This document shows positions 1 through 64,000 of a stretch of 64,000 nucleotides of DNA, piece after piece. Each line of letters opens with the position of its first letter. Positions within the stretch are counted from its first letter, which is position 1. The stretch is from NCBI RefSeq assembly GCF_029871235.1, contig NZ_SSOM01000067.1:62001-126000 (forward strand). The letters are read 5' to 3'. Made by a program: the position numbers and the translations under genes. The DNA comes from Pseudomonas sp. BN411. Lineage in GTDB: Bacteria; Pseudomonadota; Gammaproteobacteria; Pseudomonadales; Pseudomonadaceae. The notes below the pieces were generated by a model, which saw only the letters and a program-made list of their open reading frames with translations, ran no database searches and was not told the DNA's origin.

Positions 1-2
1 CG

Positions 3-380
3 CTGCTCGAACGCTCCCTGGAAAGCCTGGAAAGCGGTTCCCTGCTGCCGTATCGCGAGCTGCTGGAGCAGCACCCGCAGTGGCTGCGCGAACAACTGGC
101 GACGCACTCGCCAGACGATGTGCGGGAACTGCTCGAACTGCTGCCCGGCGCCGACGTTGTGATGCCGGCGGACGCAGGCGCTGCCGAGGCACTGAGTTCA
201 CGTGAGCTGGCGGTGCTGCAGTTGATCGCCCAGGGCTGTTCGAACCAGGAGATCAGCGATCGCCTGTTCATCTCCCTGCACACGGTGAAGAGTCACGCCC
301 GCCACATCAACAGCAAGCTGGGCGTAGAGCGCCGGACCCAGGCCGTAGCCCGGGCCAAGGCCCTCGGCCTACTTCGCTGA
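3..380 (+). CDS. LuxR-family transcriptional regulator, C-terminal part (cut by window start)
   Basis: The frame is open from the first bases of the window to a TGA at 378-380, so only the last ~125 residues are visible. From about nt 190 the product has a complete LuxR-type helix-turn-helix: SSRELAVLQLIAQGCSNQEI, then SLHTVKSHARHINSKLGV, ending AKALGLLR. The helical leucine-rich stretch before it resembles the linker of large MalT-like ATP-dependent regulators, but the sensor part lies outside the window, so the inducer is unknown. The last 12 bases overlap the stop of the converging gene at 369-1229. Confidence 0.88.
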   Translation: MLERSLESLESGSLLPYRELLEQHPQWLREQLATHSPDDVRELLELLPGADVVMPADAGAAEALSSRELAVLQLIAQGCSNQEISDRLFISLHTVKSHARHINSKLGVERRTQAVARAKALGLLR

Positions 381-1229
381 AGCGGCCGGCGGTACCGAGA
401 GGTCCAACGCCGGTTGGGCCGGCTTGGCTGGTACCGGCCTGGCCAGTTGGGCGTCCACATCCTGCTGGATGCCGACCAGCACCGGCAGCAGGTCGGCCAT
501 GTTGCCGCGCACTTCGCTGTACTGATGCTTGTCGGCCAGTTCACTCACCCGTGCCAGTAGCTGCCCGCGAATGTCGGCCGGCAGGTGCACGAACAGCTCC
601 GGCAACTGCTTGGCCAGTTCAGCGCTGTAGAGCACCAGGTCCTCGCGGTTGAACTGGCGCGTCAGGCCCAGGTAATCCAGCGCGCTGGAGGTCAGCATGG
701 CCGCCGCTGCCTTGGTTTCCTGCAGGCCTTGCAGGCGGATCTGGCTGCTCTGCTCCTTCTCGGAAAGCGTCATCCAGAACTCCACCGTGAGGGTGAAGAG
801 GATGGCCTGCTGGCGCAGCGAATAGGTCATCAGGCCCAGGGCTTCCGCCCCGTAGGGCTGCTGCGCGGCCTTGAAGTCGAAGTACAGGCGCATCAGCTCC
901 TTGAGCTGGAACAGCACGTCACGCGCCTCGTTCTGCCGCAGCTCCAGCGGTGCATAGATGTTCAGCTGTGGCTTGAAGTTGTCTTCGCTGACCATGCGCG
1001 TGTAGATCGGGCCGGTGAACTCGCCGCTGCGTCGGGGCAGGGCGTTGACCTGGGTGGTGTCGATTTTCTGCAGGGCCAGGAGCAACTGGTGATAGTCGGC
1101 GCTGACCCAGGGCCGCTGGATGTCCGGGATCTTCTGCCCCAGGTAGAACAGCTCGGCGGCCGGCGTGAACCGCGCGAAAACCAGCAAAAGGATGGCCAGC
1201 GGCAAGAGCAGGGGGCGTGATAGCGTCAT
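369..1229 (-). CDS. Hypothetical exported protein (286 aa)
   Basis: This protein of unknown function starts MTLSRPLLLPLAILLLVFAR, a typical signal peptide or N-terminal membrane anchor, followed by about 260 mostly helical soluble residues and a Pro/Ala-rich tail. I recognise no catalytic motif. I chose the ATG at 1227-1229 because it puts the signal peptide at the N-terminus; the frame stays open further upstream but codes no plausible leader there. It overlaps the end of the LuxR-type gene by 12 bases (convergent) and is divergent from the TetR gene at 1320. A periplasmic or inner-membrane location is inferred from the signal only. Confidence 0.75.
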   Translation of the reverse strand: MTLSRPLLLPLAILLLVFARFTPAAELFYLGQKIPDIQRPWVSADYHQLLLALQKIDTTQVNALPRRSGEFTGPIYTRMVSEDNFKPQLNIYAPLELRQNEARDVLFQLKELMRLYFDFKAAQQPYGAEALGLMTYSLRQQAILFTLTVEFWMTLSEKEQSSQIRLQGLQETKAAAAMLTSSALDYLGLTRQFNREDLVLYSAELAKQLPELFVHLPADIRGQLLARVSELADKHQYSEVRGNMADLLPVLVGIQQDVDAQLARPVPAKPAQPALDLSVPPAASAK

Positions 1230-1319
1230 CGGTCTGGACAATCCTGCGGGGGAGGGCCGGCCAAGAGTAGCGATGCCGTGCTGCGCCGTCACCCGCGCCT
1301 TGGTTGGGGATGCGGGCCG

Positions 1320-1982
1320 ATGGAAACGAGCGAGCAGGGTGCCGTACGCGCGGTGTTCGAGGACCTGGGGGGCTTCAACGCCGTGCGCCAGCAGGGAGAG
1401 GGTGAAGGACCGCTGGTGGGGCACCTGCTACGGGCCAATATCCAGCTCGCGGCCATCCCGGTGTTCGCCCGCAAGGGCATTGCCGAAACCACGGTGAACG
1501 ACCTGCTGGATGCGGCCAGGGTGTCGCGGCGCACCTTCTACAAATACTTCGCTAACAAGATGGACGTGCTGGAAAGCATCTATCGCACGGCCGTGGTCCT
1601 GCTGCTGGCGCGCTTTCGCGAGATGCAGGGCGATGCCGGCAGCGCCGAGGCCTGGCTACGGGGCATGGTGGCGCGCTTCTTCGACTACCACCTGGCCGTG
1701 GGGCCCATCATCCGCCTGATGCAGGAAGAAGCCCTGCGCGCTGATTCTCCCCTGGCCAGCCATCGCCAGCGTGCCCACGAGGAAATGGGCCGACTGCTCG
1801 CCGAGCGCCTGCACGGCGAGGGCGACGAACGCGATCCGCTGACCTACCGCGCACTGATCTGGGCGATGGAAGCGGCGTCCCTGGAACTGCTGGCCGGTGC
1901 GGCGTCGGCGGCACGGATCGAACACGCCAAGACCGTCCTTGGCGATCTGCTGATTTCGGCGCTTTGTCGACGCTCAACCTAG
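1320..1982 (+). CDS. TetR-family transcriptional regulator
   Basis: This is a 220-residue repressor-type protein. The N-terminal helix-turn-helix is clear (FARKGIAETTVNDLLDAARV, then SRRTFYKYFANKMDVLESIY), and the rest is the variable helical ligand-binding domain. The ATG at 1320 gives METSEQ and a first helix of usual length; an in-frame ATG at 1278 would add 14 unlikely residues. It lies divergent from the exported protein at 369-1229 and about 70 bp before the alpha/beta hydrolase at 2052, so either is a candidate target. The inducer is not predictable. Confidence 0.87.
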   Translation: METSEQGAVRAVFEDLGGFNAVRQQGEGEGPLVGHLLRANIQLAAIPVFARKGIAETTVNDLLDAARVSRRTFYKYFANKMDVLESIYRTAVVLLLARFREMQGDAGSAEAWLRGMVARFFDYHLAVGPIIRLMQEEALRADSPLASHRQRAHEEMGRLLAERLHGEGDERDPLTYRALIWAMEAASLELLAGAASAARIEHAKTVLGDLLISALCRRST

Positions 1983-2051
1983 GTTGGGCGCGGCAGGCCG
2001 GGCCCCGTGCTGTGATAGGCCCTCGATAACAACAACCACGAGGTGCCCCGC

Positions 2052-2993
2052 ATGTCCGCATCCAGCTTGCCGCTGTCGCCGCCGCTTGCCGCCGGTTTCG
2101 CCCGCCTGGGCTTCGGCTCCCTGCCGCTCGACCGCCTCAAGGCGCGCTACGCCAGCGCCGACAGCGGTTCGCGTTTCATCGAGCTGGATGGCTTCAACGT
2201 CCACTACCGCGACGAAGGCAGCCGCGACAAACCGGCTCTGGTGATGATCCACGGCGTCGTGGCCTCCCTGCACACCTGGGACGACTGGGTCGAGGCCTTC
2301 GCCCCGCACTACCGGATCATCCGTTTCGACGTGCCGGGTTTCGGCCTCACCGGGCCGAAGCGCAGTGGCGACTACTCGGCCGAACGCATGATCGGCATTC
2401 TCGGCCTGCTGATGGACTACCTGGGCGTGGCCAAGGCGTCCATCGCCGGCAACTCCCTGGGCGGCTTCATTGCCTGGAACTTCGCCCTGGCACAGCCGCA
2501 ACGGGTGGACAAGCTGGTGCTGATCGACCCGGCCGGCTACCAGATGCGCAAGGTGCCCTGGATGATCGCCGCCGCCGCGCTGCCCGGTGCGACCCTGGCC
2601 ATGCCGATGTGGATGCCGCGTGCCCTGATCGCCCAGGGCATCAAGGAGGTCTATGGCGAGCCCGGCCGCATCAAGCCAGGCGTCGTGGACCGCTACTACG
2701 ACATCACCCGCCGGCCGGGAAATCGACGGGCGATGATGGATATTTTCCGCGTGCTGCTGAAGGTCAACCAGGAAGAACTGGGGGAAAGCGGCCAGCGCGT
2801 GGCGCAGATCAAGGCGCCGACCCTGTTGATGTGGGGTGAGAAAGACCGCTGGATTTCGCCGAAGCACGTGCCGCTGTGGCAGCGCGACCTGCCGGGGATC
2901 CAGGTGAAGACCTATCCGGGCGTGGGGCATGTCCCCATGGAAGAGATTCCGCAGCAGAGCGCGGCGGATGCGATGCGGTTCTTGTTGGGGTGA
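2052..2993 (+). CDS. Alpha/beta-fold hydrolase
   Basis: This 313-residue serine hydrolase of the alpha/beta fold has VMIHGVVASLHTW as the oxyanion-hole HG region. GNSLGG holds the nucleophile serine. WGEKDRW in the C-terminal third gives the acid, and GVGHVPMEE gives the catalytic histidine. A GAGGTG ribosome-binding site 7 bases upstream supports the ATG at 2052 over the in-frame GTG at 2043. The substrate cannot be told. It corresponds in position to the hydrolase gene next to the oruR region of P. aeruginosa (from memory). Family assignment is secure; function is general. Confidence 0.9.
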   Translation: MSASSLPLSPPLAAGFARLGFGSLPLDRLKARYASADSGSRFIELDGFNVHYRDEGSRDKPALVMIHGVVASLHTWDDWVEAFAPHYRIIRFDVPGFGLTGPKRSGDYSAERMIGILGLLMDYLGVAKASIAGNSLGGFIAWNFALAQPQRVDKLVLIDPAGYQMRKVPWMIAAAALPGATLAMPMWMPRALIAQGIKEVYGEPGRIKPGVVDRYYDITRRPGNRRAMMDIFRVLLKVNQEELGESGQRVAQIKAPTLLMWGEKDRWISPKHVPLWQRDLPGIQVKTYPGVGHVPMEEIPQQSAADAMRFLLG

Positions 2994-3012
2994 GATTGGC
3001 GCGGCGGTTGCC

Positions 3013-3115
3013 TCCCTCACCCCCGGCCCCTCTCCCGGAGGGCGAGGGGTGACTCAGGGCCTACCTCTTGCACGGACGGCCCCCTCTCCCTTTGGGAGAG
3101 GGTTGGGGTGAGGGA
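3013..3115. repeat. REP-type inverted repeat, family C
   Basis: Two inverted CTCACCCC..CCTCTCCC / GGGAGAGGG..GGGGTGAGG arms face each other, with a shorter hairpin CCCTCTCCCTTTGGGAGAGGG nested at 3081-3101. The same family recurs near 21.0, 47.8 and 55.1-55.2 kb. It lies between two converging genes. Confidence 0.75.
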
Positions 3116-3137
3116 AGAAGGGGGCCGCGCCGAGCTT

Positions 3138-3165
3138 AAAAAAACGGCTCCGAAGGGCCGTTTTT
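3138..3165. terminator. Rho-independent terminator, usable on both strands
   Basis: A CGGCTC-CGAA-GGGCCG stem is flanked by an A-run on the left and a T-run on the right, so it can end transcription from the hydrolase at 2052-2993 and from the converging gene at 3177-4013. Confidence 0.8.
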
Positions 3166-3176
3166 CGTGTCCGGGC

Positions 3177-4013
3177 TCAAGCCGCACTCGCCTGCGCCAC
3201 ATCGAACTCTTCCCGCGTCTTGTACAGCAGGTCCAGATTGTCGTGCTGCCAGGGGTGGAAACCCTTCTTGAAGAAGTCCAGGTAGGTGCGCACCAGCGGG
3301 CGGAAGATGCCGTTGCGGCCCCACATCCAGTTCAGGCCGTCGCGCCAGACGCGCCAGTTCCACAGCAGGCCGTCGCGCTTGAGCATGTGGGCCAGGCCGC
3401 GGGTGGTGTCGAGGACGAAGAAGAAGGTGCCCATCATCATCGCCCGGCGCAGCATGCGGTGGCTGCCGCAGACCTGGTTGTAGACGTCGAAGGCCACCGC
3501 CTTGTGTTCGGTTTCCTCCAGAGCGTGCCAGCGCCACAGGCGCGCCATCACCGGGTGGGCGCCGGCCATGTATTCGGGGTTCTTCAGCAGGCCGTCGGCC
3601 ATGATCGCGGTGATGTGTTCCAGGGCCGCAGTGGCAGCAAGCTGGCGGCGGGCGGAGAACTTTTTCTGGGTAAAACGGATGCGCGTCTGGGCACGGCGTT
3701 CGATGGCGCCGATGTCGTAGCCGAGGTCGCGCAGGCGGTTGCTGTACTCCAGGTGTTCGCGGCTGTGGTGGCCTTCCTGGCCGATGAATCCGCGGATCTG
3801 TTCCTTCAGGACCGGGTCCTCGATCTGGTCGCGGAACTGGCGCACCGAGTCGATGAAGAAACGCTCGCCGTCAGGGAAAAGCACCGACATCGCGTCGAAC
3901 AGGTGGCTCTTGAAGGCGTCACCGCTGTGCCAGTGGCGGGGCAGCGGATCGGGAAACTCGAAATCCATGTGGCGCGGACGGATAACCAATCCTTCGGGTG
4001 TGGTACTGGCCAT
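3177..4013 (-). CDS. Metal-dependent hydrolase family protein (COG3687/PF10118-like)
   Basis: The 278-residue protein resembles a family of predicted metal-dependent hydrolases with a ferritin-like helical core. Visible metal-ligand candidates are GFIGQEGHHSREHLEY (about residues 85-100) and HALEETEHKAVAFDVY further on, the E..H pattern of di-metal helical bundles. The ATG at 4013 is preceded by AAGGAG; an in-frame ATG at 4049 lacks a good site. It is divergent from the AraC-type gene starting at 4136, so the 122-bp gap must hold both promoters, and the regulator may control it. Substrate and metal are not known from the sequence. Confidence 0.82.
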   Translation of the reverse strand: MASTTPEGLVIRPRHMDFEFPDPLPRHWHSGDAFKSHLFDAMSVLFPDGERFFIDSVRQFRDQIEDPVLKEQIRGFIGQEGHHSREHLEYSNRLRDLGYDIGAIERRAQTRIRFTQKKFSARRQLAATAALEHITAIMADGLLKNPEYMAGAHPVMARLWRWHALEETEHKAVAFDVYNQVCGSHRMLRRAMMMGTFFFVLDTTRGLAHMLKRDGLLWNWRVWRDGLNWMWGRNGIFRPLVRTYLDFFKKGFHPWQHDNLDLLYKTREEFDVAQASAA

Positions 4014-4135
4014 GGGGGCTCCTTGAGGCTGTATGGACCATGGTCCCAATATCCGCTTGCCGGGTTTTGTCGGACAAGGTTATCTTCTGCCAACCTTCGG
4101 GTCATATCCGGCCACAACCAGAACAAGACGCCAAT

Positions 4136-5155
4136 ATGAAGCAACCGCTGACCTTCTCCGCCGAACTGGTGCCCGTCGCCTACGCCGAAGCCCTGCTGGT
4201 GCTGGCCGAGGAACTGGGCGTGGCGCGCGAGGCGCTGTTCACGGGCGCCAGGGTGCGGCCGGAGATCCTCGGCAATCCCAATGGCCGGCTGTCCTTCCTC
4301 GATTTCAACCAGCTCGCCGTCGCTGCCTTGCAGCTGTGCCGCGAGCCGGCCCTGGGCCTGGTGCTGGGCCAGCGCCTGAACGTGTCCACCCACGGCATTC
4401 TTGGTTACGCGGTGCTCTCCAGCGCCAACCTCGGCCGCGCGCTGCATTTCGCCCTGAAGTACTACCGGGTGCTGGGCCTGGCCTATGAGCTGGAACTGGC
4501 GGAGCAGGGTGACTGCCTGCAACTGCGCGCAACCGAATCCTTCCCCATGGGGCCTCTGGGGCGCTTCGCCGGTGAGGGATTGCTGGCCAGTTTCTTCAGC
4601 ATCGCCCGCTTCCTGGTGGGTGAAGAACTGCGCGGCCAGCAGGTGGGCTTCGCCCATTCGGCTCCCGCGTATGCCGCACGTTATGCGGAGGTGTTCGGCG
4701 TACCGGCGCAGTTCGGGCAGTCGTGCCACTGGCTGAGTCTGCCCAAGGCTTATCTGGAGCGCCCGATGGCCCTGGCCAACCCGGCCACGGTGCAGATGTG
4801 CGAGCAACAGTGCGAGGCGCTGCTGGCCACGCTGGACGTGCAGGATGCCCTGCTGACCCGCGTGCGCCGCCTGCTCCTTGCACGCCCTGGCGACTTCCCC
4901 GACCTCGACGGCGCCGCCCGCGCCCTGCACACCAGCGGCCGCAGCCTGCGCCGACACCTGGCGGCCATGGGGACGAGTTATCAACAGGTGCTGGACGAAG
5001 TGCGCAAGGGCCTGGCCCTGCAATACCTCAGCACGACCCAGCTGCCATTGTTCGAGATCGCCAACCTGCTGGGCTTCAACGACCCCTCCAACTTCCGCCG
5101 GGCTTTCAAGAAATGGACGGGCAGGCTGCCGGGCGATTATCGTTCCGGGCCGTGA
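4136..5155 (+). CDS. oruR: AraC-family regulator, probable OruR (ornithine utilization regulator)
   Basis: This 339-residue regulator has a long N-terminal arabinose-binding-like domain of the PF12625 type (about residues 20-210) and a C-terminal AraC helix-turn-helix pair. Its first recognition segment is DLDGAARALHTSGRSLRRHL and its second LPLFEIANLLGFNDPSNFRR, ending in FKKWTG. Length and position (between the metal-dependent hydrolase and an MBL hydrolase followed by an OmpA lipoprotein) match oruR of P. aeruginosa as I remember it. The symbol rests on that synteny; the family is certain. It is divergent from the gene at 3177-4013. Confidence 0.82.
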   Translation: MKQPLTFSAELVPVAYAEALLVLAEELGVAREALFTGARVRPEILGNPNGRLSFLDFNQLAVAALQLCREPALGLVLGQRLNVSTHGILGYAVLSSANLGRALHFALKYYRVLGLAYELELAEQGDCLQLRATESFPMGPLGRFAGEGLLASFFSIARFLVGEELRGQQVGFAHSAPAYAARYAEVFGVPAQFGQSCHWLSLPKAYLERPMALANPATVQMCEQQCEALLATLDVQDALLTRVRRLLLARPGDFPDLDGAARALHTSGRSLRRHLAAMGTSYQQVLDEVRKGLALQYLSTTQLPLFEIANLLGFNDPSNFRRAFKKWTGRLPGDYRSGP

Positions 5156-5204
5156 AGCCATTCCCCGTGCGCCGCAGAGCGCACCGCCGTACCGGAGCTG
5201 CCCA

Positions 5205-5846
5205 ATGACCCAGTCCACCGCCCTGATCCGCGAAACCTTCCCCGTCGGCCCGTTGCAGTGCAACTGCACCCTGATCGGCGATCCGGTCAGCAAGAAGGCC
5301 ATCGTCGTCGATCCGGGCGGCAACCATGAGTTGATCCTGGCGCGGCTGGAGGCACATGGGTTGAAGCTGGTCAGCATCATCCACACCCATGCCCATCTGG
5401 ATCACTTCCTCGCTTCCGGCGAGTTGAAGAAGGCCACTGGCGCAACGCTGCACCTGCACAAGGAAGACCAGTTCCTCTGGGACGGCCTGGAAATGCAGTG
5501 CCGCATGTTCGGTGTGCCCTACAAGCCGGTGCCGGCTCCCGACCAGTGGCTGGCCGACGACGAGGAGCTGGCCTGCGGTTGCGGCGTCGCCCTGCACACC
5601 CCGGGGCACACGCCGGGTTCCATGAGCTTCTGGTTCCCTGAGGCCAAGTTGCTGATCGCCGGTGACACCCTGTTCCGCCGCGGCATTGGCCGTACCGACC
5701 TCTGGGGCGGCGACTACAACACCATCGAGCGATCCATCAAGCAACGCCTGTACAGCCTGGACGAGGAGGCCACCGTGGTCACCGGCCACGGCCCGGACAC
5801 CCGCCTGGGCGACGAGATGCGGGAAAATCCGTTCGTGCGGGCCTGA
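5205..5846 (+). CDS. MBL-fold metallo-hydrolase, glyoxalase II-like
   Basis: This 213-residue cytosolic metallo-beta-lactamase-fold protein carries the two-metal motif HTHAHLDH (about residues 60-67), HTPGHTPGS for the next histidine, and AGDTLFRRGIGRTDLWGGD with the bridging Asp, ending with the GHGPDT histidine. This is the YcbL/GloB-like arrangement, so thioester hydrolysis of S-lactoylglutathione type is possible, but it lacks the C-terminal substrate domain of true GloB. The ATG at 5205 follows a CGGAG site. It lies 49 bp after oruR on the same strand and may be co-transcribed. Confidence 0.9.
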   Translation: MTQSTALIRETFPVGPLQCNCTLIGDPVSKKAIVVDPGGNHELILARLEAHGLKLVSIIHTHAHLDHFLASGELKKATGATLHLHKEDQFLWDGLEMQCRMFGVPYKPVPAPDQWLADDEELACGCGVALHTPGHTPGSMSFWFPEAKLLIAGDTLFRRGIGRTDLWGGDYNTIERSIKQRLYSLDEEATVVTGHGPDTRLGDEMRENPFVRA

Positions 5847-5926
5847 AACACGGAATTTTTACGCGTTCTCATGTCTAATTGCCCGCAGCCACACCGGCTA
5901 AAAGATTTCTCAGGAGTAAATCGTCC

Positions 5927-6628
5927 ATGTTCACCGCGCGTCGTCTGATCATCGCCGCTACCGCTTTCGCCATGCTGTCGGGTTGTGCTCAGAACCCCTA
6001 CAACCAACAGGGTGAAGTCCAGGCTCCCGCCGAAGGCGGCATGAGCAAAACCGCCAAGTACGGTGCTCTGGGCGCCCTGGCGGGTGCCGTAGCGGGCGCT
6101 GCGATCAACCATGACAACCGTGGCAAGGGTGCGCTGATCGGCGCTGCCGTGGCGGGTGCCGCCAGCGCGGGTTATGGCTACTACGTCGACAAGCAGGAAG
6201 CCGAACTGCGCCGCAGCATGGAAGGCACCGGCGTGCAGGTGCAGCGCCAGGGCGACAACATCAACCTGATCATGCCCGGCAACATCACTTTCGCTACTGA
6301 TTCGGCGAACATCGCCAGCAACTTCTACGCGCCGCTGAACAATCTGGCTACGTCGTTCAAGCAGTACGACCAGAACAACATCGAAGTGATTGGTCACACC
6401 GACAGCACCGGCAGCCACCAATACAACATGAACCTGTCGCAGCAGCGCGCCCAGAGCGTGGCCAACTACCTGATGGCCCAGGGCGTCAATGGTGCCCGCG
6501 TGACCTCCCGTGGCTTCGGCCCGGACCAGCCGGTCGCCACCAACGCCAACGAGGCGGGCCGTTCGCAGAACCGCCGCGTGGAAATCAAGCTGACCCCCAT
6601 CCCGGGCGCCCAGGTTTCGCAGCAGTAA
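5927..6628 (+). CDS. OmpA-family outer-membrane lipoprotein
   Basis: This 233-residue lipoprotein has a signal peptide ending in the lipobox LSGC (Cys about residue 19) and then a glycine-zipper stretch (ALGALAGAVAGAAINHD, AVAGAASAGYGYYVD). It ends in an OmpA C-terminal peptidoglycan-binding domain (VIGHTDSTGSHQYN, LSQQRAQSVANYL, and NRRVEIKL near the end). It should anchor the outer membrane to peptidoglycan. The ATG at 5927 is set by the signal peptide and a CAGGAG site. It corresponds in position and type to PA0833 of P. aeruginosa (from memory). A terminator follows at once, so it is probably a single-gene unit. Confidence 0.93.
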   Translation: MFTARRLIIAATAFAMLSGCAQNPYNQQGEVQAPAEGGMSKTAKYGALGALAGAVAGAAINHDNRGKGALIGAAVAGAASAGYGYYVDKQEAELRRSMEGTGVQVQRQGDNINLIMPGNITFATDSANIASNFYAPLNNLATSFKQYDQNNIEVIGHTDSTGSHQYNMNLSQQRAQSVANYLMAQGVNGARVTSRGFGPDQPVATNANEAGRSQNRRVEIKLTPIPGAQVSQQ

Positions 6629-6642
6629 TCCCCGCTCTACCC

Positions 6643-6670
6643 GAAAAGGCCCGCAGCAGCGGGCCTTTTC
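6643..6670 (+). terminator. Rho-independent terminator after the OmpA lipoprotein gene
   Basis: The stem GAAAAGGCCCGC-AGCA-GCGGGCCTTTTC is perfect, with a 12-bp stem and T-run, 14 bases after the stop codon. Confidence 0.9.
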
Positions 6671-6821
6671 GTTTCTGCCGCTCGTCGCTCGACTACTGGC
6701 TCAACGCCAGTTGCCACTTTCCTGTCTAGACTGCGTTGCAGGGCTCCGCTGAGCCCAGCCTGAACCGCCCGTGCGCATTCCCTGCGATGCGGCGGCGGCC
6801 ATGGAAAGGACAGGAGACTGC

Positions 6822-9800
6822 ATGGACGAACGTCAAATCCCCCGATTCCGCATGTACCTGCTGCCATTGCTGGTGACGCTCACCCTGATGCTCCTTTCCG
6901 GGGGGCTGGTGCTCTGGCAATGGCTGGCTCTTGAGGCGCGTAACCGCACCGAATACGAGCAGCGTTTCCAGGTCGAGGCGGAGGAAATCGCCCAGCGCAT
7001 CGGTATCCGGATGCGTGCCTACGAGATGGTTCTGCGCGGCATGGCTGGCCTGATGGTCGGCAGTACCTCCGTGTCGGCCGAGGAGTGGGCGCGGGCCACC
7101 GACCAGTTGCAATTGCAGGAGCGCTACCCGGGCATCCAGGCGCTGGCCTGGGCACGCTACCTCAAGCACGAGGAACTCAACGAGTTCGTCGGCGAGATCT
7201 GGGAGCAGGGCCGGCGGGAATTCCGTGTGTTTCCCACGGACCCGCGGGAGGAGTACCTGGTGGTGCAGTACACCAGCCCCATGGACTGGCGAAATCGCCG
7301 CACCCTGGGGTTCGACATGCTGACCGAATCGGTGCGTCGGGACGCCATCGAGCGCGCCTGGGAGAGTGGTGAGCCCAGCCTCACCGGGCCGGTCAAGCTT
7401 CGGCAGGAAACCGACCAGCAGGCGCAGACCGGGCTGCTGCTCTACATGCCGGTGTACCGCCCGGACGCGCCCAGCAGCACGGAGGAAGAGCGGCGAGCGG
7501 CGCTGGTCGGCATGGTCTGCGGCGCATTTCGCCTGAACGATCTGATGGACGGCATCCTGGGTACCCAGGGCAACCTCTATCGCATCGACCTCAAGGATCA
7601 GGGCAGTCCCGAAGCGCCCATGCTCGATCACCAGGACGGAGCCGGCCAGCCACGCTTCCACCGGATCGAGGAGCTGAAACTGTTCGGCCGCACCTGGGTG
7701 CTGGGCGTGGGCAGCACGGCCCAATACGAGGCGATGCTCGGCAACAATCGAATCGCCTTCAGCCTGTGGACCGGCCTGGCCGCCGCGATGCTGCTGTCGC
7801 TGCTGGTGGGCGGCTACCTCTACCAGCGCGAGCGTCAGTTGCTGCTCACCCTGTCTTCCGCCACTGAGGTGGCCGAGCGCGAAGAGCGTTTCCGACTGCT
7901 GCTGCGGCACCTGCCGGTGGCGACCCTGACCTGCCTGGAGGATGGCCGCATCGAGATGGCCAACGCCCGCGCCGGGGACCTCTTCGGTAACGCGACGGAA
8001 AACCTCGTTGGGCAGAACCTGCGCCGGTTCCTGCCGGGCCTGCTGGACTTGCCGCAACAGCTGCCCAAGCAGGCACCCAGCGACCTGGTGGAGACGGAGC
8101 TCCTGCAGGATGACGGCGAGCGCATCGCCGTGGCCTTCAGCCTGAGCACCATCAATCACGGCCATGACCAGCGCTACCTGTTGAATCTGGTGGATCTGCA
8201 GGCACGCAAGAGCGCCGAGGAGCGTTTCCGCCTGGTGGTCGAGGCCTCGCCCAATGCCATCGTCCTGGTGGACAGCCGTGGACGGATCGCCATGGTCAAC
8301 CGCCAGACCGAGCAGCTCTTCGGCTACAGCCGCGCGGAGATGCTCGACTCTCCTGTGGAAATGCTCCTGCCCGAGTCCCTGCGCGAGGCCCATGTGGCCA
8401 TGCGCGAAAGCTTCCAGAAAAAACCCGAACAACGGCGTATGGGGAGCAATCGCGAGCTGTTCGGTCAGCACCGCGACGGTCGCCTGGTCCCGCTGGAGGT
8501 TGGGCTGTCGCCGATCCGTGCCGGCCGCGAACTGATGGTCCAGGCGGTGATCATCGATATCAGCGAGCGCAAGGCTGCCGAACAGCGGCTGCGTGACCAG
8601 GCCGAGCAATTGATGCTGGCCAACCGTTACAAGTCCGAGTTCCTCGCCAACATGTCCCACGAGCTGCGCACGCCGCTGAACAGCATCCTGATCCTCAGCG
8701 ACCAGTTGCGGCAGAACATGGTCGGCAACCTCACCGAGAAGCAGACCCGCCACGCCGACATCGTCCACCGTGCCGGCAGCGACCTGCTGCAGCTGATCAA
8801 CGATGTGCTCGACCTGGCCAAGGTCGAGGCGGGGCGCATGCAGCTCAAGCTCGAACCGCTCAATGTGCAGGACATGCTCGCCGAACTGGACGGCAGCCTG
8901 CGTCCCATGGCCGAGATCAAGGGTTTGCGTCTGAACACCCATGTCCAGGCCGGGGTGCCACGGGTTATCCACAGTGACCGGGTGCGCCTGCACCAGATCT
9001 TGCGCAACCTGTTGTCCAATGCCCTCAAGTTCACCGAGCAGGGCGAGGTGGACCTGTCGGTGGAGCTGGACCCGTCAGCGGCGATCGATGAGCGCGAAGT
9101 GCTCTGCTTCGTCGTCCGGGATACCGGCATCGGCATTCCCGAGGACCAGCACGAACGCATATTCCAGGCCTTCCAGCAGATCGACGGCTCCACCAGCCGG
9201 CGCTTCGGTGGTACCGGCCTGGGATTGGCCATCACTCGCCAACTGGTGCTCGCCCTGGACGGCGACATCACCCTGGAAAGCGTTCCGGGGCGGGGCTCGC
9301 GCTTTATCGTGCGATTGCCGGTGGCGGTGGCCGCCAACCAGCCGAAAGACGACGAGGAACCCGCGCAACCGGTGCGCAGCGGCCAGGGCGCAGCGGTGCT
9401 GATCGTCGAAGACGACGTCAACTTCGCTTCGGTGATCGCCGAAGAAGCGCAGACCCACGGCTTCTCCAGCGTCCACTGCCGCAGCGGCAAGCAGGCCATC
9501 AACCTGCTGCAGAACGAGCGGTTCGCGGCGGTGATCCTCGACATCCTGCTGCCGGACATCAGCGGCTGGCAGATCTACCGACGCCTGCGTGGCCACGCGA
9601 ACCACCGCACCACCCCGGTGAACATCATCTCCTGCGTGCCCCAGCCCCAGGACTGGAATGAGGACGCCACCCGCTACCTGGTCAAACCCATTGCCCGTGA
9701 GGACCTGGAGCAGGTGTTCCAGGACCTGGAAGGCGGTCGCCCGCCGGAGGAACGCAAGCTGCTGCTGGTAGAAGACGTTGAAGTAGAGCGCGAGCACTAT

Positions 9801-10550
9801 CGCGAGCACCTGAAGCAACTGGGGTTCAACGTGGTCGCCAGCGCCAACGGCGAGAGCGCCCGGAAGGCTTATGCGGAAGGCGACTTCTCCGCCCTGGTGA
9901 TCGACCTCGACCTGCCCGACCAGGACGGTTTCGAGCTGCTCGACAGCCTCGACCGCGAACGCCCGCTGGACGGCTCGCGCGTGGTCATCAACACCGGCGT
10001 CGACGTCAACCAGCAGAACCTGCAGCGCCTGCGTCGCTATTCGGCGGTAGTGGTGCGCAAGGCAGGCAACGACCTCGACAACCTCAGCTCCGCGGTCCAG
10101 GGCTTCTTCTCCGGCCTGCGTCAGCCGCAGAACGGCTCGGTGGCGGATCCGCTGGAGGGCAGCCGTGTGTTGCTGGTGGACGACGACGTACGAAACATCT
10201 ACGCCCTGAGTGCCCTGCTCGATGAAACCGGTATGAAAGTCACCGCCGCCCGCGATGGTGTGGAAGCCATCGATTGCTTCCAGCGCGAACCCTTCGACCT
10301 GATCCTGATGGACATGGCAATGCCCAATATGGACGGCTACACCGCCACCCGCGTGCTCAAGCAGGAGCACGGCTGCGGCATCCCGATCATCGCCCTGACC
10401 GCCCATGCGATGAAGGGTGACCGGGAGAAATGCATCACCGCCGGCGCCGACGACTACCTGGCCAAGCCGGTGAGTCGCCAGGAACTGCTGGACATGCTTT
10501 ACCGCTGGCTGGAACAACCGGGAGGTCGCCATGGCGCACCTGCAGCTTAA
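6822..10550 (+). CDS. CHASE-domain hybrid sensor histidine kinase with three receiver domains
   Basis: This 1242-residue inner-membrane kinase has a TM helix at about 12-33, a periplasmic CHASE domain to about 300 and a second TM at about 306-335. Two PAS domains follow (about 345-455 and 465-585), then a HisKA domain with His613 in NMSHELRTPLNSI and a HATPase domain with GTGLGLAI. Three receiver domains come next with acceptor aspartates at about 907 (ILDILLP), 1028 (VIDLDLP) and 1164 (LMDMAMP). All key residues look intact. Start ATG 6822 is preceded by AGGAG; an in-frame ATG at 6771 has no such site. It overlaps the next gene by 20 bases, so the two should be translated together. The ligand is unknown. 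Confidence 0.92.
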   Translation: MDERQIPRFRMYLLPLLVTLTLMLLSGGLVLWQWLALEARNRTEYEQRFQVEAEEIAQRIGIRMRAYEMVLRGMAGLMVGSTSVSAEEWARATDQLQLQERYPGIQALAWARYLKHEELNEFVGEIWEQGRREFRVFPTDPREEYLVVQYTSPMDWRNRRTLGFDMLTESVRRDAIERAWESGEPSLTGPVKLRQETDQQAQTGLLLYMPVYRPDAPSSTEEERRAALVGMVCGAFRLNDLMDGILGTQGNLYRIDLKDQGSPEAPMLDHQDGAGQPRFHRIEELKLFGRTWVLGVGSTAQYEAMLGNNRIAFSLWTGLAAAMLLSLLVGGYLYQRERQLLLTLSSATEVAEREERFRLLLRHLPVATLTCLEDGRIEMANARAGDLFGNATENLVGQNLRRFLPGLLDLPQQLPKQAPSDLVETELLQDDGERIAVAFSLSTINHGHDQRYLLNLVDLQARKSAEERFRLVVEASPNAIVLVDSRGRIAMVNRQTEQLFGYSRAEMLDSPVEMLLPESLREAHVAMRESFQKKPEQRRMGSNRELFGQHRDGRLVPLEVGLSPIRAGRELMVQAVIIDISERKAAEQRLRDQAEQLMLANRYKSEFLANMSHELRTPLNSILILSDQLRQNMVGNLTEKQTRHADIVHRAGSDLLQLINDVLDLAKVEAGRMQLKLEPLNVQDMLAELDGSLRPMAEIKGLRLNTHVQAGVPRVIHSDRVRLHQILRNLLSNALKFTEQGEVDLSVELDPSAAIDEREVLCFVVRDTGIGIPEDQHERIFQAFQQIDGSTSRRFGGTGLGLAITRQLVLALDGDITLESVPGRGSRFIVRLPVAVAANQPKDDEEPAQPVRSGQGAAVLIVEDDVNFASVIAEEAQTHGFSSVHCRSGKQAINLLQNERFAAVILDILLPDISGWQIYRRLRGHANHRTTPVNIISCVPQPQDWNEDATRYLVKPIAREDLEQVFQDLEGGRPPEERKLLLVEDVEVEREHYREHLKQLGFNVVASANGESARKAYAEGDFSALVIDLDLPDQDGFELLDSLDRERPLDGSRVVINTGVDVNQQNLQRLRRYSAVVVRKAGNDLDNLSSAVQGFFSGLRQPQNGSVADPLEGSRVLLVDDDVRNIYALSALLDETGMKVTAARDGVEAIDCFQREPFDLILMDMAMPNMDGYTATRVLKQEHGCGIPIIALTAHAMKGDREKCITAGADDYLAKPVSRQELLDMLYRWLEQPGGRHGAPAA

Positions 10551-12687
10551 GGAGGCCCCAGCGGCCAACATCCTGTTGGTGGTGGATGACCGCCAGGAAA
10601 ACCTCGTCGCCATGGAAGCGCTGCTGGACGACGGCGAGTGGCAGGTGCGCACCGTGGACTCGGGCGAGGCCGCGTTGAAATGCCTGCTGGAAGAAGAGGT
10701 CGGGCTGGTCCTGCTGGACGTGCAGATGCCGCGCATGGACGGCTTCGAAGTGGCCCGGCTGATGCGCAGCAGCCCGCTGACGCGCTTCACGCCGATCATC
10801 TTCATCTCCGCCATCGCCCACACCCAGGACGCCGTGCTGCGTGGCTATACCTCGGGGGCGGTGGACTTCATCCTCAAACCCTTCGACCCCCAGGTGTTGC
10901 GCCACAAGATCCAGTCCCTGCTGGCCCATGAGCGCAACCGGCGCGACCTGTTGCAGCTCAGCCAGCAACTGGACAGCGCCCGAGCCTTCAACGCGTCGGT
11001 GCTGGAGAACGCGGCTGAAGGCATCCTGGTGGTCGGCGAGGACGGTCTCATCAGCTTCGCCAACCCGGCCATGGCGCAGATGCTCCAGGGCTCGGTGGAG
11101 GATCTGGAGGGACGGCCGCTGTTGAGCCTGATCGCCCATCCGGAGACGGGCAGCGACTGGAAGTTCTCGGACTTCTACCGCCACTGGAAACAGAACGAGA
11201 CCTACCGCCTCCACGACGCCAGCCTCAAGACGATGAGCGGCGAGTGCCTGCCGGTGGCGCTGTCGTCGTCGCCGCTGCCGCGCCTGCAGCGCTCCATGGT
11301 GGTCATCGCCCTGGACATGTCGGTGGTGCGCCAGTTGCACGCGCAGCTTGAATCCCAGGCCATCACCGATGCCCTTACCGGGCTGCTCAACCGTCGTGGC
11401 TTCCACCAGGCGCTGGAGGCCTCTCTGGCGCGCATCGAGCGCAATGGCAAGCGCATGGCGGTGCTGTACCTGGACCTGGACGGTTTCAAACTGATCAACG
11501 ATTCCCTGGGCCATGAGGCAGGTGACCGCGTGCTGCGGCGGGTGGCGGAGCAGTTGAAGAACTGCCTGCGTCCCTACGACATCCTGGCGCGCATGGGCGG
11601 TGACGAATTCACTGCGCTACTGGACACCCTTGACCATCCCGAGGATGCCGCGCGGGTGGCAGAGAAGCTCATCGAACTGGTCTCGGTCCGCCATCGCATC
11701 GAGGGCATCGACGTCACCCTCGGCGCCAGCGTCGGCATAGCCTGCTTCCCCGAGTGCGGGCAGAGCGTGGACGGCCTGTTGCGCGCGGCGGATATCGCCA
11801 TGTACGAGGCCAAGCGCGCTGGTCGCCAGCAGTACCGCTTCTACTCGCCGGAGATGAACGGCCGTGCCCGTTCGCGGCTGATGCTGGAAGAAAGCCTGCG
11901 CAACGCCATTGAGCAGAACGACTTCCACCTCGTCTACCAGCCGCAGATCCACATCGAGACCGGCCGCCTGCGTGGGTTCGAGGCGCTGCTGCGCTGGGAA
12001 CACCGAGTGGCCGGCACCGTGGCGCCCAACGTGTTCATACCGCTGCTGGAGGAAACCCGCCTGATCAACCGCCTGGGTGATTGGGTGCTGCGCGAGGGCG
12101 CCAGCCAGTGCAGTACCTGGCAGTCGTCCTTTGGCGACGACCTGGTGGTCAGCCTCAACGTCAGCCCGGTGCAATTCGGCATGCCGCAGCTGGTGGATGA
12201 TCTGCGGCGGGTGCTGGGCGAGTTCAAGCTACGGCCCGCGCAGCTGGAAGTGGAGGTCACCGAAAGCGCGCTGATGCAGGACCTGGAGATGACCCGCGAA
12301 CAGCTGCGGCAACTGCGCGCCCTTGGGGTGCGCATCGCCATCGACGACTTCGGCACCGGTTATTCGTCCCTGGCCTACCTGCGTCACTTCGAGCTGGACA
12401 CCCTGAAGATCGACCGCCTGTTCATCTCCAGCATGCTGGAGTCGCGGCGCGATGCTGCGGTGGTCAGCACCATCATCGACCTCAGCCGCCACCTGGGCCT
12501 GGAAGTGATCGCCGAAGGGGTGGAAACCATGGCCCAGCGTGACTGGCTGCTGGAGCACGGATGCACCTTCATGCAGGGCTTCCTGGTGGCGCCGGGGCTG
12601 CCGGTGGCCAGGGCCGAGGCCTTCCCCAGGGTGGTGGACTGGCGTGCCCTGCGGGAGGGTGTCGATAGCCTCACACCCTCGCCCTGA
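10531..12687 (+). CDS. Response regulator with PAS, GGDEF and EAL domains (bifunctional c-di-GMP enzyme)
   Basis: This is a 718-residue cytosolic protein. The N-terminal receiver has acceptor Asp63 (LVLLDVQMPRMDG), and a PAS domain covers about 150-270. The GGDEF cyclase motif is exact at residues 356-360, with an inhibitory I-site RPYD exactly five residues before it. In the EAL phosphodiesterase domain the signature EAL is at 484-486 and DDFGTGYSSL follows. Both catalytic signatures are complete, so it may both make and break c-di-GMP, under control of phosphorylation. The start overlaps the hybrid kinase gene by 20 bases, and the start follows GGGAGG. The kinase is the obvious partner (inference from overlap). 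Confidence 0.94.
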   Translation: MAHLQLKEAPAANILLVVDDRQENLVAMEALLDDGEWQVRTVDSGEAALKCLLEEEVGLVLLDVQMPRMDGFEVARLMRSSPLTRFTPIIFISAIAHTQDAVLRGYTSGAVDFILKPFDPQVLRHKIQSLLAHERNRRDLLQLSQQLDSARAFNASVLENAAEGILVVGEDGLISFANPAMAQMLQGSVEDLEGRPLLSLIAHPETGSDWKFSDFYRHWKQNETYRLHDASLKTMSGECLPVALSSSPLPRLQRSMVVIALDMSVVRQLHAQLESQAITDALTGLLNRRGFHQALEASLARIERNGKRMAVLYLDLDGFKLINDSLGHEAGDRVLRRVAEQLKNCLRPYDILARMGGDEFTALLDTLDHPEDAARVAEKLIELVSVRHRIEGIDVTLGASVGIACFPECGQSVDGLLRAADIAMYEAKRAGRQQYRFYSPEMNGRARSRLMLEESLRNAIEQNDFHLVYQPQIHIETGRLRGFEALLRWEHRVAGTVAPNVFIPLLEETRLINRLGDWVLREGASQCSTWQSSFGDDLVVSLNVSPVQFGMPQLVDDLRRVLGEFKLRPAQLEVEVTESALMQDLEMTREQLRQLRALGVRIAIDDFGTGYSSLAYLRHFELDTLKIDRLFISSMLESRRDAAVVSTIIDLSRHLGLEVIAEGVETMAQRDWLLEHGCTFMQGFLVAPGLPVARAEAFPRVVDWRALREGVDSLTPSP

Positions 12688-12788
12688 CCGGGCGGGGGCC
12701 ATCGCGCAGATCGGAATCGGCAGGCCTACACTTCACCTGTCGGGGCATCCGGGATCAGGTCCCCGGCCAATCGCGATAAGGAGGCTCC

Positions 12789-13103
12789 ATGTACTGCTTT
12801 GTTGTGGCGTACCCCAATGCACCGGGCGCCAAATTCGACTTCACCTACTACTGCGAGGAACACATCCCACTCCTGTCCCGCCTGATCGGCGAAAACCTGG
12901 TGAAGATCGAAGTGCGCAAGGGGCTGGCCTCAGCGGATGGCGCGGTGGCGCCCTTCATCTGCATGGCCAATTTCTGGGTACTGTCGGTGGAGGAATTGCG
13001 CAGCACGCTGGAACTGAACGGCGACGAGATAAGCGCCGATATTCCCAACTACACCAACCTGGCGCCATTGCTCCAGGTGGATGAGGTGTTACAGACCGCA
13101 TAG
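12789..13103 (+). CDS. EthD-family small protein
   Basis: This 104-residue protein starts MYCFVVAYPNAPGAKFDFTY and has the EthD-type dimeric alpha/beta-barrel pattern (F..YY..EHIPLL near the start, F..MANFWVLSVEELRSTL in the middle). Members are small ferredoxin-fold proteins of uncertain function, found near redox or degradation genes. The start follows AAGGAGG. It is about 100 bp after the GGDEF-EAL gene and is followed by a strong terminator. No function can be set from the context. Confidence 0.85.
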   Translation: MYCFVVAYPNAPGAKFDFTYYCEEHIPLLSRLIGENLVKIEVRKGLASADGAVAPFICMANFWVLSVEELRSTLELNGDEISADIPNYTNLAPLLQVDEVLQTA

Positions 13104-13114
13104 ACGTGGATAAG

Positions 13115-13142
13115 AAAAAGCCCGCCAATCGGCGGGCTTTTC
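13115..13142. terminator. Bidirectional Rho-independent terminator
   Basis: A GCCCGCC-AAT-CGGCGGGC-type stem has A-run and T-run flanks. It lies between the EthD-type gene and the converging acyltransferase. Confidence 0.88.
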
Positions 13143-13152
13143 GTATCCGGCA

Positions 13153-14058
13153 TCAGGCTGGCGGGAACTGCTGGTGCAGCTTGGCCAGTTGGGCGTCCTT
13201 GGCTTCCCACAGGCGGTTGACCCATTGCTGGAAGGCGAGGCGGTACTGCTCGTCCTGGTCGTAGTTCTTGCCGATGAATTCGCGGGGGATATCCAGCTTC
13301 TCGATGCGCACCACCACCTGGCGCAGGCGACCGGTCAGCAGAGTCCAGAAGTTCGGGTTGCCATCGGGATAGTGGATGGTGACGTTGACCAGCGAATGCA
13401 GCTGCTCGCCCATGGCATCCAGCACGAAGGCGATGCCGCCGGCCTTGGGCTTGAGCAGGTACTGGAAGGGCGAACCCTGTTGATCGTGCTTGGCGCGGGT
13501 GAAGCGGGTGCCTTCGAGGAAATTGAAGATACCCACCGGGTTGTCACGGAACTTGGCGCAGGTACGGCGGGTGGTTTCCAGGTCCTTGCCCTTCTTCTCC
13601 GGGTGCTTGGCCAGGTAGGCCTTGGAGTAGCGCTTCATGAAGGGGAAATCCAGCGCCCACCAGCACAGGCCGATCACCGGGACCCAGATCAGCTCCTGCT
13701 TGAGGAAGAAACGCAGCAGGCGGATGCGGCGGTTGAACAGGTGTTGCAGGACCAGGATATCCACCCAGCTCTGGTGATTGCTGGTGACCAGGTAGGTGTG
13801 CTGATAGTCCAGCCCGGCAAGGCCGTCGATGTCCCAGCGGGTGTCGCGCACCAGGCGCATCCACGCCTTGTTGCAGCTGATCCAGCCTTCGGCGATGAAG
13901 CTCGCGGCCCAGTTCAGCACGCCCTTCGTGGCGCGGAACGGCAGCAGCAGTTTCAGCGCCGTGATGGCGAACAGCGGCATGCACCAGAACAGGGTGTTGA
14001 GGGCCAGTAGGACAGCCGCCAGGACACCGCGCAGGGGAGAGGGGATAAAGCTGAGCAT
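13153..14058 (-). CDS. 1-acyl-sn-glycerol-3-phosphate acyltransferase-like protein (YihG type)
   Basis: This 301-residue membrane-associated acyltransferase has an N-terminal hydrophobic segment (about residues 10-40), the catalytic HX4D motif in SNHQSWVDI, and the second family block FLEGTRFT, which binds the glycerol phosphate. It fits the PlsC superfamily, closest in layout to the E. coli YihG branch, and probably transfers acyl chains to lysophospholipids. It sits before pta as in P. aeruginosa (from memory). The start ATG at 14058 has a weak upstream site. It is a single gene read leftward with a terminator just past its end. Confidence 0.88.
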   Translation of the reverse strand: MLSFIPSPLRGVLAAVLLALNTLFWCMPLFAITALKLLLPFRATKGVLNWAASFIAEGWISCNKAWMRLVRDTRWDIDGLAGLDYQHTYLVTSNHQSWVDILVLQHLFNRRIRLLRFFLKQELIWVPVIGLCWWALDFPFMKRYSKAYLAKHPEKKGKDLETTRRTCAKFRDNPVGIFNFLEGTRFTRAKHDQQGSPFQYLLKPKAGGIAFVLDAMGEQLHSLVNVTIHYPDGNPNFWTLLTGRLRQVVVRIEKLDIPREFIGKNYDQDEQYRLAFQQWVNRLWEAKDAQLAKLHQQFPPA

Positions 14059-14228
14059 GAAAGGGATGGAGCCTCACCGTGGGGTGGTCATGGCCACCTC
14101 GTTATGGACGGGCCCGCTGCGTTCCCTGACGGCGGGCAGAATGGTGGCAAAGGTTAACGGTTGTTCACTCAACTGCAAGCGCGAAGGGTGACCGGGTGGT
14201 CGGGAGCGAGGCTAATTCGTCGGCTCTG

Positions 14229-14328
14229 TTGTAGGGGCGAATTCATTCGCCAAGGGCTGCATAGCAGCCCCGGTCGAATCAGGGAGGCAGACCTTCGGCC
14301 TGCTTGGCGAATGAATTCGCCCCTACAA
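14229..14328. repeat. REP-type inverted repeat, family A
   Basis: Perfect 26-bp arms (14229-14254 and 14303-14328) begin TTGTAGGGGCGAATTCATTC and are separated by a loop with an inner GGGCTGC/GCAGCCC hairpin. Related copies lie at 32.94-33.09, 38.4, 39.45, 47.65, 55.14 and 57.57 kb. It fills most of the gap between pta and the acyltransferase. Confidence 0.85.
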
Positions 14329-14350
14329 GAAAGCTCAGCGCCCGCCGCGG

Positions 14351-16387
14351 CTAGGCTTCGCTCCCGCACGCCGCCTGTATCGCCGTCAAGGCGATGGTGT
14401 GGATGATGTCGTCCACCAACACATTGCGCGGCAGGTCGTTCACCGGTTTGCGCAGGCCTTGCAGCATCAGGCCGCCGCTCACCACGGGGTGGCTCTGCTG
14501 GGCGTCCTTGTAGGCGGCATCGCCGGTGGCGAGGTCGGGGAAGACGAAGACCGTGGTGCTGCCCTCCCGGGCGGCGGTGGGGTAGGGCAGGGGGCCTTCG
14601 ATGGTCAGCTCGGGGCGGGCGGCGCGGGCCAGGCGGGCGGCTTCGCGGACCTTGGCCAGCGCAGTCTCATCGAGCGAATCGCAGATCATCGTCACCCGCG
14701 GGACGATCCCTAAGGCCTCGGCCGAATCCGCGCTTTGCAGGGCGATTTCCGCCAGGTCGTTGGCATCGGGCTCGGGGTTCACCGCGCAGTCGCCGTAGAC
14801 CACCACCTGTTCCGGCAACAGCATCAGGTAGACCGAGGAGGCGATGCGGTAGCCGGGCGCCGACTTGATCAGCTGCAGAGCGGGGCGGATGGTGTTGGCG
14901 GTGGGGTGGATGGCGCCGGACACCAGGCCGTCCACCTCATCCAGCGCCAGCATCATGGTGCCCAGGACGACGTTGTCTTCCAGTTGGGCGGTCGCCATCG
15001 GCGCGTTCAGGCTCTTGTTCTGCCGCAGGTCCACCATGGGCTGCACGTAGCGTTCACGGACACGTTCCGGATCGAGGATTTCCAGGCCTTCGGGCAACTC
15101 GATGCCATGGGCGCGGGCCACCGCGTGCACGTCCTCCGGCCGGGCCAGCAGTACGCAATGGGCGATGCCACGAGCCTGGCAGGCGGCGGCTGCCTGCACG
15201 GTGCGCGGCTCGCTGCCTTCGGGCAGGACGATGCGCTTGCCGGCGAGTTGCGCCTGCTGGATCAGGCGATGGCGGAAGGCTGGCGGCGACAGGCGCTGGC
15301 TCGCGCTGGGGGCGCCACAACGGGCGCGCAGCCAGTCGAGGTCCAGGTTGCGGGCGACGAATTCGGTGACCTTCTCCGCGCGCTCGCGGTCGTCCACCGG
15401 GATTTCCTTGTTCATCCGGTTCAGGTTGGTCGCCGTGTCGTAGGTGCCGGTGGCCACGCCCAGTACCGGCAGGCCGCCCTGCAGGGCGCCACGGCAGAGT
15501 TCCAGGGTGCGCGGGTCGGGCTGGATGTCGCTGGAGAGCAGCAGGCCGGCGAGCGGTACACCGTTCATGGCGGCGAGGCTGGCGGCGAGGATAATGTCGT
15601 CGCGGTCGCCCGGCGTCACCACCAGCACACCCGGCTTGAGCTGCTGCACGGTGTTGGGCACGGTGCGTGCGCAGACCACGATCTTCTGCACACGGCGCTG
15701 GTCGTAATCGCCGGCGTTGATGACCTGGGCCTGCAGCAATTCGGCTACGTCGCGGGTACGCGGCGCGTTCAGCTCATCCAGCCAGGGCACGCTGCCGAGC
15801 AGGCGGAAGTCGTCGCCGCGCAGCAGGGGCGACTGGTCCTTGAGGCGGCGGGTGAACTCTTCGTCGCGCACCTTGTTGAGGATTACCCCGAGCACCTTCG
15901 GGTCGCGCGGGCCGCCGAATTGCTGTGCCTGGATCTCCAGGCGGTCGGACAGTTCGGAGAGGCTTTCGTCTTCCGGCGCCGACACCAGGATCACATCGGC
16001 GTCGAGGCTCTTGGACAGGTGGAAGTTGATCCGCGCGGCGTAGCTGGCATGGCGGGTCGGCACCATGCCTTCGACGATCACCACGTCCTTGCCTTCGGCC
16101 GCCTGGTGGAACAGGCCGGTGATCTCATCCAGCAGTTCTTCCAGCTGGCCGTCGGCGAGCATCCGCTCGACATGGGACTGGGACAGCGGCATCGGGGGCT
16201 TCAGGCCGTGGGTGCGTGCCACCAGTTCGGTGGAGCGTTCCGGGCCGAGGTCGCCGGGGTGTGGCTGGGCCACGGGCTTGAGGAAGCCGACCTGCAGGCC
16301 AGCCAGCTCCAGGGCGCGCACCAGGCCCAGGCTGGTGGAGGTGAGGCCGACGCCGAAACCGGTCGGGGCGATGAAAAAGCAGTGCAT
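14351..16387 (-). CDS. pta: Phosphate acetyltransferase homologue with a disrupted catalytic domain
   Basis: The 678 residues follow the long Pta plan: an N-terminal CobQ-like domain (MHCFFIAPTGFGVGLTS), a DRTGG-type middle and a C-terminal PTA_PTB domain. Canonical Pta makes acetyl phosphate from acetyl-CoA. Compared from memory with E. coli Pta, the C-terminal domain has lost key parts. The SYSTG loop is replaced by MICDSLDET (about 567-575) and is ~4 residues shorter. LQYDAA reads LPYPTA (600-605). The following ~13 residues with KAPNSPVAG are deleted, and SGA.HTTA reads SGAIHPTA. The frame is fully open. It starts 22 bp after ackA in the same operon. Activity is doubtful; a retained non-catalytic role is possible. 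Confidence 0.9.
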   Translation of the reverse strand: MHCFFIAPTGFGVGLTSTSLGLVRALELAGLQVGFLKPVAQPHPGDLGPERSTELVARTHGLKPPMPLSQSHVERMLADGQLEELLDEITGLFHQAAEGKDVVIVEGMVPTRHASYAARINFHLSKSLDADVILVSAPEDESLSELSDRLEIQAQQFGGPRDPKVLGVILNKVRDEEFTRRLKDQSPLLRGDDFRLLGSVPWLDELNAPRTRDVAELLQAQVINAGDYDQRRVQKIVVCARTVPNTVQQLKPGVLVVTPGDRDDIILAASLAAMNGVPLAGLLLSSDIQPDPRTLELCRGALQGGLPVLGVATGTYDTATNLNRMNKEIPVDDRERAEKVTEFVARNLDLDWLRARCGAPSASQRLSPPAFRHRLIQQAQLAGKRIVLPEGSEPRTVQAAAACQARGIAHCVLLARPEDVHAVARAHGIELPEGLEILDPERVRERYVQPMVDLRQNKSLNAPMATAQLEDNVVLGTMMLALDEVDGLVSGAIHPTANTIRPALQLIKSAPGYRIASSVYLMLLPEQVVVYGDCAVNPEPDANDLAEIALQSADSAEALGIVPRVTMICDSLDETALAKVREAARLARAARPELTIEGPLPYPTAAREGSTTVFVFPDLATGDAAYKDAQQSHPVVSGGLMLQGLRKPVNDLPRNVLVDDIIHTIALTAIQAACGSEA

Positions 16388-16409
16388 GGTGCTCCTTGGC
16401 AAAGGCGGT

Positions 16410-17576
16410 TCAGGCAAGCAGGGCCAGGGTATCGAGGGCGATCTGGCGTTCTTCGTTGGTCGGTACCACCAGCACGCGCGGGTGGCCGCGCTTGTGGATG
16501 GGGCCGGCGACGCCGCGCACGCAGCGTGCATTGGCTTCGCGGTCGATGGCCAGGTTGAGCAGCTTCAGGTGATCCACCGTGCGGCTGCGCACAAGGGGTG
16601 AATTCTCGCCGATCTCGCCGGTGAAGATCAGCCCGTCCAGCTGCGGCAGCGCACAACCAACAGCGGCCAGGGTCCTGGCCAGGCGGTAGCAGAAGACTTC
16701 GATGGCCAGGGTGGCGCCGGCGTGGCCCTGGTCGCGGGCCTGTTCCAGGCTGCGCATGTCGCCGGCCAGTTCCGAGAGACCGAGCAGGCCGCTCTCCTGG
16801 CGCAGCACCTGGTCGATCTTCTCCAGGCTCCAGCCGAGGCTGCGGTGCAGTTGGGTGTAGAGGTGTGGGTCGATGTCGCCGCTGCGCCTCGCCATCACCA
16901 GATTCATGCTGGCGTCGCGGCTCTGGCCGTTGACGATGGCGCAGGTGGAACAGTGCTCGCCCAGATGGGCGGAGAGCCAGCAGCTGTCACCGAGGGAAAG
17001 CCCGGCCAGTTCGGCGGCGCGGCGGCTGACATAGCGGTGGCTGTTGCCGTGGAAGGCATAGCGGCGCAGACCGTGGTCGCGGTAGACGGCGTCCGGCAGG
17101 GCAAGGCGGTAGACGTGCTCGGGCATGCTCTGGTGGAAGGCCGTGTCGAACACCGCGACATGGGGCAGGTTCGGCAGCAGGTGCATGGCGGCGTCGATGC
17201 CCACCAGGCTGGCCGGCATCTGCTGCGGCGCCAATGGGACCAGGGCCTGCAGGCGGCGGACTACCAGGGCGTCCACTCGGCAGGCAGAGGTGAACAGCTC
17301 GCCGCCGTGCAGCACGTGGTGGCCGACACCGTGGAGCTTGCCGCCGGCGGCGCCCTGGACGATGGGCAGCAGCTGCGACAGCGCGGCGCGGTGGTCTGCG
17401 TTGGGGATCATCAGGTTGTCCTTGTCACCGCCTCGCTGCCAGCGCAATTCCGCGTCGCGGCTGCCGAGTCCGTCGGCCATGCCGTGGAGGATGAACTGAC
17501 TATGGGCTTCGTTGACCAGGGCGAAGCGCAGCGACGTCTTGCGCGCGTGGATCACCAGGATGTTGCGTGCGGGCAT
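16410..17576 (-). CDS. ackA: Acetate kinase homologue with degenerate active site
   Basis: The 388 residues align end to end with acetate kinase (P. aeruginosa and E. coli forms, from memory), but the active site is eroded. The NCGSSS-K loop reads HARKTSLR (His10 for the catalytic Asn). GHR reads GHH (His87 for Arg91 of the archaeal enzyme), APLHNP reads APQQMP and HLGNG reads HLGEH. The segment between SM and LVM is six residues short, GTR reads ARR, and TGGIGEN reads TGEIGEN. Asp144, His176, Arg231 and Glu375 are kept. Its ATG shares a base with the DUF3565 stop (TGATG), and pta follows. It probably cannot phosphorylate acetate. Confidence 0.92.
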
Positions 17577-17851
17577 CAGGTTTCCTCAGTGGACTCGGGC
17601 GCCAGGCCCTGGGCGCACCAGCCGCAGGGGAAGAGTCGACCCAGCTGGGCAGCGCGCAGTTCGGGGTCGAGCACCCAGGCGCGTGACTGCCAGGGCGGCT
17701 GGTGCCGCAAGTGCTGAGTATGGCCGCAGGAAAGCACCGCCACCCAGTGACCGTCTTCGTCTTGCCTGTAGCCGACGAGCCGGGGCCGCCTGTCAGCGTT
17801 CGGGTCGCAATCGACCGGCCGCGCGGTTAAACTTGCGCTTTCATCATTCAT
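17576..17851 (-). CDS. DUF3565-family small protein
   Basis: This 91-residue protein belongs to a family of unknown function. It contains the conserved block [19 protein letters not shown] followed by a C-terminal CGWC pair. The Cys/His pattern C-G-H..H..H with a later C-x2-C suggests a small metal site (inference). It heads the operon DUF3565-ackA-pta: its TGA overlaps the ackA ATG. Only 18 bp separate its start from the divergent slyD start. The frame stays open upstream antisense to slyD, but that part is not DUF3565-like and was left out. Confidence 0.8.
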
Positions 17852-17869
17852 TCCAGAAGGTCTCGCACC

Positions 17870-18355
17870 ATGCTGATCGCCGCCAACAAGGCCGTGTCCA
17901 TCGACTATACCCTTACCAACGACGCCGGTGAGGTGATCGACAGTTCCGCCGGCGGCGCCCCGCTGGTGTACCTGCATGGCGCCGGCAACATCATCGCTGG
18001 CCTGGAGCGCGCCCTCGAAGGCAAGCAGGTCGGTGACGAGCTGAACGTTGCCGTCGAGCCGGAAGATGCCTACGGCGAGTTCAGCGCCGAGCTGGTTGCC
18101 ACCCTGGACCGCGCCATGTTCGAAGGCGTCGATCAACTGGAAGTCGGCATGCAGTTCCACGCTTCCGGCCCGGACGGCAGCATGCAGATCGTGACCATCC
18201 GCGACATCGACGGCGACGACGTCACCGTTGACGGCAACCACCCGCTGGCCGGCCAGCGCCTGAACTTCAAGGTCAAGGTAATCACCGTGCGTGACGCCAG
18301 CGATGAAGAGATCGCTCACGGCCACATCCACGGCGAAGGCGGTCATCACCACTGA
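17870..18355 (+). CDS. slyD: FKBP-type peptidyl-prolyl isomerase SlyD
   Basis: The 161-residue cytosolic folding helper has an FKBP domain split by an insert-in-flap chaperone domain. Visible signs are VSIDYTLTNDAGEVIDSS at the start, GLERALEGKQVGDE, EPEDAYGE and GNHPLAGQRLNF. The C-terminus is a short histidine tail (GHIHGEGGHHH) that can bind nickel, much shorter than in E. coli. An AGAAGG site lies just upstream of the ATG. It is divergent from DUF3565, and its promoter probably lies inside that gene because the gap is only 18 bp. A terminator follows. Confidence 0.94.
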   Translation: MLIAANKAVSIDYTLTNDAGEVIDSSAGGAPLVYLHGAGNIIAGLERALEGKQVGDELNVAVEPEDAYGEFSAELVATLDRAMFEGVDQLEVGMQFHASGPDGSMQIVTIRDIDGDDVTVDGNHPLAGQRLNFKVKVITVRDASDEEIAHGHIHGEGGHHH

Positions 18356-18416
18356 CCGATCGTCCGCGACTGTCGACCCGGCAAATCGCGATTCGGCTGC
18401 TAAGCTGAAAAAACCG

Positions 18417-18442
18417 AAAAGGCGCCCCGGGGCGCCTTTTTT
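18417..18442 (+). terminator. Rho-independent terminator after slyD
   Basis: AAAAGGCGCC-CC-GGGGCGCC is followed by seven T. It is a strong GC stem about 60 bp after the slyD stop and 40 bp before glutathione peroxidase. Confidence 0.85.
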
Positions 18443-18481
18443 GTCTGCTGTGAAATCCCTGAGATTTTCGAGGAGTCAGTC

Positions 18482-18964
18482 ATGAGTGCGTTTCACGACC
18501 TCAATTTGCGCGCGCTCGACGGTCAGGACCTGCCGTTGGCGCCGTACAAGGGCCAGGTGGTGCTGGTGGTGAACGTCGCCTCCAAATGCGGCCTGACCCC
18601 GCAGTACGCCGGGCTGGAAAAGCTCTACCAGCAATACCGCGACAAGGGCTTCACCGTGCTCGGCCTTCCCTGCAACCAGTTCGCCGGGCAGGAGCCGGGC
18701 AGCGAAGAAGAGATCCGCGAGTTCTGCAGCCTGAACTACGGCGTGACCTTCCCCCTGGGCAGCAAGATCGAGGTCAACGGCTCGGCACGTCACCCGCTGT
18801 ACCGCCTGCTGGCAGGCGAGGGGGCCGAGTTCCCCGGCGAGATCACCTGGAACTTCGAGAAGTTCCTCGTCGGCAAGGACGGCCGCGTACTGGCGCGCTT
18901 CTCGCCGCGCACCGCACCGGAAGACCCTGCGCTGATCCAGGCTGTCGAAAAGGCCCTGGCCTGA
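18482..18964 (+). CDS. Glutathione peroxidase (BtuE-like)
   Basis: This 160-residue thiol peroxidase has the catalytic cysteine in VNVASKCGLTPQY (about Cys37), the Gln of LGLPCNQFAGQEPG and the Trp of ITWNFEKFLV. It is the cysteine type, not selenocysteine, and has the length of BtuE-like enzymes. It reduces hydroperoxides, in bacteria usually with thioredoxin as donor. A GAGGAG site precedes the ATG at 18482. It lies between slyD and the TetR/OYE pair as in P. aeruginosa (from memory), with a REP palindrome directly after its stop. Confidence 0.93.
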   Translation: MSAFHDLNLRALDGQDLPLAPYKGQVVLVVNVASKCGLTPQYAGLEKLYQQYRDKGFTVLGLPCNQFAGQEPGSEEEIREFCSLNYGVTFPLGSKIEVNGSARHPLYRLLAGEGAEFPGEITWNFEKFLVGKDGRVLARFSPRTAPEDPALIQAVEKALA

Positions 18965-18993
18965 TTCAACTCCCGCACTCATGAACGCTTGAC

Positions 18994-19057
18994 CGTAGGA
19001 GCCAGCTTGCTGGCGAATGCCTCACCCGGGACGTTCGCCAGCAAGCTGGCTCCTACG
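18994..19057. repeat. REP-type inverted repeat, family B
   Basis: Perfect 24-bp arms CGTAGGAGCCAGCTTGCTGG.. (18994-19017) and their complement (19034-19057) have a 16-bp loop. Related copies lie at 31418, 39355 and 39868. Confidence 0.85.
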
Positions 19058-19112
19058 TTTCCTTCCCCGGCTTTTAGTGCCCGATCAGCGTCGTCAATAG
19101 TGCTGGGCATGG

Positions 19113-19131
19113 CGAGACGACCGGTCATATG
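19113..19131. promoter_or_regulatory. Candidate operator before the TetR gene
   Basis: The 19-mer CGAGACGACCGGTCATATG is identical to the one at 19751-19769 before the OYE gene. It is centred on the palindrome ACCGGT with imperfect half sites (GACGACC/GGTCATA). A site shared by regulator and target suggests autoregulation. Confidence 0.7.
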
Positions 19132-19140
19132 CTCGCCGCC

Positions 19141-19731
19141 ATGACCAGTATCCGACTCGACAAACGCGACCTCATTCTCGCCAAGGGCTCCCAGGTGATG
19201 ACCCGCCGTGGCTATCACGGCACCGGCGTGCAGGAGATCGTCCAGGCCGCGGGTATCCCGAAGGGCTCCTTCTATCACTACTTCGCCAGCAAGGAAGACT
19301 TTGCCGTGCAGGCGCTGGAGTACCTCTACCTGCCGCGGCTGGATCGTTATGCACAGGCCCTGGGCAATTCCGCACTGAGCCCGTGCCAGCGCATCCTCGG
19401 CTATTACCGCGAGCTGCTGGCGCATTTCGCCGGGCGCGAGAAACCGGAATACCACTGTTTCATCGGCAGCCTCGGTTACGAGATGGCCGAACTCTCGCCC
19501 GCTATCGGCGAGCAGGTGGAAAGCATTCTGCAAGGCTCGGTGGACATCCTCCAGGCTTGCCTGGAAGAAGCCGTGGCCGCTGGCGAGCTGTCGGCCGATG
19601 AAGACTGCGCCAACCTCGCGGCCTTCATCGCCAACGCCTGGCAGGGCGTGCTCACGCGCCTGAAGGTAGGCGGTGGCACCGCACCCATGAACGCATTCGT
19701 CGACCGCCTGGAGCTGCTGCTCCGGGCCTGA
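19141..19731 (+). CDS. TetR-family repressor of the adjacent old yellow enzyme (NemR-like)
   Basis: This TetR-family protein of 196 residues has a helix-turn-helix seen as GYHGTGVQEIVQAAGIPKGS followed by FYHYFASKEDFAVQALEYLY, and a TetR_C_16/NemR-like ligand domain with a cysteine in EKPEYHCFIGSLGYEM. A cysteine there could sense electrophiles, as in E. coli NemR (inference). I use the ATG at 19141 because the earlier in-frame ATG (19129) lies inside the shared 19-bp operator; neither has a clear ribosome site, so the message could be leaderless. The OYE gene follows after 57 bp with its own copy of the operator. Confidence 0.88.
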   Translation: MTSIRLDKRDLILAKGSQVMTRRGYHGTGVQEIVQAAGIPKGSFYHYFASKEDFAVQALEYLYLPRLDRYAQALGNSALSPCQRILGYYRELLAHFAGREKPEYHCFIGSLGYEMAELSPAIGEQVESILQGSVDILQACLEEAVAAGELSADEDCANLAAFIANAWQGVLTRLKVGGGTAPMNAFVDRLELLLRA

Positions 19732-19750
19732 TTTTTCAATGCCTTGAAAC

Positions 19751-19769
19751 CGAGACGACCGGTCATATG
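19751..19769. promoter_or_regulatory. Second copy of the operator, before the OYE gene
   Basis: CGAGACGACCGGTCATATG is an exact copy of 19113-19131. It ends 19 bp before the OYE start codon, placing it over or next to that gene's promoter. Confidence 0.7.
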
Positions 19770-19788
19770 GCCGGCCACAGGAGAACCC

Positions 19789-20898
19789 ATGACCGCTCCC
19801 GTACAAGCCCTGTTCGAACCCTTCCGCCTCGGCGGCCTGGAACTGCCCACCCGCGTGGTGATGGCGCCGATGACCCGTTCGTTCTCCCCGGGCGGCGTGC
19901 CCAACGCCAAGGTGGTGGAGTACTACCGCCGGCGCGCCGCTGCTGGCGTCGGCCTGATCATCACCGAGGGCACCACCATCGGTCACAAGGCCTCCAACGG
20001 CTATCCCCATGTACCGCGCTTCTTCGGTGAAGACGCGCTGGCCGGCTGGAAGGAAGTCGTGGATGCCGTGCACGCCGAAGGCGGCCGCATCGTTCCGCAG
20101 CTCTGGCACGTGGGTAACGTGCGTCGTCTGGGCACCGAGCCGGACGCCAGCGTTCCCGGCTATGGCCCGACTGAGAAAGTGAAGGATGGCCAGGTAGTCA
20201 TCCACGGCATGACCAAGGACGATATCCAGGAAGTGGTGGCCGCGTACGCCCAGGCTGCCCGTGATGCCAAGGCCATCGGCATGGACGGCGTGGAAATCCA
20301 CGGCGCCCACGGCTACCTGATCGACCAGTTCTTCTGGGAGGGCACCAACCAGCGCTCCGACGAATACGGTGGCAGCCTGGCCAACCGCTCGCGCTTCGCC
20401 ATCGAAGTGATCCAGGCCATCCGCGCTGCCGTTGGCCCGGATTACCCGATCATCTTCCGCTACTCCCAGTGGAAGCAGCAGGACTACACCGCGCGCCTGG
20501 TGACCACCTCCGAGGCTCTGGGTGAGTTCCTCAAACCGCTGTCCGATGCCGGTGTGGATATCTTCCACTGCTCCACCCGCCGCTTCTGGGAGCCGGAATT
20601 CGAAGGCTCTGAGCTCAACCTGGCCGGCTGGACCCGCCAGCTCACCGGCAAGCCCACCATCACCGTCGGCAGCGTCGGCCTGGATGGCGAGTTCCTGCAG
20701 TTCATGGTCAAGACCGACAAGGTCGCCCAGCCGGCCAACATCGAAGGCCTGCTGGAGCGCCTGAACAAGGAAGAGTTCGACCTGGTCGCCGTGGGCCGTG
20801 CCCTGCTGGTGGACCCGGATTGGGCCGTGAAAGTGCGCGAAGGCCGCATGCACGACATCCTGCCGTTCAGCCGGGATGCGCTGGGTAGCCTGGTGTAA
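19789..20898 (+). CDS. NADH:flavin oxidoreductase, old yellow enzyme family (NemA/XenB-like)
   Basis: This 369-residue FMN enzyme reduces activated C=C bonds or nitro compounds with NAD(P)H. Recognisable blocks are TRVVMAPMTRSF near the N-terminus, VPQLWHVG, VEIHGAHGYLIDQFFWEGTN with the substrate-binding His and Gly, RSDEYGGSLANRSRFA, and the FMN-phosphate region DLVAVGRALLVDPDW. The ATG at 19789 follows ACAGGAG. It is controlled, by inference, by the TetR protein encoded just upstream through the duplicated operator. A terminator follows. Confidence 0.93.
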   Translation: MTAPVQALFEPFRLGGLELPTRVVMAPMTRSFSPGGVPNAKVVEYYRRRAAAGVGLIITEGTTIGHKASNGYPHVPRFFGEDALAGWKEVVDAVHAEGGRIVPQLWHVGNVRRLGTEPDASVPGYGPTEKVKDGQVVIHGMTKDDIQEVVAAYAQAARDAKAIGMDGVEIHGAHGYLIDQFFWEGTNQRSDEYGGSLANRSRFAIEVIQAIRAAVGPDYPIIFRYSQWKQQDYTARLVTTSEALGEFLKPLSDAGVDIFHCSTRRFWEPEFEGSELNLAGWTRQLTGKPTITVGSVGLDGEFLQFMVKTDKVAQPANIEGLLERLNKEEFDLVAVGRALLVDPDWAVKVREGRMHDILPFSRDALGSLV

Positions 20899-20914
20899 GG
20901 CACTGGTATGAAGG

Positions 20915-20938
20915 AGCCCCGCTTAGGCGGGGCTTTTT
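20915..20938 (+). terminator. Rho-independent terminator after the OYE gene
   Basis: The stem AGCCCCGC-TTA-GGCGGGGCT, with one base unpaired, is followed by T5. Confidence 0.85.
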
Positions 20939-20976
20939 GCTTGTGAGCTGACCTGGGTCCCAGCAGGGCTCCGTTT

Positions 20977-21089
20977 CCCTCACCCCAGCCCCGCTCTGCG
21001 CCCCAGCCTGATCGCTTCGCGCTCAGGCGTTCATCGGCACCGGAAGCGGTGCTTCCGAAAGCGTGCCTCTTCACCCCAGAGGGAGAGGG
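20977..21089. repeat. 113-bp hairpin element, copy 1
   Basis: It has the outer arms of repeat family C (CCCTCACCCCAGCCCC ... CAGAGGGAGAGGG) around an inner ~75-bp piece with two hairpins, GCCTGA..TCAGGC and CCGGAAGC..GCTTCCGA. Copy 2 lies inverted at 47721-47833 with the same length and three base differences by eye. Confidence 0.8.
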
Positions 21090-21129
21090 AGCAGAACGTG
21101 CAGGACTGAGAAAACGTGCCAGGCGCGAG

Positions 21130-21172
21130 TCACCCCTCGCCCGCTTGCGGGAGAGGGGCCGGGGGAGAGGGC
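21130..21172. repeat. REP-type repeat, family C (CTCGCCCGCTTGCGGGAG form)
   Basis: The hairpin CCCTCGCCCGCTTGCGGGAG sits inside CACCCC..GGGGCCGGGGG arms. The same form recurs at 55206-55247. Together with the 113-bp element it fills the ~390-bp gap between the OYE gene and degV. I see no gene in that gap. Confidence 0.7.
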
Positions 21173-21292
21173 AGCCAATCCCGCTCGGACTTCCCCCCAA
21201 ACCCTCTTTCAGTTGGGCTGACATCACACCCTTCGGCGGTCACTGTGCGCGCATCACAACAAGCGCCGGCACACCGGCCGAAGGAGTAACCC

Positions 21293-22252
21293 ATGCGCAT
21301 TGGCCTGGTAGTGGACGCCACCTGTGACCTGCCCCAGGACTTTCTGCAGAAGCACCGCATCCCGGTGCTGCCCATCCGCATCCGGCTGGGGGAGCATTCG
21401 CTGGTGGACCGTCGTGTACCCCAGGCCACCCAGGCCTTCTACAGCGAGTTGCTGCCCAAGGCCGGGCCGGCGGATCGCAGCGAGCCTCTGCAGGTCATGG
21501 AAATGCAGGAGTGGTTCCTGGAGGAGCTGGTCACCCGCTACGACCACGTGATCTGCCTGACCATCTCCTCCCAGCGCAGCCCGATCTTCGAGCACGCCAC
21601 CCAGGCCTCTTTCGGCCTGCTCCAGCGTTACCGCGACCGCCGCGCAGCGGCAGGCGTGGCCGGGCATTTCGCGATGCGGGTGGTGGATGGCGGCAACATC
21701 TTCGCCGGCACCGCCGTGCTGGCCGCCGAGGCCATGCGGCTGATTGGCGATGGCGCCCATCCCAACGCCGTGCGGACGCGGCTGGAGCAGTTGTCTGGGC
21801 AGGTCTGCACCTTCCTGCTGCCCGACGACCTCGGGCATCTGCGCCAACGTGGCTTCCAGAAGGGTGAGCGCAGCGGCCTGCTCGATCGCCTGCGTGGGGC
21901 AGCACTGGGGCTGGGGTCGCTACTGGACGTGAAGCCGGTGATCAGTGTGCTGCAGGGCGAAGACAAGCCCGTATCCCTGGCACCCAGCTTCGACAAGGCG
22001 GCGGAAAAACTGTTTGCTCACGCCCGCTCGCGGGTGCTGTCCGGAGAGTTGCTAGCGCCGCAGTTGTGCATGAGTTTTGCCGGGGAGCTATCGCTGGTTC
22101 GCGACCTGCCAGGCTTCGCCGAATTGGAGGCGGCCTGTATAGAGCTGGGTGTGACACTGCATCTGGCGATGCTCAGTCCGACGGGGGCGATCAACCTTGG
22201 ACGCGGCGCCCTGAGCCTGGCTTACGCCGCGCCCCCTGCCGCGTTCTCCTAA
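21293..22252 (+). CDS. DegV-family fatty-acid-binding protein
   Basis: This 319-residue protein of the DegV/FakB type begins MRIGLVVDATCDLPQDFL, where the T/S-C-D-L loop contacts the bound lipid carboxylate. It continues with VITCxxISS-like text (DHVICLTISSQRSPIF) and the usual two-domain plan. In Gram-positives such proteins present fatty acids to a kinase; no kinase partner is visible here, so a lipid-carrier role is only inferred. The start follows AAGGAG at 21281. Its stop overlaps by four bases the stop of the converging glycosyltransferase gene. Confidence 0.9.
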   Translation: MRIGLVVDATCDLPQDFLQKHRIPVLPIRIRLGEHSLVDRRVPQATQAFYSELLPKAGPADRSEPLQVMEMQEWFLEELVTRYDHVICLTISSQRSPIFEHATQASFGLLQRYRDRRAAAGVAGHFAMRVVDGGNIFAGTAVLAAEAMRLIGDGAHPNAVRTRLEQLSGQVCTFLLPDDLGHLRQRGFQKGERSGLLDRLRGAALGLGSLLDVKPVISVLQGEDKPVSLAPSFDKAAEKLFAHARSRVLSGELLAPQLCMSFAGELSLVRDLPGFAELEAACIELGVTLHLAMLSPTGAINLGRGALSLAYAAPPAAFS

Positions 22253-23436
22253 GCCTGCGGGGGCAGGGTGCTGCCGACCGGCGCTTCCAGTTCAGGCCGG
22301 CGCGCGTGCAGCAGGTATTGCTCGAATTGCTGGACGATGGCCTCCCAGCCTTGGCGACCGGCGTGCATGCGCGCATTGAGGCGAACACGGCGCAGGCATT
22401 CCGGGTCTTCCAGCAGCCAGGTGGCGGCCTCGATGAAGCTGGCTGGCTCATCGGGCAGGGCCAGCGCCCCGTTGTGCCCGTGGCGAATGTGCTGGGCGGC
22501 GGCGGCCTGGTCGAAGGCCACCACCGCAAGACCGGATGCCAGGGCTTCCAGCACCACGTTGCCGAAGGTTTCCGACAGGCTGGGGAACAGGAACAGGTCC
22601 CCCGAGGCATAGTGCCGTGCCAGTTCCTCGCCGCGCTGAACGCCGCAGAAGATGGCTTCGGGCAGGGCACGTTGGAGCTGCGTTCGCTGGGGGCCATCGC
22701 CCACCACTACCAACTTCAGGTGCTGCTGTGGATAACGCTGTTGCAGGCGCTGAAACGTGTCGCCGAGCAGACTGAGGTTCTTTTCCGCAGCCAGGCGACC
22801 GACATGGATCACCACGATGTCCTGCTCACCTGCGCCCCACTGCGCACGCAGGTCCGGGCAGCGGCGGGCAGGGTTGAACAACTGGCCGTCCACTCCGCGG
22901 GACAGCAGCTGCAGGCGCTCGAAGCCGCGCCGGGTGAGGTCCTGCAGCTGGCTGACGCTGGGAACCAGGGTCAGCCGCGTGGCGTTGTGAAACCAGCGCA
23001 GGTAATTGGTCAGCAACCGGGTCAGCAGACCGGCGCCGTAGTGGCCGGTGTACTGCTGGAAATTGGTGTGGAAGCCGCTCACCACCGGAATTCCCAGGCG
23101 CCGTGCAGCGCGCAGGGCGGAGAAGCCCAGCGGGCCCTCGGTGGCGATGTAGAGCACATCCGGCTTGCGCTGGCGCCAGCGGCGCAACAGCTTGTGCAGG
23201 CAGGACTGGCCCCATTGCAGGCCGGGGTAGCCCGGCAGCGGCCAGCCGCGAATCAGCAGCAGGTCATCGTCGCTCCTGCGGCCGTGGTCGCAGGACTGGC
23301 GCGGACGCACCAGCTGCAGCCGGTGGCCGGCGGCCCGCAGGCCGTCGCAGAGGCGGCCAAGGGTATTGGCCACGCCATTGACTTCGGGCAGGAAGGTTTC
23401 GCTGATCAGCGAGATGTACAGGGGCGCTATGGTCAT
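22249..23436 (-). CDS. Family 4-type glycosyltransferase
   Basis: This 395-residue retaining GT-B glycosyltransferase starts ISLISETFLPEVNGVANTLG, typical of the GT4 acceptor domain. It ends with the donor-binding region IVVIHVGRLAAEKNLSLLGD, FLFPSLSETFGNVVLEALAS and PCL-like loops. It resembles enzymes adding sugars to lipids such as diacylglycerol. Position after degV matches the glycosyltransferase gene of the P. aeruginosa locus (from memory). It converges with degV (4-bp stop overlap) and diverges from the small secreted protein across a 365-bp gap. Confidence 0.9.
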   Translation of the reverse strand: MTIAPLYISLISETFLPEVNGVANTLGRLCDGLRAAGHRLQLVRPRQSCDHGRRSDDDLLLIRGWPLPGYPGLQWGQSCLHKLLRRWRQRKPDVLYIATEGPLGFSALRAARRLGIPVVSGFHTNFQQYTGHYGAGLLTRLLTNYLRWFHNATRLTLVPSVSQLQDLTRRGFERLQLLSRGVDGQLFNPARRCPDLRAQWGAGEQDIVVIHVGRLAAEKNLSLLGDTFQRLQQRYPQQHLKLVVVGDGPQRTQLQRALPEAIFCGVQRGEELARHYASGDLFLFPSLSETFGNVVLEALASGLAVVAFDQAAAAQHIRHGHNGALALPDEPASFIEAATWLLEDPECLRRVRLNARMHAGRQGWEAIVQQFEQYLLHARRPELEAPVGSTLPPQA

Positions 23437-23801
23437 GCAGCCAGTGTCGGTACTGGCGATGTAGCCCGTATGACAGCGGGATGACCGATGAATGACGTAG
23501 CCTTCGGACGCGGTCCACGAGGACGCCTGTCGCCCGCTGCCGGGTGCTTTGCCGGACCCTCCTAGACTTGTTAGGGCATGTCCCTCATGCCGGCGGGGCC
23601 GCGTAATCCTTTGCTTTCAAGCACAGGCCAGCGGATGGCCCTGCAGTGACCACGTCCCTCCTGATGTGATGGGCAATGCATCTACGCCGGACCCCCACCG
23701 GCAGTGGATCGATCCAGCCGACGGACTTTTCCCGTCCGGGGCTGGGTGCCCCGCCTCTACGGCCAGGTAGAGGCTCACTCTGAATCTCCCGGAGGTTCGA
23801 G
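23437..23801. other. 365-bp intergenic region between glycosyltransferase and small secreted protein
   Basis: No convincing gene lies in this gap. Its left half must hold the glycosyltransferase promoter (read leftward). Its right half holds the cluster of three hairpins described separately and a CCGGAGG ribosome-binding site before the ATG at 23802. Confidence 0.6.
23720..23774 (+). promoter_or_regulatory. Hairpin-rich 5' leader of the small secreted protein gene
   Basis: Three hairpins stand side by side. The first is GACGG/CCGTC (or the alternative CGGAC/GTCCG) at 23720-23738. The second is CGGGGC-TGGGT-GCCCCG at 23737-23753. The third is GCCTCTAC-GGCCAG-GTAGAGGC at 23753-23774, an exact 8-bp stem. 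They end 28 bp before the start codon. I do not recognise a known riboswitch class. Confidence 0.45.
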
Positions 23802-24164
23802 ATGAACAAAGTGCTCCTTATAAGCGGATTCGCGGCCTGCCTGCCCCTGGTGGCATTCGCCGATGCCAGCATGGAGGCTGAGTTGAACGGCCTCGATATC
23901 GACCTGGCGCTGAGTACGCCGTTGATCCATAACGTCGATGCTTCTGCCATCAGCCGGGGCGGCAGTCAGATTCTCAAACTCACCAACCGCGGTGCGCAGG
24001 CTGCCCTGTGCGAAGTCGGACCGGGTGTGGCTGACGCCATGCGCCCGGCGGGCAAGCGAGTGCTGCTCGAACCGGGCACCAGCGCCCTGGTTATCGTCGA
24101 CAGTCGGCCAATCGGCCGGAGCACGAACGCCAGGCTTTCCTGCACGCCCGAACGGAGTTCATAG
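23802..24164 (+). CDS. Small secreted protein of unknown function
   Basis: This 120-residue protein begins with a clean signal peptide (MNKVLLISGFAACLPLVAFA, cleavage likely after AFA). The mature part has two cysteines (ALCEVGPG and RLSCTPE) that can form one disulfide in the periplasm. The pattern LKLTNRG..A.CEVG..PG....PG resembles a family of small Pseudomonas exported proteins that databases often mislabel as 3-phosphoglycerate kinase; I recall this only loosely. There is no kinase motif. A GGAGG site precedes the start and a hairpin-rich leader lies upstream. Confidence 0.72.
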   Translation: MNKVLLISGFAACLPLVAFADASMEAELNGLDIDLALSTPLIHNVDASAISRGGSQILKLTNRGAQAALCEVGPGVADAMRPAGKRVLLEPGTSALVIVDSRPIGRSTNARLSCTPERSS

Positions 24165-24237
24165 CCTCATCCCCGGCAGGGTGCCCACGGGTTTCACTGG
24201 GTACCCTGCCGCGACTTGCGGTGATCGAGCCGCAGCC

Positions 24238-24984
24238 TTACTTCACCAGCGCCTTGTCGCCGCCCTCGCGCACCCAGAACAGGGTCGCACCGGCCACGGC
24301 GGCCGGCATCATCAGGATGTTCACGAAGGGAATCATCAGCGCCAGGTAGGTGATGCCGCCAAAACCCAGGCTCTGCCAGCGCTTCTCGCGCAGCCAGGCG
24401 AGCATCTCGTTCCAGCCCAGCTTGTGGTTGTCCGCCGGGTAGTCGATGTATTGCACCGCCATCATCCAGACGCCGAAAACGATCCACAGCGGCGCGGCCA
24501 CCAGGTTGACCACGGGGATGAAGGACAGGATCAGCAGGGCGGCGGCCCGTGGCAGGAAATAGGCCAGCTTGCGCAATTCGCGGCCCACGGTGCGCGGAAT
24601 CATCGCCATCAGTTCGGCCCAGCTGAAGGCTGGGAATTCGTCCTTGCCGCGTACCACCACTTCCACCTTTTCCGCGAGGAAGCCGTTGAACGGCGCAGCG
24701 ATGATGTTGGCCAGCATGGTGAAGCTGAAGAACACCAGCACCAGGACCAGCAGCACGAAGAGTGGCCAGAGCAGGTACTGGAGGAAGCTCAGCCAGTCGG
24801 GGAGGTTGGGCATGAAGGCATCGACCCAGCCGCTGAACTCCTGCAGGGCGAAGCCGATAAGGGCGGCGAACAGCAGGAGGTTGACGGTCAGCGGTAGCAG
24901 GACGAACAGGCGCAGTCCGGGGCTGAGAACCAGTTTCAGTCCTTCGCCGAGGTACTGCGGTCCGGAAAGTGCGGGTGCAGGCAT
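24238..24984 (-). CDS. cysZ: Sulfate transporter CysZ
   Basis: This 248-residue inner-membrane protein brings sulfate in for cysteine synthesis. It has the CysZ plan: [21 protein letters not shown] at the start, hydrophobic helices at about 25-50 and 70-100, the conserved [17 protein letters not shown] segment after helix two, and two more helices near [20 protein letters not shown] and the C-terminus. The product ends KALVK. It is divergent from trxB with a 287-bp gap in which I see no gene. The order cysZ-trxB is as in P. aeruginosa (from memory). Confidence 0.92.
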
Positions 24985-25148
24985 GGTGGTCCCTCAAGGT
25001 TGCAAACGCGCCGACCTTAACGGCTTTGCCCTCGGCGTGGAAAGCCTGGAAAAGGCTCGGAACAAATTTGATCGCGGCTTTGCAAATAGGTGTCACCTAT
25101 GGCCGGGATTGAGAGCGGGTATTTCCGCTATCGCACGCCCCCCGGTAA

Positions 25149-26219
<1,071 letters not shown>

Positions 26220-26235
26220 AAAGCGCTTGATGAGG

Positions 26236-26261
26236 AAAGCCCCGCCAATGCGGGGCTTTTT
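26236..26261 (+). terminator. Rho-independent terminator after trxB
   Basis: AAAGCCCCGC-CAAT-GCGGGGCTTTTT is a perfect stem with a T-run. Confidence 0.9.
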
Positions 26262-26285
26262 CTTTGAGGCCGTGCAGAGCTCTTC

Positions 26286-26354
26286 GTAGGTTGGCGCTGA
26301 GCGCAGCGAAGCCCAACGACGATGTGTTGGGCTTCGTACCTCTGCCCAACCTAC
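26286..26354. repeat. REP-type inverted repeat, family D
   Basis: The ends GTAGGTTGG and CCAACCTAC are inverted, with an inner GAAGCCCAAC/GTTGGGCTTC hairpin. A second copy is at 41433-41512. Confidence 0.8.
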
Positions 26355-26366
26355 TGCAGGCTCGCC

Positions 26367-26954
26367 TCAGGCCCAGGTATTCAACGACAACGTCCGCGCG
26401 CTCATGCGCTGGTACAGGCCCTGGGCTTCCAGCAGCAGGGACTGGCGGTCCACTGTCAGTTCGATGGCCTTGCGGCCTTCCGCCTCGCAGCGATAGAGGC
26501 TGTTCTGGGCTTGCTGGCGCAGGCAGTGGTAGCGCAACTGGCGGGCTTCCACCCGCAGGCTCGGCAGGTCGATGTAGGCGACCTGCAATTGCTCGCTCTG
26601 GCCGGTGTCCAGTCCGCAGCGCTGCAGGGCCGGCGTGTGGGTGAAGGGCGTGGCGGAGAGCATCACCAGTTGGCACTGGTCGAGGTCGTGGCGGCGCTGG
26701 CCGTTCAGCAACCAGCGTCCGCGGATATCGCGCTCCAGGCGCAGGCTGCGCGAGCCATGGTTTTCCACCTTCAGCCAGAGATGACGGAAGCGCCAGCGCG
26801 GGTCGCTGTCCAGCACGTAGGTGGCGGCGATGCTCTGGCCGTTGCGGTTCTGCACCAGATGGCTGCTGGCGTGGATGCCCTGTTCATCCATGGACAGACG
26901 CAGGCTTTCCACGCCGGACGTCGTCAGGGGCTTCCATACGAGGGTTTGCTGCAT
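26367..26954 (-). CDS. Putative glycolipid-binding family protein (DUF1089/PF06475-like)
   Basis: This cytosolic protein of 195 residues starts MQQTLVWKPLTTSGVESLRL, the W-x-x-L..E.L opening of this family. It carries LERDIRGRWLLNG, the C-x-L-V-M-L..TPFTHTPAL block matching the family's DvDL..tPfTNTLP, and VAYIDLPSLRVEARQLRYHC near the end. The founding annotation as glycolipid-binding is itself weak, so the role is open. The ATG at 26954 has a GGAG site about 10 bases upstream; the frame before it is not family-like. It is a lone gene between a REP element and the hopJ-type pair. Confidence 0.8.
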   Translation of the reverse strand: MQQTLVWKPLTTSGVESLRLSMDEQGIHASSHLVQNRNGQSIAATYVLDSDPRWRFRHLWLKVENHGSRSLRLERDIRGRWLLNGQRRHDLDQCQLVMLSATPFTHTPALQRCGLDTGQSEQLQVAYIDLPSLRVEARQLRYHCLRQQAQNSLYRCEAEGRKAIELTVDRQSLLLEAQGLYQRMSARTLSLNTWA

Positions 26955-27100
26955 CCGTGCGCTCCGCAAGTGGTGTTGTCGCTGGCCAATCGTGTGGGAG
27001 CGATCAGGCCAAGCATCCACAACAGATGAGAATCCTACTCGTTTGGTAGAAAAGTGCTGTCAGCCATTGCCGACAAAAAGCGGAAGCCAAAGCGTAAGAG

Positions 27101-27122
27101 AACCGCCCCGGACGGGGCGGTT
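27101..27122 (-). terminator. Perfect 9-10 bp palindrome after the HopJ-type gene
   Basis: AACCGCCCCG-GA-CGGGGCGGTT lies 9 bases past the stop of the gene at 27131-27472. It has only a poor T-run on that strand, so terminator function is likely but not certain. Confidence 0.65.
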
Positions 27123-27130
27123 GAGCGGGG

Positions 27131-27472
27131 TCAGGCCTTGCGTTGCAGTGGCTGGCGCTCGAAACGAACGCCGGCGAGGCCAGTGTCAATCAGGGCGCGG
27201 ATATTGCCGTGGTCGTTGCCTTCCGGCGTGGCCAGCACGGAGCGGTAGTGCTCGCCGAAGGCCAGCAGGGTTTCTTCCAGGCTGAAGCCTTCCAGCAGGG
27301 CCAGGCCGAGGGTCTTGCAGGAGCCTTCGTTCTGGCCGGCGGCGTTTTCCACCGGGCCGTTGGCAAAGGCGCTCTGCTGGTAGTCGTAGCCTTCGGCGAT
27401 GAAGGCCAGGGTCTCGGCGAAGACGAACTGGTCGCTGTGCAGGCGGGCGCGGAAGTCGTTCAGGTTGCTCAT
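27131..27472 (-). CDS. HopJ-family protein (PF08888)
   Basis: The 113-residue cytosolic protein matches the family named after the HopJ effector: MSNLNDFRARLHSDQFVFAE at the start, TLAFIAEGYDYQQSAFANG, CKTLGLALLEGFSLEETLLAF and the HGNIRALI block. Family members are widespread in non-pathogens, and nothing here (no secretion signal, no type III genes) supports an effector role. The start ATG overlaps the stop of the DUF1244 gene (ATGA), so the pair is translationally coupled. Confidence 0.88.
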   Translation of the reverse strand: MSNLNDFRARLHSDQFVFAETLAFIAEGYDYQQSAFANGPVENAAGQNEGSCKTLGLALLEGFSLEETLLAFGEHYRSVLATPEGNDHGNIRALIDTGLAGVRFERQPLQRKA

Positions 27473-27762
27473 TCTTTGTTCGCTTTGTTGAAGGCCGATT
27501 GTTGCTCGGCGCTGGCTTCTTTCTGGTACTTGGCCTTCCAGTCGGCGTAAGGCATGCCGTAGATCTCTTCGCGGGCCTGGTCTGGCGTTACTTCCAGGCC
27601 CAGGTCGTCGGCGGCGGCCTTGTACCACTTCGACAGGCAGTTGCGGCAGAAGCCGGCGAGGTTCATCAGGTCGATATTCTGTACATCGGGGCGGCTACGC
27701 AGGTGTTGCACCAGACTGCGGAAGGCTGCGGCCTCGAGTTCAAGGCGTTCTTGCTCGGTCAT
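27469..27762 (-). CDS. DUF1244-family protein
   Basis: This 97-residue helical protein of unknown function has the family core NIDLMNLAGFCRNCLSKWYK, with paired cysteines C-x-x-C in FCRNC, then EEIYGMPYADWKAKYQKEA. The start at 27762 follows CAGGAGAATC. It overlaps the HopJ-type gene downstream by four bases. The pairing of these two families is common in Pseudomonas as I recall, but no role is known. Confidence 0.87.
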   Translation of the reverse strand: MTEQERLELEAAAFRSLVQHLRSRPDVQNIDLMNLAGFCRNCLSKWYKAAADDLGLEVTPDQAREEIYGMPYADWKAKYQKEASAEQQSAFNKANKE

Positions 27763-27840
27763 GGCAGGATTCTCCTGGGGCTTTCGGGAGGGACTGGCGG
27801 GGATGATAGGAGCCCTCCTTGGCTCCGGCAATCGACTCTG

Positions 27841-27868
27841 AACAGGTCCGCGACGAACCGGACCTGTT
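27841..27868 (-). terminator. Inverted repeat at the end of the pterin operon
   Basis: AACAGGTCCG and CGGACCTGTT are 10-bp arms with an 8-bp loop, overlapping the folX stop codon region. There is no long T-run, so it is a candidate only. Confidence 0.55.
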
Positions 27869-28241
27869 ACTCGCGATGGCTGGCAAGTGTGATCGACACC
27901 GATTCGGCGAAACGCAGCGCGTGGGGCTTGTCCACTTCCACCTCGGCGTAGCGCACGCTGGGGTTGGCCATCACCAGGTCGAGGATTTCCTGGGTCAGGC
28001 GCTCCAGCAGGGCGAAGCGGTTCTCTTCGACGTGGCGGATGATGGCCTTGGTGATGGTGCGGTAGTTCAGCGCGTGGTCGATGTCGTTGTCGCGCACGGC
28101 TTCGGTGGCCGGGTAGAGGATGGTGAGGTTGATCAGCACATCCTGCTTGTTGAGGATTTCTTCCTCCTTGATTCCGATGAAGGTGCGCAGGCGCAGGTCC
28201 TTGACGCGGATTCGCGCCATTCCGGGCTCCAGTCTCGGCAT
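27867..28241 (-). CDS. folX: Dihydroneopterin triphosphate 2'-epimerase FolX
   Basis: This 124-residue tunnel-fold enzyme converts dihydroneopterin triphosphate to the monapterin form. It has [20 protein letters not shown] (typical FolB/FolX N-terminal block), [14 protein letters not shown], and [17 protein letters not shown] with the Lys-Pro-x-Ala motif. It sits three bases after the folE stop, and folM heads the operon, so the three give tetrahydromonapterin. The start could also be the ATG at 28220; I keep 28241 because the [14 protein letters not shown] opening agrees with the Pseudomonas form I remember and a GGAG lies upstream. Confidence 0.92.
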
Positions 28242-28244
28242 TCT

Positions 28245-28805
28245 CTAGTTACTCCGTCCGATCAATTTCAGGAATTCGTGGCGGGTGTTCTGGGATTCCC
28301 TGAAGGCTCCGAGCATCACCGAGGTGCTCATCACCGAATTCTGCTTTTCCACGCCGCGCATCATCATGCACATGTGCTGGGCTTCGATCACCACCGCCAC
28401 ACCGGCGGCGCCCGTCACCCGCTGTACCGCATCGGCGACCTGGCGGGTGAGGTTCTCCTGGATCTGCAATCGTCTCGCGAACATGTCGACGATGCGCGCG
28501 ACCTTCGACAGCCCCAGCACTTTGCCGGTGGGAATGTACGCCACATGGGCCTTGCCGATGAAGGGCAGGAGGTGGTGTTCGCAGAGGGAATAGAGTTCGA
28601 TGTCCTTCACGGTCACCATCTCGTCGTTGTCCGAGGCGAAGAGGGCGCCGTTGACGAGTTCGTCCAGGTTCTGCTCGTAGCCGTGGCACAGGTAGCGCAT
28701 GGCCTTGGCTGCCCGCATGGGAGTGTCGCGCAGGCCTTCGCGTTCAGGGTCTTCCCCCAGCCCCCGCAGGATTTCCCGGTAATGCAGGTCCAGTTCATCG
28801 CTCAT
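28245..28805 (-). CDS. folE: GTP cyclohydrolase I FolE
   Basis: This 186-residue zinc enzyme opens GTP to dihydroneopterin triphosphate, the first step of folate and monapterin synthesis. It has zinc ligands in [11 protein letters not shown] and in [11 protein letters not shown], and the active-site blocks [19 protein letters not shown] and [11 protein letters not shown]. The order folM-folE-folX matches the P. aeruginosa block (from memory). It starts 20 bases after folM and is followed within four bases by folX. Confidence 0.95.
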
Positions 28806-28825
28806 GGTGGCAGTCCTCGCGGCGC

Positions 28826-29533
28826 CTACTTGAGGTGGCGTCCGCCGTTGAGAGTCAGGGTCGTTCCGGTGACGTAGGAATTATCCAGGAGGTAGCGCAG
28901 GCCCTGGTAGACCACCTGCGGGCCGGGCTCGATGCCCAGCGCCGACTTGGCCAGGGTCTTCTTGCGGTAGGCGTCATCGTCTTCGGCATTGAACATCACC
29001 AGTGCCGGGGCGATGCCGTTGACCTTGATGTGAGGGGCGAAGCGGGCGGCGAAGGACAGTGTGAGGTTGTCCAGCCCGGCCTTGCTGGCGCAGTAGGCGA
29101 CGCGCTTCTCGCTGCCTCGGCGCGCCACGTCGTCGCTCAGGTGGATGATGTCCGCGGGGCTGCTACGGCGCAGCAGTTCCTCGCAATGCAGGTTGATCAG
29201 GTAGGGCGCCAGCATGTGCACGCTGAACATGCGCTGGAAGGCGTCGGCTTCATGGCCGGGCGATTCCGTCAGCCAGTCCGACGCGTTGTGGACGATGGCG
29301 CGCAGGCTGTCGGTGCAGGCCTTGAGTGCTTCGATGAAAGCGAGGATGCCGGCTTCGCTGGAAAAGTCCGCCTGCAGCGCCGTGGCGCCGCGTTCGCGCA
29401 GGTGCCGCACGCCGTCGCGCTCGGTGCGGTAGCTGATGATCACTGGCTGGCCTTCGTCCAGCAGGCGTTCAGCGCAATACAGACCGACGCGCTGGCTGGC
29501 GCCGGTGATGAGGATTGGAGCGGGTCGGCTCAT
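28826..29533 (-). CDS. folM: Dihydromonapterin reductase FolM
   Basis: The 235-residue short-chain reductase makes tetrahydromonapterin using NADPH. It has the cofactor loop [19 protein letters not shown] (TGxxxxxG), the NAS of IVHNASDW, catalytic Tyr-x3-Lys in [13 protein letters not shown], and a C-terminus [15 protein letters not shown] typical of FolM. It is the first gene of the folM-folE-folX operon. In Pseudomonas tetrahydromonapterin serves phenylalanine hydroxylase, so aromatic amino acid use is the likely consumer (established for the genus, not visible here). Confidence 0.92.
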
Positions 29534-29647
29534 TGACGCCTCGAAGCGGGAGGTACTGAGGGCGATGGCCGGAAGGCGGTGCAGACGGCCTGATCTGCAC
29601 CACGTTATACCAGGGGTGGGGCTTGTACAAATTGCCGGGGGCTGGCC

Positions 29648-30217
29648 TCAGCGGGGTTGCACCGCCGCTGCGCTGCGGGCCGGGGAGGGGCGGCTGGCCT
29701 GCAGCCAGGGCGCCAGCAGGCGAGTGGAAAGCGGGATGAACCAATAGGTCATCAGCGGCGTCAGCGCCAGGGTGCTGAGGAATATCCGCAGGGCCAGCGG
29801 CAGGTCGCCCAGCCAACCGCCGAACAGCAGGTTGAAGGCCAGGGAAACGGGGAAGAAGGCCAGCCAGATGGCCACGCTCTGCTTCCAGCGCGGCGACCGC
29901 TGCTCGGCCTTGCCAAACCAGGCATCCAGGCCGAGGGCGCGATGCTCATGGGGCTGCTCGAACAAGCCGGTGCCGCGCTCCAGCCAGGCGCGGCGCGAAG
30001 CGGAGTGCTCCCAGGCGGACATGGTCGGCTCGTCGGTGAAGCGGAAGATCATCTGGAACTCGTCGTCATCCGGCGGCGGTGCCAGCACGCCCGAGCCGAG
30101 GTATCCGGGGAAGTCGGCGGCCAGTTGCTCGCCTTCGCGCAGCCAGGCCATGAAATCGTGGTAGCGCTCGCGGGCGACGCGGCGGGCCACCATCAGGGTG
30201 ACGGGATCGGCAGACAT
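29648..30217 (-). CDS. Antibiotic biosynthesis monooxygenase-domain membrane protein
   Basis: This 189-residue protein starts with an ABM ferredoxin-like domain (VTLMVARRVARERYHDFMAW, then FPGYLGSGVL and FQMIFRFTDEPTMSAWEHS, about residues 5-100). It continues with two TM helices (about 125-145 and 150-175: SVAIWLAFFPVSLAFNLLF and LALRIFLSTLALTPLMTYWF). Such ABM-plus-membrane proteins are common and of unknown function. The ATG at 30217 has AAGGAG seven bases upstream. It is divergent from the MerR-type regulator at 30452. Confidence 0.85.
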   Translation of the reverse strand: MSADPVTLMVARRVARERYHDFMAWLREGEQLAADFPGYLGSGVLAPPPDDDEFQMIFRFTDEPTMSAWEHSASRRAWLERGTGLFEQPHEHRALGLDAWFGKAEQRSPRWKQSVAIWLAFFPVSLAFNLLFGGWLGDLPLALRIFLSTLALTPLMTYWFIPLSTRLLAPWLQASRPSPARSAAAVQPR

Positions 30218-30451
30218 CGTGTATCTCCTTGCAACCGGGTGCCCGCCCGGATTGGGCCGGGGCACGTCACGCAGCGCCGGGGTGGTGGGCTGCGCTGAAA
30301 AAGAGGCAAGGATTATTCCGGTTTTTCGCCAAAGCGCCAGCGGGACGGATGACCGGTGGGTCGTCCCGCGCCTGCTGCGGCCTGCGGTCGATTGGAATCC
30401 CCGCAACAAGGTTTAAACTGCGTGAATCCTTCGCCTGACGATTCCCACGCC

Positions 30452-31399
30452 ATGACCGAATCCGGTGCATCCATCGCCTCGGCCGCCCCGAAACAGGAAG
30501 AACTCTTCCCGATCCGGGAGGTTTCGCGCCTGACCGGGGTGAATCCGGTCACCCTGCGGGCCTGGGAACGGCGTTACGGGCTGATCCAGCCGACCCGCAC
30601 CGAAAGCGGCCACCGCCTGTATTCCCTGGCGGATGTCGAGGCGGTGCGCAGCATCCTCGCCTGGATCGAGCGCGGCGTTTCGGTGAGCAAGGTGGGCAAG
30701 CTGCTGGCTCGCAGCAATGCGGCCAGGATGCCGGTGGCTCCGATCCACCCGGATGCGGCTTCGGGGGAGTGGAACGAGCGTCGCACCCAGGTACGCAACG
30801 CCGTCGCCACCCTGGACGAGGCTGAGCTGGAGCGGGTCTACGGCCAGGTGTTTTCCACTTATCCACTGCACGTGGCGTTCGCCGATGTGCTGATGCCGGT
30901 CTGGCAGTCGTTGCTGTTGCGCCAGGACGAGTTCGGTCGCGGCAGCGAATGGGTGTTCTTCGACAGCTTCCTGCGCGCCCGCGTCCTGCAGCGCTTGCAG
31001 CTGTCGCGCAATAACCAGCAGGAGCGGGTGCTGCTGGCGCCCTTGCCGGGGCAGGGGCGCGAGCTGGAGTTGCTGGTGGCCGGCCTGTTGCTGGGCAGCG
31101 GTGAGGTGGTGGTGAGCGTGCTCGGCCTTGGCCAGCCTCTGGCCGAGCTGGAGCTGGTGTGCGGCAAGCTGCAACCCCACGCGCTGGTGCTGTTCTCCAA
31201 CCAGCCACCGGCCGACGACCTCGGCCAGCAGCTCAACCGCCTGGCCCTGGGACTGGACTGCCCCCTGGCACTGGCCGGTGAGACCGCCGACCTGATGAGT
31301 GAGGAACTGGACGGCACGCCCGTGGCTTGCCTCGGCAGCGAGGGGCGCCTGATGCAGCGCCGCCTCCGGCAGTTCCTGGTCGGGCATCTGGACACCTGA
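30452..31399 (+). CDS. MerR-family regulator, class II LitR/PplR-like light-response regulator
   Basis: The 315-residue regulator has a MerR DNA-binding domain (FPIREVSRLTGVNPVTLRAW, then ERRYGLIQPTRTESGHRLYS) and a C-terminal cobalamin-binding-like fold without the usual D/E-x-H B12 ligand. That is the feature of class II LitR proteins, which act with a LOV photosensor in P. putida (as I recall from published work on PplR). A short LOV gene lies just downstream in the opposite direction. A GTTTAAAC palindrome at 30411-30418 lies in its promoter region. An in-frame GTG at 30422 is an alternative start. Confidence 0.83.
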   Translation: MTESGASIASAAPKQEELFPIREVSRLTGVNPVTLRAWERRYGLIQPTRTESGHRLYSLADVEAVRSILAWIERGVSVSKVGKLLARSNAARMPVAPIHPDAASGEWNERRTQVRNAVATLDEAELERVYGQVFSTYPLHVAFADVLMPVWQSLLLRQDEFGRGSEWVFFDSFLRARVLQRLQLSRNNQQERVLLAPLPGQGRELELLVAGLLLGSGEVVVSVLGLGQPLAELELVCGKLQPHALVLFSNQPPADDLGQQLNRLALGLDCPLALAGETADLMSEELDGTPVACLGSEGRLMQRRLRQFLVGHLDT

Positions 31400-31417
31400 A
31401 CCGGCCTTTGTCCCGTT

Positions 31418-31482
31418 GTAGGAGCGAGCTCTGCTCGCGAAAGATCTAATCAAAGCGCTTCGCGAGCAGAGCTCGCTCCTAC
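31418..31482. repeat. REP-type inverted repeat, family B
   Basis: 23-bp arms GTAGGAGCGAGCTCTGCTCG.. (31418-31440) and their complement (31460-31482). The right arm supplies the TAG stop codon of the LOV gene (31479-31481). Confidence 0.85.
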
Positions 31483-31925
31483 GTCCTGAGTTCTGCAAGT
31501 TCTGATCTGAGTGCCGCAACCTCCGCTTCCAGTTCGCGCACCCGCTGGCGGGCTTCCACCTGTTCGGTAACGTCCTTCTGGATGCCGATGAAATAGGTGA
31601 GCTGGTCCGACTCGTTGAATACCGGGGTGATGGACAGCTCGTTCCAGAAGGCGCTGCCGTCCTTGCGGTAGTTGCGCAGGATCTGCCGGCACGGCTGGCC
31701 ATTGCGGATCGCCTGGCGGATGGCGGGAATGCCCAGCTGATTGCGGTCCTTGCCCTGGAGGAAACGGCAGTCCTGGTAGAGGATTTCGTCGCGGGGGTAG
31801 CCGGTGAGGCGCTCGAAGGCGGCGTTGGCGTAGATCAGGATGTTGTCTTCACCCTCCTGCTCGGCAACCACGATACCGTCGTTGGACGCGTCTATTACCA
31901 GTTGCAGCAGCTTGGCGTTGATCAT
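31479..31925 (-). CDS. Short LOV blue-light photoreceptor
   Basis: This 148-residue protein is almost all one LOV domain. The flavin-adduct cysteine lies in YQDCRFLQGKDR (the GxNCRFLQ signature with Y-Q-D variation, about Cys53). FYxNAAFERLTGYPRDEILY-like text precedes it, NYRKDGSAFWNELSITPV holds the FMN-contacting Asn and the conserved core, and YFIGIQKDVTEQV carries the Gln. A C-terminal coiled helix (RQRVRELEAEVAALRSELAE) should dimerise. There is no output domain, as in the PpSB1-LOV type of Pseudomonas. Convergent with the LitR-like gene; likely functional partner. Confidence 0.92.
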   Translation of the reverse strand: MINAKLLQLVIDASNDGIVVAEQEGEDNILIYANAAFERLTGYPRDEILYQDCRFLQGKDRNQLGIPAIRQAIRNGQPCRQILRNYRKDGSAFWNELSITPVFNESDQLTYFIGIQKDVTEQVEARQRVRELEAEVAALRSELAELRT

Positions 31926-32029
31926 GTTCCTGGCTCTGTCGACCTGACCGGAAGCAGTCTACGGCATCCTGCGGACCTCGCCAGTTGCGGCATAATGCGA
32001 GGCATTTCGCCCCTCTGTTCGGAGTCTCC

Positions 32030-32479
32030 ATGAAAGTCGCCATCCTGTCCGGCTCGGTGTACGGCACCGCCGAAGAAGTCGCTCGTCACGCGGAAAAGCT
32101 GCTCAAGGCCGCCGGCCTGGACGCCAGCTACCTGCCCCGGGTGAGCCTGGATGATCTGATCGCCTTCGACCCTGAGGCACTGCTCACCGTGACCGCCACC
32201 ACCGGCATGGGCGAGCTGCCGGATAACCTGCTGCCGCTGTATGCCGAGCTGCGCGACCGCCTGCCCAACTGGCGCGGCCGCTCCGGTGCCATTCTCGCCC
32301 TCGGGGATTCCAGCTATGACCTGTACTGCGGCGGCGGTGAGCTGATGCGCGAGCTCTATGCCGAGCTCGGCCTGCGCGAAGTGGTGGAGATGCAGCGCCT
32401 GGACGCCAGCGAAACCGTCACCCCGGAACTGGATGCTGAGCCCTGGCTGAACGCCGTCATCGCGGCGCTGAAAGCCTGA
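32030..32479 (+). CDS. Flavodoxin (MioC-like)
   Basis: The 149-residue FMN electron carrier has the phosphate loop SGSVYGTAEEVARHAE (T/S-x-T/G pattern), TATTGMGELPDNLLPLY, and the second FMN loop LGDSSYDLYCGGGELM. It is of the short MioC/YqcA type. The ATG at 32030 follows a CGGAG site. Its stop overlaps by one base the start of the DUF985 gene (TGATG), so the two are translationally coupled. The redox partner is not evident. Confidence 0.92.
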   Translation: MKVAILSGSVYGTAEEVARHAEKLLKAAGLDASYLPRVSLDDLIAFDPEALLTVTATTGMGELPDNLLPLYAELRDRLPNWRGRSGAILALGDSSYDLYCGGGELMRELYAELGLREVVEMQRLDASETVTPELDAEPWLNAVIAALKA

Positions 32480-32937
32480 TGCACCCGCGCGCCGAATTCC
32501 TCATCCGCGAGCTGCAACTGGAGGCGCACCCTGAAGGTGGCTTCTATCGCCGGGTGTTCGAGTCGGCCACCCATCTGCCGGGTGGCCGCGCCGCGTCGTC
32601 GTCCATCTTCTTCCTGTTGCTGCAGGGTGGTGTGAGCCGCTGGCACCGGGTGGATGCCGACGAAGCCTGGCACTTCTACGAAGGCGACCCGCTGGAACTG
32701 CTGGTGGCCGAATCGCCCGCCGAGGTGCGTCGGGAAGTCCTTGGCCCGGTGGCAGAGGGCAGCTTGCCGCAGCGCACCGTACCCGCCCACGCCTGGCAAG
32801 CGGCCCGCTGCCTGGGTGCCTATACCCTGGTGGGCTGCAACGTAGCGCCCGGATTCGAGTTCGCCGGCTTTCGCCTGCTGTCCGACGACCCGCAGGCGCA
32901 GCGGGAATGGTCGTTACTGGATCGCGCGCTGATCTGA
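32479..32937 (+). CDS. Cupin-fold DUF985-family protein
   Basis: This is a 152-residue cupin (PF06172). It has the family opening LIRELQLEAHPEGGFYRRVF, SSIFFLLLQGGVSRWHRVDADEAWHFYEGDPL carrying the His/Asp cluster, LGPVAEGSLPQRTVPAHAW and VAPGFEFAGFRLL near the end. The function of the family is unknown; some members bind sugars or metals. Its ATG shares the last base of the flavodoxin stop. REP elements begin three bases after its stop. Confidence 0.9.
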   Translation: MHPRAEFLIRELQLEAHPEGGFYRRVFESATHLPGGRAASSSIFFLLLQGGVSRWHRVDADEAWHFYEGDPLELLVAESPAEVRREVLGPVAEGSLPQRTVPAHAWQAARCLGAYTLVGCNVAPGFEFAGFRLLSDDPQAQREWSLLDRALI

Positions 32938-32940
32938 ACG

Positions 32941-33090
32941 TGTGGGGGCGAATTCATTCGCGATTGCAGGACGAAGTCCTGCCGCTTTTCCTGTGGGGGC
33001 GAATTCATTCGCCAAGGGCGGCGTAGCTGCCCCAATCGGCCTTGAAGGGCAGACCTCCGGTCTGCTTGGCGAATAAATTCGCCCCTACAG
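32941..33090. repeat. REP-type repeats, family A (one single arm plus one full inverted pair)
   Basis: TGTGGGGGCGAATTCATTCG occurs at 32941 and again at 32992, the second paired with GGCGAATAAATTCGCCCCTACAG ending at 33090. The last arm holds the TAG stop (33085-33087) of the LysR gene. Confidence 0.85.
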
Positions 33091-33987
33091 GGCTGAGTCG
33101 CCTTTTCTCAGCGGCGAATACTCCCGCAACAGCTCCAGCCAGGCCTGCGCCGCGCGCGACAGGTAGGCACCGCGTCGCCAGACGAAGGCGATGTCCCAGC
33201 GCAGGTCGGGCTCGCGCAGCGGCACCAGACGCAGGCCCGGGCGTTGCAGTGGTCGGGCGACGATGCGCGGCAGCAGCACCACGCCCTGGCCGGCGGCCAC
33301 CAGCGCGGCGAGGAAATCCGCCTGACCACTGCGGCCCACTTCGCGCGGCGTGAAGCCGACCTGCCGGCACGCCTGCAACAGGCGGTCGTTGAGGGTGAAG
33401 CTCTGCTGGTAAAGCAGGAAGGGCGAGTCGGCCAGTTGTGCGAGTGCGAGGCTTTCTTCGCCAGCCAGGGGATGGTCCTCGGGCACGAGAATATCCAGCG
33501 GCTCGTTGCAGAAGGGCTGGTAGTCCAGCGCAGGGTCATTGGGGGTGAGGCTGCCACCCAGCTCCAGTTCACCCTGCAGCAACGCTTCTTCCATCAGCTT
33601 GCTGCCGCCTTCGAACAACCGCACCACGATGTTCGGATAACGCCGCCGGTACTGGGCGAACAGCTCGGCGAAGAGCACCTCGCCACCCAGCAGCGGCAAT
33701 CCCAGGCGCAGCTCGCCACGGCGCAGTTGGCTGAGGTCGTCCAGTTCGCTGTGCAGGTCCTGGCGCTGGCGCAGCATGTCCTCGGCGTGGCGCAGCACCA
33801 CGGCGCCAGCGTCGGTCAGGCGCAGGTGCGGACCGCTGCGCTCCAGCAGTTGCACCCCGAGTCTCTGTTCAAGCTGGGCCACCTGCTTGCTGACGGTGGA
33901 CTGGGTGGCATGCAGGGTTTTGCCGGCCTGGGTGAAGCCGCCCTGGCGGACCACTTCGACGAAGCTGCGTAACTGGCGGAATTCCAT
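33085..33987 (-). CDS. LysR-family regulator of the cidA/B-like genes
   Basis: This LysR protein of 300 residues begins MEFRQLRSFVEVVRQGGFTQ, followed by the winged helix (ATQSTVSKQVAQLEQRLGVQ) and an effector domain with the usual RRGELRLGLPLLGG hinge. The ATG at 33987 gives the normal LysR N-terminus. It is divergent from the CidA/LrgA-like gene across 96 bp, and by comparison with CidR it should activate that pair in response to acetate or other carboxylates. That is of interest because pta/ackA in this window look inactive. The final codon runs into a REP arm that provides TAG. Confidence 0.9.
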   Translation of the reverse strand: MEFRQLRSFVEVVRQGGFTQAGKTLHATQSTVSKQVAQLEQRLGVQLLERSGPHLRLTDAGAVVLRHAEDMLRQRQDLHSELDDLSQLRRGELRLGLPLLGGEVLFAELFAQYRRRYPNIVVRLFEGGSKLMEEALLQGELELGGSLTPNDPALDYQPFCNEPLDILVPEDHPLAGEESLALAQLADSPFLLYQQSFTLNDRLLQACRQVGFTPREVGRSGQADFLAALVAAGQGVVLLPRIVARPLQRPGLRLVPLREPDLRWDIAFVWRRGAYLSRAAQAWLELLREYSPLRKGDSAL

Positions 33988-34083
33988 GGCTATTCCAATC
34001 TCGAATGGCTGCAAGTCGAACAATTCGCTTTTGGGATGATAGGCGCGGACCTAAGCTGGCCACCAGTACCGAGGGTCACCGCC

Positions 34084-34470
34084 ATGAACCGTTCCCGCCT
34101 GCTCCATTTCAGCCGTCTCGCCGCCGAGCTCCTTGCCCTGGTCGGCCTCTATGCCCTGGGCTGCAAACTCGCGGCGGTGCTGGGCTGGCCGATTCCCGGC
34201 GGTGTGATTGGACTTGGCCTGCTGCTGGCTGCCTTCGCCAGTGGCTGGGTGAAACCGGCGGCGCTGCAACTGGGGGCCGGCCTGCTGATGGCCGAGATGC
34301 TGCTGTTCTTCATCCCGGCGCTGATGAGCCTGCTGGACTACGGCGCTCTGCTGCGCGAGGACGGCGTACGCATCCTGGTGGTGATCGGCGCCAGCACCCT
34401 GCTGGTGATGCTGGCCACCGCACTGACCGTGGAAGCCGTATGCCGCTGGAGGATGCGCCATGAACATTGA
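34084..34470 (+). CDS. CidA/LrgA-family holin-like membrane protein
   Basis: The 128-residue inner-membrane protein has four hydrophobic helices and the family block LGWPIPGGVIGLGLLLAAF (PxPGxxxG), then LLMAEMLLFFIPALMSLLDY. Related proteins behave as holin-like or carboxylate-transport components with the CidB/LrgB partner, which overlaps it by 11 bases here. The start codon at 34084 fits the first TM helix. It is divergent from the LysR gene. Confidence 0.9.
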   Translation: MNRSRLLHFSRLAAELLALVGLYALGCKLAAVLGWPIPGGVIGLGLLLAAFASGWVKPAALQLGAGLLMAEMLLFFIPALMSLLDYGALLREDGVRILVVIGASTLLVMLATALTVEAVCRWRMRHEH

Positions 34471-35146
34471 GCCCATGTCCTGGTTCTGGCTGGCGCTGAC
34501 CCTGGCCGGCTACCTGGCCAGCCGCTGGATGTACCGGCGCACTGGCCGTTACCTGCTGTCGCCGCTGATCTTCGTGCCTGTGCTGCTGCTGGCAGTTGCG
34601 GTGCCGCTGCATACCGCCTACGCCGAATACGCCGGGGCGACCCACTGGCTGATGCTGTTGCTGGGCCCAGCCACCGTGGCTTTCGCTGTGCCCATCTGGC
34701 AGCAGCGCGCCTTGCTCGCCCGTCACTGGCCGGCACTGATGCTGGGCATGCTGGCCGGCAGTGGCGTGGCCATCGCCAGCTCCTGGGGCCTGGCCAATGC
34801 GCTGGCGCTGGAGTCCCAGGTGAGCCTGTCGTTGGTGCCACGTTCCATCACCACACCCTTCGCCATGCCGCTCGCCCAGGACCTCGGCGGCGTGCCCGAA
34901 CTGACGGCGGTCTTCGTCATGCTCACCGGCGTGTTCGGCGCTGTTGCCGGCGGCCTGCTGATCCGCTGGCTGCCCCTGAAGAGCGCCCTGGCCCGTGGCG
35001 CGCTGTTCGGCGTCGGTGCCCATGGCGCGGGTGTTAGCCGGGCCCAGGAAGTGGGCCGCGAAGAGGGCACGGTGGCCGGTCTGGTGATGGTGCTGATGGG
35101 CCTGCTCAACCTCTTCGCCGCACCGCTGGTCGCCGCGCTGATCTGA
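34460..35146 (+). CDS. CidB/LrgB-family membrane protein
   Basis: This is a 228-residue polytopic protein. It has LLLGPATVAFAVPIWQQRAL (the family LGPATVALA-P signature), SLVPRSITTPFAMPLAQDLGG and GALFGVGAHGAGVSRAQEVG, all LrgB hallmarks. It overlaps the CidA-like gene by 11 bases, so the pair is one unit. In other bacteria such pairs affect cell lysis or pyruvate uptake; which applies here is not shown. Confidence 0.92.
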   Translation: MNIEPMSWFWLALTLAGYLASRWMYRRTGRYLLSPLIFVPVLLLAVAVPLHTAYAEYAGATHWLMLLLGPATVAFAVPIWQQRALLARHWPALMLGMLAGSGVAIASSWGLANALALESQVSLSLVPRSITTPFAMPLAQDLGGVPELTAVFVMLTGVFGAVAGGLLIRWLPLKSALARGALFGVGAHGAGVSRAQEVGREEGTVAGLVMVLMGLLNLFAAPLVAALI

Positions 35147-35240
35147 CTCGCAAGGCCATTAAGCTGGCTGCCAAGGCGACTATCGCCCTGGCGGCCCGTG
35201 GCTAGACTCGTCGCACATACAACAACAACGAGATTCCGCC

Positions 35241-36023
35241 ATGACCGCCGCTCAAGCCCTCCCGTCGCTCAACCTCAAGGACAAGGTGTCCGCCGCCGAA
35301 TGGCAGACCCGCGTCGACCTGGCCGCCTGCTACCGCCTGATTGCCCTGTACGGCTGGGACGACCTGATCTTCACCCACATTTCCGCCAAGGTTCCCGGCA
35401 CCGAAGATTTCCTGATCAACCCCTACGGGCTGATGTTCCACGAGATCACCGCGTCGAGCCTGGTGAAGATCGACCTGGCCGGCAACAAGCTGATGGACAG
35501 CCCGTACGACATCAACCCGGCCGGCTACACCATCCACAGCGCGGTTCACGAGGTACGCCCGGACGTGGGCTGCGTGCTGCATATCCACACCTCGGCCGGC
35601 ATCGCCGTTTCCGCGCAGAAGAACGGCCTGCTGCCGCTGTCCCAGCAATCGCTGTTCGTGCTCGCCAGCCTGGCTTACCACGGCTACGAAGGCGTGGCGC
35701 TGCACCACGAGGAAAAGGCCCGTCTGCAGGCCGACCTCGGCCAGGCCAACTTCATGATCTTGCCCAACCACGGCCTGCTCACCGCCTTCGGCAGCATCGC
35801 CGACGCTTTCCTCGGCATGTTCACCATGCAGCGCGCCTGCGAGATCCAGGTGATGGCCCAGGCTGGCGGTGGTGAACTTATCCACATCCCGCAGCAGATC
35901 CTCGACGGCGCCCGGGCGATGATCGCCGGCGTGATGAAAACCTCCACCGGCATGGGCGGTGCGCTGCCGTGGCCGGCACTGCTGCGCAAGCTCGACCAGC
36001 AAATGCCCGGATACGACCAGTAA
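35241..36023 (+). CDS. Class II aldolase/adducin-family protein
   Basis: This 260-residue protein has the zinc-aldolase fold. Metal-ligand histidines are visible in CVLHIHTSAGIAVSAQ (H-x-H) and in MILPNHGLLTAFGSIADAF, and DLIFTHISAKVPG is the family substrate loop. Class II aldolases split sugar phosphates, but this adducin-type branch has few defined members. It overlaps the following hydrolase by one base (TAATG), so the two form a unit; the order aldolase-hydrolase after cidA/B matches P. aeruginosa (from memory). Confidence 0.9.
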   Translation: MTAAQALPSLNLKDKVSAAEWQTRVDLAACYRLIALYGWDDLIFTHISAKVPGTEDFLINPYGLMFHEITASSLVKIDLAGNKLMDSPYDINPAGYTIHSAVHEVRPDVGCVLHIHTSAGIAVSAQKNGLLPLSQQSLFVLASLAYHGYEGVALHHEEKARLQADLGQANFMILPNHGLLTAFGSIADAFLGMFTMQRACEIQVMAQAGGGELIHIPQQILDGARAMIAGVMKTSTGMGGALPWPALLRKLDQQMPGYDQ

Positions 36024-36898
36024 TGGCGCTGTCCGGCATCCCCCTGGGCGACTGGCGCGCCCAGGCCAGGGATTTGGACTTCCGCGGCCTGCGCGTCCGC
36101 TACTGGACGGAGGGAGAGGGCGAGCCGCTGCTGCTGATCCACGGCTTTCCCACCGCTTCCTGGGACTGGCACTACCTCTGGCAACCCTTGGCCCAGCGCT
36201 TTCGCCTCATCGCCTGCGACATGCTGGGCTTTGGCTACTCGGCCAAGCCGCGCGGCCATGACTACCGGCTGCTGGAGCAGGCGGACCTGAAGCAGGCGCT
36301 GCTCGCCCACCTCGGCGTGGAGGGGCCGGTGCACGTGCTGGCCCACGATTACGGCGACAGCGTTGCCCAGGAGTTGCTGGCGCGGCATCACGAAGGGTGC
36401 TTCAAGCTGGCCAGCTGCGTCTTCCTCAATGGCGGCCTGTTCCCGGAAACCCATAGGCCGGTGCTGGTGCAGAAGCTCCTGCTGAGCCCCCTCGGTGGCC
36501 TGGTCGGGCGGCTGTTCTCCCGGCGCAAGCTGGCCGCCAGCTTCGCCCAGGTGTTCGGCCCCGACACCCAACCCAGTGACGGGGAGCTGGACGACTTCTG
36601 GCAACTGATCGCCGAGCAGGACGGTCCTGCCGTCATGCACCGGCTGATCCACTACATTCCCGAGCGGCGCCAGCAGCGCGACCGCTGGGTGGCCGCGATG
36701 CAGAAGGGCGGGGTGCCGTTGCGGGTGATCGACGGGGCGGTGGACCCCATCTCCGGCGCCCACATGGTGGCGCGCTACCGCGAGCTGATCCCCGATGCGG
36801 ACGCCGTTCTGCTCGAAGGCATTGGTCACTATCCACAGACCGAAGCGCCGGAGCAGGTGCTGGAGCACTACCTGGCGTTTCGTGAGCGGCATGCGTAA
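36023..36898 (+). CDS. Alpha/beta hydrolase, epoxide hydrolase/haloalkane dehalogenase-like
   Basis: The 291-residue hydrolase has the oxyanion block LLIHGFPTASWDWHYLW (HGxP), an aspartate nucleophile in VLAHDYGDSVAQELL where most esterases have serine, and the His of GIGHYPQTEAPE. The Asp nucleophile places it with epoxide hydrolases or dehalogenases. The ATG overlaps the aldolase stop. Substrate unknown. Confidence 0.9.
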   Translation: MALSGIPLGDWRAQARDLDFRGLRVRYWTEGEGEPLLLIHGFPTASWDWHYLWQPLAQRFRLIACDMLGFGYSAKPRGHDYRLLEQADLKQALLAHLGVEGPVHVLAHDYGDSVAQELLARHHEGCFKLASCVFLNGGLFPETHRPVLVQKLLLSPLGGLVGRLFSRRKLAASFAQVFGPDTQPSDGELDDFWQLIAEQDGPAVMHRLIHYIPERRQQRDRWVAAMQKGGVPLRVIDGAVDPISGAHMVARYRELIPDADAVLLEGIGHYPQTEAPEQVLEHYLAFRERHA

Positions 36899-37018
36899 GG
36901 GACATTTCCGAGGCTCAATCGGATTTGTCCTAATGGGGAGGCCGGAGGCGGGGCGCTAGCATCCCGGGTTTCATTTTCCGGCCGGGCACGAGTGGCCCGG
37001 CGGCAACGAGACCTGCTC

Positions 37019-37270
37019 ATGCTCTTCCGCCTCCTGGTATTCCTCTATCCCGTCATCCGTACCCTTGGGCCCGGCGTCGCGGCCCTGCTGTTCATCTGCA
37101 GCCTAAGCCTCATCGGCTACGCCATCCTGCGCGATCCGGGCCCGTGGAGCTGGTTGGCCGCGATCGGCTGCCTCCTGGCTTCCGCCCTGCTTGCGCTGCT
37201 CTGCCACAGCTACAACTGGTGGCTGTTCAAGCTGCGTCCACGCGGAACCCTGTTCATTCCCATCAAGTAA
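37019..37270 (+). CDS. Small two-helix membrane protein
   Basis: This hypothetical protein of 83 residues has two strongly hydrophobic helices, LGPGVAALLFICSLSLIGYA (about 19-40) and WLAAIGCLLASALLALLCHS (about 46-66), and a basic tail LRPRGTLFIPIK. The ATG at 37019 is chosen because the first helix then follows a short N-terminal segment; there is no strong ribosome site. A gene of this kind lies between the hydrolase and the SDR in P. aeruginosa (from memory). Function unknown. Confidence 0.7.
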   Translation: MLFRLLVFLYPVIRTLGPGVAALLFICSLSLIGYAILRDPGPWSWLAAIGCLLASALLALLCHSYNWWLFKLRPRGTLFIPIK

Positions 37271-37373
37271 CGTCGCCCTTATCGGGCACCATTCATGACG
37301 GTTCCGATTCTTGTGGGGCTGGGGAAGCTGCCGGAGACTCGGCGGATACCCAGGCCTGCCAAGGAGCCAGCCC

Positions 37374-38285
37374 ATGAGCGATGCAATCCGCTTCGAAGAC
37401 AAAGTCGTAGTCGTCACCGGCGCCGGTGGCGGTATTGGCCGCGCCCATGCGCTGCTGTTCGCCCGTCATGGTGCCCGGGTTGTGGTCAACGACCTCGGCG
37501 GCAGCACCCACGGTGAAGGCGCCAACGCCTCGGCGGCCGACCTCGTGGTGGCGGAAATCCGCGAAGCCGGTGGCACCGCCGTGGCCAGCCATGACTCGGT
37601 GACCGACGGCGAGAAGATCGTGCAGGCCGCGCTCGATCACTTCGGGCGCATCGACGTGGTGGTGAACAACGCCGGCATCCTGCGCGACAAGACCTTCCAC
37701 AAGATGGAAGACGCCGACTGGGACCTGGTCTACAAGGTCCACGTCGAAGGCGCCTACAAGGTCACCCGCGCCGCCTGGCCGCATATGCGCGAGCAGGGCT
37801 ACGGCCGCGTCATCTTCACCTCGTCCACTTCGGGCATCTACGGCAACTTCGGCCAGTCGAACTACGGCATGGCCAAGCTCGGCCTCTATGGCCTGACCCG
37901 CAACCTGGCCATCGAAGGCCGTAAGAACAACATCCTGGTCAACGCCATCGCCCCCACTGGCGGCACCCGCATGACCGAAGGCCTGATCCCGCCGCAGGTG
38001 TTCGAACAGCTCAAGCCCGAACTGGTGAGCCCGCTGGTGGTGTTCCTCGGCAGCGAGCAGTGCCAGGAAACCTCCGGCCTGTTCGAAGTGGGCGGCGGCT
38101 GGATTGGCAAGGTGCGCTGGGAGCGCAGCCTGGGCTTCGGCTTCGACCCCAAGGCCGGCTTCGATGCCGAGGACGTGGCGGCCAACTGGAAAACCATCTG
38201 CGACTTCACTGATGCAGCCCACCCGGCGGACAACGTCGAAGCCCTGCGCGAGATGATGGCCAACCTGCAGAAGTACGCCCTCTGA
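37374..38285 (+). CDS. Short-chain dehydrogenase (HSD17B4-like)
   Basis: This is a 303-residue NAD(P)-dependent oxidoreductase. It has VVVTGAGGGIGRAHALLFAR (TGxxxGxG), VVVNDLGG with the Asp that favours [17 protein letters not shown], and Tyr-x3-Lys in SNYGMAKLGLYGLT. The sequence resembles the 3-hydroxyacyl-CoA dehydrogenase part of peroxisomal multifunctional enzymes, so a beta-oxidation role is plausible. AAGGAG precedes the ATG at 37374. A terminator follows at 38351, then a REP and the crotonase gene. Confidence 0.92.
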   Translation: MSDAIRFEDKVVVVTGAGGGIGRAHALLFARHGARVVVNDLGGSTHGEGANASAADLVVAEIREAGGTAVASHDSVTDGEKIVQAALDHFGRIDVVVNNAGILRDKTFHKMEDADWDLVYKVHVEGAYKVTRAAWPHMREQGYGRVIFTSSTSGIYGNFGQSNYGMAKLGLYGLTRNLAIEGRKNNILVNAIAPTGGTRMTEGLIPPQVFEQLKPELVSPLVVFLGSEQCQETSGLFEVGGGWIGKVRWERSLGFGFDPKAGFDAEDVAANWKTICDFTDAAHPADNVEALREMMANLQKYAL

Positions 38286-38350
38286 TCCCGCCGTTCACCG
38301 GGGCAGTTCCGCCAGCGGGCTGAACATTCCTTCGGAGACGCACTATGTTG

Positions 38351-38377
38351 AAGGCCGGCCTTGTTGCCGGCCTTTTT
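38351..38377 (+). terminator. Rho-independent terminator after the SDR gene
   Basis: AAGGCCGGC-CTTGTT-GCCGGCCTTTTT, a strong stem with T-run. Confidence 0.88.
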
Positions 38378-38400
38378 CATTGGTGTTGTGGATGACACCT

Positions 38401-38488
38401 TGTGGGGGCGAATTCATTCGCAATGGGCTGCGCAGCAGCCCCTGAAGGCAGACCTTCGGCCTGCATAGCGATTGAAATCGCCCCCACA
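38401..38488. repeat. REP-type inverted repeat, family A
   Basis: TGTGGGGGCGAATTCATTCG at the left and CGATTGAAATCGCCCCCACA at the right, with an inner GGGCTGCGCAGCAGCCC hairpin. It lies in the gap before the crotonase gene. Confidence 0.8.
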
Positions 38489-38527
38489 GGAAAAGCGGCC
38501 ACCCTATCTGCCAGCCCAGGAGCCCCC

Positions 38528-39301
38528 ATGAACGTCAGAGTCGAGAAGAACGGCCCCGTCACCACCCTGATCATCGACCGTCCCGAGGTGCGCAATGCCG
38601 TTGATCGTCCCACCGCCGAGGCGCTGGCCGCGGCGCTGCGGGCGTTCGAGGTGGACGAAGAGGCGCGGGTGGCGGTGCTCACCGGGTCAGGCGGAACCTT
38701 CTGCGCCGGCGCCGACCTGGGCGCCGTGGCCGAGGATGGCGCACGACGCAACCGCCTGGAGTACGAGGGCGATGGCCCCATGGGACCGAGCCGGATGCAA
38801 CTGGCGAAACCGCTGATCGCCGCCATCGAGGGGCATGCGGTGGCCGGCGGTATGGAGCTGGCGCTGTTGGCGGATATGCGGGTGATGGCCGAGGACGCGG
38901 TGTTCGGCGTGTTCTGCCGGCGTTTCGGCGTGCCGTTGATCGATGGCGGCACCGTGCGCCTGCCGCGCATCGTCGGTCAGGGCCGGGCGATGGACCTGAT
39001 CCTCACCGGCCGTCCGGTCAAGGCCCAGGAAGCGCTGGCCATGGGGCTGGCTAACCGGGTCGTGGCCAAGGGCGAAGCCCGCGCTGCAGCCGAGGAACTG
39101 GCCCACGCCATCGCCGCCTTCCCGCAGCGCTGCATGCTGGCGGATCGGGCCAGCGCCTATGCCCAGTGGGAACTGCCGTTCGAGGCCGCCATCGCCAACG
39201 AATTCAAGGGTGGGATGAAGGTTATCCACAGCGGCGAAACCCTGGCCGGTGCCCGGTCCTTCAAGGCGGGGCAGGGGCGGCACGGCAGCTTCGACGACTG
39301 A
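38528..39301 (+). CDS. Enoyl-CoA hydratase/isomerase (crotonase) family protein
   Basis: The 257-residue protein has the CoA/oxyanion segments GTFCAGADLGAVAE and AIEGHAVAGGMELALLADM, plus GVPLIDGGTVRLPRIVG, where true hydratases usually show a glutamate; the match there is poor, so the exact reaction (hydration, isomerisation or other) is open. The ATG at 38528 follows CCAGGAG. It follows the SDR but is separated from it by a terminator and a REP. Probably fatty-acid or aromatic-acid catabolism (inference). Confidence 0.9.
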   Translation: MNVRVEKNGPVTTLIIDRPEVRNAVDRPTAEALAAALRAFEVDEEARVAVLTGSGGTFCAGADLGAVAEDGARRNRLEYEGDGPMGPSRMQLAKPLIAAIEGHAVAGGMELALLADMRVMAEDAVFGVFCRRFGVPLIDGGTVRLPRIVGQGRAMDLILTGRPVKAQEALAMGLANRVVAKGEARAAAEELAHAIAAFPQRCMLADRASAYAQWELPFEAAIANEFKGGMKVIHSGETLAGARSFKAGQGRHGSFDD

Positions 39302-39354
39302 TTGCGATGGAGCACGTAGCTGTTGCCAGAGATCGCCCATCGGTCCAGGAACCT

Positions 39355-39411
39355 CGTAGGAGCTAGCTTGCTAGCGAAACGGGGCCATTCGCTGGCAAGC
39401 CAGCTCCTACG
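39355..39411. repeat. REP-type inverted repeat, family B
   Basis: Arms CGTAGGAGCTAGCTTGCTAG.. (39355-39378) and TTCGCTGGCAAGCCAGCTCC.. (39388-39411), with a few mismatches. A family A fragment follows at about 39449-39490. Confidence 0.8.
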
Positions 39412-39496
39412 GGCAATGCAGCTACTTGCAACACTTGATGCAGACACAGCGAATTCATTCGCCAGGCAGGGCAAGGCCCTGCCGGCTCCGGCTTCA

Positions 39497-39841
39497 TCAG
39501 CGCGAAATGATCACGTAGGTCTTGCGCAGCGTTTCCTTCACGTCCCACACGCCCAGGCTGTTGGCCGGCAGCAGCAGGGCATCACCGGCCTTGATCTCGA
39601 TGGGCTCGCCGCCGTCCGGGGTGAAGGTGCAGCTGCCGTGGGTGAAGTGGCAGAACTCCTGCTCGACGATCTGGCGGCGGAAGCGGCCGGGGCTGCATTC
39701 CCAGACGCCGGTTTCCACCTGGTCGGTGCGCTCCACCGAATGCACGCGGGTGTGCGGCACCGGCTCGCCGACAGGTACTGCGACCGGGGTCGGTTCGGAC
39801 AGGGGAAGGTCGTGGGTGTTCTTCAGCAGGGTGGCTTTCAT
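39497..39841 (-). CDS. Cupin-domain protein (DUF861-like)
   Basis: This 114-residue single-cupin protein has VWECSPGRFRRQIVEQEFCH (the E-FCH motif), FTHGSCTFTPDGGEPIEIKAGDALLLPANSLGVWDV and a C-terminal strand TYVIISR. The cupin_3/DUF861 family includes ethanolamine and ureidoglycine proteins, many with no known reaction. It is read in the same direction as, and just downstream of, the amine-oxidase gene at 39917-41323; only a family B repeat arm lies between. It may act on the product of that oxidase (inference). Confidence 0.87.
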   Translation of the reverse strand: MKATLLKNTHDLPLSEPTPVAVPVGEPVPHTRVHSVERTDQVETGVWECSPGRFRRQIVEQEFCHFTHGSCTFTPDGGEPIEIKAGDALLLPANSLGVWDVKETLRKTYVIISR

Positions 39842-39867
39842 GTCGTTGGCTCCGCAAATGCCTGGAT

Positions 39868-39891
39868 GTAGGAGCGAGCTCTGCTCGCGAA
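39868..39891. repeat. Single REP arm, family B
   Basis: GTAGGAGCGAGCTCTGCTCG.. matches the left arm of 31418-31440, with no second arm nearby. It lies between the cupin and oxidase genes. Confidence 0.75.
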
Positions 39892-39916
39892 TAGGTGCAG
39901 TGAGATTTCGCGCGGC

Positions 39917-41323
39917 CTAGCGCATCAGGCCTTCCAGCAGGCCGGCCAGTTTCAGTGCCATGGTCCGGCGCCAGGGCGCGCTGTGGGGATTGGCCAGCAC
40001 CCGGTCCTCGTGGACGAAGCTGCGGATGATGGCGTTGTAGCCGAGCCAGCGGCAGGGTTCCGGTTCCCAGGCGCTGAGGCGCTCCAGCGGGCCGTCGCCC
40101 AGCACCCAGGGCTGGCGGGTGAGCAGGGATTCCTTGCCGAGGATCAGGTCGGCCAGGGTGCGCCCGCCCAGGTTGCTGGCGCCCACGCCCTCGCCGCCGT
40201 AGCCGCCGGACAGGGCGATGCCGTTCTTGCGGTCTACCAGCATGTGCGGGCGGAAGCGTCGCGCCATGCCCAGGTTGCCGCCCCAGCTGTGGGTGATGCG
40301 CACGTTACGCAGTTGCGGGAAAAGCTCGCCCAGCAGGTAGCGGCGCAGGCCGACTTCGTCCGCGGTGAGCTGGAAGTCCTGTCGTAGCTTGCCGCCGAAG
40401 CGGTAGCCGCCACGCGCACCGAAGGCCAGGCGGTTGTCGGCGGTGCGTTGGGCATAGGTGACCTGGCGGCTGCTCTCGCTGAAAGCCTGGCCATGTTCCA
40501 GGCCGATCTCTGCCCACTGCTCGTCGGAAAGCGGTTCGGTGCCGATCAGCAGGCTCTGTACCGGCAATTGGTACTTGCCCAACGGCGGCAGGCTGGCGGC
40601 GTAGCCTTCGATGGCCGGTACCACCCAGTGCGCCTTGAGTTCGCCCTGGGCGGTGCGTACCAGCCCCGGCTGCCAGTGGGTGGCGGGGCTCTGCTCGAAC
40701 AGCTGCACGCCCATGCGTTCCACTGCCCGGGCCAGTCCGCGCACCAGCTTGGCCGGCTGGATGGTGGCGCAGTGCGGGGTGTGGATGCCGCCGTAGGGGT
40801 TGGCCACGCGCAGCTGGCCGTTCAGTTCCTCGGGGCTCAGCCAGCGGTAGTCGGCTTCGGTCAGACCTTCGGCGTACAGGTCGGCCAGTTGGCCGCGCAG
40901 ACGCTTTTCCTGCTCCGGGTAGCGTGCGGCGCAATAGAGGATTCCGCCCTTGCGGTAGTGGCAGTCGATGCCTTCGCGCTGAAGCACGTCGGCCACTTCG
41001 TCGGGAATGCCGTGGAGCAGGTCGAAGGACGCCTTGCGCACCTCGCTGGGCAGCGGCGCCAGGGCGCGGTCCTCACCCAGCAGGTTGCCCATCAGCCAGC
41101 CGCCGTTGCGACCGCTGGCGCCAAAGCCGGCGAATTCCGACTCGACGATGGCGATCTTCAGCTCGGGGGCCTGGCGCTTGAGGTAATAGGCCGTCCACAG
41201 CCCGGTATAGCCTGCGCCGATGATCGCGACGTCCACCTCAAGCGAGCTGGACAGCGCCGGCCGCGGCTTGAGGTCTTCATCGAGCGTGTCCATCCACAGG
41301 CTGATCGAGCGCCAGTTCGGCAT
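39917..41323 (-). CDS. FAD-dependent amine oxidoreductase, PauB/PuuB-like
   Basis: This 468-residue D-amino-acid-oxidase-fold enzyme has the FAD-binding VDVAIIGAGYTGLWTAYYLK, the loop FGASGRNGGWLMGNLLGE, HTPHCATIQPAKLVRGLARA and the C-terminal FAD region YGGEGVGASNLGGRTLADLI. It resembles gamma-glutamyl-polyamine oxidases (PuuB, PauB), so putrescine or spermidine breakdown is the best guess. The start ATG at 41323 follows GGGGACCT, a weak site. A cupin gene follows and a SnoaL-AraC regulator precedes on the same strand. Confidence 0.87.
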   Translation of the reverse strand: MPNWRSISLWMDTLDEDLKPRPALSSSLEVDVAIIGAGYTGLWTAYYLKRQAPELKIAIVESEFAGFGASGRNGGWLMGNLLGEDRALAPLPSEVRKASFDLLHGIPDEVADVLQREGIDCHYRKGGILYCAARYPEQEKRLRGQLADLYAEGLTEADYRWLSPEELNGQLRVANPYGGIHTPHCATIQPAKLVRGLARAVERMGVQLFEQSPATHWQPGLVRTAQGELKAHWVVPAIEGYAASLPPLGKYQLPVQSLLIGTEPLSDEQWAEIGLEHGQAFSESSRQVTYAQRTADNRLAFGARGGYRFGGKLRQDFQLTADEVGLRRYLLGELFPQLRNVRITHSWGGNLGMARRFRPHMLVDRKNGIALSGGYGGEGVGASNLGGRTLADLILGKESLLTRQPWVLGDGPLERLSAWEPEPCRWLGYNAIIRSFVHEDRVLANPHSAPWRRTMALKLAGLLEGLMR

Positions 41324-41432
41324 AGGCAGGTCCCCGTTGGCAGGTTGTTGTGGCTGGCAAGGCTAGAGCCTGGCCGGGCACTTGTCGTGTGCGCGGGCAC
41401 GCTGGGAATGCGGGATGTACGAGAAGGAAACG

Positions 41433-41512
41433 CGTAGGTTGGCGCTGAGCCTGCGAAGCCCAACGACTCCCAGCCCCATCGTTGGGCCTCGCTCTGCTCG
41501 GACCAACCTACG
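41433..41512. repeat. REP-type inverted repeat, family D
   Basis: CGTAGGTTGG ... CCAACCTACG ends, with inner GAAGCCCAACGA and TCGTTGGGCCTC arms. The right end holds the TAG stop (41508-41510) of the SnoaL-AraC gene. Confidence 0.8.
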
Positions 41513-42299
41513 AACGTCCGTGCGCCCTCTTGAGGTAGGCCTTGGGCGACAGCCCGGTGTGCTGGCGGAAGCAGCGGTAGAAGGCGGAGAGCGAATTGAA
41601 GCCGGCGGTGAAGGCCAGTTCGTCGATGCGCACCGGCGGCACGGCAACTTCCAGCAGCTTGAGCAGGTGCTGCAGGCGGGCGTGGTTGACGTACTGGTAG
41701 AAGCTCTGGCCGAGCATCTGGTTCAGCAGGTAGGAAATCTGGTTGCGGGTATAGCCGGTGGCGCTGGCCACCTGGTGCAGGTCCAGCGCCGGATCGAGGT
41801 AGGGCTGGGAACGCTGGAAGTATTCCTCGATGTCCCGCGCCAGCAGGCCGAGCTGGCGCGCTGACAGGCCGAGACGACTGGCTGCCGGTCGCTGCGACGG
41901 GGTCGTGCTGGACTGGGCCGCGGGCTGCACCAGCAGGGCGTACTCGTTGATCCGCCAGATCAGGCCGTCGCGTACGGTGATGGCTTCGCTGGCGCGGAAG
42001 GTGCCGCCGCCAGCGACGCTGATGGCGTACTGGATGAAGGCGGTGTCGCCGTCGATGCGGATGCGGTCGTTGTGTTCGAGGAAGTCTTCCGGTCCGCTGG
42101 GCATGGTGGCGAGCAGGTAGTCGCGCATGTCATCGCGGCGCATGCAGCGGTTCTGGAAGAAATCGTTGTATTCCACCTCGGGGTGGTAGAGCGCCAGCAC
42201 GGCCTCGATGTCGCGGGCTTTCCAACTCAGGTGGTAGCGCATCACCACGTCACGGGTGGCGGCGGTCTGGGGATCGGGGGCTTGGTCGTGCGAACTCAT
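41508..42299 (-). CDS. SnoaL-like domain fused to AraC DNA-binding domain
   Basis: This 263-residue protein begins with a SnoaL/NTF2-like cone (about residues 15-125: VMRYHLSWKARDIEAVLALY, HPEVEYNDFF, FIQYAISVAGGG, IWRINEYALL) and ends with an AraC-type double helix-turn-helix (about 160-260: LDLHQVASATGYTRNQISYL, IDELAFTAGFNSLSAFYRCF, RQHTGLSPKAYLKRA). The sensor domain thus differs from the usual cupin arm of AraC proteins. It is read toward the amine-oxidase gene and may control it (inference). The stop codon is supplied by a REP arm. Start ATG at 42299. Confidence 0.88.
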   Translation of the reverse strand: MSSHDQAPDPQTAATRDVVMRYHLSWKARDIEAVLALYHPEVEYNDFFQNRCMRRDDMRDYLLATMPSGPEDFLEHNDRIRIDGDTAFIQYAISVAGGGTFRASEAITVRDGLIWRINEYALLVQPAAQSSTTPSQRPAASRLGLSARQLGLLARDIEEYFQRSQPYLDPALDLHQVASATGYTRNQISYLLNQMLGQSFYQYVNHARLQHLLKLLEVAVPPVRIDELAFTAGFNSLSAFYRCFRQHTGLSPKAYLKRAHGRS

Positions 42300-42353
42300 G
42301 GGGCGGTCACGGCGGGAGGAATGTCAAAGCATGCCCGAGCCGCCGGGGCGCCA

Positions 42354-43157
42354 TCAATGCAGCGGCTGTACATGCCCCAGCCGGCGCAGGCGCTGGGCCA
42401 GGTGCAGGTGCTGGGCCGGGTTGTCGCAGAGCAGCAGGGCGCGCTCCAGGTCGTAGCGCTCCGCCTGGGGGCAATCCAGGCGCTGGTAGATATCCGCCCG
42501 GGCCAGGTGGTCATGCATGCTGGGCGGGCCGAGCAGCAGCACGCGCTCGGCATCCTTCAGCGCGGCGAGGAACTCACCGGCCTCCTGGTGGAGCATGCGC
42601 AGGTTGCGCGACAGGCGCTGGAGCATTTCCATCGCGCTGGCCGTTTGCAGGTGTGCCGCCTGGAGCTCGGCCTGGGGGCCCTGGACGCGCGCCAGCAGGT
42701 CGCGGCAATCGCGGGTGTACAGGCGACGGCCGCCGCATGGATCGAGCAGGTGGTCGGCACCGGGTACGCGCAGCAGGAAGTGGCCGGGAAAGCCCACCCC
42801 GGCCAGGGGAATACCCAGGCGTGCGGCCAGCTCCAGGGCGATCAGCGCCAGCGACAGCGGCTGTCCCCGGCGCCGGGTGAGGACCTCGGGCAGCAGCGCG
42901 GCGCGCGGGCGCAGGGGCGTGTCGTCGTCCTCATGAAAGTCCAGCTCGTTCAGCCGCCGCAACAACGGCTGGGCCAGTTCGGCCGGCGCCAGGTTCGGCA
43001 GGCCGGCCGCCACCAGTTGGAGCAGGCCGCCGAATTCGCGCAGCACCCGTTCCGGGTCCAGGCGCGGATCGTGTTCGGCGGCGATCCACAGGGCCGCCTC
43101 CAGCATCGCCGGAGGCTCGCGTTCGAGGCAGGCTAGACAGCGTTGGCGCGGGTCCAT
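42354..43157 (-). CDS. SirB1-family protein (transglutaminase-like with TPR)
   Basis: The 267-residue cytosolic protein has the SirB1 core LLPEVLTRRRGQPLSLALIALELAARLGIPL (residues split here as RRGQPLSLALI and LAARLGIPLAGVGFPGHFLL) and LLDPCGGR. It ends with TPR-like helical repeats (LAALKDAERVLLLGPPSMHD and RADIYQRLDCPQAERYDLER). The transglutaminase-like fold lacks a clear catalytic cysteine, so an enzymatic role is doubtful. The ATG at 43157 follows CGGAGATACC. It is divergent from the leucine dehydrogenase gene. Confidence 0.86.
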   Translation of the reverse strand: MDPRQRCLACLEREPPAMLEAALWIAAEHDPRLDPERVLREFGGLLQLVAAGLPNLAPAELAQPLLRRLNELDFHEDDDTPLRPRAALLPEVLTRRRGQPLSLALIALELAARLGIPLAGVGFPGHFLLRVPGADHLLDPCGGRRLYTRDCRDLLARVQGPQAELQAAHLQTASAMEMLQRLSRNLRMLHQEAGEFLAALKDAERVLLLGPPSMHDHLARADIYQRLDCPQAERYDLERALLLCDNPAQHLHLAQRLRRLGHVQPLH

Positions 43158-43320
43158 GGGTATCTCCGAGAGGTTGTTTCCTTGTAGCCAACTGGTTGAT
43201 TTTCGTCCAGTAGTGGCACGAACAGCGGTTATCTTGGCGCTCCGGCTTATGTCCGCATGCAAGGGGGCGGATGGCGCAGGCCGACCTATACTGGCCGTAA
43301 AGTCAGGAAGGGAGACCGCC

Positions 43321-44340
43321 ATGTTCGCCATGATGGAAACCGCCCGGCTGGAGGCGTTGCACCTCGCCAACGACCCCGCCACCGGACTCAAGGCCATCAT
43401 CGCCATCCATAACACCCGCCTCGGCCCAGCCCTGGGCGGGTGCCGTTATCTCGCCTACCCCGATGATGAAAGCGCCATCCGCGACGCCATCCGCCTCGCC
43501 CAGGGCATGAGCTACAAGGCTGCCCTGGCCGGCCTCGACCAAGGGGGCGGCAAGGCGGTGATCATCCGCCCGGCCCATGTGAATGATCGCGCCTCCCTGT
43601 TCGAAGCCTTCGGCCGCATGATCGAGTCCCTCAATGGCCGCTACATCACCGCGGTGGACAGCGGCACCTCCAGCGCCGACATGGACTGCATCGCCCAGCA
43701 GACCGGCCACGTCACCAGCACCACGGCGGCTGGCGATCCTTCGCCGCACACCGCCCTCGGCGTCTTCGCCGGCATCCGTGCCACCGCCCATGCGCGGCTT
43801 GGCAGCGATGACCTCGAAGGCTTGCGCGTCGCCGTGCAAGGCCTCGGCCACGTGGGCTACGCCCTGGCCGAACAGCTCCATGCGGTTGGCGCCGAGCTGC
43901 TGGTAAGCGACCTGGACACCGGCCGCGTGCAGTTGGCCATCGAGCAATTGGGCGCCCAGCCGGTGGCTGCCGATGCCTTCCTCACCACGCCGTGCGACAT
44001 CCTCGCGCCTTGCGGCCTGGGCGGTGTACTCAACGCCCAGACGGTGGGCCAGTTGCGCTGCGCGGCCGTGGCCGGCGCGGCTAACAACCAGCTCGCCAGC
44101 CCCGAGATCGCCGACGAGATGGAAGCACGCGGCATCCTTTATGCGCCGGACTACGTGATCAATTCCGGCGGGCTCATCTACGTCGCCCTCAAGCACAAGG
44201 GCGAGACGCTGCCGGCGATCACCGCGCACCTGTCGCGGATCCACCAGCGGCTCACCGAGATCTACGCGCACGCCCAGGCCGACAAGCGATCCCCCGCGCG
44301 GGTCGCCGACGCCCTGGCCGAGCGCCTGCTGTTCGGCTGA
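43321..44340 (+). CDS. ldh: Leucine dehydrogenase (Glu/Leu/Phe/Val dehydrogenase family)
   Basis: The 339-residue NAD enzyme deaminates branched-chain amino acids to 2-oxoacids. It has the Gly-rich substrate loop RLGPALGGCRYLAYPDDESA, catalytic Lys in AALAGLDQGGGKAVIIRPAH, TSSADMDCIAQQTGHVTST, the Rossmann motif VAVQGLGHVGYALAEQL and GAANNQLASPE. Start ATG 43321 follows GGGAG. It precedes a 2-oxoacid dehydrogenase operon by 92 bp, the order I recall from P. aeruginosa, so the two should act in series. Confidence 0.93.
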   Translation: MFAMMETARLEALHLANDPATGLKAIIAIHNTRLGPALGGCRYLAYPDDESAIRDAIRLAQGMSYKAALAGLDQGGGKAVIIRPAHVNDRASLFEAFGRMIESLNGRYITAVDSGTSSADMDCIAQQTGHVTSTTAAGDPSPHTALGVFAGIRATAHARLGSDDLEGLRVAVQGLGHVGYALAEQLHAVGAELLVSDLDTGRVQLAIEQLGAQPVAADAFLTTPCDILAPCGLGGVLNAQTVGQLRCAAVAGAANNQLASPEIADEMEARGILYAPDYVINSGGLIYVALKHKGETLPAITAHLSRIHQRLTEIYAHAQADKRSPARVADALAERLLFG

Positions 44341-44432
44341 ACGGCCGCCAACCAGCGGCCCGGCCCGTTAGCTCCCGGAGCCACAAGCCCCGGGCACTGC
44401 ACAGGCACTCAAAAGGTGTAAGGAGCGAAGCC

Positions 44433-45527
44433 ATGTCCAATCGGATCGATTTGCCCTATACGCGCTTCCTCGACCCCGAGGGACGGCTGGTCGGCGAACT
44501 GCCAGCCTGGGCCGACGATTTCAACCTGCTCACCGACCTCTATCGCCGCATGGTGCTGACCCGCCTCTTCGACCAGAAGGCGGTCGCCCTGCAACGCACC
44601 GGCCGCATCGGCACCTACGCCCCGACCCTGGGCCAGGAAGCCATAGGCGTCGCCATCGGCAGCCTGATGCGCGGTGAGGACGTGCTGGTGCCCTATTACC
44701 GCGACACCGCTGTGCAGCTGATGCGCGGCGTGCGCATGGAGGAAATCCTGCTCTACTGGGGCGGCGACGAACGCGGCAGCGACTTCCAGGACCCACGCTC
44801 GAAAGAGGATTTCCCCATCTGCGTGCCCATCGCCACCCAGGCCCTGCATGCCTGTGGTGTCGCCACGGCGATCAAGATCCGTGGGCAGCATCGCGCGGTG
44901 GTCACCACCTGCGGCGACGGCGCCACCAGCAAGGGCGACTTCCTTGAAGCCCTCAACGTGGCCGGGGCCTGGCAGCTGCCGGTGGTTTTCGTGGTGAACA
45001 ACAACCAGTGGGCCATCTCGGTGCCCCGGCGCATCCAGAGCGGCGCACCCACCCTCGCGCAGAAGGCCACTGGCGCTGGCTTCCACGGCGAACAAGTGGA
45101 CGGCAACGACGTGCTGGCCGTCTATGACCGCGTGCAATGGGCACTGGACCGCGCCCGCCACGGCAAGGGACCGATCCTGCTGGAATGCCTCAGTTACCGC
45201 CTGGGCGATCACACCACCGCCGACGACGCCACCCGTTACCGCAGCGCCGAGGAGGTCAAGGCGGCCTGGCAGGAAGAACCCATTAAGCGCATGCAGGCCT
45301 TCCTCGCTGCCAACCGGGTCTGGGACGAAGGGCGTGAGCAGGCGCTGATCGCCGACTGCCAACGGCAGGTCCAGAGGGCTGTGGATAATTTCGAATCCGC
45401 CGGAATCCAGCCGGTGGAGGCGGTGCTCGACCACGTTTACTCGCGCTGGCCGGCCGCTCTCGGCGAGCAGCGCGAAATGCTTCTGGAGCGAGTTGCCCGG
45501 CGTGAGCAAGGAGGTAGCCATGACTAA
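44433..45527 (+). CDS. 2-Oxoacid dehydrogenase E1 component, alpha subunit
   Basis: This is a 364-residue thiamine-diphosphate subunit. It has YYRDTAVQLMRGVRMEEIL, then the ThDP/Mg motif GDGATSKGDFLEALNVAGAW ending in VVNNNQWAISVP (GDG..NN), and the phosphorylation-loop region SYRLGDHTTADDATRY. Annotation programs would call it pyruvate dehydrogenase E1 alpha; neighbours suggest branched-chain 2-oxoacids instead or as well. AAGGAG lies just before the ATG. It overlaps E1 beta by eight bases. Confidence 0.93.
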   Translation: MSNRIDLPYTRFLDPEGRLVGELPAWADDFNLLTDLYRRMVLTRLFDQKAVALQRTGRIGTYAPTLGQEAIGVAIGSLMRGEDVLVPYYRDTAVQLMRGVRMEEILLYWGGDERGSDFQDPRSKEDFPICVPIATQALHACGVATAIKIRGQHRAVVTTCGDGATSKGDFLEALNVAGAWQLPVVFVVNNNQWAISVPRRIQSGAPTLAQKATGAGFHGEQVDGNDVLAVYDRVQWALDRARHGKGPILLECLSYRLGDHTTADDATRYRSAEEVKAAWQEEPIKRMQAFLAANRVWDEGREQALIADCQRQVQRAVDNFESAGIQPVEAVLDHVYSRWPAALGEQREMLLERVARREQGGSHD

Positions 45528-46521
45528 CCTCAACACCAGCCTCGAAAAACGCGCCCTGCTGGAAGCCGTCAACCTGGCCCTGCACCGCGCCATGCAGGAA
45601 GACGAAAACGTCGTGGTCCTGGGGGAAGACGTGGGCGTCAACGGCGGCGTGTTTCGCGCCACCCTCGGCCTGCGCGACCGCTTCGGCTTCAAGCGGGTGA
45701 TCGACACGCCGCTGGCGGAAACCATGATCGGCGGCCTCGCCGTGGGCATGGCCGCCCAGGGCCTGAAGCCGGTGATGGAAATCCAGTTCCTCGGTTTCAT
45801 CTATGCCGCCATGGAGCACCTGGTGTCCCATGCCAGCCGCATTCGCTGCCGTACCCGTGGCCGGCTCACCTGCCCGATGGTGCTTCGCAGCCCCATGGGC
45901 GCCGGCATCCGTGCACCGGAGCACCACAGCGAAAGCACCGAAGCGCTGTTCGCCCACATCCCTGGCCTGCGGGTGGTGATCCCGTCCTCGCCGGCACGGG
46001 CCTATGGCTTGTTGCTGGCAGCCATCGACGACCCGGACCCGGTGATCTTCCTCGAACCCACCCGGCTTTACCGGATGAACCCGCAACCCATCATCGACGA
46101 CGGCAGGCGCCTGCCGCTGGACAGCTGCTTCACCCTGCGCGAGGGCTCGGACATCACCCTCGTCAGTTGGGGCGCCAGCGTCCACGAAACCCTGCAGGCG
46201 GCTGCGAAGCTGGAAGAGCAGGGCGTCTCCGCCGAAGTGATAGACGTGGCCAGCATCAAACCGTTGGACCTGGACACCCTGGAGGCGTCGGTGCGCAAGA
46301 CCGGCCGCTGCGTGATCGTCCACGAGGCGCCGCGCAGTTGCGGGGTCGGCGCGGAAATCGCGGCCAGCCTCTACGAACGCGCGCTGCTCGACCTGCAGGC
46401 GCCGATCCAGCGGGTCACCGCGCCGGATATTCCACCGCCGCTGTATCGCCTGGAGCAGCTCTACATCCCCAGCCCGGAAGACATTCTTGCGGCCTGTGAC
46501 CTGGTGCTGAACTACGCCTGA
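45520..46521 (+). CDS. 2-Oxoacid dehydrogenase E1 component, beta subunit
   Basis: The 333-residue subunit has VVVLGEDVGVNGGVFRATLG, TPLAETMIGGLAVGMAAQGL, the invariant MEIQFLGF-x-Y block (PVMEIQFLGFIYAAMEHLVS), RSPMGAGIRAPEHHSESTEA and IVHEAPRSCGVGAEIAASL. These are the E1 beta landmarks that complete the active site with E1 alpha. The ATG at 45520 lies inside the end of the alpha gene after AAGGAGG, so the two are translationally coupled. E2 follows after 15 bp. Confidence 0.94.
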   Translation: MTNLNTSLEKRALLEAVNLALHRAMQEDENVVVLGEDVGVNGGVFRATLGLRDRFGFKRVIDTPLAETMIGGLAVGMAAQGLKPVMEIQFLGFIYAAMEHLVSHASRIRCRTRGRLTCPMVLRSPMGAGIRAPEHHSESTEALFAHIPGLRVVIPSSPARAYGLLLAAIDDPDPVIFLEPTRLYRMNPQPIIDDGRRLPLDSCFTLREGSDITLVSWGASVHETLQAAAKLEEQGVSAEVIDVASIKPLDLDTLEASVRKTGRCVIVHEAPRSCGVGAEIAASLYERALLDLQAPIQRVTAPDIPPPLYRLEQLYIPSPEDILAACDLVLNYA

Positions 46522-46536
46522 GACGAGGAGCGCACG

Positions 46537-47643
46537 ATGAAATACTTCAAACTGCCCGACCTGGGCGAAGGTCTGCAGGAAGCCGAGATCGTCCAGTGGC
46601 ACGTGAAGGTGGGGGACAGCGTCAAGGCCGACCAACTGCTCGTCTCGGTGGAAACCGCCAAGGCGCTTGTGGATATCCCGGCACCCCATGACGGCGTGGT
46701 GGCCAGGACCTTCGGCAAGGAGGGCGACATTCTCCACGTCGGCGAACCGCTGCTGGGTTACGAGGGCGAGGATGCCGACGCCGGCACCGTGGTCGGCCGC
46801 CTGGAGGGCGGGGGCAATGCCCAGGCCGACAGTTTCTTCGTCGGCGCCGCGCCATCTACCCGCGAACACCTGGCGCCACGCGCCACCCCAGCGGTACGCC
46901 AGCTCGCCCGCCAACTGGGCGTTGAGCTTGCCGCCCTGGCCGGCTCCGGCCCCGACGGCCTGGTGACGCGCACGGACGTGGAACAGGCCGCCCAAAGCGC
47001 CCGCGACAGCTTCGGCGGCGAGCGTCTGCGGGGCGTGCGCCGCAGCATGGCGATCAACATGGCGCGCTCCCATGCCGAGGTGGTGCCGGTGACCATCTTC
47101 GGCGACGCCGACCTGCACCGCTGGCCGGAAGCCCGCGACCCGCTGATCCGCCTGGGCAAGGCCATCGCCGCCGCCTGCGAGGTGGAACCCATCCTCAACA
47201 GCTGGTTCGACGGCCGCGCCTTGTCCATCCGCCAGCACGACAAGCTCGACCTCGGCATTGCCGTCGACACGCAGGATGGACTCTTCGTGCCAGTGCTGCG
47301 CAACGTCGGTGGGCGTAGCGCCGAGGACCTGAAGGAAGGTATGGCGCGGCTGCGGGCCGACGTGAAGGCGCGCTCGATCCCGCCGCAGGAAATGATGGGC
47401 GCGACCATCACCCTGTCCAACTTCGGCACCTTGTTCGGCCGCTACGCCAACCCTGTGGTGGTCCCGCCCCAGGTGGCGATCATCGGCGCCGGGGGCATCC
47501 GCGATGAGGTGGTGGCCTGGCAGGGCAAGGTGGAAATCCACCCGGTGCTGCCGCTGTCGCTGACCTTCGACCACCGCGCAGTGACCGGGGGCGAAGCGGC
47601 GCGGTTCCTGAAAGCGCTGGTGCAGGCGCTGGAGCAGCCGTAG
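46537..47643 (+). CDS. Dihydrolipoamide acyltransferase E2 component with one lipoyl domain and an altered active-site motif
   Basis: This 368-residue core subunit has a single lipoyl domain (residues 1-75, lipoyl Lys in SVETAKALVDIP), a peripheral-subunit-binding domain (ATPAVRQLARQLGVELAALA) and a catalytic domain. It is shorter than multi-lipoyl PDH E2s. The usual HRxxDG reads HRAVTGG: His346 is kept, but Thr350 replaces the Asp. NFGTLFGRYANPVVVPPQVA is normal. No E3 gene follows, so lipoamide dehydrogenase must come from elsewhere. The stop is directly followed by repeat DNA. Confidence 0.93.
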   Translation: MKYFKLPDLGEGLQEAEIVQWHVKVGDSVKADQLLVSVETAKALVDIPAPHDGVVARTFGKEGDILHVGEPLLGYEGEDADAGTVVGRLEGGGNAQADSFFVGAAPSTREHLAPRATPAVRQLARQLGVELAALAGSGPDGLVTRTDVEQAAQSARDSFGGERLRGVRRSMAINMARSHAEVVPVTIFGDADLHRWPEARDPLIRLGKAIAAACEVEPILNSWFDGRALSIRQHDKLDLGIAVDTQDGLFVPVLRNVGGRSAEDLKEGMARLRADVKARSIPPQEMMGATITLSNFGTLFGRYANPVVVPPQVAIIGAGGIRDEVVAWQGKVEIHPVLPLSLTFDHRAVTGGEAARFLKALVQALEQP

Positions 47644-47652
47644 GGCAGGGCT

Positions 47653-47690
47653 GCGCCCTGCTTGGCGAATGAATTCGCCCCCACAGGAAA
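47653..47690. repeat. Family A REP arm
   Basis: CTTGGCGAATGAATTCGCCC..ACAGGAAAAA matches the right arm of family A, 10 bases after the E2 stop. The 322-bp gap 47644-47965 holds this arm, the 113-bp element and no gene. Confidence 0.7.
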
Positions 47691-47720
47691 AAGCGCGGCC
47701 AATCTCCGGCACGGCCCGCC

Positions 47721-47833
47721 CCCTCTCCCTCTGGGGTGAAGAGGCACGTTTTCGGAAGCACTGCTTCCGGTGCCGATGAACGCCTGAGCGCGAAGCGATC
47801 AGGCTGGGGCGCAGAGCGGGGTTGGGGTGAGGG
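47721..47833. repeat. 113-bp hairpin element, copy 2 (inverted)
   Basis: This is the reverse complement of 20977-21089 with three base differences by eye. The inner hairpins CGGAAGCA..TGCTTCCG and GCCTGAGCGCGAAGCGATCAGGC are preserved. Confidence 0.8.
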
Positions 47834-47965
47834 CTGTGTCAGGTCCGCTCGGCGCCCACCCATTTCGCCAATGATCTCGCCCCCACAAGGCACCTCGGCA
47901 CACCGCTTGCCGAACCGGCAACCGGCAGCTATTGCTGTCTGCCTGGAACCGGCAGGAGGCCCCTG

Positions 47966-48643
47966 ATGATCGAATCACCCTGGCAGGGCGCACTATGGAT
48001 GGCCCGCGACTTCTGCCTGCTTGATGGCGTTGCCGGCAGCGCGCGTCCCCACGCTCACTACGCCCACCAGGCGCTGTTGGCCAAGACCGCGCCACTGCGC
48101 CTGACCCTGGAGGGTGAGCCATGCGGCGGGCGCTTCCTGCTGGTGGAATCGATGCGCGCCCACGCCATCGAGGACCCCAGCCAGGACGTGGTCGCCGTTT
48201 ATGCCGAACCCCTGGCCTTCAGCCCGGAGACCTTGCGCCAGTTGCTCGCGGATGCCCCGGCGGACCTTGATCCCTTGGCCGGCTTGCTGCTGGCCGCGCC
48301 CCGGCAACAGCTGGACTCGCGAATCGCCAACGCGCTGGCGGCGGTGGATGCCTTGCTGGAGGAAAAGGTCAGCGCGGCGGCGCTGGCGCAACGGGCCTGC
48401 CTGTCACTGAGCCAGTTGGAAAGATTGTTCAGCGACCAGGTGGGGCTCTCGGTGCGGCGCCTCGTGCTCTGGCGACGCCTGCGCCTGGCGCTGCGTCTGG
48501 CCCTCGAAGGCGAGACGCTGACCCGCGCAGCACTGGACGCCGGCTTCGCCGATGCCGCGCACTTCTCGCGCACCATGCGCGCCACCTTCGGCATCCGCGC
48601 CGACCGCAACCTGGCGCGGCTGAAGCTGCAACTCATCGGTTAG
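47966..48643 (+). CDS. AraC-type helix-turn-helix regulator
   Basis: The 225-residue protein has an unassigned N-terminal region (about 1-125, with HAHYAHQALLAK resembling a cupin-type arm) and a C-terminal AraC domain: VSAAALAQRACLSLSQLERL, then TLTRAALDAGFADAAHFSRT with MRATFGIRADRN. AGGAGG lies six bases before the ATG. It converges with the desaturase-family gene (4-bp stop overlap). Its target may be that gene or its own promoter; nothing fixes this. Confidence 0.86.
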   Translation: MIESPWQGALWMARDFCLLDGVAGSARPHAHYAHQALLAKTAPLRLTLEGEPCGGRFLLVESMRAHAIEDPSQDVVAVYAEPLAFSPETLRQLLADAPADLDPLAGLLLAAPRQQLDSRIANALAAVDALLEEKVSAAALAQRACLSLSQLERLFSDQVGLSVRRLVLWRRLRLALRLALEGETLTRAALDAGFADAAHFSRTMRATFGIRADRNLARLKLQLIG

Positions 48644-49521
48644 GCGCGGCGCAATCCGGCTGGTGATTCCGGGCTGGTTCCCTGGGGCTGGTGGCGGAAG
48701 GGTTCGGCCATCTGGGCCAGGTAGTCGCGGGGATAATCAGGGCGGCTGCCGATCCCCAGATCATCGACGCCCATGGGGTAATCGCTGTGGAAGGCGGTGC
48801 CCAGCAGGCGGTCCCAGAAGCTGAAGAACAGGGCGAAGTTCACGTCTCCGGCGCGGCCGTACTTCATGTGATGGAAACGGTGCACCGGCGCCCAGGCGAA
48901 CAGGTGCCGCAGCGGGCCGACACGCATGTCCACATTGCTGTGCTGCAAGAGCAGTTGCAGGGCGATGGCGAAGGCGAGCAGCGCTGCGGCTTGCACCGGC
49001 ATACCCATCATCAGCAAGGGCGCGGTGCCGGCCAGGGCTTCAACCGCCTGGTGCAGGGGGTGCTTCATCAGCCCGTTGAAACCGTACATGCGCTGCACGC
49101 TGTGGTGCACGGCGTGCAGGCGCCAGAGCGGTTCCAGGCGGTGGCTGAGGTAATGCATCAGCGTGACGCCGAGGTCGGCGACCAGGACGGCCAGCAGCAA
49201 CTGGAGCGGCAAAGGCCAGTGGTGGGGCCAAATGCCGGCATTCGGTATCCAGGCGGCTGCCAGCGGAATGGCCGCAATGCCGAGCAGATTGAGGGTTTCG
49301 TTGACCAGCGCATGCAGGCCGTCGCGCAGCCGGTCTCCTCGTGGCCGGTTCCACTGTGGTTCATAGGGCAGCCAGGCTTCGGCGAGGAAGCTCAGAACAA
49401 TGGCCAATACCAGCAGGGCTGCGAGCCAGTAGGGCGGATGATGGGCCGTGGTCCATAGCGCAAGGGCGAGGAAGCCGAACAGGAACAGCGGGGCGTAGAG
49501 CCAGGCGAAGAGTGGACGCAT
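48640..49521 (-). CDS. Sterol desaturase/fatty acid hydroxylase-family membrane protein
   Basis: The 293-residue integral membrane di-iron enzyme has the histidine clusters HYLSHRLEPLW (HX3H), HAVHHSVQRMYGFNG (HX2HH) and HRFHHMKYG (HX2HH), with four hydrophobic segments in the first half. Members hydroxylate or desaturate lipid chains; the substrate here is unknown. The ATG at 49521 follows GGAGACCTCCC. It converges with the AraC gene at 47966-48643, which may regulate it. Confidence 0.91.
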   Translation of the reverse strand: MRPLFAWLYAPLFLFGFLALALWTTAHHPPYWLAALLVLAIVLSFLAEAWLPYEPQWNRPRGDRLRDGLHALVNETLNLLGIAAIPLAAAWIPNAGIWPHHWPLPLQLLLAVLVADLGVTLMHYLSHRLEPLWRLHAVHHSVQRMYGFNGLMKHPLHQAVEALAGTAPLLMMGMPVQAAALLAFAIALQLLLQHSNVDMRVGPLRHLFAWAPVHRFHHMKYGRAGDVNFALFFSFWDRLLGTAFHSDYPMGVDDLGIGSRPDYPRDYLAQMAEPFRHQPQGTSPESPAGLRRA

Positions 49522-49610
49522 GGGAGGTCTCCTTGAAAAGGGACCTCCAGCGTGAGGGACAGTGCGCCACGCGGATTGAAGAAACCGCGCAAGGTGAGGC
49601 CGGCGTCGGT

Positions 49611-49868
49611 TTACTCGCCAGCCAGTTCCAGCTCGGACAAGGCGTCGGGCTGGTTCTTGAACGCGCGGGCGAAGGTATCGCGATGCTTGGCCATGAAGAT
49701 GCCGATGTCTTCCACCTGCTGCTCGCTCAGGGACGGCACCGCCTTTTGCAGGACCTCGGCCAGGGACTCGGCCAGTTCGAGCATCTTGTCGTAACGGTCG
49801 GCTTCGGCCTTATCCATGAACAGGCGCTCCGGATCGCGGCTGCTGCGGTACACCACTTCGACGGCCAT
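49611..49868 (-). CDS. yebG: YebG-family SOS-response protein
   Basis: The 85-residue acidic protein matches YebG: MAVEVVYRSSRDPERLFMDK at the start (the MAVEVxY opening), EADRYDKMLELAESLAEVL with the KEADAYDKML-like core, and a C-terminal helix region. YebG is a DNA-damage-induced protein of unknown biochemical role in E. coli. A CTG-N10-CAG LexA box lies 34 bases upstream (49902-49917), which supports both the family call and the start codon. Confidence 0.9.
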   Translation of the reverse strand: MAVEVVYRSSRDPERLFMDKAEADRYDKMLELAESLAEVLQKAVPSLSEQQVEDIGIFMAKHRDTFARAFKNQPDALSELELAGE

Positions 49869-49901
49869 TCATCACCCCTCACCTTCATCGGTTGGAAAAT
49901 A

Positions 49902-49917
49902 CTGGATGTGCGTACAG
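49902..49917 (-). promoter_or_regulatory. LexA (SOS) box upstream of yebG
   Basis: CTGGATGTGCGTACAG on the plus strand keeps CTG-N10-CAG with the right 16-bp length. It sits just upstream of yebG, a known SOS gene in E. coli. Confidence 0.75.
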
Positions 49918-49976
49918 TATTCGGAATGATGGCAAATGGAAATAGCCCGTAGGAAATTTCCATTCGCCGGCCTGTT

Positions 49977-50972
49977 TCAGCGATCGCTGCGAATCGGGCC
50001 GAATTCCGCTGGAACCCAAGCATAGCCCTTGCCTTCGCCTTCGCTACGGACGTGGCCGAGGCCTGGGAAGGGCAGGTGCGCGCCGGCTACCCAGAGCTTG
50101 TCCTTCGCGGCAGCGGCGAATACCTGCTTGCGGCTGGCGATGGCCTTGGCGTTATCCACATCGAACTCGATGGCGATGTCCGGGTTGGCGAACTGGGTGG
50201 CGTAGCTGTGCACCACGTCGCCCCAGACCAGCAGTTCCTGGCCGTTGGAGCTGAACAGGTAGCCGGTGTGGCCGGGGGTATGGCCGGGCGAGGGTGCGAC
50301 GCTGACGCCCTCCACCAGGGCATCACCTGCGCTGTAGGTCTTCAGCTTGCCGGCTGCCTTGTAGGGCGCCACGGCCTTCTGCGCCATCTCGAAGAAGGCT
50401 TTCGAGTCTGCCGGAGCCTTGGCCGCTACCTCGGGGTTCAACCAGAAGCCGGCTTCATCCCGGGTGACGAACACCGTGGCGTTGGCGAAGGCCGGTTTAC
50501 CCTCGGCGTCCAGCAGGCCGCAGGCGTGGTCCGGGTGCAGGTGGGTGAGCAGCACGCTGTCCACTTGCTCCGGTTGGTAACCGGCGGCCTTGAGGTTGCC
50601 GAGGATGCCGCCGAGGGTGGGGCCGAAGCACTTCGACGAGCCGGTATCCACCAGCACCAACTGCTTGCCGGTGTTGACCAGATAGGCGTTGACCGCAGTC
50701 TGCACGCCCTTGCTGGACTCGATGAACATGCGTGCCAGCAGGCTCTGGATATCTTCCGCGCTGGCGCCCTTGAGCAGGTTGGTGCCGAGGTCCACGTAGC
50801 CGTCGTAGAGCGCGGTGACTTCCAGATCGCCCACGGCCATTCGGTAGAAGCCGGGAACCTGGGTCTGCTGCTTGGCCACCGGCGCGGCCTGGGCGGTGAT
50901 GGGCGCGGCGAACGGCAGGGCCAGGGCGAGGGCAGCGAAAAGGACGTGGCGAGGGTGAAGCGGGCGGCTCAT
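49977..50972 (-). CDS. Exported MBL-fold metallo-hydrolase
   Basis: This 331-residue metallo-beta-lactamase-fold enzyme has a signal peptide (MSRPLHPRHVLFAALALALP, cleavage likely near AQAA). The zinc motif is HLHPDHACGL (HxHxDH), with further ligands in PSPGHTPGHTGYLF and VWGDVVHSY. It belongs to the large periplasmic group that includes arylsulfatase-like and lactonase-like enzymes; the substrate is open. The gap to the next gene (50973-51181) shows no further gene. Confidence 0.9.
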   Translation of the reverse strand: MSRPLHPRHVLFAALALALPFAAPITAQAAPVAKQQTQVPGFYRMAVGDLEVTALYDGYVDLGTNLLKGASAEDIQSLLARMFIESSKGVQTAVNAYLVNTGKQLVLVDTGSSKCFGPTLGGILGNLKAAGYQPEQVDSVLLTHLHPDHACGLLDAEGKPAFANATVFVTRDEAGFWLNPEVAAKAPADSKAFFEMAQKAVAPYKAAGKLKTYSAGDALVEGVSVAPSPGHTPGHTGYLFSSNGQELLVWGDVVHSYATQFANPDIAIEFDVDNAKAIASRKQVFAAAAKDKLWVAGAHLPFPGLGHVRSEGEGKGYAWVPAEFGPIRSDR

Positions 50973-51181
50973 GACGAAGCTCCATTTCGGGATGAGCGGT
51001 GTTTATGCGGGGTGAGCGCCGGTGATGTCCAGTACGCAGTTTTTCCTGCGTGACGCACCTGGCGGTAAGGGCTGCGACAACCTGCCTCGTGGCGCAGGCG
51101 ATAGGGCGGCCCCCATCCTGCATAACCCCAATGTCACCTTTCCCCGTCACCATCGGGGCCGTCGTCGCAAGGAGCTGTATC

Positions 51182-51673
51182 GTGAAAATCAACTGGGCTG
51201 ATCGAACGCGCGAAAACGTGCATGGCCTGGCCGAGTCGCTGGGAAATCTCCTGGTGGAGAGCTTCCACTACCTGGCTTTGTTCGCCATCGGCGGGATCAC
51301 CGCCTGGGCTGCCGTGGTGGCTTTCCTGGGGATGGTGGACAAGGGGCACGCCACGGTCGATGACATCCTGCTGCTGTTCATCTACCTCGAACTGGGCGCC
51401 ATGGTCGGCATCTACTTCAAGACCAACCACATGCCGGTGCGCTTCCTGATCTACGTGGCGATCACCGCGCTGACCCGCCTGCTGATTTCCGATGTCTCGC
51501 ACCATCACCGCCCGGACCTGGGGGCGGTCTTCGTGTCCGGCGCCATCCTGCTGCTGGCGCTCGCCATCCTGGTGGTGCGTTATGCCTCCTCGCGCTTCCC
51601 TTCGGTACAGACCGATGCCCCGCCGCGTCGTCGCAACCTGGCGCGCCGGGTCGAGGTGGACGAGGAAGCCTGA
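51182..51673 (+). CDS. PsiE-family membrane protein
   Basis: This 163-residue protein has four TM helices (FHYLALFAIGGITAWAAVVA, DDILLLFIYLELGAMVGIYF, MPVRFLIYVAITALTRLLIS and AVFVSGAILLLALAILVVRY). It has the PsiE signature YLELGAMVGIYFKTNHMPVR and SDVSHH. PsiE is induced by phosphate starvation in E. coli; its role is unknown. I start it at the GTG 51182, which has AAGGAG seven bases upstream; the frame stays open further upstream without a good site. Confidence 0.88.
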   Translation: MKINWADRTRENVHGLAESLGNLLVESFHYLALFAIGGITAWAAVVAFLGMVDKGHATVDDILLLFIYLELGAMVGIYFKTNHMPVRFLIYVAITALTRLLISDVSHHHRPDLGAVFVSGAILLLALAILVVRYASSRFPSVQTDAPPRRRNLARRVEVDEEA

Positions 51674-51695
51674 CCCCGTGCACAGATAGCGTGCG

Positions 51696-52007
51696 TCAGA
51701 TGCGCGCTATCTGTGCAACGTTCACCTGCCCGGTGCGCACCGGCGCCACATGACCGCCGGTCATGCTGGTGAGCAACTCCCCCACCTTGTTCCCGCTCTC
51801 GATGGCGATCCCCAGGCGAACGCTTTCAATCACCCGCTTCAACCGGACCGGATCATTGCGCTGGGCCGCGCTGATCATGCGCCGTGCTACCACGCCCTGT
51901 TCGTTGGTAAGGGTCAGCAGGATGCTGCCGTCCGGGCTGACGAGGCTGAGGTTGACCCGGAATTCGGCCTGGAACGCGTCGGTGAGAATCTGGAAGGGGT
52001 TGTACAT
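51696..52007 (-). CDS. DUF3509-family protein
   Basis: The 103-residue protein has the family core VNLSLVSPDGSILLTLTNEQ followed by VVARRMISAAQRNDPVRL and a variable C-terminal third. DUF3509 proteins are small cytosolic Pseudomonas proteins of unknown role. It converges with the PsiE gene (23-bp gap). A 260-bp gap to the PepSY module start holds its promoter and the sites below. Confidence 0.82.
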   Translation of the reverse strand: MYNPFQILTDAFQAEFRVNLSLVSPDGSILLTLTNEQGVVARRMISAAQRNDPVRLKRVIESVRLGIAIESGNKVGELLTSMTGGHVAPVRTGQVNVAQIARI

Positions 52008-52182
52008 GGCCTGTCACCTGGTTGGTCGAGCGATGAGTCGATGGACGCCCGGACAACTGCAAAGTTCGAACCGCCAGGACCGGTGGTAGGGGCGTGTTCC
52101 GACCAGGTGTCGCGGATAGCCGGATCGGGGTCGTTCCCTGCGGGGTGATAGAAATTGTCTGTTGCAATTCAAGGGCGAATGT

Positions 52183-52203
52183 AAATAATTCTCAAGATTA
52201 TTT
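52183..52203. promoter_or_regulatory. Candidate Fur box before the PepSY iron module
   Basis: AAATAAT-TCTCAAG-ATTATTT is a perfect 7-bp inverted repeat around TCTCA, similar to the Fur pattern AATnATTCTCATT. It lies in an AT-rich dip 65 bp before the first gene of the module. Confidence 0.5.
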
Positions 52204-52220
52204 CTGAGAGTTCCTTTCTC

Positions 52221-52244
52221 CCTGTCGGAATGCGTTCCGACAGG
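52221..52244 (+). promoter_or_regulatory. Hairpin in the 5' leader of the PepSY module
   Basis: CCTGTCGGAA-TGCG-TTCCGACAGG is a perfect 10-bp stem with a four-base loop, 23 bases before the GTG start at 52268. There is no T-run, so it is not a plain terminator. Confidence 0.6.
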
Positions 52245-52267
52245 GCGCCCTCGAGCAAGGTAGCAAC

Positions 52268-52564
52268 GTGAGCAAAGCCAAGATCTCTTCGCGCTGGGAC
52301 GTGACCGCGCGAGTGCTGGCGGCGATTCTCGGCGGCTACGCCTCGGCCTACGCGGCTACGGCGTTCCTGTCCGTCTATTTGCCGCTGGTGCGCAGCGACC
52401 GGGTGGTATTCGCCAGCCTGTCCTGCTTCGCCGTTTACACCCTCGCCATCATCTATGCGATTGCCGCGCGCTCGGCCCTGCGGGCCTGGCTGGTGCTGAT
52501 CGGGGCAACCGCCCTGATGGCGCTGGCGGCCTACCTGCCCGGCGACTTCGGAGTACGCCCATGA
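52268..52564 (+). CDS. DUF3649-family membrane protein
   Basis: This 98-residue protein has three hydrophobic helices and the family text WDVTARVLAAILGGYASAYA, VFASLSCFAVYTLAIIYAIA and ALMALAAYLPGDF. It is the first gene of a DUF3649-PepSY-DUF3325 set that in Pseudomonas usually accompanies ferric-siderophore receptors. It starts at GTG 52268 with an AAGG a short way upstream, and overlaps the PepSY gene by four bases. By context it helps release or reduce imported iron (inference). Confidence 0.87.
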   Translation: MSKAKISSRWDVTARVLAAILGGYASAYAATAFLSVYLPLVRSDRVVFASLSCFAVYTLAIIYAIAARSALRAWLVLIGATALMALAAYLPGDFGVRP

Positions 52565-54084
52565 GCCTGCGCCAATCCATGGCCGGACTGCACACCTGGG
52601 GCGGACTGCTGCCGTCCTGGCTGTTGTTCGTGATCTTCTTCGCCGGCAGCATCGCCTGCTTCGACAAGGAGCTGGAGCGCTGGATGCGCCCGGCGCTGCA
52701 TGAGCCCTCCAGCTACGCCATGACCGTCGACCAGGTGCGCGACGCGATGCTGGCCAAGGCGCCGGATGCCCACGCCATCTGGATTCGTCCGCCGAGCGAG
52801 CGCGAACCCTTCTACTGGGCAGGTTACGAGCCGGCTGACGAAAGCGAGTTCGTACGTTTTGCCCTTGACCCCGCCACCGGCGAGGCGATGCCGGAAACCG
52901 TCGGCGGACTGTTCTTCTTCACCCTGCACTACGACCTCAACGCTGGGATGATCGGCATGTACATCGTGGCCATCGCCGCCATGTTCATGCTGGTGGCGCT
53001 GATCAGCGGCATCATCATCCACCGCCGCATCTTCAAGGACTTCTTCACCCTGCGCCCGGACGCCAACGGCCAGCGTGCCTGGCTGGATGCGCACAACCTG
53101 TTCGGCGTGGTGGGGCTGCCGTTCCACCTGCTCATCGCCTACACCGGCCTCGCCATCTTCGTGGTGTTCTACATGCCCGCCGGCATCCAGCGCGCCTACG
53201 ACGGCGATGCCGAGGCGTTCTTCCACGACGTGATGGGCGCCTATTCGCGCGAAGACGTGAAGCAGCCGGCGCCGCCGCCCATGTCCCTCGACAGCCTGGT
53301 GGCTGATGCCCACCGTCGCTGGGGCGGTAACGAGACGGGCTGGATCAGCGTGCATCATCCGGGCGACCTCGCTGCCGTGGTGGATATCCGCCGCCACGAC
53401 CGCTCCGGCATCGTCGACTTCCAGTGGACCCTGTCCTACGACGCCGCCAGCGGTGAGCTGCTCCACGAACAGAAGCCCTACAGCCCCGGCTACCAGAGCT
53501 ACGCCTGGCTGACCAACCTGCACATGGCGCAGTTCGGCGGGCAGATCGTCCGTGCCCTCTACCTGCTGCTTGGCCTGATGGGCTGCGCGATGCTGGTGGC
53601 CGGCCTGCAGGTCTGGCTGCGCAAACGCGAAGCACGCGGCGGCTACGGCATCGGCCTGGTGCGTGCGCTGAATGGCGCGGTAGTCGGCGGCCTGCCGGTG
53701 GCCAGCCTCGGCCTGCTCTATGGCAATCGCCTGTTGCCGGCTGGCATGGCTGAGCGCGCCAGCGCGGAAACCTGGGTCTTTGTGGGTGTCTGGCTGCTGC
53801 TGGCGGCCTGGGCCGTGCTGCGCCGCAACAGCGGCAAGGTCGCCCGCGACGTGCTGGCTGTGGTGGCCGTCCTGGCCCTCGGCCTGCCGCTGCTCAATGC
53901 GGCGCTCACGCCCCAGGGCAGCCTGTTGACCACCCTGGCACGCGGTGATTGGGACATGGCCGGCATCGACCTCGTGTTGCTCGCGTCCGGCATGCTCTGC
54001 GGCTTCATGGCCTGGCGCCGTTCGCAGCCGCAGATGGTGAAGGCACCGCGTGTCCGCCGTCGCCTGCTGGAGGAGAGCGCCTGA
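52561..54084 (+). CDS. PepSY-associated TM-helix protein (PiuB-like)
   Basis: The 507-residue inner-membrane protein has an N-terminal helix with LHTWGGLLPSWLLFVIFFAG, a large periplasmic part with PepSY repeats, LHYDLNAGMIGMYIVAIAAM and further helices near AHNLFGVVGLPFHLLIAYTG, and a helical C-terminal third. Conserved histidines in the first and middle helices resemble haem-binding ferric-reductase-like proteins, so electron transfer to siderophore-bound iron is the likely role. It overlaps its neighbours by four bases and one base. Confidence 0.9.
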   Translation: MSLRQSMAGLHTWGGLLPSWLLFVIFFAGSIACFDKELERWMRPALHEPSSYAMTVDQVRDAMLAKAPDAHAIWIRPPSEREPFYWAGYEPADESEFVRFALDPATGEAMPETVGGLFFFTLHYDLNAGMIGMYIVAIAAMFMLVALISGIIIHRRIFKDFFTLRPDANGQRAWLDAHNLFGVVGLPFHLLIAYTGLAIFVVFYMPAGIQRAYDGDAEAFFHDVMGAYSREDVKQPAPPPMSLDSLVADAHRRWGGNETGWISVHHPGDLAAVVDIRRHDRSGIVDFQWTLSYDAASGELLHEQKPYSPGYQSYAWLTNLHMAQFGGQIVRALYLLLGLMGCAMLVAGLQVWLRKREARGGYGIGLVRALNGAVVGGLPVASLGLLYGNRLLPAGMAERASAETWVFVGVWLLLAAWAVLRRNSGKVARDVLAVVAVLALGLPLLNAALTPQGSLLTTLARGDWDMAGIDLVLLASGMLCGFMAWRRSQPQMVKAPRVRRRLLEESA

Positions 54085-54407
54085 TGCTGGTCCTGAGTTT
54101 TGCCTTCTGTTACCTGGCCATGACCGGCCTGGCGCTGGCCATGTCGCGCCAGCACAAACTGGTATTCAGCGGCGCCCCGAGCGAGTCCCGCAGCCACTTG
54201 CTGCGGATCGGTGCGGCGCTCGCCATGTTGATTGGCCTGGCCCTGGCCATCGCCGAACTGGGTGGTGAAATCGGCGGCGTGACCTGGCTCTGCCAACTGA
54301 TGCTCGCCGGCCTGCTGCTGGTTGCACTGCTGGCCTGGCAGGCGCGCTGGGTGCTGCCGCTGGTGGCCCTGTTGCCGCTGGGAGGCGGCGTACTGGCTCT
54401 GGTCTGA
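54084..54407 (+). CDS. DUF3325-family membrane protein
   Basis: The 107-residue protein has three TM helices and starts MLVLSFAFCYLAMTGLALAM with SRQHKLVFSG, the family's cytosolic loop. It is the last gene of the DUF3649-PepSY-DUF3325 set; its ATG shares one base with the PepSY stop (TGATG). The function of the family is unknown beyond the link with iron uptake. Confidence 0.87.
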   Translation: MLVLSFAFCYLAMTGLALAMSRQHKLVFSGAPSESRSHLLRIGAALAMLIGLALAIAELGGEIGGVTWLCQLMLAGLLLVALLAWQARWVLPLVALLPLGGGVLALV

Positions 54408-54494
54408 ACCGTCCGACTGGAGCCGAAATCGCGGGATACCGGCAGGCGTAAACTGGTCCTGGCGGTGCCCTGCATCACCGTCAGGAGGTGTTCC

Positions 54495-55004
54495 ATGCGA
54501 CCCACGTTGCCCCTCATCGTGCTGGCCCTGCTGATCCTGTCTCCGACCGTGCTGGCATCCTCCACCGAGGTCAGCTTCAGCAATCCGGACAAGTACAGCG
54601 ACGCGCGCCTGTACCGTGATTACGGCCGTGGCGCGGACGACTTCGTGCTGAAGGACCTCAAGGCCCACATCGAGAAGCTCGGCAAGCGCTACCTGCAACC
54701 TGGGCAGACGCTCAAGGTGGACGTCCTCGACATCGACCTGGCCGGCCAGTACGAACCCTGGCGGGTGAACTTCCAGGATGTGCGCTTCATGCGCGAAGTG
54801 ACCTGGCCCCAGATCAAGCTGCACTACAGCCTGGAACAGGACGGCAAGGTCCTGGTCAGCCGCGATGTGACGGTGATCGACCAGTCCTACCTGCAACACG
54901 GCAACTACTACTTCAGCAACGACCGCCTGCGCTACGAGAAGACCATGCTGGATGATTGGTTCCGCTGGAATATCGGGTCGAAGGACAAGACGGTTTCATA
55001 TTGA
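54495..55004 (+). CDS. DUF3016-family exported protein
   Basis: The 169-residue protein has a signal peptide (MRPTLPLIVLALLILSPTVL, cleavage near LAS) and the DUF3016 core VSFSNPDKYSDARLYRDYGR, LKVDVLDIDLAGQYEPWRV, VRFMREVTWPQIKLHYSLEQ and a C-terminal WFRWN. The domain is periplasmic and of unknown function. The ATG at 54495 follows CAGGAGG. It lies 87 bp after the iron module and may or may not be co-transcribed. Confidence 0.86.
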   Translation: MRPTLPLIVLALLILSPTVLASSTEVSFSNPDKYSDARLYRDYGRGADDFVLKDLKAHIEKLGKRYLQPGQTLKVDVLDIDLAGQYEPWRVNFQDVRFMREVTWPQIKLHYSLEQDGKVLVSRDVTVIDQSYLQHGNYYFSNDRLRYEKTMLDDWFRWNIGSKDKTVSY

Positions 55005-55075
55005 TTGGCGGGGTAGGGCGAACCTGCGGCCCGCTTGGCGAATATCCCGCAGGACTGCTCGAAGGTGAGTCGTGA

Positions 55076-55247
55076 GTCACCCCTCTCCCTCTGGGAGAGG
55101 GGCGGGGGTGAGGGCGGTTTCCGGCCGCTCGGTGCCATTTCATTTCGCGAATGAATTCGCCCCCACAAAATCCCCTCCAGGACTGCACCGCAGATGAGCC
55201 GAGAGTCACCCCTCGCCCGCTTGCGGGAGAGGGGCCGGGGGTGAGGG
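55076..55247. repeat. Two family C REP repeats flanking a family A arm
   Basis: CACCCCTCTCCCTCTGGGAG.. at 55078-55114, a family A arm CGAATGAATTCGCCCCCACA at about 55146-55167, and CACCCCTCGCCCGCTTGCGG.. at 55207-55247. They fill the gap between the DUF3016 gene and the converging fusion gene. Confidence 0.75.
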
Positions 55248-55254
55248 AAGCCCG

Positions 55255-56046
55255 TTAAAACTCCACGCTGTAACTCAAGCTGTAGGTACGACCACGGCCG
55301 TGGTAGTCGAACAGGTCGGCGGGGATGTTGGCGCTGTAGAACACCTGCGCGCGTTGGCCCCAGACGGTGGTGTAGTCCTTGTCCAGCAGGTTCTGGATGC
55401 CGAAGTTGAGTGTGCCCACCGACAGGACCTGGCTGCCCAGCAGGTCGAAGGTCGCGTAGCCGTCGATCTTGTGGTCGTTGCCGTCGAACTGGCCGCTGGC
55501 GAGGACGTTGCCGTCGTCGGACAGGTTGAAGGTGCGCACGCCTTGCAGGCGCAGGCTGGTGTCGTCGTCGCGCCAGCCGACGAAGGCGGTCAGCTTGGAG
55601 GGGCTGGCGGCGGTCACGTCCTGCTTCTGCCAGCGGTCGTCGATCTTCTGCTGGGAACGGATGGCCAGCGCGCTGGTGCCGATCTGCCAACTGTCGTTCA
55701 ACCAGTAGTTTGCCTGGCCTTCCAGGCCGTAGTTGCGCTTCTTGTTGTCCAGCTGCTCCACCAGCAGGGTGGTGCGGTTGGCCAGTACGCGCCTGGCCAC
55801 GGTGGTGAGGAAGGCGCGAGGCTCCAGGATCACCGGCCTTTCCCGCACCAGCAGCACGCGCAGGAAGGTGTCCTGGGCGAGGTCGGCGGCATTCTGCGGG
55901 CAGCCCAGGCGACGGCGCAGCCAGCCTGTCAGCCAGCCATGGTGGTCGCTGTAGAGCTTTTGCAGGGAGTCGGCCGGCGGAGGTGAAAGGGCGTCGGCAC
56001 CGTGATTCAAGAGCTGGTCTCGGGAGCAAATGGGAATGTTTCGCAT
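55255..56046 (-). CDS. FecI-type sigma factor N-terminus fused to TonB-dependent receptor C-terminus (deletion remnant)
   Basis: One open frame of 263 residues joins two unrelated parts. Residues ~27-90 are region 2 of an iron-starvation ECF sigma factor (LQKLYSDHHGWLTGWLRRRL, NAADLAQDTFLRVLLVRERP, RAFLTTVARRVLAN). From residue ~91 it is the last ~170 residues of a TonB-dependent receptor barrel (LEGQANYWLNDSWQIGTSAL, LNFGIQNLLDKDYTTVWGQR, ending SYSVEF). Sigma region 4, any FecR and most of the receptor are missing. The simplest reading is an in-frame deletion of a fecI-fecR-receptor locus at about nt 55776. A Fur-like site covers the first ATG, so translation may begin later. Product probably non-functional. 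Confidence 0.85.
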   Translation of the reverse strand: MRNIPICSRDQLLNHGADALSPPPADSLQKLYSDHHGWLTGWLRRRLGCPQNAADLAQDTFLRVLLVRERPVILEPRAFLTTVARRVLANRTTLLVEQLDNKKRNYGLEGQANYWLNDSWQIGTSALAIRSQQKIDDRWQKQDVTAASPSKLTAFVGWRDDDTSLRLQGVRTFNLSDDGNVLASGQFDGNDHKIDGYATFDLLGSQVLSVGTLNFGIQNLLDKDYTTVWGQRAQVFYSANIPADLFDYHGRGRTYSLSYSVEF

Positions 56047-56047
56047 T
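56029..56047 (-). promoter_or_regulatory. Candidate Fur box at the sigma/receptor fusion gene
   Basis: AATGGGAATGTTTCGCATT is a 19-bp near-palindrome (7 of 9 half-site pairs) very close to the Pseudomonas form AATGAGAATGATTCGCATT. It overlaps the upstream ATG of the fusion frame, which suggests that the original sigma gene started further inside. Confidence 0.6.
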
Positions 56048-56176
56048 CTATAGTTGCTAGCCGGACTTCAGCAATAATTAGAGGGTATCGAAGAATCTTC
56101 TTAACTTGCTGTAGGAATGGCGGAACCGCCCAACACGCTCCGTGGTCAATTGCCAACAAAATCTGGAGAAACCACT

Positions 56177-56584
56177 ATGCTTTCGCGTCACTGCAACCGT
56201 CGTCTCGCTTCCGTCCTGATCGCCGGCCAGTTCGTCTTCCTTGCCCAGATGCCGCTGGCCCAGGCCGCCATGATCGGCACGCCGCAGGCCATGCAGGAGC
56301 AAACCCTGCAGCAGCACCAACCGGTCGACCAGGCGCAACTGCGTGCCATGCTCGACGACAAAGAGGTGCAGCAGAAGCTCGAATCCCTCGGCGTGCCCCG
56401 CGAGCAGGTGGAGGCGCGGATTGCCAGTCTGACGCCGGCGGAGCTGCAGCAGTTCAACCAGCGCCTGGAGCAGGAACCGGCCGGCGGCTGGGTGGGGATC
56501 ATCGTGCTGTTCCTGGTGATCTTCATCATCACCGACATGCTCTGCGCCACTGACATCTTCAGCTTCATCAAGTGCATCAACTGA
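56177..56584 (+). CDS. PA2779-family small membrane/exported protein
   Basis: This 135-residue protein has an N-terminal signal segment (SVLIAGQFVFLAQMPLAQAA), a soluble middle rich in Gln, Glu and Leu (LEQEPAGGW end), and a C-terminal hydrophobic helix (WVGIIVLFLVIFIITDMLCA) followed by TDIFSFIKCIN with cysteines. This is the PA2779 family of P. aeruginosa (from memory). Its TGA overlaps the ATG of the peptidase gene, so the pair is coupled. Function unknown; it could be the substrate of the downstream peptidase (inference). Confidence 0.85.
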   Translation: MLSRHCNRRLASVLIAGQFVFLAQMPLAQAAMIGTPQAMQEQTLQQHQPVDQAQLRAMLDDKEVQQKLESLGVPREQVEARIASLTPAELQQFNQRLEQEPAGGWVGIIVLFLVIFIITDMLCATDIFSFIKCIN

Positions 56585-57549
56585 TGCGGCTCTGGCTCGC
56601 CGTCCTGGTGCTGGCCCTGACGGGGTGCGCCGGGCAGCAACCCATGCTGACGCCGCAGAGCGATCGGCTGCCCCAGCGGGTGGAACTGACCCAGACGCCG
56701 TTCTACCCGCAGGAAATCTACCAGTGTGGCCCGGCCGCGCTGGCCACTCTGCTGGTGCAGCGGGGCGTGAAGACTTCACCTGAAGAGCTCACTCCCAAGG
56801 TCTATCTGCCCGCCCGCGAGGGCAGCCTGAAGCTGGAACTGGTGGCCGCTGCGCGACAGTACGGCATGCTCGTGTACCCGCTTGAGCCGAACCTGGATGC
56901 ACTGCTGGCCCAGGTGGCCGCGGGCAACCCGGTGCTGGTGATGCAGAACCTCGGGCTGGACTGGCTGCCGCGCTGGCACTTCGCGGTGGTGGTGGGCTAT
57001 GACCGTGGCAAGGATGAACTGGTGCTGCGTTCCGGCACCGAGAAGCGCTGGGTGACCGACCTGCGCAGCTTCGACCGTACCTGGCAGCGTGCTGAGCGCT
57101 GGGCCGTGGTGACGCTGCCGACGGACAAGCTGCCGGCGGAAGCGCAACTGGAACCCTGGATCAAGGCTGCCAGCGACCTGGAGCAGACCGCCCAGCGCCC
57201 AGCAGCGGAACGCGCCTATCGCACGGCTGCCGAGCATTGGTCGAAGGAGCCGCTGCCGCTTTTCGCCCTGGCCAACGCCCGCTATGCCGAAGGGGATCGC
57301 GACGGCGCCGAAGCGGCCCTGCGCGAAAGCCTGAAGCGCAAGCCGGACTACGCCCTGGGCTGGTTCAACCTGTCCGAAGTGCTCAACGAGAAGGGCTGCG
57401 TGGCCCAGGCCGGCCAGGCGCGGGCCTGTGCACGACAACTGGCGCCCAATGACCCGCGTCTGGCTGCACCGCTAGGCGCTGCTTCTGTCGGAAAGGGGCA
57501 GTGCAGGGTGCTGCCGGTGTGTGGGGAAGGGGCGGCGATTCGCCAGTGA
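56584..57549 (+). CDS. PA2778-family C39-like cysteine peptidase lipoprotein with TPR repeats
   Basis: The 321-residue lipoprotein has a lipobox LTGC at about residue 15 and a C39-like peptidase domain with Cys in EIYQCGPAALATLL and His in RWHFAVVVGYDRG. C-terminal TPR repeats follow (AYRTAAEHWSKEPLPLFALA, YALGWFNLSEVLNEKGCV). It should sit on the outer membrane facing the periplasm. The last ~30 residues (GAASVGKGQCRVLPVCGEGA) look unlike TPR and may be a lineage-specific extension. It is coupled to the small gene upstream. Confidence 0.9.
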   Translation: MRLWLAVLVLALTGCAGQQPMLTPQSDRLPQRVELTQTPFYPQEIYQCGPAALATLLVQRGVKTSPEELTPKVYLPAREGSLKLELVAAARQYGMLVYPLEPNLDALLAQVAAGNPVLVMQNLGLDWLPRWHFAVVVGYDRGKDELVLRSGTEKRWVTDLRSFDRTWQRAERWAVVTLPTDKLPAEAQLEPWIKAASDLEQTAQRPAAERAYRTAAEHWSKEPLPLFALANARYAEGDRDGAEAALRESLKRKPDYALGWFNLSEVLNEKGCVAQAGQARACARQLAPNDPRLAAPLGAASVGKGQCRVLPVCGEGAAIRQ

Positions 57550-57564
57550 GGTCGCTGCTGATCC

Positions 57565-57662
57565 TGTAGGGGCGAATTCATTCGCCAAGGGCAACGCAGT
57601 TGCCCTAACGGACACTGCAGGGCAGGCCTTCGGCCTGCTTGGCGATTGAAATCGCCCCTACA
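57565..57662. repeat. REP-type inverted repeat, family A
   Basis: TGTAGGGGCGAATTCATTCG at the left and CGATTGAAATCGCCCCTACA at the right, with inner GGGCAACGCAGTTGCCC hairpin. It directly follows the peptidase gene. Confidence 0.85.
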
Positions 57663-57684
57663 GATTTACCGTCCATCGCCTCAC

Positions 57685-57713
57685 AAAAAAGCCCCGCATT
57701 TGCGGGGCTTTTT
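57685..57713. terminator. Bidirectional Rho-independent terminator
   Basis: AAAAAAGCCCCGC-ATTT-GCGGGGCTTTTT lies between the peptidase operon and the converging SDR gene. Confidence 0.9.
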
Positions 57714-57728
57714 CCTTGGGGCTTGGCC

Positions 57729-58487
57729 TTACAGGCGCAGGCCGCCGTCCAGCTCCAGGACACGACCGGTGTAGTAGTCGTTCTCCAGGATGTAGGCGAC
57801 CGAGTGGGCGATTTCCATCGGCTTGCCCAGACGGCGCAGCGGGATGCCCGAGGTCATCTTTTCCAGGGCTTCCGGCTTCATGCTGGCGACCATGTCGGTC
57901 TCGATGAAGCCAGGGGCAACGCCGGCCACACGGATACCGTAGCGAGCCAGTTCCTTCGCCCAGACCACGGTGTCGGCAGCCACACCGGCCTTGGCGGCGG
58001 AGTAGTTGGCCTGGCCCATGTTGCCGGCGCGGGAGATGGAGGAGATGTTGATGATCGCGCCCTGGTTTTCCAGTTCGATCATCTTGGCGGCGACTTCGCG
58101 GGTGCAGAGGAACACGCCGGTCAGGTTGACGTCGATCACCGACTGCCACTGGGCCAGGCTCATCTTGGTCATTTCGCCGTCCTTGACCTTGATGGTCAGG
58201 CCATCGCGCAGGATGCCGGCGTTGTTCACCAGGCCGTTGATGGCGCCGAAGTCTTCGGCTACCTGGGCGACCATGTGGGTCACCTGCTCTTCGTTGGCCA
58301 CGTTGCAGATGTAAGCGCGCGCATCGCCACCGGCGGCCTTGCAGGCGGCTACGGCTTCATCCAGTTTTTCCTGATTCAGGTCCACCAGGGCGAGCTTTGC
58401 GCCCTTGGCGGCCAGATACTCACCCATTGCACGGCCGAGGCCCTGGCAACCACCGGTAATGATGATGACCTTGTCTTTGAGTTGCAT
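57729..58487 (-). CDS. Short-chain dehydrogenase (FabG-like)
   Basis: The 252-residue NAD(P)-dependent reductase has [20 protein letters not shown] (TGGxxGxG), [13 protein letters not shown], Ser-Tyr-Lys in [20 protein letters not shown] and a C-terminus [12 protein letters not shown]. The start ATG at 58487 gives the normal SDR N-terminus MQLKDK and follows GGGGATTC. It is divergent from hugZ. Probably 3-oxoacyl- or hydroxy-acid reduction; the substrate is not known. Confidence 0.92.
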
Positions 58488-58591
58488 GAGAATCCCCTCG
58501 AATATCTGTCGCTTTGCCCCCGCTTGCGACCTGAAACCGCTATTCTGGTCGCTCGTCCGTTTCCGACGGATTCTTTGCGAGGAGTCATAAG

Positions 58592-59323
58592 GTGAGCGTG
58601 AAAGCCGCAAAGCATGCACGAGAATTGCTGCTCAAGGAATACCAGGGTGTGCTGTCCACCCATTCCAAAGCCATGCCGGGCTTCCCTTTCGGATCAGTGG
58701 TTCCCTATTGCCTGGACGCCGAAGGTCGGCCGCTGATCCTCATCAGCCGCATCGCCCAGCACACCCATAACCTGCAAAAAGACGCCAGGTGCTCCCTGCT
58801 GGTGGGCGAGCGCGGCGCCGAAGATGTCCAGGCCGCCGGCCGCCTGACCCTGCTGGCCGAAGCGCGGCAGATCACCGAAGGCGCCGAGGTGGAAGCCGCC
58901 GCCACCCGTTATTACCGCTATTTCCCCCATGCGGCGGACTACCACCGCACCCACGACTTCGATTTCTGGCGCCTGGAGCCGGTGCGCGCTCGCTTCATCG
59001 GCGGTTTCGGCGCCATCCACTGGGTGGATCAACTGGTGCTGGCCAATGCGTTCGCCGGTGAAGCCGAGCTCAGCATGCTGGAGCACATGAACAGCGACCA
59101 CGCCAATGCCATCGCCCACTATGTGGAGCTGGCCGGGCTGCCGAAGGAGCCTGCCGCGGAGATGGTCGGGATCGATTCTGAAGGATTCCACCTACGCATT
59201 GGTCAGACACTTAACTGGCTACCCTTCCCAACATCCTGTAACAACCCTGGCGCGGTCCGTCAGGCCTTGGTGCAGCTGGCTCGCGCCGAATCCTGGCCGA
59301 CCAGTGGAGAGGTGGTGGCTTGA
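58592..59323 (+). CDS. HugZ-family haem oxygenase-like/pyridoxamine-phosphate-oxidase-fold protein
   Basis: The 243-residue protein has the split-barrel FMN-binding-like domain ([20 protein letters not shown] region, [20 protein letters not shown]) and a C-terminal DUF2470 domain ([20 protein letters not shown]), the HugZ arrangement. Members bind or degrade haem or act as flavin oxidoreductases. It starts at GTG 58592 after GCGAGGAG. It lies upstream of fxsA; a haem/iron link to the iron module in this window is possible but unproven. Confidence 0.9.
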
Positions 59324-59389
59324 ATTGGGAGGAGGGCGGCTTCATTTAACGGATTACCGGAAGCCGTTCTTCCACCAAGGAAACCCCTG

Positions 59390-59842
59390 ATGCGCGCTTT
59401 TCTCTTTCTGTTCCTGCTCTTTCCGCTGATCGAGCTGGCTGTCCTGATCCAGGTCGGCAGTGCGATCGGCGTCCTGCCGACCCTGCTGCTGGTGATCGGT
59501 ACCGCCGTGCTCGGCAGCGTCCTGCTGCGGGTGGCCGGCGTCGCCACCGCCTGGCGTGCCCGCGAGCGCCTGGCTCGCGGCGAGGTGCCTGAGCAGGAAA
59601 TGCTTGAAGGTCTGCTGATCGCCGTTGGTGGCGGCCTGCTGCTGTTGCCGGGCTTCATCAGCGACATCTTCGGCCTGCTGTGCCTGATCCCCTTTACCCG
59701 CCGCCTGTTCATCCGCAACCTGCGCCAGCGCGCCGAAGCCCAGGCCATCCGCCAGCGCGCCTTCGCCGACGACCTGGCCGCTCGCAGTGGCCAGACCCGC
59801 CCGCACGTGATCGAAGGCGAATACGAGCGCCGCGACCAATAA
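59390..59842 (+). CDS. fxsA: FxsA-family membrane protein
   Basis: The 150-residue inner-membrane protein has the FxsA plan: LFLFLLFPLIELAVLIQVGS and ATLLLVIGTAVLGSVLLR-like text in the first half, GGGLLLLPGFISDIFGLLCL and a basic cytosolic tail. In E. coli FxsA lowers exclusion of phage T7 by F plasmid, and it often precedes groES, as here. The ATG at 59390 follows AAGGAAACC. The heat-shock promoter of groESL starts just after its stop. Confidence 0.92.
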   Translation: MRAFLFLFLLFPLIELAVLIQVGSAIGVLPTLLLVIGTAVLGSVLLRVAGVATAWRARERLARGEVPEQEMLEGLLIAVGGGLLLLPGFISDIFGLLCLIPFTRRLFIRNLRQRAEAQAIRQRAFADDLAARSGQTRPHVIEGEYERRDQ

Positions 59843-59866
59843 AGTGCATTTTTTTTGTGGGTGCCC

Positions 59867-59895
59867 CTTGAAATGGTCCCAGGCGCCCCTATGTA
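59867..59895 (+). promoter_or_regulatory. Heat-shock (sigma-32) promoter of groES-groEL
   Basis: CTTGAA (59867-59872), 13-bp spacer, then CCCCTATGTA (59886-59895), close to the sigma-32 consensus CTTGAA-N13-15-CCCCATnT. It lies 141 bp before the groES ATG. Confidence 0.85.
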
Positions 59896-60036
59896 TCCGT
59901 CACCGCAAGGTTCCTGCCTGACAGCAGGTCAGATTCCAGCGGCGCGCCTGACGCGCTGCAACCGGCCCCGCCGGACATTACCAACCCGCCGGTGCGAGCA
60001 CCGGTCGAGCAACAACACTATTGGGAGAGATCGACA

Positions 60037-60330
60037 ATGAAGCTTCGTCCTCTGCATGACCGCGTCGTCATCCGTCGCAGCGAAGAAGAGACCAAAACCG
60101 CTGGCGGCATCGTGCTGCCGGGCTCGGCCGCCGAGAAGCCGAACCGTGGCGAAGTCGTCGCTGTGGGCACCGGTCGCCTGCTGGACAACGGCGAAGTGCG
60201 TCCGCTGGCCGTCAAGGTCGGTGATCAGGTGGTGTTTGGCCCGTACTCCGGCAGCAACACCATCAAGGTCGATGGCGAAGAACTGCTGGTGATGGGCGAG
60301 AGCGAAATCCTCGCCGTCGTCGAAGCCTGA
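60037..60330 (+). CDS. groS: Co-chaperonin GroES
   Basis: The 97-residue heptameric lid of the GroEL chamber begins [20 protein letters not shown] and has the mobile loop ([20 protein letters not shown]) and [15 protein letters not shown] with the conserved dome residues. The ATG at 60037 is preceded by GGGAG. It is the first gene of the groES-groEL operon; the gap to groEL is 48 bp. Confidence 0.97.
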
Positions 60331-60366
60331 GTCTCGCGAATCTCCGCCTACACACTAAAGAATTGA

Positions 60367-62019
<1,653 letters not shown>

Positions 62020-62043
62020 GCCACCCGGCCATCCGGTCTGAAG

Positions 62044-62069
62044 AAGCCCCGCCTTGTGCGGGGCTTTTT
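62044..62069 (+). terminator. Rho-independent terminator after groEL
   Basis: AAGCCCCGC-CTTGT-GCGGGGCTTTTT, a strong stem with T-run. Confidence 0.92.
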
Positions 62070-62211
62070 CTTGTCCGCGAGAATGCGCGGGAGCACGCAG
62101 CGTGGTTATGATCGGTGACTGGGCGCCGATGGGGGCTTCCACGGGAAACCCAATTGAAGGTGCGTTGGCCGGCAAGCGGCTATCACTGGGCTGTTGAATG
62201 GAGTTGAGCCG

Positions 62212-62895
62212 ATGCGGATCCTGCTAGTCGAAGACAACAACGACATCCTCGCCAACATGGTCGACTTCCTTGAACTCAAGGGCTACAGCGTCGACTGTGC
62301 GCGGGACGGGCTCTCCGGCCTGCACCTGGCCAGCAACGAGCACTACGACCTGATCGTGCTCGACATCATGTTGCCGGGGCTGGATGGCTACAACCTCTGC
62401 CGTCGCCTGCGCGAAGAAGCCCGGCGCGATACGCCGGTGATCATGCTCACCGCCCGCGATGGTTTGGACGACCGGCTCCAGGGCTTCAAGTCCGGTGCTG
62501 ACGACTACCTGCTCAAACCTTTCGCATTGTCCGAGCTGGCCGCCCGCATCGAGGCGGTGCTGCGTCGTTCCCAGGGCGGCGGCAAGCGCAGCCTGAAGGT
62601 GTCCGATCTCAGCTATGACCTGGACACGCTGGAGGTCATCCGCGCGGGCAAGACGCTCAAGCTCAATCCCATCGGTCTCAAGCTGCTCGCCGTGCTGATG
62701 CAGAAGAGCCCGCACCTGGTGCGCCGCGAAGCGCTGGAAGAGGCGTTGTGGGGAGACGACTGTCCCGACAGCGACAGCCTGCGCAGCCACATCCACCAAC
62801 TGCGCCAGGTGATCGACAAGCCCTTCGGCAAGCCGCTGCTGCACACCATGCATGGGCTGGGCTACCGTCTGGCGGAGTCGGCCGATGGAGTTTAA
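62212..62895 (+). CDS. colR: Response regulator ColR (OmpR family)
   Basis: The 227-residue regulator has a receiver domain (MRILLVEDNNDILAN, acceptor Asp51 in DLIVLDIMLPGLDGYNL, Lys in YLLKPFALSELAARIEAVL) and a C-terminal winged helix with the recognition part DCPDSDSLRSHIHQLRQVID and HGLGYRLAE. The sequence resembles ColR and it precedes the matching kinase gene, which it overlaps by 11 bases, downstream of groEL as in Pseudomonas. ColRS responds to zinc, manganese or iron stress and maintains the envelope. The ATG at 62212 follows GGAG; a TTG at 62194 is unlikely. Confidence 0.93.
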   Translation: MRILLVEDNNDILANMVDFLELKGYSVDCARDGLSGLHLASNEHYDLIVLDIMLPGLDGYNLCRRLREEARRDTPVIMLTARDGLDDRLQGFKSGADDYLLKPFALSELAARIEAVLRRSQGGGKRSLKVSDLSYDLDTLEVIRAGKTLKLNPIGLKLLAVLMQKSPHLVRREALEEALWGDDCPDSDSLRSHIHQLRQVIDKPFGKPLLHTMHGLGYRLAESADGV

Positions 62896-64000
62896 GCAGA
62901 GCCTCGCTCGACGGATTCTCATCGCCTTCGTACTGATGACCGCACTCGTGGGCGGCACCTTCGCGGTGGGGATCATCGAGGTGGTGCACGTGATCGAGGA
63001 GCAGTTGATCTCCCGCGACCTGAACAACGAGCTCACGCGGGTCCTGACCCAGAACATCGCCCAGGGCCGGACGCCCAGCCTGGACAGCGACACCCGTTTC
63101 TACAGCAGCGATGGACGTGGCCCCTACGCGCTGCCAGAAGACCTCGCCGGTCTGAAGCTCGGGTTCCACGAAGTATTTGAGGGGGAGAACTCCTATCACG
63201 CGCTGGTGCGCGAGATCGATGGCCGGCGCTATGTGATGCTGCAGGACCAGAGCGATTTCGAAGCTCGTGAGCAGGTGCTCTACCGCGTGGTGATGGTCGG
63301 CTTCGGAATCAGCGTGGTGCTGGCCCTGCTGCTGGGCTGGTTGCTGGCGCGCAAGGTCATCGAGCCCGTGGTTCGCCTGGCCGGCCAGGTCCGCCATCGC
63401 GACCAGTTGCTGGGTATGGCGCCGCCGCTGGCGCCGGATTACGCCTCCGACGAGGTGGGCCAGTTGGCCCAGGCTTTCGACGACACCCTGGGCCGGTTGC
63501 ATGACGTTCTGAACCGCGAGCGCCTCTTCACCAGTGACGTCAGCCACGAGTTGCGTACGCCGCTGATGGTGTTGGCCACATCCTGCGAGCTGTTGGCGGA
63601 AAACCCCAGCCTCGATGCCCGGGGCCGCACCCAGGTGGAGCGTATCGCCCGTGCCACCGAGGAAATGCGCGACCTGGTGCAGACCTTCCTGATGCTGGCG
63701 CGCTCCCAGCGCGACGAGGCCAGTGTGGCGCCCCAGGCGAGCTTGAGCAGCGTGGCCGATGACCTCGCCAGCCAATGGCGCGGCGCTATTGAGCACAAGG
63801 GGCTGCGCTTTGAATATCAGCCGGGGCAGCCCCAGGAGCGTCGCTACAACGCCTCTTTCCTGCGCTCGGTGCTGGGCAACCTGCTGCGCAACGCCCTGCA
63901 CTACACCGACAGCGGCAGCATCCGCCTGGTATTGAAGGACGATGGATTCGTCGTGGAGGACAGCGGCGTCGGCATCCCCGAGGAGGATCGCGAGGCGATG
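62885..64000 (+). CDS. colS: Sensor histidine kinase ColS (cut by window end)
   Basis: The first 372 residues of the kinase are visible. There is a TM helix at about 10-30, a short periplasmic domain (about 32-130) with HEVFEGEN carrying an ExxE pair like the metal site of ColS, a second TM at about 140-160, a HAMP region, and the HisKA domain with the phospho-His in TSDVSHELRTPLMVL. The HATPase N-box LRSVLGNLLRNALHY and VVEDSGVGIPEE then follow before the window ends. The start at 62885 overlaps the colR stop by 11 bases. It is the partner of ColR. Confidence 0.92.
   Translation, partial: MEFKQSLARRILIAFVLMTALVGGTFAVGIIEVVHVIEEQLISRDLNNELTRVLTQNIAQGRTPSLDSDTRFYSSDGRGPYALPEDLAGLKLGFHEVFEGENSYHALVREIDGRRYVMLQDQSDFEAREQVLYRVVMVGFGISVVLALLLGWLLARKVIEPVVRLAGQVRHRDQLLGMAPPLAPDYASDEVGQLAQAFDDTLGRLHDVLNRERLFTSDVSHELRTPLMVLATSCELLAENPSLDARGRTQVERIARATEEMRDLVQTFLMLARSQRDEASVAPQASLSSVADDLASQWRGAIEHKGLRFEYQPGQPQERRYNASFLRSVLGNLLRNALHYTDSGSIRLVLKDDGFVVEDSGVGIPEEDREAM

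Follow-up and report, generated by a model that had tools for sequence, protein, structure and literature searches.

Eroded active sites in the acetate kinase and phosphotransacetylase of a Pseudomonas clade, held by purifying selection

The usual view is that pseudoenzymes derive from a spare paralogue. NADH and pyruvate regulate the phosphotransacetylase (Pta) of E. coli through its N-terminal part. A PTA fold that is kept without catalysis has been described in the hybrid malic enzyme MaeB, where, according to excerpts of the paper, it serves as an acetyl-CoA sensor and where the N718D substitution abolishes acetyl-CoA binding (PMC7902834). For acetate kinase (AckA), 20 ligand positions are listed in the consulted part of a structural paper on the Salmonella enzyme (PMC3475010), while in excerpts of another paper single changes at Asn211, Gly239 or Gly331 of M. 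thermophila AckA bring the activity down 6- to 200-fold (PMC4390882); the roles of the residues of M. thermophila Pta were taken from excerpts of a third (PMC10194888). No report of a disabled AckA/Pta pair was found among open-licence papers, and the erosion of Pta beside that of AckA is a new observation.

The window (the whole 64,000-nt stretch of Pseudomonas sp. BN411 DNA that was analysed) carries an AckA/Pta pair with eroded active sites on its minus strand. The acetate kinase homologue (16410..17576, 388 aa) is homologous to the family over its full length (326 bits in a profile search with PF00871, against a cut-off of 22), exceeds the cut-off of TIGR00016 (312 against 293.4 bits), and lies in an open frame, as the initial annotation had stated. 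Its start overlaps by 1 nt the stop of a DUF3565 gene (17576..17851, minus strand, 91 aa), which, judging from this layout, is probably the first gene of the ackA-pta operon; the gene encodes a small protein and is possibly coupled to the operon. The pta gene (14351..16387, minus strand, 678 aa; PF13500, PF07085, PF01515) begins after a gap of 22 nt. Twelve other clade members have both genes, and ten of them show this same spacing, while the remaining two have 20 and 33 nt. Both proteins pass the general family models.

When the ligand positions are mapped through E. coli K-12 AckA, which we assume to share the numbering of Salmonella AckA, half of them (10 of 20) prove to be replaced in the protein encoded in the window (Asn10His, Lys17Arg, Arg91His, Val93Leu, Leu122Gln, His123Gln, Asn213Glu, Gly214His, deletion of Pro234, and Gly333Glu). 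Of these changes only Lys17Arg and Val93Leu are conservative, whereas none of the 20 positions varies among all 77 canonical relatives. The replacements touch all three nucleotide motifs and the acetate pocket, and the LOOP3 segment is lost too. The former PHOSPHATE1 motif (residues 10-17, 17526..17549) reads HARKTSLR instead of NCGSSSIK, with H10, A11, R12 and R17 fixed in all 13 species that carry the eroded form; Arg91 (E. coli numbering) has become His87 (17316..17318; His in 13/13, against Arg in 77/77 canonical sequences), and Leu122-His123 has become Gln118-Gln119 (17220..17225; Gln or Asp at 118 and Gln at 119 in 13/13). In the former PHOSPHATE2 motif, Glu207-His208 (16953..16958) stands for Asn213-Gly214, His208 being fixed in 13/13 while residue 207 is Glu, Ala, Asp or Leu; the six residues GLTPLE, including Pro234 of the acetate pocket, are deleted in all 13 species at the junction of residues 224 and 225 (16902..16907), and in the former ADENOSINE motif Glu321 (16614..16616) replaces Gly333 (Glu in 13/13, Gly in 77/77 canonical sequences). 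All these coordinates refer to the minus strand. The protein also differs at all three of the M. thermophila positions Asn211, Gly239 and Gly331. Every substitution named in the initial annotation is present (HARKTS with His10, His87, Gln119, HLGEH, the 6-residue gap at GLTPLE, and TGE), and its claim that the changes cluster at the active site is borne out by the counts, since the replacements common to all 13 species take up half of the ligand positions (10 of 20) but only 20 of the 163 other conserved columns (Fisher P = 2e-4).

The other ten ligand residues are as in the canonical relatives, including Asp150, His182, Arg243 and Glu387 (retained in the protein's own numbering are D144, H176, R231, D273, R275, N325 and E375), so that some chemistry may be left. 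Residual acetate kinase activity, weak but still of use to the cell, would fit these ten residues and the Pfam and TIGR00016 cut-offs that are passed, but it is very improbable given that ten ligand positions changed together and that the partner reaction, that of Pta, has been dismantled too, while for acetate each of the 18 congeneric genomes has at least two acetyl-CoA synthetase (Acs) genes over the family cut-off. An AlphaFold model of the eroded AckA (from 22 sequences) was too poor for use (mean pLDDT 64.5, pTM 0.45), and the spatial closeness of the new histidines therefore rests on homology and not on the model.

Among the 18 congeneric genomes, 13 have the eroded 388-aa AckA without a stop, three have a canonical 394-aa AckA (G004, G008 and G017), G009 has a canonical AckA gene in which a C run is one base short, and G010 has none; the AckA counts leave out the last two, G009 because of its frameshift. 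In G009 (L115, around 5339) the single missing C, compared to G008, splits the gene, which is either a sequencing error or a fresh loss. Carriers of the eroded form include Pseudomonas resinovorans DSM 21078, P. boanensis DB1, Pseudomonas sp. JM0905a, BN102 and BN417, a strain filed as P. taiwanensis xwS3, and Metapseudomonas furukawaii. Of the 120 AckA protein clusters listed, 10 show the eroded motifs, 109 have the canonical residue at each of the 15 positions checked, and the last one deviates at a single C-terminal position. Degeneration in this strain alone, which the initial annotation had named as the finding that would speak against it, is thus not what is seen. A sequencing or assembly error, or a lesion specific to the strain, is a negligible prospect, since nothing was found in its favour and the same changes recur in the genomes of 13 species and in 10 protein clusters from a number of sources. 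A second, canonical ackA, for which the initial annotation had proposed a search, was not found in the source genome, where a genome-wide search gave a single PF00871 match (assembly rated 100% complete).

The erosion extends to Pta, which the initial annotation had missed. Of its three domains (all on the minus strand), the N-terminal AAA_26 domain (residues 4-209, 15761..16378) is conserved, the DRTGG domain (residues 213-325, 15413..15751; 96 bits to PF07085) is hyper-constrained in the clade, and the PTA domain (residues 371-669, 14381..15277) has a dismantled CoA/catalytic site. When the residues are mapped on M. thermophila Pta by alignment, Pro653 (14429..14431, minus strand) stands in place of the catalytic Ser309 (Pro in 13 of 14 clade members), Asp623 (14519..14521, minus strand) in place of Asn279 of the acetyl pocket (Asp in 14/14), and Gln631 (14495..14497, minus strand) in place of Arg287, which is lost in 13/14 (Gln in 12, Leu in one, Arg kept in one). 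Gln244 is lost in 14/14, as is Lys257, in 13 of them together with a loop of about 13 residues; Pro296 has become Leu in 13/14, and part of the SYST segment is lost, while the other two catalytic residues, Arg310 and Asp316, are kept in all 14. Each of the mapped sites is invariant in 78 of 78 canonical sequences (G009 among them). The clade proteins measure 677-688 aa, against at least 692 in the 76 canonical sequences first aligned. These Pta counts leave out L037, which is partial, and L043, whose piece of contig has no pta, and the loci L002-L007 are counted once only, not again beside the G genomes. The window protein falls below the cut-off of the NCBI equivalog TIGR00651 (266 against 311.2 bits), although it passes another, longer equivalog model, PRK05632 (NF004167; 781 against 418). 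It is the only full match to the PTA family in the source genome, where the other PF01515 match (30 bits, Pfam cut-off 24, profile positions 104-228) lies in a 337-aa frame, presumably PlsX.

How ackA has evolved was evaluated with a codon branch model (GY94-type, F3x4, ackA+pta tree, 26 sequences; our own script and not a published program), which gave an omega of 0.063 for the background, 0.27 for the stem of the clade and 0.048 for its crown. A single common omega was rejected (2dlnL 29.4, 2 df), as was omega = 1 in the crown, i.e. a neutral clade (2dlnL 1470), while omega = 1 on the stem was rejected weakly (2dlnL 6.1). It follows that the active site changed in a burst, the product of which has since been under a constraint as tight as that on the canonical enzyme. 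The dN/dS comparison with relatives that the initial annotation had proposed thus points to purifying selection, with a crown at 0.048 and canonical sequences at 0.063. Pairwise NG86 estimates of dN/dS have a median of 0.117 over 78 clade pairs (median dS 0.34) and of 0.213 over 91 canonical pairs, and in every 50-codon window the constraint on the eroded AckA equals or exceeds that on canonical AckA. The 79 canonical proteins have 183 columns with a conservation of at least 98%. All 13 species agree with them at 133 of these columns, some species depart from them at 20, and every species does so at 30; of these 30, five are deleted and 25 hold other residues, and 15 of the 25 hold one identical new residue throughout. 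Only 46 of the 159 four-fold sites of ackA are invariant across the 13 species, so there has been time enough for the new residues to vary as well. Their conservation roughly matches that of the remainder of the protein, without exceeding it (285 of 388 residues are invariant in the clade). Neutral decay of ackA is rejected by the codon models, and the view of the initial annotation that this is a retained pseudoenzyme instead of an accidental pseudogene is supported by these models, by a frame that has stayed open in 13 species and by the many new residues that became fixed.

A slower form of decay could be imagined, in which the operon is no longer needed and the frames stay open only because pta is expressed through translation of ackA, or because misfolding is costly. 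The overlap of the ackA start with the DUF3565 stop and the 22 nt between ackA and pta would suit this, as would the loss of ackA in G010, the mild relaxation of the PTA domain of Pta, and the 14 of 248 family genomes that have neither gene. Polarity alone, however, permits missense changes to build up, yet the crown omega of ackA is no higher than the canonical one and omega = 1 is rejected; moreover, the DRTGG domain is more and not less constrained than in canonical Pta, and G010 demonstrates that pta can stay in frame after ackA has gone. We consider this decay improbable.

Within Pta, the constraint has shifted. In the clade (NG86, 13 sequences) dN/dS is 0.093 for AAA_26, 0.046 for DRTGG, 0.110 for the linker and 0.166 for the PTA domain, compared to 0.239, 0.177, 0.309 and 0.154, respectively, in canonical Pta (14 sequences), which means that DRTGG is about four times more constrained in the clade and that the gradient of constraint along the protein is reversed. 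A branch model of 30 sequences (the background including two AckA-less ones and G009) gave 0.062 for the background and 0.026 for the clade over the first 365 columns, 0.041 and 0.011 (crown) for DRTGG alone, and 0.046 and 0.068 for the PTA domain, which is thus mildly relaxed; the DRTGG values come from a restricted fit, the three-omega fit having ended at a worse likelihood (-3251.5 versus -3244.0). Positive selection on the stem of the N-terminal part of Pta was considered and rejected, the omega above 1 not being significantly different from 1 (2dlnL 1.5). The synonymous rate in DRTGG is ordinary (0.42), so the constraint acts at the protein level, and its move to DRTGG would place the retained function mainly in DRTGG and the N-terminal half of the eroded Pta. 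This might mean that only Pta matters, with its DRTGG and N-terminal domains keeping a job of their own and AckA being a stabilising subunit or a passenger. DRTGG is indeed the most constrained part, and among the 248 sampled genomes G010 and 28 others have retained Pta in the absence of AckA, but a constraint on AckA that is at least canonical in every 50-codon window is too strong for a passenger, which leaves this possibility doubtful.

The species that survive seem to represent different stages of the process. G001, the first branch of the clade, has an eroded AckA and a Pta that keeps Ser309, Arg287, Pro296 and the loop; with Ser309 and Arg287 intact there, AckA was probably rewritten before Pta, and the likely order of erosion, as read from these sequences, is AckA first and Pta second. 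In G010, nested in the clade, ackA is reduced to a scar of about 100 bp (L125:4881-4978) that holds pieces of the ackA start, the TGE region and the end, while Pta is in frame. AckA has thus been lost and Pta kept, from which it follows that the eroded AckA is dispensable and that the pair is not required in every species; the DRTGG domain of this Pta has no private change and no sign of a lost AckA interface. Another source of acetyl phosphate that would need Pta was sought and rejected, as Xsc matches over the family cut-off were found in none of the 18 genomes (weaker family matches occur in all 18) and a phosphoketolase domain in G001 only. The latter is a partial match to PF09364 (G001:C1:308803-309702, L155; 51.8 bits against a cut-off of 23.7), present in one of the 18 congeners. 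Anr boxes (at most 2 mismatches, within 900 nt), sought as a hint of lost anaerobic control, were found at none of the 6 clade loci scanned but also at only 5 of the 18 canonical loci scanned, and gave no such hint.

It could also be that both proteins are still enzymes, with other substrates: AckA with a rebuilt cleft for a different phosphoryl donor or acceptor, and Pta with another acyl donor. A burst on the stem that is followed by strong constraint fits neofunctionalisation, H10, R12, H87, Q119, H208 and E321 are fixed in 13/13 while D144, H176, R231, D273, R275, N325 and E375 remain, and in the AckA of Entamoeba changed PHOSPHATE2 and ADENOSINE loops go with the use of PPi instead of ATP (excerpts of PMC4390882). 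This is nevertheless unlikely, if conceivable, because Asn10, Arg91, His123, the acetate-pocket residues Leu122 and Pro234, and LOOP3 were all lost together, because in Pta the catalytic Ser and the Lys257 loop (13/14) as well as the acetyl-pocket Asn (14/14) are gone, and because mild relaxation of the PTA domain (0.068 versus 0.046) is unexpected for a working new acyltransferase.

With their active sites rewritten, both proteins are likely no longer working enzymes, and as selection still preserves them, they likely have a different, non-catalytic job; loss of active-site residues together with purifying selection on the protein is what marks a pseudoenzyme, and both proteins show this combination. 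Our preferred reading, which we hold tentatively, is that the residue losses shared throughout the clade under preserving selection have left a likely non-catalytic pair, in which DRTGG is a predicted metabolite sensor and AckA a predicted partner or scaffold. The residue losses are shared by 13 species for AckA and by 14 for Pta, amino-acid change was raised on the stem, strong purifying selection followed, and the constraint within Pta is reversed; we infer from this that the old activities may have been lost, that the two proteins may interact, and that a metabolite-sensing or regulatory role may have been retained. With the nucleotide motifs, the acetate pocket, the catalytic Ser and the acetyl-CoA pocket gone or altered, neither protein would carry out its old reaction, and acetate would enter by Acs instead. 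The DRTGG domain of Pta would be the likely sensor, with a PTA domain that would not sense acetyl-CoA, and the eroded AckA would likely be the partner or scaffold of Pta, where contact between the two in the clade is assumed. A more specific version, i.e. a stand-alone regulatory machine of two dead enzymes in which DRTGG would sense a metabolite and signal via an AckA with a rebuilt, histidine-rich ligand or metal site (H10, H87 and H208 with the retained H176 and D144), appears rather unlikely. Of the overall reading in the initial annotation, the retention stands, and a regulatory or binding role for AckA may be inferred; besides the erosion of Pta, it had missed the loss of AckA in one nested species and the fact that the strongest constraint lies in the DRTGG domain of Pta.

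Pta without AckA also occurs elsewhere in the family, where 205 of the 248 sampled genomes have a PF00871 match and 232 have Pta, while 29 (G010 and 28 others) have Pta without AckA and 14 have neither. In all 26 of the 28 others that were examined (G065 and G091 were left out), Ser309 of Pta is Pro, Lys257 is Leu and Asn279 is kept (L137-L149, L159-L171); Tyr282 is His in 22 of the 26, and Arg287 is kept in 13 of the first 13 Ptas checked. All but one of the 26 belong to the genus-level group g14, the exception being G137 in g9. Ser309 is kept in 7/7 AckA-bearing g14 genomes examined alike; four more g14 genomes, which have an AckA-like gene only elsewhere, have Pro at this position, and G019, without an adjacent ackA, has Ser. 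Independent erosion of the low-scoring AckAs in G187, G215, G221 and G019 was rejected, as these genes are of divergent types (36-38% identity), lie away from pta and keep NAGSSS/NCGSSS, and the AckA match of G190 is a distant relative (26%). The AckA-like genes of G187, G221 and G215 (L150, L152, L153; 36-37% identity, PHOSPHATE1 motif intact), genomes that have no ackA beside pta, are possibly re-acquired kinases.

Among 120 relatives listed (P0121-P0240), the motif is visible in 117 and reads NDLPR in all of them, including at least nine that are named P. putida, and going by the protein names the AckA-less lineage belongs with P. putida and its relatives. Pro at the catalytic Ser309 in these Ptas contrasts with an engineering paper that, in the part available, states that P. 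putida KT2440 has a functional pta (PMC7789669), the sequence of KT2440 itself lying outside the comparison. The two Pta lineages are separate in the tree (support of 99-100 for the genus and the clade, with a weak backbone), and 10 conserved Pta columns, three of which lie in DRTGG, changed in both, where 2.6 would be expected (P = 5e-5). As each lineage may be one event, the association between Ser309Pro and the loss of AckA rests on about two independent cases. The reversal of constraint between DRTGG and PTA is absent from the P. putida-type Pta (0.125 versus 0.077).

Taken together, both enzymes of a textbook pathway, each present as a single copy, appear to have been disabled where they stood, first one and then the other, after which selection kept them. 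The canonical sister species, G001 with its eroded AckA and half-eroded Pta, the crown, and G010 without AckA survive as stages, which makes for a testable natural series of an enzyme becoming something else. The automatic annotations 'acetate kinase' and 'phosphate acetyltransferase', and the metabolic models that use them, are probably wrong for this clade, and the annotation is perhaps wrong too for the P. putida-type Pta, in which the catalytic Ser is Pro.

Compared to known systems, the eroded AckA resembles canonical AckA (P. aeruginosa, E. coli) in its full-length homology (72-73% identity to three canonical congeners), its place upstream of pta and the residues of its scaffold, but differs in all three nucleotide motifs, the acetate pocket and LOOP3, which are changed or deleted. 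The eroded Pta shares its domains (PF13500-PF07085-PF01515) and operon position with three-domain Pta, but it has lost Ser309, Arg287, Asn279, Gln244, the Lys257 loop and part of SYST, and lies below TIGR00651. With the PTA domain of MaeB (as described in the excerpts of PMC7902834) it would share a PTA fold kept without catalysis, which on the side of Pta is a prediction; it is, however, not fused to an enzyme, and the equivalent of N718, placed by the N-x-x-Y-K spacing, is Asp in 14/14 clade members. Since N718D abolishes binding in MaeB, the PTA domain of the eroded Pta is probably not an acetyl-CoA sensor, and MaeB-like sensing is disfavoured by Asn279Asp in all 14. The PPi-dependent acetate kinase of Entamoeba histolytica likewise has an AckA fold with changed PHOSPHATE2 and ADENOSINE loops, but, as far as the excerpts of PMC4390882 go, it is still an acetate kinase, with another phosphoryl donor, whereas the eroded AckA has also lost residues of the acetate pocket. 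The AckA-less pseudomonads of the P. putida type, finally, have Ser309Pro in Pta and DRTGG changes that in part hit the same positions; in these, however, ackA is absent instead of disabled, and Pta keeps Asn279, Arg287 and the loop, with a PTA domain that stays constrained.
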